Made by a program: the position numbers and the translations under genes
Shown: positions 1 to 26,659 of the stretch, piece by piece
How positions within the stretch are numbered: position 1 is the first letter of the stretch
Layout: each line of letters begins with the position of its first letter
Notes under the pieces: model-generated
The model's input: only the letters and a program-made list of their open reading frames with translations
Database searches by the model: none
Told to the model about the DNA's origin: nothing
Source: a virus
DNA length: 26,659 nt
Reading direction: 5' to 3' (one strand)
IMG/VR virus record: IMGVR_UViG_3300006790_000097
Location: 1-26,659 of that record

Positions 1-1
1 A

Positions 2-118
2 ATGATCAAAAAAGGCGGCGGTTACATTGAAGGACGCCCTAAAAAAACACGTCAAGGTGACGGTAAACATTCCAAACCTAACCACGGACGCAAAAAAAGC
101 CGAGGTCAAGGTAAATAA
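2..118 (+). CDS. Short basic Gly/Lys/Arg-rich protein
   Basis: An ATG at position 2 opens a 38-residue frame ending in TAA at 116-118. About 40 percent of residues are Lys, Arg or His, the rest mostly Gly, Ser and Asn, with no hydrophobic core, so it should be disordered and could bind nucleic acid. Since the window begins one base before the ATG, the reading frame may be the tail of a longer gene; the sequence cannot decide this. It is followed 35 bp later by the lysozyme gene on the same strand. Function is not recognised. Confidence 0.5.
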   Translation: MIKKGGGYIEGRPKKTRQGDGKHSKPNHGRKKSRGQGK

Positions 119-121
119 ATA
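115..121 (+). promoter_or_regulatory. Candidate late-type -10 element (AATAAATA)
   Basis: ATAAATA at 115-121, preceded by A, resembles the T4 late promoter box TATAAATA and lies 33 bp before the lysozyme start. It overlaps the stop codon of the preceding short gene. The match is imperfect and the window is AT-rich, so this is only a candidate. Confidence 0.25.
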
Positions 122-131
122 AGTTAATATT

Positions 132-153
132 GGGGTAATAATAGATTTACCCC
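132..153 (+). promoter_or_regulatory. Hairpin directly abutting the lysozyme start codon
   Basis: GGGGTAA at 132-138 and TTACCCC at 147-153 are perfect 7-bp inverted repeats around an 8-nt loop (139-146). The 3' arm ends at the base before the GTG start at 154. In mRNA this hairpin would cover the whole ribosome-binding region. The only purine-rich SD-like stretch (GGGG) is itself in the 5' arm. Confidence 0.55.
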
Positions 154-822
154 GTGGCTAATTTTCCTGACGCTATCGATTTAATTAAAAAATATGAGGC
201 GTTTAATGAAAAAGCCTACGCAGATCCAATCACTGGGGGCTACCCATACACTATTGGGTACGGCTCCCAGTTTTATCCTGATGGCTCAGAGGTAAAACAA
301 GGGCAGCGTTGTAGTAGAAAGAAAGCTCTTGAATACCTCCTCCACGAGATAGAAGTCATTAACGATCAGCTTGATTCCCTAGAGCTTCCCATCGATTCAT
401 CGATGCGACAAGCATTGATTTCTTTCATCCACTCCGTTGGATGGAATGGTTTTTTATACTCCAGCATCATTGATGCTTTAGAAACAGGGGACTATAGGTA
501 CACCATTGACCAAATCAATCAATGGATCTTTGATGAAAACCACAAAATTATTGGTGGCCTGATTGAACGCAGACGAGAAGAAACAAAGCTTTTCCTCCAG
601 GAAACCAAAGAATTTGAAGAACCTTCCGTCAGTGTCCTACTCAAAGCATTCACTGCTTATTGCGGCACAGAAATTCAAATGAAAGCAATCAGAACCCTGG
701 AAGACCAAATGAGCCCTTATACGTTGTCAGAGTTTATCAATAACTATCGACTTTCGGACGAAGAATTTTGGTTGGATTACCCCTGGGAAGATGCGGACGA
801 AGAGTTTAACTTCAGGGTTTAG
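154..822 (+). CDS. T4-type lysozyme (GH24 muramidase)
   Basis: The 222-aa product carries the GH24 phage lysozyme domain in residues 1-150. The T4 catalytic triad E11/D20/T26 maps onto E15, D24 and T33, the last within a YTIGYG motif. The family GL-x-x-RR signature is at about 134-140. The enzyme cleaves the MurNAc-GlcNAc bond of host peptidoglycan during lysis. Residues about 151-222 form an acidic C-terminal extension not found in T4 lysozyme (164 aa), of unknown role. There is no signal peptide, so it would need a holin or another route to reach the wall. The start is GTG at 154: the next in-frame candidates lie inside the catalytic domain. A hairpin abuts this start, suggesting translational control. 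A second, unrelated lysin is encoded at 12541-13569. Confidence 0.88.
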   Translation: MANFPDAIDLIKKYEAFNEKAYADPITGGYPYTIGYGSQFYPDGSEVKQGQRCSRKKALEYLLHEIEVINDQLDSLELPIDSSMRQALISFIHSVGWNGFLYSSIIDALETGDYRYTIDQINQWIFDENHKIIGGLIERRREETKLFLQETKEFEEPSVSVLLKAFTAYCGTEIQMKAIRTLEDQMSPYTLSEFINNYRLSDEEFWLDYPWEDADEEFNFRV

Positions 823-847
823 AATAGTTAGTAACACGAGAACGCAG

Positions 848-1144
848 ATGATGGAAGGATCTATAGAACCTACCTCTTTTGAGCTTCCTCTTGAACTGCA
901 ATTCGCAATGCGGAAAGCAGAAATTCAAGCAGAAGAGATGACATGGGAACAACTCCACGATGCGTTGCTCAACCTCTACCATCAACGATTAATGGAATGG
1001 CACGCTGTACGTGCCATCATGTCAGACGAAAATATTCAAATCGACTTTGATCTTCCTACTGAAGTAGAGCTGATGGAACTTGCCGTTAGCTGCATGGCAG
1101 AAGAAGACGAAGAAGATGACGACGAAGGATTCCAGCCGTTTTGA
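848..1144 (+). CDS. NblA-like phycobilisome degradation protein
   Basis: The 98-aa product (ATG 848, or 851 since two Met codons are adjacent) has a core at residues 11-58 that aligns without gaps to NblA/Ycf18: an E-L-x-L-E-x-Q-F start, Arg at 22, Gln at 27, Met at 31, Gln at 35, then the L-L-x-L-Y-x-Q helix at 40-46. NblA is a small helical adaptor that directs cyanobacterial phycobilisomes to Clp protease; freshwater cyanophages such as Ma-LMM01 and PaV-LD carry nblA. This protein is longer than host NblA (about 55-65 aa), with a second helical stretch at 60-83 and a very acidic tail of Glu/Asp at 85-93. An upstream in-frame start at 791 overlaps the lysozyme gene and encodes no family sequence, so 848 is preferred. 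Homology is judged by eye. Confidence 0.62.
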   Translation: MMEGSIEPTSFELPLELQFAMRKAEIQAEEMTWEQLHDALLNLYHQRLMEWHAVRAIMSDENIQIDFDLPTEVELMELAVSCMAEEDEEDDDEGFQPF

Positions 1145-1150
1145 TTGAAA

Positions 1151-1468
1151 ATGTTGTCGACTGAATACCGTAAGAGACTTGAGTTCATTTGCTCACGTAT
1201 CGCAGCAAAAGAAGAAGTCAAGCTCTCAGATATGATCTGGGCTGAAAAGTTAGCTAAAGCTAACCGGTCAGCTGCAGAAATCATGCGTCGTGCCAGGCGT
1301 TTATCTCGTAATCCAGAAATGAAAGCCGATAGCTTAGACGGCTTTATGAATGCAATGGACCTGGGAGACCCAGACCCACAAAATCACCGCACTGGTTTTA
1401 AGAGTGCAGATGACATTGTGGAATGGTTTAGCCAAGAACGTACTGATGACTGGCGGCAGCGAGACTAA
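1151..1468 (+). CDS. Hypothetical helical protein
   Basis: The 105-aa product starts at ATG 1151; an in-frame TTG at 1145 touches the stop codon of the NblA-like gene and is a weaker choice. The N-terminal two thirds is basic and helix-prone, with a WAEKLAKANR stretch and an Arg-rich segment near 40-50. The C-terminal third is acidic and ends DWRQRD. It looks like a family of short cyanophage proteins of unknown function, but I cannot name it. It is probably cotranscribed with the NblA-like gene, and its stop codon interlocks with that of the convergent DUF3310 gene. Confidence 0.6.
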   Translation: MLSTEYRKRLEFICSRIAAKEEVKLSDMIWAEKLAKANRSAAEIMRRARRLSRNPEMKADSLDGFMNAMDLGDPDPQNHRTGFKSADDIVEWFSQERTDDWRQRD

Positions 1469-1782
1469 CCCAGTTCAACTAAAAGGTTCAGATACCACTG
1501 AGCTTTCTTTAGAGACTCAATACCCCCTTTCTGCTTTTCTCTCCAAATATATTTGGCGCAATTTGCTTTTAGGAAGCCTCTATATTCTTCTCTGGTTAAT
1601 TGCGCTTCGATGGCTTCAATGCACTCAATATCTCCGGCAGTGTAGTGCGAAGGATGGTTGACATTATCAGTTGGCTCATTGCCACTGGTATCTGCCATCA
1701 CCGTATCAATTGCTTTTGTTGCCCAGGGCACAGGACAAACGCCCCCTGGACAATCACTAATCTCTATTTCGTTATCCGTCAC
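1465..1782 (-). CDS. DUF3310 protein (T7 gp1.7-like, possible nucleotide kinase)
   Basis: Residues 41-103 of this 105-aa protein match the DUF3310 domain: a VNHPSHYT opening, a central I-E-x-I-E segment, then C-x-K-Y-I-W-R and a K-A-x-W-Y-L helix. DUF3310 is the domain of T7 gp1.7, a dGMP/dTMP kinase, so a role in nucleotide supply is plausible but not shown. I set the start at GTG 1782 because it overlaps the stop of the upstream gene as GTGA, a normal translational-coupling arrangement. The frame remains open upstream to 1983, but that part lies wholly inside the other gene and is low-complexity. The N-terminal 40 residues are not part of the domain. The 3' end overlaps the convergent gene by 4 bp. 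Confidence 0.72.
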   Translation of the reverse strand: MTDNEIEISDCPGGVCPVPWATKAIDTVMADTSGNEPTDNVNHPSHYTAGDIECIEAIEAQLTREEYRGFLKANCAKYIWREKQKGGIESLKKAQWYLNLLVELG

Positions 1783-2132
1783 CGGATCAAACCACGACGT
1801 TTCTTCGAGTCTTCGATCATTTCTTTTGTCGGCGTCCCCTGAAGATCCAACACCAGCGCCTTCGGTTGAGGAGCAGCTCCCATTACAAGGCCCTCCTCCA
1901 TCGACGGAATGTAACCCGTCAATCCGATCCTCTGTTGATTGCCCTCCAGCGCAAGATTTTTCCTTTCGAGTCCCTGCTCGCATGCCGCTAAACCACGATT
2001 GTATTGATCATACAGCGGAACATCGTTCTCTTCATTGCCTAAAGGTTGACCAAAATCTTCTTCTTCATCCAGGCAACGACAAAGGATTTCGTCCTGTACA
2101 AAACTATCTAAAAAACCAGCGGCATCTAACAT
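1779..2132 (-). CDS. Hypothetical protein, first gene of the DUF3310 pair
   Basis: The 117-aa product starts at ATG 2132 and ends at TGA 1781-1779, overlapping the GTG of the DUF3310 gene. It is acidic at the N-terminus, including a run of Asp/Glu near residues 20-27, and basic at the end. No domain is recognised. The coupled arrangement supports a real gene; the antisense frame at 1658-2134 is a shadow. Confidence 0.55.
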   Translation of the reverse strand: MLDAAGFLDSFVQDEILCRCLDEEEDFGQPLGNEENDVPLYDQYNRGLAACEQGLERKNLALEGNQQRIGLTGYIPSMEEGLVMGAAPQPKALVLDLQGTPTKEMIEDSKKRRGLIR

Positions 2133-2135
2133 GAC

Positions 2136-2143
2136 TATAAATG
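2136..2143 (+). promoter_or_regulatory. Candidate late-type promoter box (TATAAATG)
   Basis: TATAAATG matches the T4 late box TATAAATA in seven of eight positions. It sits in the 57-bp gap between divergent genes, 46 bp before the start at 2190. A role for it depends on the phage having a T4-like late sigma factor, which is not visible in this window. Confidence 0.25.
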
Positions 2144-2189
2144 TCTTGATTTATTCCTAATAGAATATTAACATGGCAAAATTAGCTAA

Positions 2190-2552
2190 ATGGCGTTAAA
2201 TATAGATCCAACACAACGGCGTGGTACCTCAGGCTCAGAAGGTTCTGACCTACGGCCTGGCTATCGTTACGACGTTGATCTCAGACGCCTCAGCGAAGAA
2301 GAACGCGATATCGTTGAAAGCTCCAATGCCAAACAAGACGCCATTGATCGGCGTGTTAAATCAGCAAAAGCAGCTGGTAAATATAAGAAAAATAAGTTAA
2401 TTAGTCAGCCCACAATTAATGGCAAGACTCCCCGAACTCCTGGTTCTATTAATGGTGTCACCCTCCCCAGCATGGGCGAAGCATTTGGACCTGTCGGTTC
2501 GACTAACTACGCCGACAAGCCCAAACCTTTTACTGGTGAAGTGTTCTACTAA
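2190..2552 (+). CDS. Hypothetical basic protein
   Basis: The 120-aa product is rich in Lys, Arg, Gly, Pro and Ser. Residues 1-70 are charged and helical in part, and residues 75-120 are Pro/Gly/Thr-rich and probably unfolded. It ends in a GEVFY tail. There are no recognised motifs. It stands alone on the plus strand between two minus-strand units, and its stop codon interlocks with that of the dCTP deaminase gene (CTAA at 2549-2552). It may be a small virion protein, but this is a guess from composition only. Confidence 0.6.
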   Translation: MALNIDPTQRRGTSGSEGSDLRPGYRYDVDLRRLSEEERDIVESSNAKQDAIDRRVKSAKAAGKYKKNKLISQPTINGKTPRTPGSINGVTLPSMGEAFGPVGSTNYADKPKPFTGEVFY

Positions 2553-3136
2553 ACAGTAGGCAGCACAACCTTCGCAGGTTGGTCTTGATACTTACCTTTT
2601 CTGTCCTGGTAGCTCACGGCACAAGTTTCACCGGTATAGAACAAGAGCTGCGTGATACCCTCATTCGCATAGATTCGGTTAAACAGTCCGGTACAGTTAC
2701 TAATTTCCAGCGTCAAGTAACCTTCCCAGCCAGCTTCCGCTGGAGTAATGTTCACCATGATTCCCGAACGAGCGTAAGTTGATTTACCAACTGCCACAAC
2801 GGTGACGTTGTTAGGTAAAACCAAACGTTCTAATGCCACACCAAGGCAATATCCATAGGGAGGCAGCAGAAAGTACTGGCCATTCTCGTCTTCCTGTAGT
2901 TCTAATGACTTCAGGATTTCAGAGTCAAAACTTTTGGGATCACAATCACCTCGTTGGGTACCACCAAAAAGAAGGCACTGTTCAGGCGATAAACGAATGT
3001 CGTATCCGTAAGAGCCAAGCCCATAGCTCAAAATCTTTTTGTCATCTACTTTGTTGACAAGATGCTCGCTAAAAGGAGCAATCATTTCTTTGTGACGCGA
3101 AAGATTTGCGATCTCCCAATCAGCGAGAATGCCCAT
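2549..3136 (-). CDS. dcd: dCTP deaminase
   Basis: The 195-aa product matches the trimeric dCTP deaminase/dUTPase superfamily. The active-site block G-K-S-T-Y-A-R spans 117-123, giving S119 and R123 equivalent to E. coli Ser111 and Arg115. The general base Glu138 maps to E144 in a LTLE motif. An earlier SYGYDIRL block (42-49) matches the conserved substrate-binding strand. The enzyme converts dCTP to dUTP and so feeds dUMP/dTTP synthesis. ATG 3136 is preferred over an adjacent in-frame TTG at 3139. It is the last gene of the 5036-2549 operon, 33 bp after the Dam-like gene. DUF3310 nearby points to a nucleotide-metabolism cluster. No dUTPase or thymidylate synthase is visible here. Confidence 0.9.
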   Translation of the reverse strand: MGILADWEIANLSRHKEMIAPFSEHLVNKVDDKKILSYGLGSYGYDIRLSPEQCLLFGGTQRGDCDPKSFDSEILKSLELQEDENGQYFLLPPYGYCLGVALERLVLPNNVTVVAVGKSTYARSGIMVNITPAEAGWEGYLTLEISNCTGLFNRIYANEGITQLLFYTGETCAVSYQDRKGKYQDQPAKVVLPTV

Positions 3137-3169
3137 CAATATTGCTCAGTTGTTCTCCAATATACCTAA

Positions 3170-3760
3170 TTAATAGATAACTCTGCCCTTTTCTGCGTAC
3201 AGATTTCGAAAGTCATCTATCCCTTTCTCTGGATTCTTGTCTGACGGTAGATACACCACAAAAGAACTGCCTGTTTTGTGGTTGGAAATCCCACTACTAC
3301 TGTTCTTCAATAACGTTGGTGCGGTGCGAAGTATACAGATAGGTAGATCAAAAATGATCTGTTCGTAACGAAACATATCCATGTTGTTGCTAAAAAAGAT
3401 AGCCTCCGTTACGTCACGCTTATACCACGCTTTGAACAGCTTTTGAAACCAAATCGAATGAGATGAAATCAAAGTAGGATGCGACACATCTGTCTTCTTC
3501 CAACGCTCGTTCTTTTTGTCCCAGTAGTAGGCACCGCTGGGAGGAAACAAATAAACTCGACCATGAAAGTCCTGAGAATTTAAAGCGTCATCAACAGGGC
3601 TATAAAATTCGTCAGCTTCCACGTACTCATTCGCTTTTTCTGAACTTGCCACATCCAAAGTAATCCCGCCCAGCATCGCATGGGCGGAACCAATTAAGTC
3701 ATAGTTCGTGATCAACTCTTGATCTTGAACGTGGCTATGTTTTCCGTGTGGTCTACCCAC
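3170..3760 (-). CDS. Phage Dam-like adenine methyltransferase, altered catalytic motif
   Basis: The 196-aa product has the layout of phage DNA N-6-adenine methyltransferases (Dam, PF05869 type): an N-terminal targeting segment, a TLDVASS block at 34-40 for the usual TLDxAAS, a Tyr/Asp-rich segment, and a VYLFPPSG block at 69-76 where active members have NPPY or DPPY. The later SSFVVYLPS (165-173) matches the final core strand. Replacing both the Asp/Asn and the aromatic residue of (D/N)PP(Y/F/W) would be expected to cripple adenine methylation, so this may be a non-catalytic paralogue or a variant with another activity. It starts at GTG 3760, two bases after the stop of the upstream gene, which indicates coupling. 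Confidence 0.62.
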   Translation of the reverse strand: MGRPHGKHSHVQDQELITNYDLIGSAHAMLGGITLDVASSEKANEYVEADEFYSPVDDALNSQDFHGRVYLFPPSGAYYWDKKNERWKKTDVSHPTLISSHSIWFQKLFKAWYKRDVTEAIFFSNNMDMFRYEQIIFDLPICILRTAPTLLKNSSSGISNHKTGSSFVVYLPSDKNPEKGIDDFRNLYAEKGRVIY

Positions 3761-3762
3761 AA

Positions 3763-4164
3763 TTAAGCTGAGATTGTTTTCTCGTCCTGAACGGTGTTGT
3801 AATCCACCTGGAAGAAACGCATCCCCTCTACATCATTAATAATGTAACCAGCACTCTCCTCTGGATTAATCTTTTGAGCCGCCACCAAAATACGACGGAA
3901 ACTTTCGGCCAGATCACCGTCACCTTCTCGCTCGCACTCTTCTTTAGCTGAATGCATCTCTTTCAATGTCATGAAAAACATTGTCCGCTCTGATCCAGGC
4001 TGAAACACCATCACGCCAGGGCCTTCTGCTTTCCACATTTTGACGTAATAATCACCCATGTCAGCCAAGATCAGCTTGATCGTGGTATCTAACATCCGAG
4101 CTTTACCGTCAGTAAGCTCACCACCAACCAACTGAGCAAGCAATTTCTCTCTACGACTGTTCAT
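3763..4164 (-). CDS. Hypothetical protein
   Basis: The 133-aa product starts at ATG 4164, overlapping the previous gene by 14 bp, and is followed after 2 bp by the Dam-like gene. It is mixed alpha/beta with no recognised motif. A central VMVFQPGSERTMFF stretch looks like a beta hairpin, followed by a Glu/Lys-rich helix. The tight packing says it is translated with its neighbours. Confidence 0.6.
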   Translation of the reverse strand: MNSRREKLLAQLVGGELTDGKARMLDTTIKLILADMGDYYVKMWKAEGPGVMVFQPGSERTMFFMTLKEMHSAKEECEREGDGDLAESFRRILVAAQKINPEESAGYIINDVEGMRFFQVDYNTVQDEKTISA

Positions 4165-4618
4165 TCTTGATCAATCCTTGGCGTAATAAAGACTCTTTTA
4201 ATTTGTCTAGTGGTTTATAAACCACTACCATCTTCCCTAAGATACCTCTTTTCTTGACTAATTTGCCGTTCTCATCCCGAATCTTTGTAAATTCACCTGA
4301 GCGAATCAAATACTCAGCAACGCAACGCAACCTACGCTTCAATGGAATTTCAGCCTGGGGGAATTTACCACAAATTGTGTCTGGTTCCATATCTTGAAAC
4401 GCTAAACGCAATCGATTTGCCAGCGTCATATTCGAATTTTTATCCTCTTCTTCATAGTTCTTTATATTTTCTAGATACCGACGAAGGCATTCAGTATCAA
4501 ACGATCCACTGGGAGGCAAAAACATCTCCACCTGAGCTGCTAGCGATTCGTTCAGCTCTTCTTTGTAATTCTCAATCGTAATCATGTCTATCGTAATCCC
4601 AGTAAAACGGTTAGCCAT
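4151..4618 (-). CDS. Hypothetical basic protein
   Basis: I place the start at ATG 4618, giving 155 aa and an 8-bp overlap with the upstream gene; the frame extends to 4681 but that part is antisense-like and inside the neighbour. The N-terminal third is acidic and the C-terminal third strongly basic (KLVKKRGILGKMVVVYKP, about 120-137). A winged-helix fold is possible but not shown. No family is recognised. Confidence 0.6.
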   Translation of the reverse strand: MANRFTGITIDMITIENYKEELNESLAAQVEMFLPPSGSFDTECLRRYLENIKNYEEEDKNSNMTLANRLRLAFQDMEPDTICGKFPQAEIPLKRRLRCVAEYLIRSGEFTKIRDENGKLVKKRGILGKMVVVYKPLDKLKESLLRQGLIKNEQS

Positions 4619-5036
4619 TGAATAATTTCTGTGGAGATTTCGATACGTACATCGGAGTTCCACCAGGAATCCGGAAATCATGCGCTGTTAATGGCCTTCC
4701 TTTTGCAAACGTTTTAATCAACGTGTTCCAAGGAATCCTGATCGTTGCCCGTGGATCAGAACTAGGACCGACATTGACATAATGAACACCTTCAACCCAG
4801 CCAGTCTCTGGATCCTTTCGTCCCATCTGAATCCAAGTCCTGATCTTCTTTTCAGTCAGCTCTAAACGACTGGTGCACTCCTCAATAGAGATGTATTCAT
4901 CAGCAAAAGAATCTGGATTCATCACGTTAGTTTCTTCGTTTGAATACCTGCTATGCCACATTGCTGAAAGAATGTGACGAATGCCTTTTAATTCAGAAGA
5001 AACTTCGGAAAGACACATCTGGATGTCTTTATCCAT
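4611..5036 (-). CDS. Helix-turn-helix (excisionase/MerR-like) protein
   Basis: The 141-aa product is the promoter-proximal gene of the five-gene minus operon. Residues 48-110 have the pattern of a small winged HTH: a YISIEEC start, a helix with T-E-K-K-I-R-T-W-I, a loop with Gly/Trp (GWVEGVHY), and a basic strand RATIRIPW before a final helix. This is the layout of excisionase or terminase-small-subunit type DNA-binding domains, without a match good enough to name one. Residues 1-45 are helical and may mediate dimerisation. As first gene it could regulate the operon; this is inference. Confidence 0.5.
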   Translation of the reverse strand: MDKDIQMCLSEVSSELKGIRHILSAMWHSRYSNEETNVMNPDSFADEYISIEECTSRLELTEKKIRTWIQMGRKDPETGWVEGVHYVNVGPSSDPRATIRIPWNTLIKTFAKGRPLTAHDFRIPGGTPMYVSKSPQKLFNG

Positions 5037-5089
5037 GACACAACTCTATTTGAATAAATGCTAATGTATAACCAAAATAATTGGTAGAT

Positions 5090-5434
5090 ATGGAACAACA
5101 AGTTCCGGCTAGCGTTCCCCCTCAAGCTCCAGAAATGCCTCCTCAGTTAACTCCTGAGCAAGTAGCTGAGCTAAAGCGCATTGCAAAAGAGCGTGCTGTT
5201 CAACAAATCATGGAACAACGTGCTGCTGCTGGAATGCCACCAGCACCGACTGGTAACGTTCCAATACAAGCTCCTGTACAGCAACAACCAGAAGTTGTTT
5301 ATGTACGACGCCCTCTCACCGTGGCAGAAATTATTATTGTGTTTGTAATTTCTTGCGGTATTGTAACTGGCGGACAATGGCTTTGGCAAGGTGCTACTAA
5401 TTTCTTGCCTCGATTAGAAATTAGAGTGAAGTAA
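5090..5434 (+). CDS. Pro/Gln-rich small protein with a C-terminal membrane helix
   Basis: The 114-aa product begins at ATG 5090 (an in-frame TTG at 5081 is less likely). Residues 1-72 are rich in Pro, Gln, Ala and Glu, with one charged helix at 21-46. Residues 78-98 form a single hydrophobic helix flanked by an Arg pair at 73-74, giving a tail-anchored topology. It opens the long plus-strand fibre cluster. It could be a spanin-like or tail-associated membrane protein, but no motif supports either. Confidence 0.6.
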   Translation: MEQQVPASVPPQAPEMPPQLTPEQVAELKRIAKERAVQQIMEQRAAAGMPPAPTGNVPIQAPVQQQPEVVYVRRPLTVAEIIIVFVISCGIVTGGQWLWQGATNFLPRLEIRVK

Positions 5435-5466
5435 AATGAGGGTTATGTAACCGGTAGAGATAGTAG

Positions 5467-7425
5467 GTGGCTAACAGAAAAATTACACAGATGCCTTCCA
5501 TTAACGGAACGGACATCGTTGATAATGATTTACTAACTTTAGTCAAAGTTTTTGAGGTTGACCCCAGCCTTAAAAATAAAAGACTTACCTTCTCCGGTCT
5601 TCGCGACTACCTAGATCAATATTATGGAATTGCAATCCTTAGTGGCGACCTTACTCTTTCAGGTTCGCTAACGGTTACTGGTGATCTCCGTGTCAGTGGA
5701 GACTCACATTTTGTATCCGGTCATTTTACCGACAGTGTCGTTATTGATGACAACCTCAATGTTGGAGGAGAGATTTCTGCGATTGGCACAATCTCCGGAA
5801 ACAACATCAATGGCACCAACGCCAACTTAACGAATGTAATTGTCGACAATATTAGTGGTCAGTCTGCCACGTTTACAACTGGCACATTTACCACCGGGAC
5901 TATTGATAACCTTAGTTCTACGTTTATAACCGGCAACACAATTAATGGAACAGTTGGTACCTACGCATACGTTACAGGAACTGTTCACGTTTCAGGAACT
6001 ACCGTCTATGGCGTCACCGGTGAATTTACTCAATTAAATATTTCTGGTATTGATGTTGGCGATATTGAAGTTAATGACCTCACCGTCAGCGGCGTAATCT
6101 CTGGAGAAACCATCACTGGTAATGTCATTTCAGGTACCAGTGGCGTCTTCCAATATTTATCTGGCAATACAGTTACTGGCGATGACGTTAACGTCACCAC
6201 AATCACCGGAGTAACGGGAGTCTTTACTAATTTCTCCGGACAAACAATTACCGGTGATCTGATCAATGCAACTGAAATTAATGTCCAAACTTTAAACGCT
6301 GCCAATATTGAATTCTCTGGTGACAATACCATTTCAGGTGACTTAAACGTTACTGAAACAGGCATCTTTGGCAGTGGCATTCGAGTTACGGGCTCAACTG
6401 ACTTAGAAGATCTCTTTGTCAGTGGCGATGCAACTGTAACTGGCAACACAACTACTTCTGGTTTATTTGTCACTGATGTTGCAACGTTTGCCTCAGGTAC
6501 AGAAGCAGCTCCTTCTATCACCTTCACAGGTAACGCAGACACTGGATTCTGGAAGCCAGCCTCAGGAATGATTGCTGCCAGCACCTCAGGTGTTGAAAGT
6601 TTCCGTATTAATCAATTCCGTAATATTGGTTTAAGTCTTAACAATCCACTAGACAACCTCCACGCATCTGGAAACATCCGCACCAATCAACGTTTTATTG
6701 GTAGCGGAATAACTCTTTCACATGATGCAATTATCAGTGGAGACTTAACTGTTGAAGGCCAAGTCAATGCATCTGGTGTTGATTTCGATAATCTTGAGTT
6801 AAGCGGAGACCTTACCGTCACAGGTGATCTTGGAGTCTCTGGCAACACAACCCTGAGCGGTCTGATAGTTGAGAATAACGCAACAATCAGCGGCGATCTT
6901 GGAGTCTCTGGTACAACAACTACCAGTGGTTTATTAGTTACCGATGGCGCAACTATTAGTGGCGACACCAATATTTCAGGTTTGCTTACTGTTAGCAGTC
7001 TGACAGTAACTGGCAATCTGAACATTAGTGGTGACATTATCTCAAGCGGAAACGATAATTTTGAAAATATCTTTGTTTCCGGTAATGCGACAATTACAGG
7101 AGACTTAAACGTTACTGGCACTACGACGCTCTCAGGTAACTTAAATGCTCACAATTTACACGTCACTAATGATGCTTTTATTGGTGATGACCTGACTGTT
7201 ACAGGAGACATAATTACCAGCGGTGAAGTTGGAGCCGAAGCTCTTATTTCCAGAACAAGTGGAGATATCCGTGGTGATCTTGCTGTAAGTGGTGAGTTAA
7301 CAGCAGACACTATTACTGTTCTTGAAACAGGTGTTGCTTTTGAAATGTCAGGCATTGCATCTGGCGTCAACCCAACTTACAATGGCTTCGTAATTCAAGG
7401 GCCACTAGTGATCCTTCCCCAATGA
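5467..7425 (+). CDS. Repeat-rich tail fibre protein
   Basis: The 652-aa product starts with GTG 5467. Its first 55 residues are non-repetitive and probably anchor the fibre to the virion. Almost everything after that is a degenerate repeat of short beta strands, each ending in SG or TG followed by D, N or T (patterns such as L-T-V-S-G-D and T-T-S-G-L). This is the composition of trimeric beta-helical phage fibres and adhesins. A distinct module at about 342-385 (S-G-T-x-A-A-P … T-G-F-W … S-T-S-G) interrupts the repeats and recurs in the product of 9798-10847. Gly, Ser, Thr, Asn and Val dominate; Cys is essentially absent. It lies 32 bp downstream of the membrane-anchored protein gene and 40 bp before a paralogue. 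Confidence 0.75.
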   Translation: MANRKITQMPSINGTDIVDNDLLTLVKVFEVDPSLKNKRLTFSGLRDYLDQYYGIAILSGDLTLSGSLTVTGDLRVSGDSHFVSGHFTDSVVIDDNLNVGGEISAIGTISGNNINGTNANLTNVIVDNISGQSATFTTGTFTTGTIDNLSSTFITGNTINGTVGTYAYVTGTVHVSGTTVYGVTGEFTQLNISGIDVGDIEVNDLTVSGVISGETITGNVISGTSGVFQYLSGNTVTGDDVNVTTITGVTGVFTNFSGQTITGDLINATEINVQTLNAANIEFSGDNTISGDLNVTETGIFGSGIRVTGSTDLEDLFVSGDATVTGNTTTSGLFVTDVATFASGTEAAPSITFTGNADTGFWKPASGMIAASTSGVESFRINQFRNIGLSLNNPLDNLHASGNIRTNQRFIGSGITLSHDAIISGDLTVEGQVNASGVDFDNLELSGDLTVTGDLGVSGNTTLSGLIVENNATISGDLGVSGTTTTSGLLVTDGATISGDTNISGLLTVSSLTVTGNLNISGDIISSGNDNFENIFVSGNATITGDLNVTGTTTLSGNLNAHNLHVTNDAFIGDDLTVTGDIITSGEVGAEALISRTSGDIRGDLAVSGELTADTITVLETGVAFEMSGIASGVNPTYNGFVIQGPLVILPQ

Positions 7426-7431
7426 TAAATA
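7425..7431 (+). promoter_or_regulatory. Candidate late-type -10 element (GATAAATA)
   Basis: GATAAATA ends 34 bp before the ATG at 7466 and overlaps the stop of the previous fibre gene. It differs from the T4 late box by one base. The match is of low specificity. Confidence 0.25.
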
Positions 7432-7465
7432 GGGCTTAGAATACTTAAAAATCCGTAGTAGATAG

Positions 7466-8632
7466 ATGCCAAAGCAGTATGGAATTGTAAAAATTGACTA
7501 CATCACCTACACCACTGGTGCAAGTGGCGTTGAAGCTGATCACACAATTGATGTATCTGGCTTAGCTGGCATTGCTGCTAGCGGCATCACAGTTACTGGA
7601 ACAATCTCTGGCGTATCAGGTATTTTTGCTAGTGGCATCCAAGTTGATGGCAGTGGCGTTTTTCAACATCTATACGTCAGTGGCAATACAATCCTTAGTG
7701 GTGATGTCACGGCCTCAGGAAACCTTGGAGTTTCGGGTCAATTAACTGCCAGTGGCATCACGTCAACTGATGATATTACCGCTAGTGGTGATTTAAATGT
7801 ATCTGGATTAGGTACACTTAGCGGACTCCTAGTTACTGGTGACGCAACGATTGGTAATGACCTGACAGTTAGTGGAGATTTAAATGTCTCTGGAGACATC
7901 TCACTTTCAGACAGCATTACCGTTAGTGGAATCACAGTTACTGGTGATGCAACTGTCAGTGGTGATCTCGAAGTTTCTGGTGGAATTACCGCTAGTGGTC
8001 TTGAAGTTACAGGAAATGCCACTATTGGTGATGACTTAACTGTCAGCGGTAACCTAAGCGTTTCAGGAAATACAACACTCAGTGGTTTAACAGTCACAGG
8101 TGATGCCACGATTGGTGATGATCTAACTGTTAGTGGAAACTTAGGCGTTTCAGGAGCTACAACACTCAATGGCTTAACAGTTACTGGTAATTCCACGATG
8201 AGTGGTACCCTAGAGGTCAGCGGAACATTCACCGCTAGTGGTGCCGCTAATATCTCAGGTGAATTAACTGCCAGCAGTCTTCATGTCACCGGCTTAATCA
8301 GTGGTGATACTGATGGTGGTGTTTATGGCTCTGGTTATTGGAAAGTCCCTGCTGGTACATCAGCTGAACGACCTGGGGCTGGAAGTGAAGTTACCGGAAT
8401 GATCCGATATAACGAAACACTTACACAATTTGAAGGCTGGGACGGCACCTGGTCAATCTTAGGAGGTGGTGCAACAGGTTCTGGCGGTGACCGTGTATTC
8501 GTCTTGAATGAAACTGGCGTCACGACTAATTACACACTGACTGGCTTCAATGCTTCCAGTGCTGGCCCAATTACAATTGAAGATGGAATTGATGTTATCA
8601 TCGCCGATGACTTCAACTGGGCGATTGTTTAA
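7466..8632 (+). CDS. Repeat-rich tail fibre protein, paralogue of the preceding gene
   Basis: The 388-aa product repeats the V-S-G/V-T-G strand pattern of the upstream gene from about residue 35 to 285. Two adjacent 29-residue units encoded at 8012-8098 and 8099-8185 are nearly identical, pointing to recent duplication. The C-terminal part (about 289-340) changes to a compact module with A-G-T-S-A-E-R-P, G-M-I-R-Y-N and F-E-G-W-D-G-T-W motifs. That module is common at the ends of phage fibres and probably caps the shaft. The last 45 residues are unrelated and end FNWAIV. The gene likely encodes a shaft or side-fibre subunit acting with the 652-aa protein. Confidence 0.75.
   Translation: MPKQYGIVKIDYITYTTGASGVEADHTIDVSGLAGIAASGITVTGTISGVSGIFASGIQVDGSGVFQHLYVSGNTILSGDVTASGNLGVSGQLTASGITSTDDITASGDLNVSGLGTLSGLLVTGDATIGNDLTVSGDLNVSGDISLSDSITVSGITVTGDATVSGDLEVSGGITASGLEVTGNATIGDDLTVSGNLSVSGNTTLSGLTVTGDATIGDDLTVSGNLGVSGATTLNGLTVTGNSTMSGTLEVSGTFTASGAANISGELTASSLHVTGLISGDTDGGVYGSGYWKVPAGTSAERPGAGSEVTGMIRYNETLTQFEGWDGTWSILGGGATGSGGDRVFVLNETGVTTNYTLTGFNASSAGPITIEDGIDVIIADDFNWAIV
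8012..8185 (+). repeat. Tandem duplication of an 87-nt fibre-shaft unit
   Basis: Two head-to-tail 87-nt units (8012-8098, 8099-8185) encode 29-residue repeats that differ at only a few residues (for example NLSVSG versus NLGVSG). Most nucleotide differences are silent, so the protein sequence is being kept while codons drift. A weaker earlier copy starts near 7835. Confidence 0.7.
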
Positions 8633-8648
8633 TTTATAGGAGAATAAA

Positions 8649-9776
8649 ATGCCTCTCAATCTTGCTGGTAACGGACCTATTACAGGTGCTACTTCTTTAG
8701 CGTCGCCTACTCAAATCCACTCTGGTGCAAATAGTTTAGTCTTACAGGCTGACCCAACCGGAACACATGTTGATAGTGTTATTGGGTTAGAAGTTGATAA
8801 TGGTCGTGTTTTTACAATTAATAGATCAAATGAAGTAGGACGACTAATCACCGGTAGAACTTCATCGGTTAGTGTAGCAAACGTTAACTGCAGTTTTCAG
8901 TTTCATGGTGTAGGTGGACAACGTGGTTATACATCAGGTACAACTTATCGAAATGATAACTTAGGTCCTATTATTGCTTTAGGCAAAAGCCGTGGTACAG
9001 CTGTTGATGATTACACTGCTGTTGATTCAGGTGATTTCTTAGGAGATCTTCGTTGGATTGGATCAGACGGTACTGATTTATCAGGTTTTTCAGCTCGTAT
9101 TGCTGCGAGTGCAGCAGCAGATTTTACTGCCACCAGTAAACCCGGAATTCTTAGTTTTAGTACTACAGATGCTAATGCTGTAGCAGCAGTAGAACACATG
9201 AGGATAGATGAAGAAGGTTCTACATGGGTTGGTAACGGTACTACAGGAACAATTGGAACACTACCAAGTGCAACAAACTTAGGTGTCTTTGCTGTTGATG
9301 TCAGCAACTCTACCGTTGGCGCTTACTTAAGAACAAGTCGAGACACAGGATCTGCTAACGCTATTGCACAGTTTTGGGGAAGTGCCGGACAAGCTATTAT
9401 TCGAGGAGATGGTGATCTCGAAAATACAAATAACCGATACACTGGTATTTCTGACATTAAGCTTAAGCAAAATGTTCGTGATGCTTCTTCACAATGGGAA
9501 GATATTAAAAAATTAAAAGTTCGTCAATACGAATTAATTAAAAATCCTGATCAAAAACAAATTGGAGTTGTTGCTCAAGAGCTAGAAGAAATTTGTCCCG
9601 GACTTGTTATTGAACGTGTATCTGATGAAGAAACAGGAGAAACGCATAAATCAGTTTCTTACTCTGTTCTTTACATGAAAGCAGTCAAAGCACTTCAAGA
9701 AGCTATCGGACGAATTGAAGCTTTAGAAGCTGAAGTAGCTCAACTAACGCTTAACGTCAATCAAACTGACGTATAA
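8649..9776 (+). CDS. Tail fibre with C-terminal S74 chaperone (autoprotease) domain
   Basis: The 375-aa product has a beta-rich fibre body (1-260) and a C-terminal intramolecular chaperone of peptidase family S74 at about 265-375. The S-D-x-K-x-K motif gives S268 as likely nucleophile and K271/K273 as dyad lysine. A G-V-V-A-Q-E-L block follows at 302-308, and the tail is a Leu-heptad helix (about 345-370). In tailspikes and fibres of this family the chaperone trimerises the fibre and then cuts itself off. Start is ATG 8649 with a good AGGAG Shine-Dalgarno at 8638-8642. Body residues 55-260 resemble other marine phage fibres and presumably bind the receptor. Confidence 0.85.
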   Translation: MPLNLAGNGPITGATSLASPTQIHSGANSLVLQADPTGTHVDSVIGLEVDNGRVFTINRSNEVGRLITGRTSSVSVANVNCSFQFHGVGGQRGYTSGTTYRNDNLGPIIALGKSRGTAVDDYTAVDSGDFLGDLRWIGSDGTDLSGFSARIAASAAADFTATSKPGILSFSTTDANAVAAVEHMRIDEEGSTWVGNGTTGTIGTLPSATNLGVFAVDVSNSTVGAYLRTSRDTGSANAIAQFWGSAGQAIIRGDGDLENTNNRYTGISDIKLKQNVRDASSQWEDIKKLKVRQYELIKNPDQKQIGVVAQELEEICPGLVIERVSDEETGETHKSVSYSVLYMKAVKALQEAIGRIEALEAEVAQLTLNVNQTDV

Positions 9777-9797
9777 TTATAAAAAAGAAGTAGAGAA

Positions 9798-10847
9798 ATG
9801 GCTGGTACACTTCGTTTAACTAATACAGGAGCTGGTTCTCAAACCACCTTAACGGCGGCTGGAACTGCTGATCGCACGTTAACACTGCCAGATACAGATG
9901 GCACACTTGTTGTTAATGTAAACAACCAAGTTGCAATGCCCTCTGGTACTGCAGCAGCTCCTGGTTTATCTGTTGAAGCGGATGCTAATACTGGCCTTTT
10001 TTCTCCAGCGGCAGACACTCTTGCTATCTCAACTGCAGGTACAGAAAAACTTCGTGTAACAAATGATGGACGTTTATTGATTAATGATCCTACAGATTCC
10101 ACTGCTATTTATTTAATGGCCCGTGGAAACCCTGGCGGAGGAGCAGGTGGTGTCATTGGCATTAAACGAAACAACAATACCCCTGGTAGTGAAGATAATA
10201 TTGGAAGTATTCAAATGTATGCCGCTAACGGAGATATTGTTGGACGGCTTCAAATCCGAAGAGACAACGGTACGTGGACTCCAGGAACATCACAACCCAC
10301 GGCTTTTGAAATTAGAACAACCAGAGATGGTTCACAAACCATAGAGCCTAATCCAGTTTTAACTTGTAGCTCACGAGGTGGGGTAACTGCGCGAGGTATT
10401 GTTGGCCCTGATTTTGTCAACGAAGCCGCAACAAATACATTAAGTCATCTATTGACTAGATCTCAGACCCAGTGCATGCGAATTGGTACTATTAGCAGCA
10501 CTACTGCAGGGGTTTTTGACATTGGTCGTTTAGGTGTAAGTGACTATCACTACGAAGTTGTAATGATTGGAGGTCACAATAGCAGTAACGTCAATTGCAT
10601 TGGCTCCTATTTAATTACAACTCGTACAAATAGCACTAATTTCCAAGTTCGTACTGTACACGAAAATATTACAAACGGCTCTGTTGCTTTTGCTGCACAC
10701 AATACAAATATACTTAGAATGACAATAACCAACACAGGTGGCACTGCGTATCGAAATTTAGCTGTAACAGTTCGCTCTAATGGACCCAACTCAACTATGC
10801 AATATATTGCAATGGACTCTACTCTTGCCGTTGCCTCACCTTCTTAA
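9798..10847 (+). CDS. Tail fibre-like protein
   Basis: The 349-aa product begins with a T-A-D-R-T-L-T-L-P-D-T-D-G-T-L module (23-37), common at the N-terminus of phage fibre proteins. It then carries the S-G-T-A-A-A-P … D-A-N-T-G-L-F … S-T-A-G module (49-82) also found inside the 652-aa fibre. Residues 100-349 are beta-rich, Asn/Thr-rich and without recognised catalytic motifs. It could be a receptor-binding subunit. There is no S74 domain at its end, unlike the upstream gene. Confidence 0.7.
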   Translation: MAGTLRLTNTGAGSQTTLTAAGTADRTLTLPDTDGTLVVNVNNQVAMPSGTAAAPGLSVEADANTGLFSPAADTLAISTAGTEKLRVTNDGRLLINDPTDSTAIYLMARGNPGGGAGGVIGIKRNNNTPGSEDNIGSIQMYAANGDIVGRLQIRRDNGTWTPGTSQPTAFEIRTTRDGSQTIEPNPVLTCSSRGGVTARGIVGPDFVNEAATNTLSHLLTRSQTQCMRIGTISSTTAGVFDIGRLGVSDYHYEVVMIGGHNSSNVNCIGSYLITTRTNSTNFQVRTVHENITNGSVAFAAHNTNILRMTITNTGGTAYRNLAVTVRSNGPNSTMQYIAMDSTLAVASPS

Positions 10848-10853
10848 TAAACC

Positions 10854-11159
10854 ATGAACACTATTCACTGGAAATTACTTGATACCGTCACTGAATTTCA
10901 TGACGAGTTTACTGGTCCTGTAGTTACAGGATTGCGTATTCATGTATACGCAGCAAATGAATTTGGCGAAGGCCCTGGTTACTTTACTACTGTCTACCTG
11001 GCAGAACCAAACCACGATAATTTTGAAGATTTAAATACAATCCGTGGCAGTCTTTTAAAAGATTGGATTAAAAATCAATTAGGTGCTGTCAAAGTTAGGG
11101 AGATTGAAGACTACTGCAATCAAGTAGCACTTACTACTGCGCCAATGAAAAAAGAGTAG
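10854..11159 (+). CDS. Small protein of the fibre cluster
   Basis: The 101-aa product starts 6 bp after the preceding stop. It has an N-terminal beta hairpin rich in aromatic residues, a G-Y-F-T-T-V-Y strand at about 43-49, and a C-terminal helix pair (K-D-W-I-K-N-Q-L-G, E-I-E-D-Y-C). This resembles small unknown proteins that often sit among tail genes of marine phages, but I cannot assign a name with confidence. Likely cotranscribed with the fibre genes. Confidence 0.6.
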   Translation: MNTIHWKLLDTVTEFHDEFTGPVVTGLRIHVYAANEFGEGPGYFTTVYLAEPNHDNFEDLNTIRGSLLKDWIKNQLGAVKVREIEDYCNQVALTTAPMKKE

Positions 11160-11200
11160 GAAGAAGAACTGTTAGAATCAAATGACAGCGAAGTATAAAA

Positions 11201-12361
11201 ATGAGTGAACTTAGGACTACTAACTTACGCCATGGCGGTTGGGGTGGAGATGATCCCAATATTCGTTTGTATAACGATGGTTCTACCAGTATTAACAACC
11301 TGCAAAATAATGCAAAATCACTGGTAATTAATGGTGCAATGGAAATAGTACAAAGAGGAAGTGCTGTTGCTACAGGTATTTCTCAAGGAGGGTACTATGG
11401 TCCAGATAGGATGCGGATTACATTTACAAGTGATGCTGACTTACGTCTTTCATGCAGCCGCAGTACAACAAACCCAGGAAACGGATTTGCAAGAAGCTAT
11501 CTTGTAGAAGTAACGACTGTTTCAGCAGGAGGAGCTGGTTCAGGATTTCGTCCTCTTGAATATCGTATAGAAGGTCTTGATGTTCAACAGCTTGCATGGG
11601 GCACTGCAAACGCTAAGCCATTAAGCGTTTCTTTTTGGGTCCGTTGTTCTGTGGCGGGCCACTACTCCATGGGCTTAATAAGGAGTATAGGCACAGATAG
11701 AAACATTGGAACAACCTTTGAAATTACAGCCGCTGAAGCTGCCGCTAACACCTGGAAGCAAATTACTCATACTTTCCCAGGTGATACAGGAGGTGGCCAA
11801 GCACAAAACGATACTGCAGCACGACTTAGGTTTTACATTTTTGGTGGCGCAGGAAGTGATTTAAGATCAGTAGATAATACTGCTTGGGGTAATTTCACAA
11901 GCACTCGTCTTGCATTTGGGCAAACGGCTGCAATGCATACGACGCTTAACTCTCAAATTTATATTACAGGTCTTGTATTAACGCCAACTGCAGCGCCTGT
12001 AACAGAGTTTCCTCACGAAAGCTTTGGAGAAACGTTGCTAAAATGTTATCGTTATACGTACGCAATATCGACGGCAGAGCAATATAATACCAATCACATT
12101 GCTGAAATTTCTAATACTCGCGAAGACGGAACAACGCGTTATGCTGAAATAGTTTTTCCAGTAAGAATGAGAGGTGTCCCTGACAATACCGCAGCTCTTA
12201 TAAACTTAAGGAATAATGCGCCAGCTAACGTAAGTGCAGAGACAGTTTACTTATCAAGGATCAAATATGTTTATACATGCACTAGTACGCAAGGAAACAC
12301 AGCTCAATTTATACGTTTAGATAATACAACTTTGCCAGCAATATTTCAGGCAGAAATCTGA
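11201..12361 (+). CDS. Tail fibre / receptor-binding protein with jelly-roll domain
   Basis: The 386-aa product has an N-terminal attachment stretch (1-38), then the L-V-I-N-G-A-M-E-I-x-Q-R-G block (41-53) typical of phage fibre tips. Next comes a beta-sandwich of carbohydrate-binding type (about 60-270; S-F-W-V-R and W-K-Q-I-T-H-T-F strands). The E-T-L-L-K-C-Y-R-Y segment, near 280, marks the end of the sandwich in this family. The C-terminal 100 residues form a further beta domain. It probably contacts the host surface polysaccharide. ATG 11201 is 41 bp from the upstream stop. Confidence 0.75.
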   Translation: MSELRTTNLRHGGWGGDDPNIRLYNDGSTSINNLQNNAKSLVINGAMEIVQRGSAVATGISQGGYYGPDRMRITFTSDADLRLSCSRSTTNPGNGFARSYLVEVTTVSAGGAGSGFRPLEYRIEGLDVQQLAWGTANAKPLSVSFWVRCSVAGHYSMGLIRSIGTDRNIGTTFEITAAEAAANTWKQITHTFPGDTGGGQAQNDTAARLRFYIFGGAGSDLRSVDNTAWGNFTSTRLAFGQTAAMHTTLNSQIYITGLVLTPTAAPVTEFPHESFGETLLKCYRYTYAISTAEQYNTNHIAEISNTREDGTTRYAEIVFPVRMRGVPDNTAALINLRNNAPANVSAETVYLSRIKYVYTCTSTQGNTAQFIRLDNTTLPAIFQAEI

Positions 12362-12389
12362 TATATTGTTAAAGTTATAGCAACATCTC

Positions 12390-12560
12390 ATGGCTTGTAA
12401 AAAAAGCGAATTAATTTCTGCTATTAATTCCTACGCTGCTGCACGTTCTTCTGGTGATACCCCACTAGTAGAACTAGCTGCTGGAAAATTAACCGGCTTA
12501 ATTGAAACGCTTGCTTTTGAAGCAGAAGAAGAGTCTACCGATGACAATCAACCTAACTGA
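12390..12560 (+). CDS. Small helical protein overlapping the lysin gene
   Basis: A 56-aa frame from ATG 12390 to TGA 12560. It is mostly helical (S-E-L-I-S-A-I-N-S-Y at 6-15, K-L-T-G-L-I-E-T-L at 33-41) with an acidic tail. It overlaps the start of the lysin gene by 20 bp. That arrangement, an ATG 28 bp after the fibre gene and a composition like small conserved cyanophage proteins support it. Function is unknown. Confidence 0.6.
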   Translation: MACKKSELISAINSYAAARSSGDTPLVELAAGKLTGLIETLAFEAEEESTDDNQPN

Positions 12561-13569
12561 CGCTGCGAAGTACTACAAAGGTCTCCCTCATCAAATGGCG
12601 GCCTTTAATTACCTTCAAGATCTGCTAACGCCTGAGCAGCTTGAAGAATTTGCAGAGACCTATCGCTCAGCTCCTGAAGTCAAACATTCAGATGAGCCTG
12701 GCACCACACTCAAAACTGAGTTCAGCAATAACTGGGATGGCATCCTGGCAGCTGCTAGTCAAGCTGGTGCACGGTTCCCTGAATGTGTCGCAGCTCAATG
12801 GGCACTAGAGTCAGGCTGGGGTGCACACACTTCAGGTACCAACAACTTCTTTGGCCTTAAAGGCAAAGGTGGCGCAGTCGTTGAAACACAGGAATACATC
12901 AATGGTGAATGGATCACCATTAAAGATGGATTCATTAACTTCCCCTCGCTCTATTCATGCGTTCAGTACCTCGTAGATCGCTGGTACAAGGACTTTGAAG
13001 GATATAAAGGTGTCAACCATGCCGCCAACCGAAACGAGTGCGCTCAGCTCCTTGTGAAGGAAGGCTACGCAACTGATCCGCAATACGCTGAAAAGCTTCA
13101 GCAAATCATGGATCGTGAATGCAAAGACATGTCCGGTGGTGTTGTCCGTGGACTCAACCCCAACTCTTCTTTTGATACCCTCATCTCTCCTCACATCACG
13201 TATGGAGAAATCTGCCTGCACGCAGAAGATCGGCGTTTCAAAGAGATGCATCAGTGCAAAACTGTAACTGAACTTTGTTTTTTCTTGGAAAAAGTTCGTG
13301 AACAGTTTGGTAACAAGCCAATCATCATCACTTCAGGTTCCAGGCCTGAACCCATCAACTCACAAATTGGTGGCGCTACAAATTCAGAGCACACTTACAA
13401 TGCTCCTGATAAAGGTGCTATCGACTTCTACGTTGATGGTGTAGACACTGAATCAGTACAGCTTTGGTGCGATAAACACTGGCCTTACTCTGTAGGCTTT
13501 GGCGCAAAGAAAGGTTTCGTGCACCTAGGAATTCGCCCTGGACGTAATCGAATTCGTTGGGATTATTGA
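12541..13569 (+). CDS. Two-domain lysin: GH73-like glucosaminidase plus peptidase M15
   Basis: The 342-aa product has two wall-degrading domains. Residues 60-195 match the FlgJ-type glucosaminidase fold: A-L-E-S-G-W-G gives catalytic E90, and N-N-F-F-G-L-K-G at 101-108 is the second signature. Residues 215-342 match peptidase M15 (D,D- or L,D-carboxy/endopeptidase): S-G-S-R-P at 265-269, S-E-H-T with H284, G-A-I-D-F with D295, and F-V-H-L with H328 as the three zinc ligands. The enzyme should cut both glycan and peptide parts of peptidoglycan. I chose ATG 12541 because the upstream extension lies inside the 56-aa gene and encodes unrelated basic residues. There is no signal peptide. It could be an endolysin or a virion-associated lysin; its position next to fibres permits either. 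Confidence 0.85.
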   Translation: MTINLTDAAKYYKGLPHQMAAFNYLQDLLTPEQLEEFAETYRSAPEVKHSDEPGTTLKTEFSNNWDGILAAASQAGARFPECVAAQWALESGWGAHTSGTNNFFGLKGKGGAVVETQEYINGEWITIKDGFINFPSLYSCVQYLVDRWYKDFEGYKGVNHAANRNECAQLLVKEGYATDPQYAEKLQQIMDRECKDMSGGVVRGLNPNSSFDTLISPHITYGEICLHAEDRRFKEMHQCKTVTELCFFLEKVREQFGNKPIIITSGSRPEPINSQIGGATNSEHTYNAPDKGAIDFYVDGVDTESVQLWCDKHWPYSVGFGAKKGFVHLGIRPGRNRIRWDY

Positions 13570-13597
13570 TATACTTTCAATAATTACCTAATTAGTT

Positions 13598-14212
13598 GTG
13601 CCCGTTACTAAAATTGCACCTCCGCAAAACATCAAAGAGCCAAGCGTCACAACGCCTGATATCCTCTCTAAAGACTTTGAAGTTGCAGTCTCTGTTGGTA
13701 GCGGGCCTACTCCTGAAAATCCTTACAACTCCAAACGCGTAATCGGCATTGACCCTACCTGCGAAGCAGCAGAAGGTCATGAAGTTGTTTCTTGTTGGAT
13801 TGGTTTTGAACCCATTCCCTTGGAAGATAACACTGCAGATATTGTTACCGCCTTTGATTTCCTGGAGCACCTGCCCCGTGCAATTTGGAAAGACGGAACA
13901 CTGATCAATCCATTTATTAATGCGATGTCAGAAATCTGGCGTATCCTAAAACCAGGTGGACTGTTCTATGCGAAAACTCCTGCCTTCCCTCATCCTGTTG
14001 CTTGGCGTGATCCTCAGCACGTCAACATCATTACCGATACGACGCTCGGATACTTTGCGGAATTCCCCAACCCTAATGTCGTACCTCGTGGTCTCGAAAT
14101 GGGCCAACGTTACGGTTTCAAGGGTAAATTTAAATATGTAGAGCAGAGCTGGGACGGCACTTATCTCGTTTGGAAAATTACTGCTATTAAAGATGAAGAA
14201 CAAAAAGAGTGA
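13598..14212 (+). CDS. SAM-dependent methyltransferase (Methyltransf_11 type)
   Basis: The 204-aa product is a class I methyltransferase. Motif I is V-S-V-G-S-G-P at 31-37; the acidic end of strand 2 is I-G-I-D at 49-52; the A-D-I-V-T-A-F-D-F-L-E-H-L block (80-92) and I-L-K-P-G-G (116-121) match motifs of the SAM-binding Rossmann fold. The family acts on small molecules, sugars or proteins; no DNA-specific motif (NPPY, PCQ) is present, so DNA methylation is unlikely. GTG 13598 is the only sensible start before motif I. It lies between the lysin and a small overlapping gene. The substrate is unknown; modification of surface glycans or of a small molecule are possible. Confidence 0.82.
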   Translation: MPVTKIAPPQNIKEPSVTTPDILSKDFEVAVSVGSGPTPENPYNSKRVIGIDPTCEAAEGHEVVSCWIGFEPIPLEDNTADIVTAFDFLEHLPRAIWKDGTLINPFINAMSEIWRILKPGGLFYAKTPAFPHPVAWRDPQHVNIITDTTLGYFAEFPNPNVVPRGLEMGQRYGFKGKFKYVEQSWDGTYLVWKITAIKDEEQKE

Positions 14213-14360
14213 GAACTACCAACCTCGTGTCAACATCTGTTGGGAAATAGGAGAAGAGCGTCACTGCAAAACCTTATCTAAGGATGAAGCGTACGCTCTT
14301 AAAAAAGAAATGAGAGAGGTTGGAGGAGTTGTATTCTGGTTCCAACCTCTTGATGATTGA
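14193..14360 (+). CDS. Small hypothetical protein overlapping the methyltransferase
   Basis: A 55-aa frame (ATG 14193 to TGA 14360) overlapping the methyltransferase by 20 bp. It has a compact alpha/beta pattern: basic N-terminus, one strand, a helix E-A-Y-A-L-K-K-E-M, and a final strand G-V-V-F-W-F. Its stop directly abuts the stop of the convergent gene with no base between. It is probably real. Confidence 0.55.
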   Translation: MKNKKSENYQPRVNICWEIGEERHCKTLSKDEAYALKKEMREVGGVVFWFQPLDD

Positions 14361-14525
14361 TCAGCGTTGCTTTGCTTTACCAATGTTTAAAGCAAAGAAC
14401 TCGAGCACCTTATAAATCTTGCCCAAGATCTCATCATCTTTTTTGGTAGGAGTCAACGCACAAATTGCAGAAGCAGCAAAATGAATTGCTAACGCAACTT
14501 CAATGTAATCAGAAATTTTTTCCAT
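14361..14525 (-). CDS. Small membrane protein, candidate holin
   Basis: A 54-aa frame from ATG 14525 to TGA 14361. Residues 6-24 form one moderately hydrophobic helix with Ala, Ile, Phe and Val; a charged segment (K-K-D-D-E) follows, then a second amphipathic helix ending in Lys/Arg. Size and layout fit small phage holins or antiholins, and two lysins are encoded elsewhere in the window. No sequence motif proves this. It directly abuts the convergent gene at 14360. Confidence 0.5.
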   Translation of the reverse strand: MEKISDYIEVALAIHFAASAICALTPTKKDDEILGKIYKVLEFFALNIGKAKQR

Positions 14526-14544
14526 AGCATTATTGCAACTAAAT

Positions 14545-14982
14545 TCAGTCTAATGCCATTGGTTTGTAATAATAAAAAGCAAGTTCTTCATCTAACACTT
14601 GCCACTCCACTGCTTCCTTGCGCCGAAACCATTTCTTCCAAATACGAAACTGTTTCTCAGCCTCAACTGATTCACACCGAAACGTAATTGAATCACCCCC
14701 TGGATGCTCATCCATCCAAGTGCGTACTTGATCCATGGCAAGTAACTGAAATTGCATCGCAGCTTTTCCAGTCATCTGTTTAGCGAGACTCCGTGCTCTC
14801 TTATTTTTTCTCTTGTTCATCCAGTCATTAATTTGACGGTTAGATTTACCAACCGCCATTGATACCAACCAGATGTAATGATCTTCTACCGGTATCCAAG
14901 GCACAATACGAACACGTAAAATTGTGCCATCTTCTAACTTTAAACTTGAGACCTTTTTAGACCTCGTACATCTTACACTCAA
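14545..14982 (-). CDS. Hypothetical basic protein, start uncertain
   Basis: The C-terminal part of this frame is clearly coding-like: helical, with Lys/Arg-rich (NKRKNKRARSLAKQM) and Trp-rich segments, and the stop at 14545. No ATG is available; possible starts are TTG at 14982 (145 aa, 26-bp overlap with the upstream gene) and TTG at 15027 (160 aa, 71-bp overlap). I list the shorter. No family is recognised. A nucleic-acid role is possible from its charge only. Confidence 0.5.
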   Translation of the reverse strand: MSVRCTRSKKVSSLKLEDGTILRVRIVPWIPVEDHYIWLVSMAVGKSNRQINDWMNKRKNKRARSLAKQMTGKAAMQFQLLAMDQVRTWMDEHPGGDSITFRCESVEAEKQFRIWKKWFRRKEAVEWQVLDEELAFYYYKPMALD

Positions 14983-15100
14983 CGTCCCACGGATGCTCTT
15001 CGCAATATAAAGCAATTTTCTCCGCAATTGTTAACTCACGTTTCTTCCAGTAATTAGAAATTAAATCAAGAGGTTTACGAATCAACTTATCTTTTTTCAT
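14957..15100 (-). CDS. Small basic hypothetical protein
   Basis: A 47-aa frame from ATG 15100 to TAA 14957, in the gap before the start of the preceding ORF. It is Lys-rich at the N-terminus with a hydrophobic helix segment (L-D-L-I-S-N-Y-W) and a C-terminal Cys-Glu-Glu-His sequence. It overlaps the next gene downstream, and its start lies 8 bp after the stop of the 309-aa gene. It is credible as a member of the minus-strand operon. Confidence 0.5.
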   Translation of the reverse strand: MKKDKLIRKPLDLISNYWKKRELTIAEKIALYCEEHPWDVECKMYEV

Positions 15101-15108
15101 GATTGACA

Positions 15109-16038
15109 TCAGGCTTGATCAGTTAATGGGACAAAGATGGCAGGGAATGCTTCAGAACTTTTGTGATCTCTCCTCCAGGCTGTTTCCCATTCAGTCAATG
15201 AATGACTATGGAATGTACTAGTCCAAGTTGGATTAATGTCTAACTCGATCTTATCTTCTCCAGAAGGAACAGTTCCAATCCACCATGTAGCTCTATTCTC
15301 CAATGTACCTGTTGCTTCTACTGTAACAGTTGTACTATTTGGGATAATTTCTGCTTCGTTTTCCGTAAATGCATTCAGTGCTGGACCAATAGTTCGGTCT
15401 GATGTAATGGGAGAGAAAATAGTTTCTGTATTTGCCAAGTTCAAATCATTCTCTAAAGCCATGATGACTTCAGGACTGTTGTCTTCGCAACGAATAAAGA
15501 ACGGACCCTGGTCGGCAAACTCAACTACTAATCCAACTTCGTAATCAATATCCTCATTGCGTGTAGAGGAAATACAAATTAAGTACTTGCCTTTACTTAA
15601 GACGTAGTAAAGCTCATCCCCTTTATCTAAACGTTTGGGATCGTAAGTATTGTATAAATCAGAGCCAGCACCCATCACATGATCGGTGTAAGGAAAATAA
15701 CCATCAACTTCAATACTGTCTTTCTGCCAAATCATCCGACCTTCGATCGGATTCTTATTCATGTTGTAACAAGAAACCTGAAACCAGTCAGGACGCCTGG
15801 ATCCCTTCGTCAAAATAATCCAAGCAGGAGATGCAAGTTCTAGCTGAAACCAAGCGTTATAAGTGCCGCCACCAATGCCGCCATTCGATTGAAATGCAGT
15901 ATCTTTATATCCAATCCGTTTATATTTAGGCCCTAAGCCACCTGTAATTAGGCGCAAAGAAGTTCTGTCAAACGTTCCTAAATCAACTGGATTGTCCTTA
16001 TTGCGTTGGCGTTGCGATAAAGGAGGACGCGCCGACAT
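15109..16038 (-). CDS. Probable virion structural protein
   Basis: The 309-aa product has no enzymatic motif. Residues 15-45 are basic and lead to a G-G-L-G-P-K-Y-K-R loop. A beta-sandwich follows at about 55-175, where strands such as W-F-Q-L-E-L, W-I-I-L-T-K-G and G-K-Y-L-I-C-I-S-S give a pattern like a pre-peptidase C-terminal/lectin-like domain. The remainder is beta-rich with a Trp/Arg-rich end. Composition and position between tail and replication genes suggest a virion or tail-tip protein. It is judged by composition only. Confidence 0.5.
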   Translation of the reverse strand: MSARPPLSQRQRNKDNPVDLGTFDRTSLRLITGGLGPKYKRIGYKDTAFQSNGGIGGGTYNAWFQLELASPAWIILTKGSRRPDWFQVSCYNMNKNPIEGRMIWQKDSIEVDGYFPYTDHVMGAGSDLYNTYDPKRLDKGDELYYVLSKGKYLICISSTRNEDIDYEVGLVVEFADQGPFFIRCEDNSPEVIMALENDLNLANTETIFSPITSDRTIGPALNAFTENEAEIIPNSTTVTVEATGTLENRATWWIGTVPSGEDKIELDINPTWTSTFHSHSLTEWETAWRRDHKSSEAFPAIFVPLTDQA

Positions 16039-16073
16039 TATTACACATTTCTAGCAATATATCTATTTTACCC

Positions 16074-17087
16074 TTACTCGTCTTCGTGGTAATCAGGAAG
16101 TTCTTCAGGTACCTCCAGTGGATGTTCTATTGTTCTTTTATAACGTCCTAAAGCAAGGTCAAGAGGCGAGACGTAGAAACTCTGCAGTAATTTCTTGGGA
16201 TCTCGCTCGACACAAAGAGGTTCGATATTACGTGGATACGAGAATCTATTGAACTTAGCTTCCAGGTGTAGAGGATTCATGCAATTCGGGTCGTCGCAAA
16301 AAGGAGTCACCCGTAACTTGCCAACATCACCCCAAGCCAGGTGATAGATCAACTTGCGTACAGAAACATTGTCAGTCAACTTATCAGCAGTGGATCGATA
16401 GGACGGCGCTACTAAGCGATCCCTGCTTCCTTGCCAATACCAGTGCTCATCTGGACCATTGACTTCTAGTTGACGAAACAGATTTCTAGCAGCATGGTTG
16501 TAATTGATATAGATGAAATTCACATCAATACCGCAGCGGTTCTCTTTGATCTTCTTGACGCACTCAAGGCAGTAATGCGACTCCTTGTGTCTCAAGCTTC
16601 TCGGAGTAAGACTGTCTTTGTCGATGTGGTGCTCAGGATATGGACACGGTGCACCAAGATAGAAATTTTCCTTCATCTCCTCAGGAGAAAACGGGGATGC
16701 TTTCTCTGAAGCCTTCCTTTTCTTAGCTCGACCAACACGCCTGGTCCTGGAACCCACAGGAATTGCATTGGGGGCTGAGTCAGCAGACAACAAGTAAAGC
16801 TCTTTCCTGTTGTCTTTTTCGGCATTGTCGGCACCATGCACGACATCCGCATCACCTGGATTCTCTTCTGTCCTCAGGAAATACACCAAGCGATGACAGG
16901 TGTAAGCCTCGCCTAAAAGGTTGAGGCGATAAACATCTTGAGCCCTGTATCGCTTGCCTGCCTGCTCCCCATTCTTGCGACCGTTGCCGTTGTACGCCCA
17001 CTCAAGACCACTGGGGTACTCGTCACTCAACCGAAGGAACTGACGCAACGTCCTGAGAGAAGGCAAGTCGTGCTTGTAACGAGCCAT
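16074..17087 (-). CDS. HNH endonuclease-like protein with two HNH-type modules
   Basis: The 337-aa product has two HNH-like segments. The first, residues 30-100, matches phage HNH endonucleases: a Gly-rich opening, H65-R66 before a helix, and V-V-H-G … D-N-R (82-94) for the usual D-H-I-N-G-D … D-N-R. The second, about 240-276, has the R-K-L-I-Y-H-L-A-W-G helix then C-D-D-P-N-C-M-N-P-L-H-L, retaining N271 and H274 but lacking the usual first His before the Cys. Between them a C-x2-C pair (C173, C176) may bind zinc, and residues 118-130 are Lys/Arg-rich. Free-standing HNH proteins in phages are often homing endonucleases. The region upstream (17088-17480) has repeats and a late-type promoter box. 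Confidence 0.65.
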   Translation of the reverse strand: MARYKHDLPSLRTLRQFLRLSDEYPSGLEWAYNGNGRKNGEQAGKRYRAQDVYRLNLLGEAYTCHRLVYFLRTEENPGDADVVHGADNAEKDNRKELYLLSADSAPNAIPVGSRTRRVGRAKKRKASEKASPFSPEEMKENFYLGAPCPYPEHHIDKDSLTPRSLRHKESHYCLECVKKIKENRCGIDVNFIYINYNHAARNLFRQLEVNGPDEHWYWQGSRDRLVAPSYRSTADKLTDNVSVRKLIYHLAWGDVGKLRVTPFCDDPNCMNPLHLEAKFNRFSYPRNIEPLCVERDPKKLLQSFYVSPLDLALGRYKRTIEHPLEVPEELPDYHEDE

Positions 17088-17184
17088 GGGAGTGGGGAAA
17101 GTTGAGCACAGAGTAGCAGAAGTCGAAATACTGAAACAGGTTTCTTGAAACAGGTATTGAAACTAGTAAGATCACTGTCAGATT

Positions 17185-17192
17185 TATTTATA
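17185..17192 (-). promoter_or_regulatory. Exact T4-late-type promoter box upstream of the HNH gene
   Basis: Read on the minus strand the site is TATAAATA, an exact match to the T4 late promoter consensus, about 98 bp before the HNH start at 17087. It abuts the 12-bp palindrome CCTTTATAAAGG (17193-17204). It would drive the 17087-14361 minus operon. There is no matching -35 element, as expected for a late T4-type promoter. Confidence 0.4.
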
Positions 17193-17195
17193 CCT

Positions 17196-17359
17196 TTATA
17201 AAGGAAGATTGACAGTCTGAAGCACTGAATCTGGCGGTCTTTTGGCTGAGATCCATTGGTATGACTAAAGCTTGCGAGAATGAAAAGCATTGGAAGATCG
17301 CTAACGATTCTCATGAGACCAATGGCAGTTAAGCCTTAAATGTCAATCTTCCTTTATAA
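17196..17359. repeat. Nested inverted repeats in the intergenic region
   Basis: The arms TTATAAAGGAAGATTGACA (17196-17214) and its exact reverse complement (17341-17359) are 19 bp, 126 bp apart. Inside them CCATTGGT (17253-17260) pairs with ACCAATGG (17318-17325), and GAGAAT (17276-17281) with ATTCTC (17307-17312). The left arm overlaps the perfect palindrome CCTTTATAAAGG (17193-17204). Each 19-bp arm carries TTGACA pointing inward. The block could fold as a long stem with side loops, in DNA or RNA. It contains no believable ORF. Confidence 0.75.
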
Positions 17360-17474
17360 GGGTTAAACGCGATCTAACAAAGGTCAAAGCTGCACCAACA
17401 ACTAACTCTAGTTTTTCTTTCACCTAATGGAACTAATCCCTGGTGCGGTTAGTCCCGTTGGTCTCGGTCTAGAC

Positions 17475-17503
17475 ACAAAAAAAGACCCGCCGAAGCAGGT
17501 CTT
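17475..17503 (-). terminator. Rho-independent terminator with TTCG tetraloop
   Basis: On the minus strand AAGACC, then a mismatch, GC, a TTCG loop, GC, and GGTCTT form a strong stem (17503-17482), continuing into a run of seven T (17483-17477). It lies 112 bp past the stop of the glycosyltransferase gene and would end the replication-module transcript. The reverse strand has a weaker T-stretch (TTCTTTC), so it might also slow plus-strand transcription. Confidence 0.8.
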
Positions 17504-17555
17504 CTTTCGCATGTTGGGTGGGAAGATTAGGCCGCTTCTCGGGGCTGCACCCTCA

Positions 17556-17576
17556 CCGTCTGCTCCCCTCAGGCGG
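17556..17576 (-). other. Hairpin in 3' leader of terminator, possible pseudoknot
   Basis: CCGTCTG (17556-17562) pairs with CAGGCGG (17570-17576) in seven pairs including one G-T, with a CTCCCCT loop. The loop CCCC (17565-17568) is complementary to GGGG at 17541-17544, which allows a pseudoknot. It sits between the glycosyltransferase stop and the terminator, in the 3' UTR of that transcript. Confidence 0.4.
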
Positions 17577-17614
17577 ACGATCGATACCGTTTAAGAAAGG
17601 ATGCCGCAAGTTTA

Positions 17615-18898
17615 TCAAGCTTTCACTAAATCCTTTTTCTTCCCCTTTAACTTTTTACGAGTCTTCTTAGTCTCAATCACTTCCTCTTTAGGTGGTTCAA
17701 ATGCATCAGTCGAACCAGGATTAAATGCCTCAGCGAAGATCTCACCAAATTGTCCAGCAATCGTTGACCACTGATACTTATCATCCGTTGCTCGTTCGTA
17801 ACAAGCTTTACCACAGCGAACAAGTTCAGCCCGATCCTGGTACAACTCTTCAAAGATTTCGGCGAGGTGCTCTGCAGAAGGCATTGGCATCTCACGGTTG
17901 AAATTCAGATCAATGTCGGTAAAGTCTGAACGGATCAGCTTGCCTGCTCCTTCAAAAATCTCCTTACAAGACGTATGGTCAGGCACTACTTGCGCGACAC
18001 CACAGGCTGCGTGCTCGTGGTTGACGAGACCATGTCCTTCACCTTTGCAGGTGTTGACGCCGATATCAGCAGCGTTATAGATGGTGTTCAGCATCTGGAC
18101 CGATACGTTCGGTGGTGCAGCACCTTGGGTGGTCATGATGATCCGGCCATTGGGATCAAGGCCATGACGACGCATCTGCTTACCAAAGAGGGCCATGATG
18201 TCCCAACCTTGGTCTTTGAGACCCATGTGGAGGTAGAGCTTAGTGTCTGGTTTGCCGACCGCAAAACGAGCAAAGGCATCAATTGTGATGTCAATACGCT
18301 TGCGAGCTTGGTTCCGGTTGGCGTTGAGGATGATGAAGTCGTTTGGATCAAGTCCGAGACGCTTACGACATTCAGCTTTATCCATCGGATAGAACTGACC
18401 ATCAGTAATCCCGTGGGGGATCACCGACACAGCTTTGTGGCATCCCCAGGCTTGCCAATCCTTAGCACCAAATTCGGTGTAGCAGATCAATTCATCCCAG
18501 CTATTGATGAACTCAGGAATACAGCCAGTCCAGCCGTAGCTGTCCATCGGCATGTAGGCAACAAACTTGAACTTGCCTGCCTCGTGCAAGTCCTTGATCT
18601 GCTTATAAAGGCTGTTAACAATCCACATGTCATTGTTGACAAAAACCAAGTCGGGCTTTTCAAGTTCAACAACTTCACGAATACGTTGGACACCAAAAGG
18701 CTCCTGGGCAAAACGATTTGAAGACGGGTACATCTTGAAATCTTTTTGCATGTCACACGCATCACCCCACCAATTATTGGCGAGTACAACGATTTCGTAT
18801 TGATCCTTCAGTCGATAGATGAGGTTTTCGGTAACGCGACCGAAGCCAGTCTTGGCGACAGCATCTGCCGACCAAAGAATCTTTTTCTTATCTGACAT
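17615..18898 (-). CDS. Glycosyltransferase family 1/GT4
   Basis: The 427-aa product is a GT-B fold glycosyltransferase. The N-terminal domain opens with a strand and a T-G-F-G-R loop (17-21). The C-terminal donor domain has R-N-Q-A-R-K-R-I-D (195-203) and the E-x7-E motif with E287 and E295 in G-E-G-H-G-L-V-N-H-E-H. Members transfer an activated sugar to a lipid, polysaccharide, protein or modified base. Acceptor and donor are not predictable. The last 40 residues are Lys-rich and disordered. It is the downstream gene after the prim-pol helicase (44-bp gap) and is followed by the terminator. Options include glycosylation of virion protein, of host surface sugars, or of phage DNA; no hydroxymethylase is visible in the window. 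Confidence 0.85.
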   Translation of the reverse strand: MSDKKKILWSADAVAKTGFGRVTENLIYRLKDQYEIVVLANNWWGDACDMQKDFKMYPSSNRFAQEPFGVQRIREVVELEKPDLVFVNNDMWIVNSLYKQIKDLHEAGKFKFVAYMPMDSYGWTGCIPEFINSWDELICYTEFGAKDWQAWGCHKAVSVIPHGITDGQFYPMDKAECRKRLGLDPNDFIILNANRNQARKRIDITIDAFARFAVGKPDTKLYLHMGLKDQGWDIMALFGKQMRRHGLDPNGRIIMTTQGAAPPNVSVQMLNTIYNAADIGVNTCKGEGHGLVNHEHAACGVAQVVPDHTSCKEIFEGAGKLIRSDFTDIDLNFNREMPMPSAEHLAEIFEELYQDRAELVRCGKACYERATDDKYQWSTIAGQFGEIFAEAFNPGSTDAFEPPKEEVIETKKTRKKLKGKKKDLVKA

Positions 18899-18903
18899 TA
18901 ATA

Positions 18904-18917
18904 CAGAATAATTTCTG
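18904..18917. repeat. Short palindrome before the glycosyltransferase start
   Basis: CAGAA-TAAT-TTCTG is a 5-bp inverted repeat within the 44-bp gap between the prim-pol stop and the glycosyltransferase ATG. It could be an operator or chance; similar short arms occur at 24782-24794. Confidence 0.25.
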
Positions 18918-18942
18918 CACTAATGTTACATGATTTCGATGA

Positions 18943-21540
18943 TTAAGCGTTCATCATCATTTGTTCCTGCATCTTCTCATCATTGGAGAAAGCAACTAAG
19001 CCAGGGAAATCGGCGTAACGAGTTGGATTTGATTCCCGTACAGCAATGTGGATGAATGCTGCGGTACGTCCTTTACCTCGTTGCAGTTTTAATTTCAGCT
19101 GGAACTGAATGATATCCATGACAAGCAGCTGGAAACGCTTACGACCAACTGGGTTTACACCAACGTTGTCACAGAATTCGCAGTAGGAAGGATAAAGATG
19201 TTTCTCAGACGCCATGAAGCGACGTGATGAACCTGGTGCGGTGTACTTCCTGATGCCGAGTTTGGTGTAAACACCACGATCCCAAACGATGTGGTTATCC
19301 ATCCAGTCAAGGATTGGGTTTGATGCGACCCGCTGTTCAGTCTGGAAGTACTTGTAAAACTCAACCTTTTGATTGGTTTCAATTAGATACGCACGCATCT
19401 CAGCCTGAGACATTTCAAGCACCCAGTTGACCAAGCCTGGGAGTTCAACAGCAAACTCACCACCAGCATTACCACGGCTATCAAATGTGATCAGCTCACG
19501 CTGCTCACTTGAATCACCAGTGAATGGACGATCAAATGGGATGGTGAGGCGACGACGGCCAAGACCTGAGGTGTAGTCAGTGGATTGAATCGATTCGTTT
19601 GCCGTGATCATGACAAGCCCACGGAATTGGAATGGCTCCAGTTCCTTTTCATATTTACGTTCCGGGCGAATCCAGTCACCACCAGTGATGGCTTTTAGTT
19701 TTGATACAGAACCACCCCAACGATCCTGATCCTGGAGGAGCAGAAGTTTCTTGCCGAAGTAAGCACCTGCTTCAAAGCGACCTTTCTCAATATTCTCGAA
19801 GTCACTGGCGTGGATGTTCTTCTTACCAACAAGTGCAACGCAAAGGTTGGCATAAGTGGATTTACCAGATTTACCGGGGCCAATAATTTCAACAAACTTC
19901 TGTAGATCCGAACCACCTGTAAGTACAGCACGCAGCCATGCCCTTAGGACTTGGACACGATCATCGTTACCCCATTGGGTGTGAGCAAGCCACCGGCAAA
20001 TACCAGGAGCTTTGGCACCAGCATCGTAGTTATAGGGGAGTTGTTCGTTGATATATTTCTTGCGATCAAACTCCTCTAGGGTCATCGTTTCCAGGTTGAG
20101 GATGCCATTACGAAACAAAAGGTACTGACTACCTTCATACCAATCATCAAATTCGAGCGCAGTCTTCAACTGCTCAATTACTTCATTGATGAGATTAGTG
20201 GTATAGCCGTGGAGGGGCAGGGGCGAATCTTTTCGCTTGAGCTGACTAAAGATATAAGTAACTTCTTTTTTAATTTCTAGATCACGCAGTGAAGACCAGA
20301 GTCCTTTTGAATCGTACTCATAGATAAAGAACTTGCCGTATTGCTCGGAGAATACGAGACGATCCTTGAAATAAGCGATGACGTATTCAGCTAGCTCGTC
20401 AGCGTATGGATTTCGTTTCCTTGCTTTCTTTTCTTCTTGTTTATCAGGAATTGACGGAGTATTAAAGAGGATAGTATTAGGCACGTTCGGAGTAGGGGTT
20501 GGAGTATTTTCAAGAATTGACTCAGCGATAGCTTCTTCTGCTTCTAGCTTCTCTAATTCTTTAGCAAGTTTATCGAGCAATTCATCATCGACATTCATTG
20601 CACGATGTTCTTGGCTTGGTTGCCATCCATGCTCTTTAGCGATGTGAAGCAAAGAACCAAGGGTACGACCACCTTGATCTGAGAAAGAACGCCAACGCTT
20701 ACGGCATTCACCAGCTTTATATTTCTCAGATTGTTTCGACCATTCATCCCATTCTTCCAACATGGTTTCATCCAGTTGGTGAAGGCTTTGGCCAACTGTG
20801 ATCCAGATGTCGTAATCATCAACTCCCGCTTGAGGTATAGCCCACATGGCTTCTTTCGCCAATTGCATGTCACGCTCAAGAGAAACCCGTGAGTTGACAG
20901 CGAAGTTGGGTCCTACGATCCGAGTAGTTTCAGAAACAGGTTTTCCTTGCCGTTCATTTTTATCCTTAACAGAATCAAGGACCCAGCCTGGTAGTTCAGG
21001 AAGTTTAGATGCCCACTCAAAACCAAGATTTTCTTTGGTGAAATAACCATCGGTGTCAGGGTGAACACCCATGAGAGCACCTTGATGCCTTTTCCAAAGC
21101 AGCTCAAGTTTATCTTCTGAGTCCTCTTCTGAATACCAACGGTATTTATTACGGAGGAGAGTGTCCCAATTCTCTTTCTTTACGATGTAAAGACGACGTT
21201 CTCTACCTTCACGTCCACTTTGGATTGTGAGTGTAGGGGGAAGTGCCTCATCAAATGGCTTACTTGAAAGCTGTTCGATGAGAGGGTAAACGGTGGGGCC
21301 ATCAACATCAACCCATACCAAACCATAAGGCTGATTGTAAACAGGACCAGCCAACAGGCCAACAGCTTTACAGCGCTCACTATCAATTTCTTCTGAGATC
21401 TTTTCTTTATCAAGAGGCGTGTTTTGCCAGCCTGAAATGTAGGCGTCTTTGTTGCCAGCTAATGCAACAAGAGGCCAATCCAGAGGGATGTAATCAAGAT
21501 TAATTTCGCCCGGCTTGAGTGAGAGCTTGATATCTGCCAT
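18943..21540 (-). CDS. Prim-pol / SF3 (D5-type) replicative helicase-primase
   Basis: The 865-aa product joins three modules. Residues 15-200 are an archaeo-eukaryotic primase-polymerase domain; V-D-V-D at 77-80 provides the metal-binding acidic pair, but the usual S-G-x-x-x-H-L-Y motif reads S-G-R-E-G-R-E-R-R-L-Y (108-118), with Arg for the His. Residues 225-306 resemble the PriCT_2 linker. Residues 380-680 are a D5_N plus superfamily 3 helicase: Walker A G-P-G-K-S-G-K-S-T at 554-562 (K560), Walker B-like L-L-L-L-Q-D-Q-D at 599-606, sensor I-T-A-N at 645-648 and Arg finger R-R-R at 662-664. It should synthesise primers and unwind the fork, as in P4-type replication. T4-like and T7-like cyanophages use different primase-helicases. 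The start ATG follows directly on the stop of the 60-aa gene. Confidence 0.85.
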   Translation of the reverse strand: MADIKLSLKPGEINLDYIPLDWPLVALAGNKDAYISGWQNTPLDKEKISEEIDSERCKAVGLLAGPVYNQPYGLVWVDVDGPTVYPLIEQLSSKPFDEALPPTLTIQSGREGRERRLYIVKKENWDTLLRNKYRWYSEEDSEDKLELLWKRHQGALMGVHPDTDGYFTKENLGFEWASKLPELPGWVLDSVKDKNERQGKPVSETTRIVGPNFAVNSRVSLERDMQLAKEAMWAIPQAGVDDYDIWITVGQSLHQLDETMLEEWDEWSKQSEKYKAGECRKRWRSFSDQGGRTLGSLLHIAKEHGWQPSQEHRAMNVDDELLDKLAKELEKLEAEEAIAESILENTPTPTPNVPNTILFNTPSIPDKQEEKKARKRNPYADELAEYVIAYFKDRLVFSEQYGKFFIYEYDSKGLWSSLRDLEIKKEVTYIFSQLKRKDSPLPLHGYTTNLINEVIEQLKTALEFDDWYEGSQYLLFRNGILNLETMTLEEFDRKKYINEQLPYNYDAGAKAPGICRWLAHTQWGNDDRVQVLRAWLRAVLTGGSDLQKFVEIIGPGKSGKSTYANLCVALVGKKNIHASDFENIEKGRFEAGAYFGKKLLLLQDQDRWGGSVSKLKAITGGDWIRPERKYEKELEPFQFRGLVMITANESIQSTDYTSGLGRRRLTIPFDRPFTGDSSEQRELITFDSRGNAGGEFAVELPGLVNWVLEMSQAEMRAYLIETNQKVEFYKYFQTEQRVASNPILDWMDNHIVWDRGVYTKLGIRKYTAPGSSRRFMASEKHLYPSYCEFCDNVGVNPVGRKRFQLLVMDIIQFQLKLKLQRGKGRTAAFIHIAVRESNPTRYADFPGLVAFSNDEKMQEQMMMNA

Positions 21541-21723
21541 TTACGAGCGACCTAGAACATCCACTTTAAACTCTTTACCCCCAAAGTCGTCCTTTTGTAG
21601 CAATTCAAATGCGTGAAGATGCATTCGGGTTGGCAAATGGATGACATCGTCTTTTGACACATTATTCATGTGTTGTTTTAAAGACACCATCCACTCGCCG
21701 ACTCCTACGTAGATATCGGCCAT
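21541..21723 (-). CDS. Small hypothetical protein upstream of the primase
   Basis: The 60-aa product ends one base before the primase ATG, so the two are probably translated together. It is a mixed alpha/beta protein with a V-G-E-W-M strand and an F-K-V-D-V-L-G-R end. The start is ATG 21723. No motif is recognised. Its position in the replication operon suggests a role with the primase-helicase, but nothing proves it. Confidence 0.55.
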   Translation of the reverse strand: MADIYVGVGEWMVSLKQHMNNVSKDDVIHLPTRMHLHAFELLQKDDFGGKEFKVDVLGRS

Positions 21724-21757
21724 GGCGGTTGAGTTGACTTTCTTCAGTTTAGAGCGC

Positions 21758-21976
21758 TTAATCCGACTGTCTATACGCTTCCATTAACTCATCTTCAGTC
21801 TCATAAGACTTATGATGTTTTGCCGTTAGACGCATTGCTTTGCCTTCTTCCCTATAGATGGGCTCAAAATCTTCGTTGAGATCCCAGTAGTAATCTCTGG
21901 TGTTGTCCCATTCGATACGCTTGAGACGCGCCTTGGTTTTGGATTCAAACCAGAGAGTTTTAAGCCACTTGATCAC
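21758..21976 (-). CDS. Small hypothetical acidic/helical protein, start uncertain
   Basis: The frame ends at 21758. I choose GTG 21976 (72 aa, 17-bp overlap with the endonuclease VII gene). ATG 22036 would give 92 aa but places the first 20 residues wholly inside the nuclease gene. Tyr, Trp, Glu and Lys rich; no recognised domain. The start is only weakly supported by a Shine-Dalgarno. Confidence 0.45.
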   Translation of the reverse strand: MIKWLKTLWFESKTKARLKRIEWDNTRDYYWDLNEDFEPIYREEGKAMRLTAKHHKSYETEDELMEAYRQSD

Positions 21977-22412
21977 AGCCTGAGCGATGTCGCTCAAGAT
22001 ATTTTTTGGCAGCGTCGAAGAGAAGTGGATCCTCATTTAATAGTCCTATCGCAGAATTGCATTTGCCACAAAGTAATTGGCGCACTTTCCCACTGCTGTG
22101 GCAGTGGTCAACGTGAAGCCTTGAGTCAGTTACTTCTATTCCTTTGCAAATAGCGCAAAGATTGTTTTGCTCTCTCAACATTCTTTCATAATCTTTAAAA
22201 GAAATGCCGTATCGATATTTTAAATTGGCACGCCATTGAAGTTCTTTTGTTCGTTCGGGGTTATTTTTGAACCATTTTTTAGTATTAGCATGACGACAAC
22301 TCTTGCACCATGAAGTGTGACCTTCTGGCCTTTGGGCATCCTTGTGAAATTGATCCCAGCTCTTGAAAGTTTTACACTTAGAACAGGCTCTAGGGGATAA
22401 GGTCTGGGTCAT
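21960..22412 (-). CDS. Recombination endonuclease VII homologue with extra zinc finger
   Basis: The 150-aa product (from ATG 22412, preceded by GGAG three bases upstream) contains the endonuclease VII core in residues 65-142. Zinc cysteines pair as C86-x2-C89 and C115-x2-C118; D102-H103 and N119 match T4 D40-H41 and N62, the catalytic metal site. N-terminal C10-x2-C13 and C36-x2-C39 add a second zinc-binding module absent from T4 gp49. T4 endonuclease VII resolves branched DNA such as Holliday junctions before packaging. An in-frame TTG at 22430 would add six residues. It overlaps the upstream exonuclease gene by 23 bp and continues into the replication operon. A second homologue is at 23902-24228. 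Confidence 0.88.
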   Translation of the reverse strand: MTQTLSPRACSKCKTFKSWDQFHKDAQRPEGHTSWCKSCRHANTKKWFKNNPERTKELQWRANLKYRYGISFKDYERMLREQNNLCAICKGIEVTDSRLHVDHCHSSGKVRQLLCGKCNSAIGLLNEDPLLFDAAKKYLERHRSGCDQVA

Positions 22413-23205
22413 ATTCTCCGAGTTCTTCAACTTGTTTATAATATGCGGCCACGATCTTCAGCCAGTCTTCGTGGAGCATGTCTAGGAAGCGTCTACTGAT
22501 TTTAAAAATTTGAGTGCGAACAGGAGTTGACACGAGGATGGCAGCCTGTTGCACCTTCATGCCTAGGGTTTGTTGAATCCCAAGATCGTAAGCAGCAAGT
22601 TGCTTGCAGGTTTTTTTGAACTTGAGGTGTCCGCCCAAAAGATCTCTCCACTCTTGGGATCCCTTTTCCAAATGGGACGGCCAGCGTCTGGCATACGGTT
22701 TGACGGAAGTCTTGAGGTCCGCCAACGTGAGTTTCCCATTGGCGACGGCGATAATATCGGGCGCCCCGGCCCAAGCTCTTCCTTCTGAATCACTGCCCCA
22801 TACACGAGCAACATCGTCGCTGCCAAGAGTGAATTTAAATTTGTCCAAAACAGGAGATTCTGCCCATAGTACTTCTTCGAATTGGTCGAGCACCTGGGGC
22901 ATTCCCTGCCAGAACTCTGCGTATTCTGCTGGGATCTTAGGCTCTTTATCTCCTTTGAGATAACACTCCATGCCATAGTGAATGGCGGTACCACGTTCAG
23001 CTGCCTTTTCTTTAACACCTGGGTTTGCCTTAGACCACATTTCTAGTTTTTTCTTGTTCGCTTCTGAAGCAGTCTGCGACAAGATAGTAGTGACTGACGG
23101 CGCTGGGCCAGTTTCTAGCGGAGTTGTGTAGTGACGTTTACCGTTAAGCGTAATTCGAGCTGCAGTCTTATTGATTTCCTGCATCAACTCAGGATTATCT
23201 GGCAT
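22390..23205 (-). CDS. PD-(D/E)XK exonuclease (Cas4/AddB-like fold)
   Basis: The 271-aa product has the motif order of PD-(D/E)XK phage exonucleases: R-G-T-A-I-H at 71-76 (motif I His), E116, G-A-P-D with D150, L-A-D-L-K-T with D163 and K165, and Q202-L-x-x-Y (motif QxxxY). This matches Cas4/RecB-type nucleases and the exonucleases of phages. It probably degrades 5' or 3' ends for recombination or host DNA breakdown. It heads the minus-strand replication operon 23205-17615. ATG 23205 begins the frame and there is no nearby better start. No CRISPR array is in the window, so a Cas4 role is not suggested. Confidence 0.85.
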   Translation of the reverse strand: MPDNPELMQEINKTAARITLNGKRHYTTPLETGPAPSVTTILSQTASEANKKKLEMWSKANPGVKEKAAERGTAIHYGMECYLKGDKEPKIPAEYAEFWQGMPQVLDQFEEVLWAESPVLDKFKFTLGSDDVARVWGSDSEGRAWAGAPDIIAVANGKLTLADLKTSVKPYARRWPSHLEKGSQEWRDLLGGHLKFKKTCKQLAAYDLGIQQTLGMKVQQAAILVSTPVRTQIFKISRRFLDMLHEDWLKIVAAYYKQVEELGEYDPDLIP

Positions 23206-23295
23206 CTCTAACCGTATTTATTACAGAGAATGTAACACGCCTAAACTAAAAATGTGACCTGAGGTAGCCTAATCCTGTTCGTGAAGGAATTCGAA

Positions 23296-23388
23296 TTGAC
23301 AATTAAGCTTTTCCTCGGCGGGTTTTTATTGTTTTCGGTTGCGGATATTATTATTGCAATGGTTCACTTGCATCGAGTGGCAGGATGA
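23296..23388 (+). CDS. Tiny membrane protein, translationally coupled
   Basis: A 30-aa frame from TTG 23296, preceded by AAGGA at 23284-23288 (7-nt spacing), ending at TGA 23386-23388. A GTG at 23281 would add five residues. Residues 5-22 form one strong hydrophobic helix with Gly-Gly in the middle; the C-terminus is His/Arg rich. The stop overlaps the ATG of the next gene as ATGA, so translation is coupled. Too short for homology to be judged; a membrane role is inferred from hydrophobicity. Confidence 0.5.
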   Translation: MTIKLFLGGFLLFSVADIIIAMVHLHRVAG

Positions 23389-23588
23389 GTAACCCGAACC
23401 TTACTGTACGGTTTTTCTATACCGATGAAGATTACCATCCGGCTAAGATACTCGGATGGGATGACTTTGAAACGATCGAAGCCGATCTTTACGAAGATCA
23501 TCTAGTCCAAAACAACATCCCTTACAAGAGGGAAAATCTCGTAGGAAAAACAAATGGCGGTATCAACGCAAGTTCAAGAGTCAATTGA
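23385..23588 (+). CDS. Small acidic hypothetical protein
   Basis: The 67-aa product starts at ATG 23385, overlapping the stop of the tiny membrane gene. It has a beta strand L-T-V-R-F-F-Y and a Glu/Asp-rich helix with Trp; the final 13 residues are low complexity and overlap the next gene by 35 bp, so the real domain ends near residue 55. No family is recognised. Confidence 0.55.
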   Translation: MSNPNLTVRFFYTDEDYHPAKILGWDDFETIEADLYEDHLVQNNIPYKRENLVGKTNGGINASSRVN

Positions 23589-23754
23589 TGAAGCAGTACG
23601 TTCACTGCGTGAAGGTTTAGCGTTCGCCGCCAGAACTGAATCAGCTGTGATTGTTCAAGCGATTGGTGAACAGATCACCCGCCTGGAACACCTAGGCCAA
23701 CTCGATGATTTAATTGCAAAGTTTGAAACTGAAATTATTAAAAAGTCTAAGTAA
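23554..23754 (+). CDS. Small helical hypothetical protein
   Basis: The 66-aa product starts at ATG 23554. It is almost wholly helical: residues 5-62 have long runs of Ala, Glu, Leu, Ile with Lys at the end, and no breaks. It may be a dimerising helical hairpin. No named family. It is followed by two terminator-like hairpins, so it is the last gene of this small transcript. Confidence 0.55.
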   Translation: MAVSTQVQESIDEAVRSLREGLAFAARTESAVIVQAIGEQITRLEHLGQLDDLIAKFETEIIKKSK

Positions 23755-23772
23755 CGTTGTAGCATTTATTAC

Positions 23773-23793
23773 GAGGCTATAGTCGACAGCCTC
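23773..23793 (+). terminator. Hairpin after the small-gene operon
   Basis: GAGGCT (23773-23778) pairs with AGCCTC (23788-23793) around a 9-nt loop, followed by ATTTCTTGT. The T-run is interrupted, so it is a weaker terminator than the next one. Confidence 0.5.
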
Positions 23794-23849
23794 ATTTCTT
23801 GTCGTTTATCAAAACGTCTTCGAAGAGAACAACGGTTACGGAATATTCA

Positions 23850-23874
23850 GCGGGTTAATCACCCGCTTTTTTGT
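23850..23874 (+). terminator. Strong rho-independent terminator
   Basis: GCGGGT (23850-23855), a 5-nt loop, and ACCCGC (23861-23866) form a 6-bp GC-rich stem followed by six T (23867-23872) and GTT. It ends the 23296-23754 transcript before the endonuclease VII paralogue. Confidence 0.85.
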
Positions 23875-23901
23875 TATCATTTTTAAAAGGAATAAATATT
23901 A

Positions 23902-24228
23902 GTGGCTTCAAGAGAGGCAAACTTAAAGCATCGATATGGCATTACGTTAGTTGACTACAACGAAATGCTTTTAGAACAGAACTGTCGATGCAAAATTTGT
24001 GACGTAGAAAGCAGTGACCTGGTGGTAGACCACTGCCACAAATCAGGTGATGTCCGTGGTTTGTTATGTAATAACTGCAATCGAGGACTTGGAATGTTTA
24101 AGGATAGTCCTGAGAGAATGGAGAGAGCAGCTCAATATATTATTGAAACCAAAAACGAAGAGGCTCTATCCTTATCGTCCCCCACTATTTCTGGAGGACA
24201 TGCAGAAAGTAAATCAGCAACCGCGTAA
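23902..24228 (+). CDS. Second endonuclease VII-like nuclease
   Basis: The 108-aa product starts at GTG 23902 with AAAGG at 23886-23890. Its core at residues 8-80 matches endonuclease VII: C30-x2-C33, D43-H44, C56-x2-C59 and N60, the same layout as the 150-aa homologue on the minus strand. It lacks that protein's N-terminal zinc module. Residues 85-108 are Ser/Ala-rich and differ completely. All metal-site residues are present, so it may be active. Its tail overlaps the convergent Dps-like gene by 15 bp. It is an independent copy rather than a direct duplicate, as overall identity is modest. Confidence 0.82.
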   Translation: MASREANLKHRYGITLVDYNEMLLEQNCRCKICDVESSDLVVDHCHKSGDVRGLLCNNCNRGLGMFKDSPERMERAAQYIIETKNEEALSLSSPTISGGHAESKSATA

Positions 24229-24753
24229 CATCGCTTTGATTTGCCAAGCAGATTTAAAAGATTCACCAACTAATTCAGCACAGTAGTTTTCAACATCAGG
24301 TGCTTTGATCTTTTTAGCCACTTCACCTACACGCTTGGCATCCATGCCATAGGTTTCTAGGTTTTTGTAATAAGTGATGAGCATCGCAGGACCTTCGTAG
24401 GCTTTGACATGCTCAAGTTTTTTATTTGCCTTCAGCAGTCCCTGTTCACACATTGGAAGAAGGAAATCGAGAGAACGAACGAGTTCACCCACACTATCAA
24501 GTTCTTCTTGGTGCTTTTGATATTGTTTCTTGGTGAACTTGTGTACCGCAAGGAACTCTGGACCTTCGAAGTTCAGATGTATCAAGTGCGATTGCAACAT
24601 CAAGTGAGCAGCTTGGCTCGTCAAGTTGATCAATTCATTAGCAAGTCGAGCTACGGGTTCACGCTTACTCTGGGGTTGGGGCTCATTGCTTACGGGTTCT
24701 GGCTCCCGTTGCGCAGTGGGTTCCGTTGGCTGAGGAGGAGTCCCTGCGAACAT
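24214..24753 (-). CDS. Dps-like ferritin (DNA-protection mini-ferritin)
   Basis: The 179-aa product has a Pro/Glu/Gln-rich, likely disordered tail (1-35) and a four-helix bundle (about 36-179). The ferroxidase residues of E. coli Dps (H51, H63, D78, E82) fit with identical spacing: H59, H71, D86 and E90, in a block reading H-L-N-F-E-G-P-E-F before the second His. Dps proteins form dodecamers that oxidise and store iron and shield DNA from peroxide. The C-terminal third (A-P-D-V-E-N-Y-C-A-E) is helical. It lies alone on the minus strand between the endonuclease VII paralogue and a coiled-coil gene, with its start at ATG 24753. Function in the infection is inferred only. Confidence 0.65.
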   Translation of the reverse strand: MFAGTPPQPTEPTAQREPEPVSNEPQPQSKREPVARLANELINLTSQAAHLMLQSHLIHLNFEGPEFLAVHKFTKKQYQKHQEELDSVGELVRSLDFLLPMCEQGLLKANKKLEHVKAYEGPAMLITYYKNLETYGMDAKRVGEVAKKIKAPDVENYCAELVGESFKSAWQIKAMLRGC

Positions 24754-24781
24754 GATCTGTACTTATATCTAATGTTGTCTA

Positions 24782-24794
24782 TTCTAAAATAGAA
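24782..24794. promoter_or_regulatory. Short palindrome in the divergent promoter region
   Basis: TTCTA-AAA-TAGAA is a 5-bp inverted repeat in the 60-bp gap between the divergent starts at 24753 and 24814. It is a possible operator, unproven. TATAAAAT at 24806-24813 ends at the base before the start of the plus-strand gene and is too close to be its promoter. Confidence 0.3.
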
Positions 24795-24813
24795 CGTATT
24801 AATAGGTTATAAA

Positions 24814-25392
24814 ATGAACATCTTCGAGTATTTAGACGCAGAATCACCTGAGATCAATCATGCATTAGCTCATGGTTTTAGGAAAGGAGATAGCAGTGCA
24901 GTAGGTCGTGCTTTATTAGAAGAAATTAGAGCAAGAAAAACCCTGGTTAAACAGTTAGCTACTCAGGTAAGAGCTGTTGAAGCAGTTGATAGGCAAACAA
25001 TTGACACAAGTGGATTGCAAGCCAACATTGATCAACAAGGGGAAACTCTTAATCAACAAAGAGAAACTCTTAGTCAGCAAGGAGAAACTCTTAGTCAGCA
25101 AGGAGAAACTCTTAGTCAGCAAGGAGAAACTCTTAGTCAGCAAGGAGAAACTCTTAGTCAGCAAATAGAAACTCTTAGTCAGCAAGGGGAAACTCTTAGT
25201 CAGCAACAAGAAAGCATTAATGAACAGCTGGAATTAATTAACCTTCAACAAGAATTAATTGATCAACAACAAGAAGAAAGCTCTAATCAACTATTAAAGA
25301 TTGGAGAACTGGAACAGGATGTAGCAGATGCAAACAGTAGAATTGATGTATTAATTTCTGGATTAACAAGTTTATTACAGCGGTTAGAATAA
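24814..25392 (+). CDS. Coiled-coil protein with 21-bp tandem repeats
   Basis: The 192-aa product starts at ATG 24814. Residues 1-60 form an N-terminal domain with helices; 76-131 are eight 7-residue repeats of x-E-T-L-x-Q-Q, a near-perfect heptad; 132-155 continue as a degenerate Gln/Glu-rich coil, and 160-192 are a helix with Leu/Val. This would be a parallel coiled-coil stalk, perhaps trimeric. It lies directly before another fibre gene. Likely a tail-fibre or fibre-accessory protein; no domain identifies it. Confidence 0.65.
   Translation: MNIFEYLDAESPEINHALAHGFRKGDSSAVGRALLEEIRARKTLVKQLATQVRAVEAVDRQTIDTSGLQANIDQQGETLNQQRETLSQQGETLSQQGETLSQQGETLSQQGETLSQQIETLSQQGETLSQQQESINEQLELINLQQELIDQQQEESSNQLLKIGELEQDVADANSRIDVLISGLTSLLQRLE
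25039..25206 (+). repeat. Eight 21-bp tandem repeats inside the coiled-coil gene
   Basis: The unit reads GGAGAAACTCTTAGTCAGCA plus A, eight in-frame copies with a few substitutions (first two copies have AATCAA or AGAGAA; the seventh begins ATAGAA). Copies 3-6 are identical or nearly so at the DNA level. Since 21 is a multiple of three, gain or loss of a unit would change stalk length without a frameshift. Confidence 0.9.
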
Positions 25393-25398
25393 TAAATA
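25392..25398 (+). promoter_or_regulatory. ATAAATA element before the fibre gene, weak
   Basis: ATAAATA lies 16 bp before the ATG at 25415 and overlaps the preceding stop region. It is too close to leave a useful leader for that gene and may be chance. Confidence 0.15.
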
Positions 25399-25414
25399 AG
25401 TAGGTTAAATAGTA

Positions 25415-26659
25415 ATGACGGATAGCAGGGAAATTTTTGAAGCAGCCGCTGAAATTGGCGTTGCCAAAAATTATAACGGCAGACATTTCTCGCAAATCTT
25501 TAAAGGCATTCGTGACTTTATTGGCGACGCAATGGCAGAGGCTGGTCGCGATCCTATTATTGACGATGGAAATACTGGAGCACTACCGCCAACAGAGTAT
25601 CCAGATCCTGAAAATCCTGATTTAGAAGTTGGTGATATTTGGATTGATGCCAATGGCGGTTTAACTATTTACTACGACGGTCAATGGAATCAAGTTAAGG
25701 TCTACACAAAGAACACATTACCTGGCGATAATTCACCACTGAGAATCGATTATATCGAAGCACCTAACGGTGAAAAGTTTTATACCCAAGAAGAATATAA
25801 CCAATGGCTTTATACCCGTACTGATCGTCGCCCGATTATTAAAGATTCTGCACCAACACTCCATCCTGATTTCCCTGCGTATCCGCTACGTGCAGGCGAT
25901 TACTGGATTGATACCACCAACAATCACCTTTTCTACTGGGAAGGTACCGCGTGGTTACCGATCGAGAATGACGGCGGTCGCAGTCCAATTTTTGACGATA
26001 CGCCACCAATAGTACACCCTGATTACGACGCTCCTGACAACGAACTTGAAGTTGGCGATATCTGGTATGACACCGAAAATAACTTTAAGCAGCACATCTG
26101 GGACGGCAATGAGTGGATAGCTATTGTTCCCAATCGCATTGAAGCCTTTACGCGTTTTTACGAGTCAGTTGATCCTGCCCTGTACAACAGCGGCAACGAT
26201 GCTACTTGTGCATTGACCGGTGGTGCGACGATCGACACGATCACCAACATAAAGTTTTCTGGTACTGATTCCCAAAGCAAAGTCCGCTATCTGTACAAAG
26301 TTAATGAGAACATTCTGATTGAGGATGAGCGCAACGGTGCCTACGCTGTTTTACGCGTCACTGTAGTTAATGGCCCAGGTGATTACGATGTAGAACTTGA
26401 TCATTACAATGGCTACGGCGAACTTGAAATAGATCAGTTTTACGCTTTTAGTTCTGCAGCAGATCGCAGTGCAATTCCCGATGTAGGTGATGACGACCAG
26501 CAACCTGGAACGCTTGACGATCGTTACGTCAACGAAAAAGGTGGTGACTCTATGGAGGGTCCGCTAAAAGTTACAGGTCTGCGTAGTAATCCTACTGGTC
26601 CTGAAAGTACCGTTGAAACACTCAACGTAGACAGCGGTCAAAACAGTTCCTTGAACTTC
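25415..26659 (+). CDS. Partial tail fibre protein with repeated W-rich modules (3' end outside window)
   Basis: From ATG 25415 the frame stays open for 415 codons to the window edge. Three similar modules have a G-D-x-W-x-D strand pair followed by an aromatic-Trp/Asp-Gly-x-x-W strand; the core Trp residues are at W76, W164 and W217. Each is preceded by a His/Pro-rich stretch with P-D (for example H-P-D-F, H-P-D-Y). Residues 238-345 are a different beta domain. The segment near 370-388 (L-D-D-R-Y-V-N … G-P-L) is typical of phage fibre junctions. It follows the coiled-coil gene by 22 bp and is probably its structural partner. A gap of 44 residues in the first interval shows an insertion relative to the tandem pattern. 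Confidence 0.7.
   Translation, partial: MTDSREIFEAAAEIGVAKNYNGRHFSQIFKGIRDFIGDAMAEAGRDPIIDDGNTGALPPTEYPDPENPDLEVGDIWIDANGGLTIYYDGQWNQVKVYTKNTLPGDNSPLRIDYIEAPNGEKFYTQEEYNQWLYTRTDRRPIIKDSAPTLHPDFPAYPLRAGDYWIDTTNNHLFYWEGTAWLPIENDGGRSPIFDDTPPIVHPDYDAPDNELEVGDIWYDTENNFKQHIWDGNEWIAIVPNRIEAFTRFYESVDPALYNSGNDATCALTGGATIDTITNIKFSGTDSQSKVRYLYKVNENILIEDERNGAYAVLRVTVVNGPGDYDVELDHYNGYGELEIDQFYAFSSAADRSAIPDVGDDDQQPGTLDDRYVNEKGGDSMEGPLKVTGLRSNPTGPESTVETLNVDSGQNSSLNF

Follow-up and report, generated by a model that had tools for sequence, protein, structure and literature searches.

A divergent NblA-like protein with an acidic Pro-Phe tail, probably a Clp adaptor, in cyanophages related to S-EIV1

The analysed record is a virus contig of the IMG/VR type of 26,659 bases (the window) and represents a fragment of an S-EIV1-related phage. 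The genes and features found around the NblA-like gene are shown in Table 1. The ORF at 848-1144 (+) translates into 98 aa, and ATG 851 is the likelier start (97 aa) because the relatives open with MEGSIEP or MERSVEP. An alternative in-frame start at 791 was rejected, as it overlaps with the lysozyme gene and has no backing from relatives. Searches of PHROGs and NCBIfam with the NblA-like protein produced no convincing match. A promoter scan around the gene gave fewer matches than were obtained in shuffles, and the scan was therefore uninformative on its expression. The phrog_507 gene, for which ATG 1151 would be preferred over TTG 1145, starts a few bases after the NblA-like stop codon, at a place where no such gene is annotated in S-EIV1.

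Table 1 Positions of the NblA-like gene, its segments and its neighbours in the window
Feature	Position	Strand	Evidence or remark
Phage lysozyme, directly upstream of the NblA-like gene	154..822	+	PF00959, E 1.7e-20
NblA-like gene	851..1144	+	97 aa from ATG 851, 98 aa from ATG 848; start common to relatives
NblA core, predicted two-helix hairpin	881..1021	+	PF04485 match, AlphaFold2 core model
N-terminal ClpC-type motif LPLELQF	884..904	+	Counterpart of host LSLEQQF
Family-specific extension, holding most of the predicted third helix	1022..1099	+	Conserved in all members
Acidic run EEDEEDDDE	1100..1126	+	Sequence; acidic in all members, length variable
C-terminal tip FQPF, SSB C-terminal tip-like	1130..1141	+	Pro-Phe end conserved in relatives
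phrog_507 gene, function unassigned	1151..1468	+	E 1.5e-48; in close relatives
DUF3310 protein, lineage neighbour	1465..1983	-	Also in S-EIV1
dCTP deaminase, lineage marker	2549..3139	-	Used to test constancy of the NblA-like gene

Other features were observed elsewhere in the window. Two large ORFs rich in VSGDLTVSG-like repeats (5467-8632) are probably tail-fibre or appendage proteins, and an ORF with tandem ETLSQQG heptads (24814-25392), whose repeats open other frames too, likely forms a coiled coil. This one 26-kb fragment holds two endonuclease VII-like genes that belong to the same families, at 21960-22430 (-) and 23902-24228 (+), together with an HNH-type ORF at 16074-17087 (-). The product of 24214-24753 (-) showed a weak Dps/ferritin-like match (phrog_3636, "DNA binding protein"), and the C-terminus of the S-EIV1 "DNA-binding ferritin-like protein" is similar to it.

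Among isolates, Synechococcus phage S-EIV1 from a high Arctic lake is the nearest, and its Synechococcus host agrees with the link to a phycobilisome-bearing host that the preliminary description of this DNA had drawn. The S-EIV1 orthologue (AHV82245.1, 55.6% identity) is annotated as "hypothetical protein". No close relative came up when 21 kb of the window were compared with phages by Megablast. The gene order common to the window and S-EIV1 comprises lysozyme, NblA-like gene, DUF3310 protein and dCTP deaminase, with a glycosyltransferase and a primase further on.

The constancy of the NblA-like gene was tested by scanning IMG/VR with the dCTP deaminase, so that the search was independent of NblA. 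Among the best 80 of 458 deaminase matches, a sample biased to close relatives, the NblA-like gene was present in every testable locus (77/77), and the other 3 loci ended too early. Its start was located 993-1735 bases from the deaminase and always on the opposite strand in the 77 loci, and the lysozyme was found next to it in 73 of them. The more distant contigs L035-L045 also carried the gene. The dN/dS of the core was 0.016-0.041 in pairs without saturated synonymous sites, and purifying selection on the gene is strong. Within the S-EIV1 lineage, it looks to be part of the core gene set. In one close contig (L006, 3180-3395), a frameshift cuts the NblA-like reading frame short at 71 aa, which reflects either a sequencing error or a broken copy.

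The gap-free alignment of the core to NblA and the greater length of the protein, both pointed out in the preliminary description, were borne out. Residues 12-58 matched positions 1-47 of PF04485 without gaps (E 6.7e-6, 26.9 bits against a Pfam gathering cut-off of 25 bits), which is nearly the whole stretch (residues 11-58) that had been proposed for such a profile search, and in the PF04485 search of the whole record the protein scored 28.2 bits (E 8.4e-8). The S-EIV1 homologue and some other relatives scored under the Pfam cut-off. Reciprocal profile tests were performed because one marginal Pfam match is weak evidence. A phage profile made from alignment A2, with 20 phage members and no host NblA, matched 33 of 292 cyanobacterial genomes at E <= 0.01. 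Nearly all of these matches were short, recognisable NblA ORFs (best E 6.7e-6), and they span the core and not the extension. Against the PDB, the top match of the phage profile was Anabaena NblA 1ojh (E 9.8e-4). In the other direction, a host profile of 31 host NblA sequences was searched against 2,608 ORFs that came from S-EIV1, from the window and from eight related contigs. The top ranks were taken by the ten NblA-like genes, with no other significant match, and E values were 6.3e-9 for the window, 3.5e-6 for S-EIV1 and 1.3e-3 for the weakest member.

The host profile was drawn from the phage-profile matches, so the two search directions are not fully independent; the Pfam PF04485 model is independent of both profiles. 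Alignment of the phage and host NblA alignments in hhalign paired 54 columns (P 7e-10), and the NblA-like protein scored 34.5 bits with the host profile against 14.4 bits for the best of 20,000 shuffles. On these profile comparisons, homology of the phage protein to NblA is taken as established. Core identity to cyanobacterial NblA is at most about 37%, and the core tree set the phage family on a long branch of its own (support 100), apart from every host NblA and from the NblA of other phages. The host donor of the gene cannot be named from this tree because it is built on about 50 columns.

AlphaFold2 without templates predicted the core alone as a two-helix hairpin (pLDDT 91; helices 7-22 and 25-52), which is the fold anticipated from the first reading of the sequence. 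In the full protein a third helix was predicted at residues 72-88 (98-aa numbering), followed by a low-confidence tail from residue 89. This third-helix extension is conserved in all members and is lacking in host, MaMV-DC and PaV-LD NblA. Foldseek and VIA-align searches of the PDB with the full model and the core did not list NblA chains, the 55-residue hairpin being too small to inform, and Foldseek of this small core against viral models gave no informative match.

The C-terminal phycobiliprotein motif of NblA comprises Leu51 and Lys53, followed by His-x-Trp-Gly, and Bienert et al. in 2006 reportedly found that Leu51 and Lys53 matter. In NblA a motif near the N terminus binds ClpC and one near the C terminus binds phycobiliproteins (PMC4103541), and the solved protein is a dimer forming a four-helix bundle (PMC7966870). 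The N-terminal motif L-P-L-E/Q/H-x-Q-F/L was present in all distinct members of the phage family (57/57). Near the end of helix 2, the position equivalent to Leu51 was hydrophobic in all members, the position equivalent to Anabaena Lys53 was basic in none (0/57), and the Trp-Gly is replaced. Judged from the alignments, the family diverges most at the end of the molecule that is reported to contact phycobilisomes. The NblA of PaV-LD is reported to be active, its expression causing phycobilin loss (PMC5780444), and sequence comparison showed that it likewise lacks Trp-Gly, yet keeps the basic residue. The lost C-terminal motif was for this reason not taken as defining for NblA, and its loss lowers, but does not exclude, the phycobilisome activity to be expected of the phage family. 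The reading of the protein as NblA given in the preliminary description thus stands for the homology, seen in both search directions, and for the ClpC-type motif, and is weakened by the loss of the phycobiliprotein-type basic residue and Trp-Gly.

The protein does not end in a run of Asp/Glu as first described. The acidic run occupies residues 85-93 and is followed by G-F-Q-P-F; the acidic stretch itself was seen correctly, while the conserved extra helix, the Pro-Phe tip and the core-gene status in the lineage had been missed. A Pro-Phe end after an acidic run was found in 74 of the 77 contigs recovered via the deaminase, with tips that are mostly L-Q-P-F, F-Q-P-F or Y-Q-P-F. When all searches were pooled, Pro-Phe was terminal in 61 of 71 distinct C-termini and not in the other 10, and one branch of the family does not have it. 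Constant last residues behind an acidic stretch of variable length and sequence point to a short binding motif at the C-terminus.

The C-terminal tip of SSB is the best-known motif of this type. In E. coli it reads DFDDDIPF (PMC10164576). Among the 128 CDSs checked of 129 in S-EIV1, only the SSB and the NblA-like protein end in Pro-Phe, and the SSB ends in Pro-Phe in 8 of the 9 lineage phages where an SSB was found. Clean covariation of the two tips was looked for and not found, as Pro-Phe is absent from both proteins in G298 and is kept by the SSB and not by the NblA-like protein in G316. From its sequence the tail tip resembles the SSB C-terminal tip, a likeness that carries no claim of membership in that class and serves as a lead and not as proof.

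The explanation that accounts best for these results, and is considered probable, is a divergent NblA-type Clp adaptor whose gene is part of the core set of S-EIV1-like cyanophages. This explanation is based on the PF04485 match, the reciprocal profiles, the hairpin model, the invariant N-terminal motif, the lineage-wide presence and the low dN/dS. By inference, the hairpin core, probably dimeric, would dock on host ClpC via the retained L-P-L-E-x-Q-F motif, and during infection the adaptor would bring phycobilisome proteins to the Clp protease, or would loosen them by mimicry, with amino acids freed and light input lowered as the outcome. Action on phycobilisomes is likely because of the homology to NblA and the reported activity of other phage NblA proteins, which cause phycobilin loss on expression (PMC9602691). 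A further contact is probably provided by the additional helix together with the acidic Pro-Phe tail, as a binding surface that would replace or supplement the lost C-terminal phycobilisome motif. Counted against the Clp adaptor are the missing basic residue and Trp-Gly, the members that fall under the Pfam cut-off, and a length half as long again as that of known NblA.

The same losses at the phycobilisome-binding end, next to a ClpC-type motif that is kept, would also suit an adaptor that retains the ClpC contact and has no action on phycobilisomes, its helix and SSB-like tip recruiting other host or phage proteins; proteins that dock on the SSB tip might be delivered to Clp, or there might be competition with SSB. 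The acidic Pro-Phe tail end in 74/77 contigs, the Pro-Phe end of the SSB of the same phages (8/9) and the restriction of such ends to these two proteins in S-EIV1 speak for this explanation, against which stand the branch without terminal Pro-Phe, a tip spacing one residue longer than in SSB (DDDIPF), the imperfect pairing of the two tips (G316) and a partner of the tail that is putative. It was judged unlikely, and its specific form, in which a mimic of the SSB C-terminal tip retargets the Clp adaptor to DNA repair or replication proteins and either delivers them to Clp or competes for them, was judged quite unlikely. An NblA fold with an unrelated job, as a small scaffold, or as a decoy or inhibitor directed at host NblA or ClpC (e.g. 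through mixed dimers) that would preserve the antenna, also appears unlikely. A dominant-negative NblA would look just so, with the phycobilisome-type residues lost and the ClpC-type motif intact, and other cyanobacterial phages carry genes that maintain photosynthesis (PMC5332604), but phycobilin loss is what the phage NblA proteins assayed to date promote (PMC9602691), and conservation of the extension and tail speaks for an additional function and not for a simple truncation.

Chance resemblance, in which a helical, acidic protein unrelated to NblA gives a coincidental Pfam match, would explain a single-sequence match barely over the cut-off and several relatives under it. The reciprocal profile matches fall in the same register, however, and with the host profile, the profile-profile P-value of hhalign and the control of 20,000 shuffles this very improbable explanation was discarded. 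A tail assembly chaperone was dropped as well, the match being weak and limited to one member.

NblA is already known in a number of cyanophages, and in the S-EIV1 lineage, which the title of its discoverers' paper reportedly calls widespread, a relative behaves like a fixed core gene. The S-EIV1 orthologue appears to have been overlooked so far and is listed as hypothetical. If the whole lineage carries the gene, control of the antenna or of Clp is probably central to infection and more than a dispensable extra. Both the third helix and the Pro-Phe tail are conserved, and they offer a handle on whether a proteolysis adaptor gains new targets in phages.

Phage nblA has been described in Ma-LMM01, MaMV-DC, PaV-LD, an uncultured marine phage, S-TIM5, S-SCSM1 and cyanopodoviruses (PMC9602691). 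Table 2 of PMC5332604 gives no nblA for the S-EIV1 group, and no mention of nblA in S-EIV1 was found in the literature covered, which included neither Nadel et al. 2019 nor the paper that first described S-EIV1. Several Nodularia phages, including KU230356.1 (99350-99526; locus L163, 1480-1656), encode a 58-aa "hypothetical protein" with an NblA match of 22.2 bits (<25), which is possibly another unannotated phage NblA, without the extension.

Compared with cyanobacterial NblA (PF04485; Anabaena 1ojh, 65 aa), the phage protein has the gap-free core, the N-terminal L-x-L-E-x-Q-F, the L-x-x-L-Y-x-Q of helix 2 and a predicted helix-loop-helix, and differs in about 35 more residues, which hold the third helix and the acidic Pro-Phe tail, with no basic residue at the Lys53 position and no Trp-Gly. 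The Microcystis phages Ma-LMM01 and MaMV-DC and the Planktothrix phage PaV-LD likewise encode a PF04485 NblA, whereas these Microcystis and Planktothrix phage proteins (65 and 54 aa) are without extension or acidic tail, retain the basic residue at the Lys53 position and lie separately in the core tree. In most members the phage tail resembles the SSB C-terminal tip in an acidic stretch that leads to a hydrophobic residue and a Pro-Phe whose carboxylate is free; the tail sits on an NblA core and not on an OB-fold, and its tip has one extra residue between the hydrophobic residue and the Pro. S-EIV1 AHV82245.1 has the same neighbours, the extension and the acidic Pro-Phe tail, and differs in a longer tail with a basic patch (DDLRKELAPF).

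Follow-up and report, generated by a model that had tools for sequence, protein, structure and literature searches.

Canonical Dps proteins, such as those of E. coli (1dps), B. subtilis (MrgA, 2chp) and P. aeruginosa (PA0962, 8ff9), have a four-helix fold with H-H-D-E ligands, together with an acidic residue at position 67 (E. coli numbering) and a Trp. The canonical ferroxidase centre comprises five residues, according to the accessible part of one source (PMC6675082), and the second iron site of E. coli Dps is made of Lys48, Asp67 and the neighbour's Asp78 in the passages available from two others (PMC6150300, PMC9140674). In phages, Dps has been reported in Lactobacillus phages (PMC6669764, in excerpt) and in gut Gratiaviridae along with 36 other phage genomes (PMC8008677, in excerpt). 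With E. coli Dps as the query, 125 phage records are retrieved, of which 95 are Streptomyces phages. The Dps of cyanophage S-SRM01 is unrelated to the one described here (16% identity), having G at position 67 and the Trp kept. The phage of direct relevance is S-EIV1, whose host, Synechococcus sp. PCCC-A2c, is from a lake in the high Arctic, and whose protein AHV82153 (KJ410740) is annotated as a 'DNA-binding ferritin-like protein'. Our search of the accessible literature on cyanophage Dps and ferritins found no paper on this type of Dps, which the original S-EIV1 description may treat. Since annotated Dps already exist in S-EIV1 and other phages, the novelty of a phage Dps is smaller than the initial annotation of the locus implied. 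The new points are at the level of the clade, namely a near-universal presence, a virus-only branch and an altered site. Phage Dps are usually mentioned in passing as possible stress genes; here, it comes near to marking a whole lineage.

The window, meaning the whole 26,659-nucleotide stretch analysed here (IMG/VR record IMGVR_UViG_3300006790_000097), carries a dps ORF at 24214..24753 on the minus strand, with an ATG start and a product of 179 aa. The product matches PF00210 (Pfam Ferritin; E 1.8e-10, score 41.4 bits, cut-off 24.5) and PHROG 3636, labelled 'DNA binding protein' (E 6e-19). It also matches Dps entries of the PDB, the best solved relative being Campylobacter 3kwo (E 1.7e-11). 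An AlphaFold2 single-chain model, built from a 57-sequence alignment (the window with 55 viral and one cellular relative), reached a mean pLDDT of 86.9 and a pTM of 0.80 with four long helices, all encoded on the minus strand: A (residues 32-61, 24571..24660), B (67-94, 24472..24555), C (121-148, 24310..24393), which holds the clade motif YYKNLE, and D (152-177, 24223..24300), which holds W170. A three-residue helix (107-109) lies in the BC loop. Foldseek returned Dps entries (top 8ff9, E 2.1e-6), and the 50 matches listed are, by title or name, Dps family members. With VIA-align, the model superposed on dodecameric MrgA with a Z of 21.3 (1.6 A, 148 of 148 residues) and on T. elongatus Dps with a Z of 21.1, values exceeding the chance level for helical bundles under the program's own guidance. 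The His-type proteins NpDps4 and T. elongatus DpsA, which have a cyanobacterial setting, are among the better structural matches. The product scored 21.2 bits with NCBIfam NF052461, the cyanobacterial DpsA equivalog, below its 300-bit threshold. The gene is under purifying selection (dN 0.085 and dS 0.606 against the relative L002). A helical phage protein merely resembling Dps could be imagined from the low identity to cellular Dps (14.6-25.5%, seven compared), but the family scores (Pfam, PHROG, 3kwo), a structural Z of 21 and the conserved site refute such a chance resemblance, to which we give practically no credence. Hence both the ORF and its initial annotation as a Dps-like mini-ferritin hold, on matches that are independent of the metal-binding motif and on the predicted fold, and the product is a genuine Dps-type mini-ferritin.

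To place the gene, relatives were collected by an IMG/VR alignment scan, in which 175 were found and 80 kept. To be retrieved, a sequence had to carry at least one of two patterns, covering residues 49-56 and 127-133. The conservation of H56, Y128, Y129 and N131, which these patterns include, is therefore partly a result of selection; H59, H71, K75, H81, D86 and E90 fall outside both. After removal of the window's own entry (L005), three duplicates (L006, L007, L010) and a cellular sequence (L086), counts rest on 82 sequences representing 69 distinct cores. The comparison set of 21 Dps (18 cellular and three from Streptomyces phages) was hand-picked from match lists and is non-random. Among 50,697 phage records, S-EIV1 was the only match to the dps product (44.6% identity over 96%). 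It was also the best match of the primase encoded in the window at 18943..21540 (minus strand; 50.5% identity over 98%), and the sole record of 638 in which one place covered at least 80% of the primase query. Judged by this S-EIV1-type primase, a marker of the lineage, the window belongs to the S-EIV1-like phages. The same primase was present in 29 of 32 chosen Dps-bearing contigs (G009, G010 and G031, which lack it, may be fragments). Conversely, Dps was found in 22 of 25 primase-selected contigs of at least 56 kb, the exceptions being G034, G037 and G041. Dps is thus near-universal in S-EIV1-like contigs, and these counts bring it close to a hallmark of this widespread lineage.

The ferroxidase site was initially annotated as intact, with H59, H71, D86 and E90 spaced as in E. 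coli Dps. These residues are indeed present with spacings of 12, 15 and 4, and correspond to E. coli His51, His63, Asp78 and Glu82 (minus-strand codons 24577..24579, 24541..24543, 24496..24498 and 24484..24486). Across the window's six reading frames, the four-residue pattern has a single stop-free occurrence, and it arose in 6 of 20,000 shuffles of the dps protein. H59, which lies in helix A, and H71, D86 and E90, which lie in helix B, are invariant in 69/69 cores, and are likewise kept in 20 Dps loci retrieved by way of the primase, including 13 of 13 new cores; the H-H-D-E ligands also occur in all 21 comparison Dps. In His-type centres, a His takes the position of Asp78 (accessible part of PMC6675082), whereas D86 is Asp in every phage core. 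What does not stand is the intactness of the full site, as the fifth, acidic residue is lost. Its place (E. coli Asp67, H63+4) is taken in helix B of the window protein by K75 (24529..24531, minus strand), and among the 69 cores by K (47), G (21) or R (1), while 16 of the 21 comparison Dps have an acid there and five do not. In helix A, the Trp that follows the first ligand His in all comparison Dps is found in 0/69 cores, where Leu, Phe or Ala stands instead; the window has L60, with HLN replacing HWN. S-EIV1 Dps falls in the same clade and has the same four ligands and HLN, with G, not an acid, at position 75. Two further residues set the clade apart, H81 in helix B (69/69 cores against 0/21 in the comparison set) and D96 (69/69 against 1/21). 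The place of E. coli Lys48 is occupied in helix A by H56, and His there is common in cellular Dps. An invariant E63 was also considered as a substitute carboxylate new to the clade, and dropped, as Glu occurs there in 4/21 comparison Dps. Overall, the alignment indicates that the clade's ferroxidase site is non-canonical, with its fifth acidic residue replaced and the HWN Trp lost.

Whether such a centre still works can be argued in two directions. Catalysis might be weakened, with the protein serving mainly in iron or DNA binding or as a scaffold, and the four residues persisting for metal binding or stability. The replacement of the acid by K, G or R in every core and the loss of the conserved Trp favour this reading, as does the membership of E. 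coli Asp67 in the second iron site mentioned above, and site B may bind iron weakly with that acid missing. However, NpDps4 resembles the window protein in having no acid at position 67 (Asn), and nevertheless oxidises Fe(II) with O2 in the available part of PMC6675082, so absence of the acid need not mean inactivity. Moreover, the acid is also missing from the five comparison Dps counted above, and the four ligands never vary. We therefore regard weakened catalysis as improbable. The invariance of the other four residues suggests instead that K or G at position 75 and the loss of the Trp may have changed the kinetics or the oxidant preference, rather than abolished the function.

The N-terminal tail (residues 1-31; 24661..24753, minus strand) is flexible and Pro/Gln-rich, as judged from a pLDDT of 51-61 over residues 1-30 and from its composition. 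Residues 1-36 contain four K/R and five D/E, for a net charge of -1, so its initial description as not Lys-rich is right for the window copy; across the relatives, the net charge has a median of +1 and ranges from -6 to +8. E. coli Dps has a Lys-bearing tail, and the basic tail of that DNA-binding type is absent from the window copy. DNA packing by this copy appears unlikely from its sequence.

For the phylogeny, 25 of the 69 phage cores were combined with the comparison Dps. All 25 phage sequences fell on one side of a single branch (support 100/100, stem 5.52), and the three Streptomyces phage Dps formed a separate branch. The tree neighbours nearest to the phage clade were two Roseobacteraceae plasmid Dps, a weakly supported placement (42/91) that came with long-branch warnings. 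A cyanobacterial donor is not supported by this tree, whose sample included a single cyanobacterial sequence, from a Synechococcus PCC 7502 plasmid. A single scan of cellular contigs with two short patterns retrieved one weak relative (36% over 55 residues). These data support the view that the Dps of S-EIV1-like phages form one virus-only branch, a status that is supported rather than proven because the cellular scan relies on two short patterns. The dps gene was probably inherited within the S-EIV1-like (cyano)phage lineage.

The initial annotation had also proposed a photosynthetic host, which kinship supports: S-EIV1 infects Synechococcus and one relative contig carries psbA. Through these kin, the host of the window is probably cyanobacterial. 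A marine viral genome survey grouped S-EIV1 with six environmental genomes bearing hli and ptoX (PMC5332604, as far as its accessible text goes). Photosynthesis genes are rare among the relatives, with psbA in one of the 33 records examined and PF00504 in five, of which one is over the cut-off (S-EIV1, with internal stops). The psbA-type gene lies in the S-EIV1-like contig L080 (G030:C1:64584-65456; PF00124, E 1.3e-90). In such a host, the main role of the protein is probably to buffer iron and peroxide during infection, by analogy with characterized Dps. We infer its shell, activity, timing and benefit as follows. Twelve subunits would assemble into a hollow shell. Its Fe(II)-binding sites would lie at the two-fold interfaces, each made up of H59 and H71 from one subunit and D86 and E90 from the adjacent one. 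The bound iron would be oxidised by peroxide or oxygen and the ferric iron kept inside the shell, leaving less free iron and peroxide in the infected photosynthetic cell. Phage DNA and host machinery would suffer less Fenton damage, and the cell would stay productive. The near-universal presence of the gene, with its unvarying ligands and altered fifth position, raises a biochemical question, whether iron is still oxidised, and with which oxidant, when Lys or Gly stands in for Asp67, and a genetic one, whether a cyanophage needs its own mini-ferritin under light stress. Both are answerable, since S-EIV1 has been isolated and its host is named.

The surroundings of dps in other loci provide the best rival to buffering, a role in the virion or in late assembly, in which Dps would be produced along with the structural proteins and packed in or on the particle, and would protect or condense the phage genome instead of buffering iron in the cytoplasm. 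Of the 73 relatives whose upstream sequence reaches 1.5 kb or more, 43 have dps directly behind a gene of PHROG 1645, labelled 'virion structural protein, head and packaging', at a distance of -16 to 52 nt, and it is this operon context, shared by about three fifths of the relatives, that gives the reading its weight. The PHROG 1645 neighbour is 57-64% identical to Synechococcus myovirus proteins among the matches listed, a resemblance that also indicates cyanobacterial hosts. Also in favour of a virion role, the 3' end of S-EIV1 dps overlaps a downstream 489-aa gene of unknown function, and the structure search lists viral 'prohead protease' proteins that align to the Dps model. Against it, 30 of the 73 relatives, including the window, S-EIV1 and the closest relatives, lack the structural neighbour, shared transcription is no proof of packaging, and the tail of the window copy is not basic. 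We thus consider a virion or late-assembly role unlikely. A more elaborate version seems to us slightly more doubtful still, namely that a long-separated, virus-only Dps with a rebuilt centre (Lys/Gly at position 67, no Trp, and H81 and D96 as invariant additions), often co-made with a head protein, would be carried in the virion and guard the packaged genome against iron and peroxide. The 'prohead protease' proteins are BFVD A0A6J7WPK9, A0A6J7WIS1 and A0A6J7XDU5, whose alignments with the Dps model span 140-159 columns, a hint of fusions between Dps domains and head-maturation proteins. A literature search on Dps combined with 'prohead protease' returned nothing relevant, the 'DPs' of phage 7-7-1 being decoration proteins.

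Within the window, in contrast to the S-EIV1 arrangement, dps lies tail to tail with the endonuclease VII-type gene at 23902-24228 (plus strand), with a 15-base overlap. A second gene of this type lies at 21960-22430 (minus strand), the two flanking the dps region. Upstream of dps, a divergent coiled-coil gene begins at 24814. Its ORF (24814-25392) contains at 25032-25213 a 21-base tandem repeat of 8.7 copies, which translates into a repeated QQGETLS heptad typical of coiled coils. An antisense ORF (24409-24792, plus strand) spans most of dps and is also open in the closest relatives, and 4 of 2,000 synonymous shuffles gave a frame as long; it was rejected as a gene, as none of the 69 members reached p ≤ 0.05 (median p 0.77). 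In a promoter scan, sites were no commoner than in shuffles, and a tRNA search found none. In the other loci, a 224-aa neighbour present in 48 of 82 (L033 7005-7676, minus strand) matches PHROG 3704 (ferredoxin; 8.5e-95) and has no Pfam match. The S-EIV1 protein AHV82152 (L001 12531-13997), annotated as a sulfate adenylyltransferase, gave no Pfam or PHROG match at E 0.1, making that label doubtful. Elsewhere in the window, the genes at 5467-7425 and 7466-8632 encode long repeat-rich proteins with SGDLTVSG-type units, the former with weak bactofilin and beta-solenoid matches, and the gene at 8649-9776 encodes an endosialidase chaperone domain.
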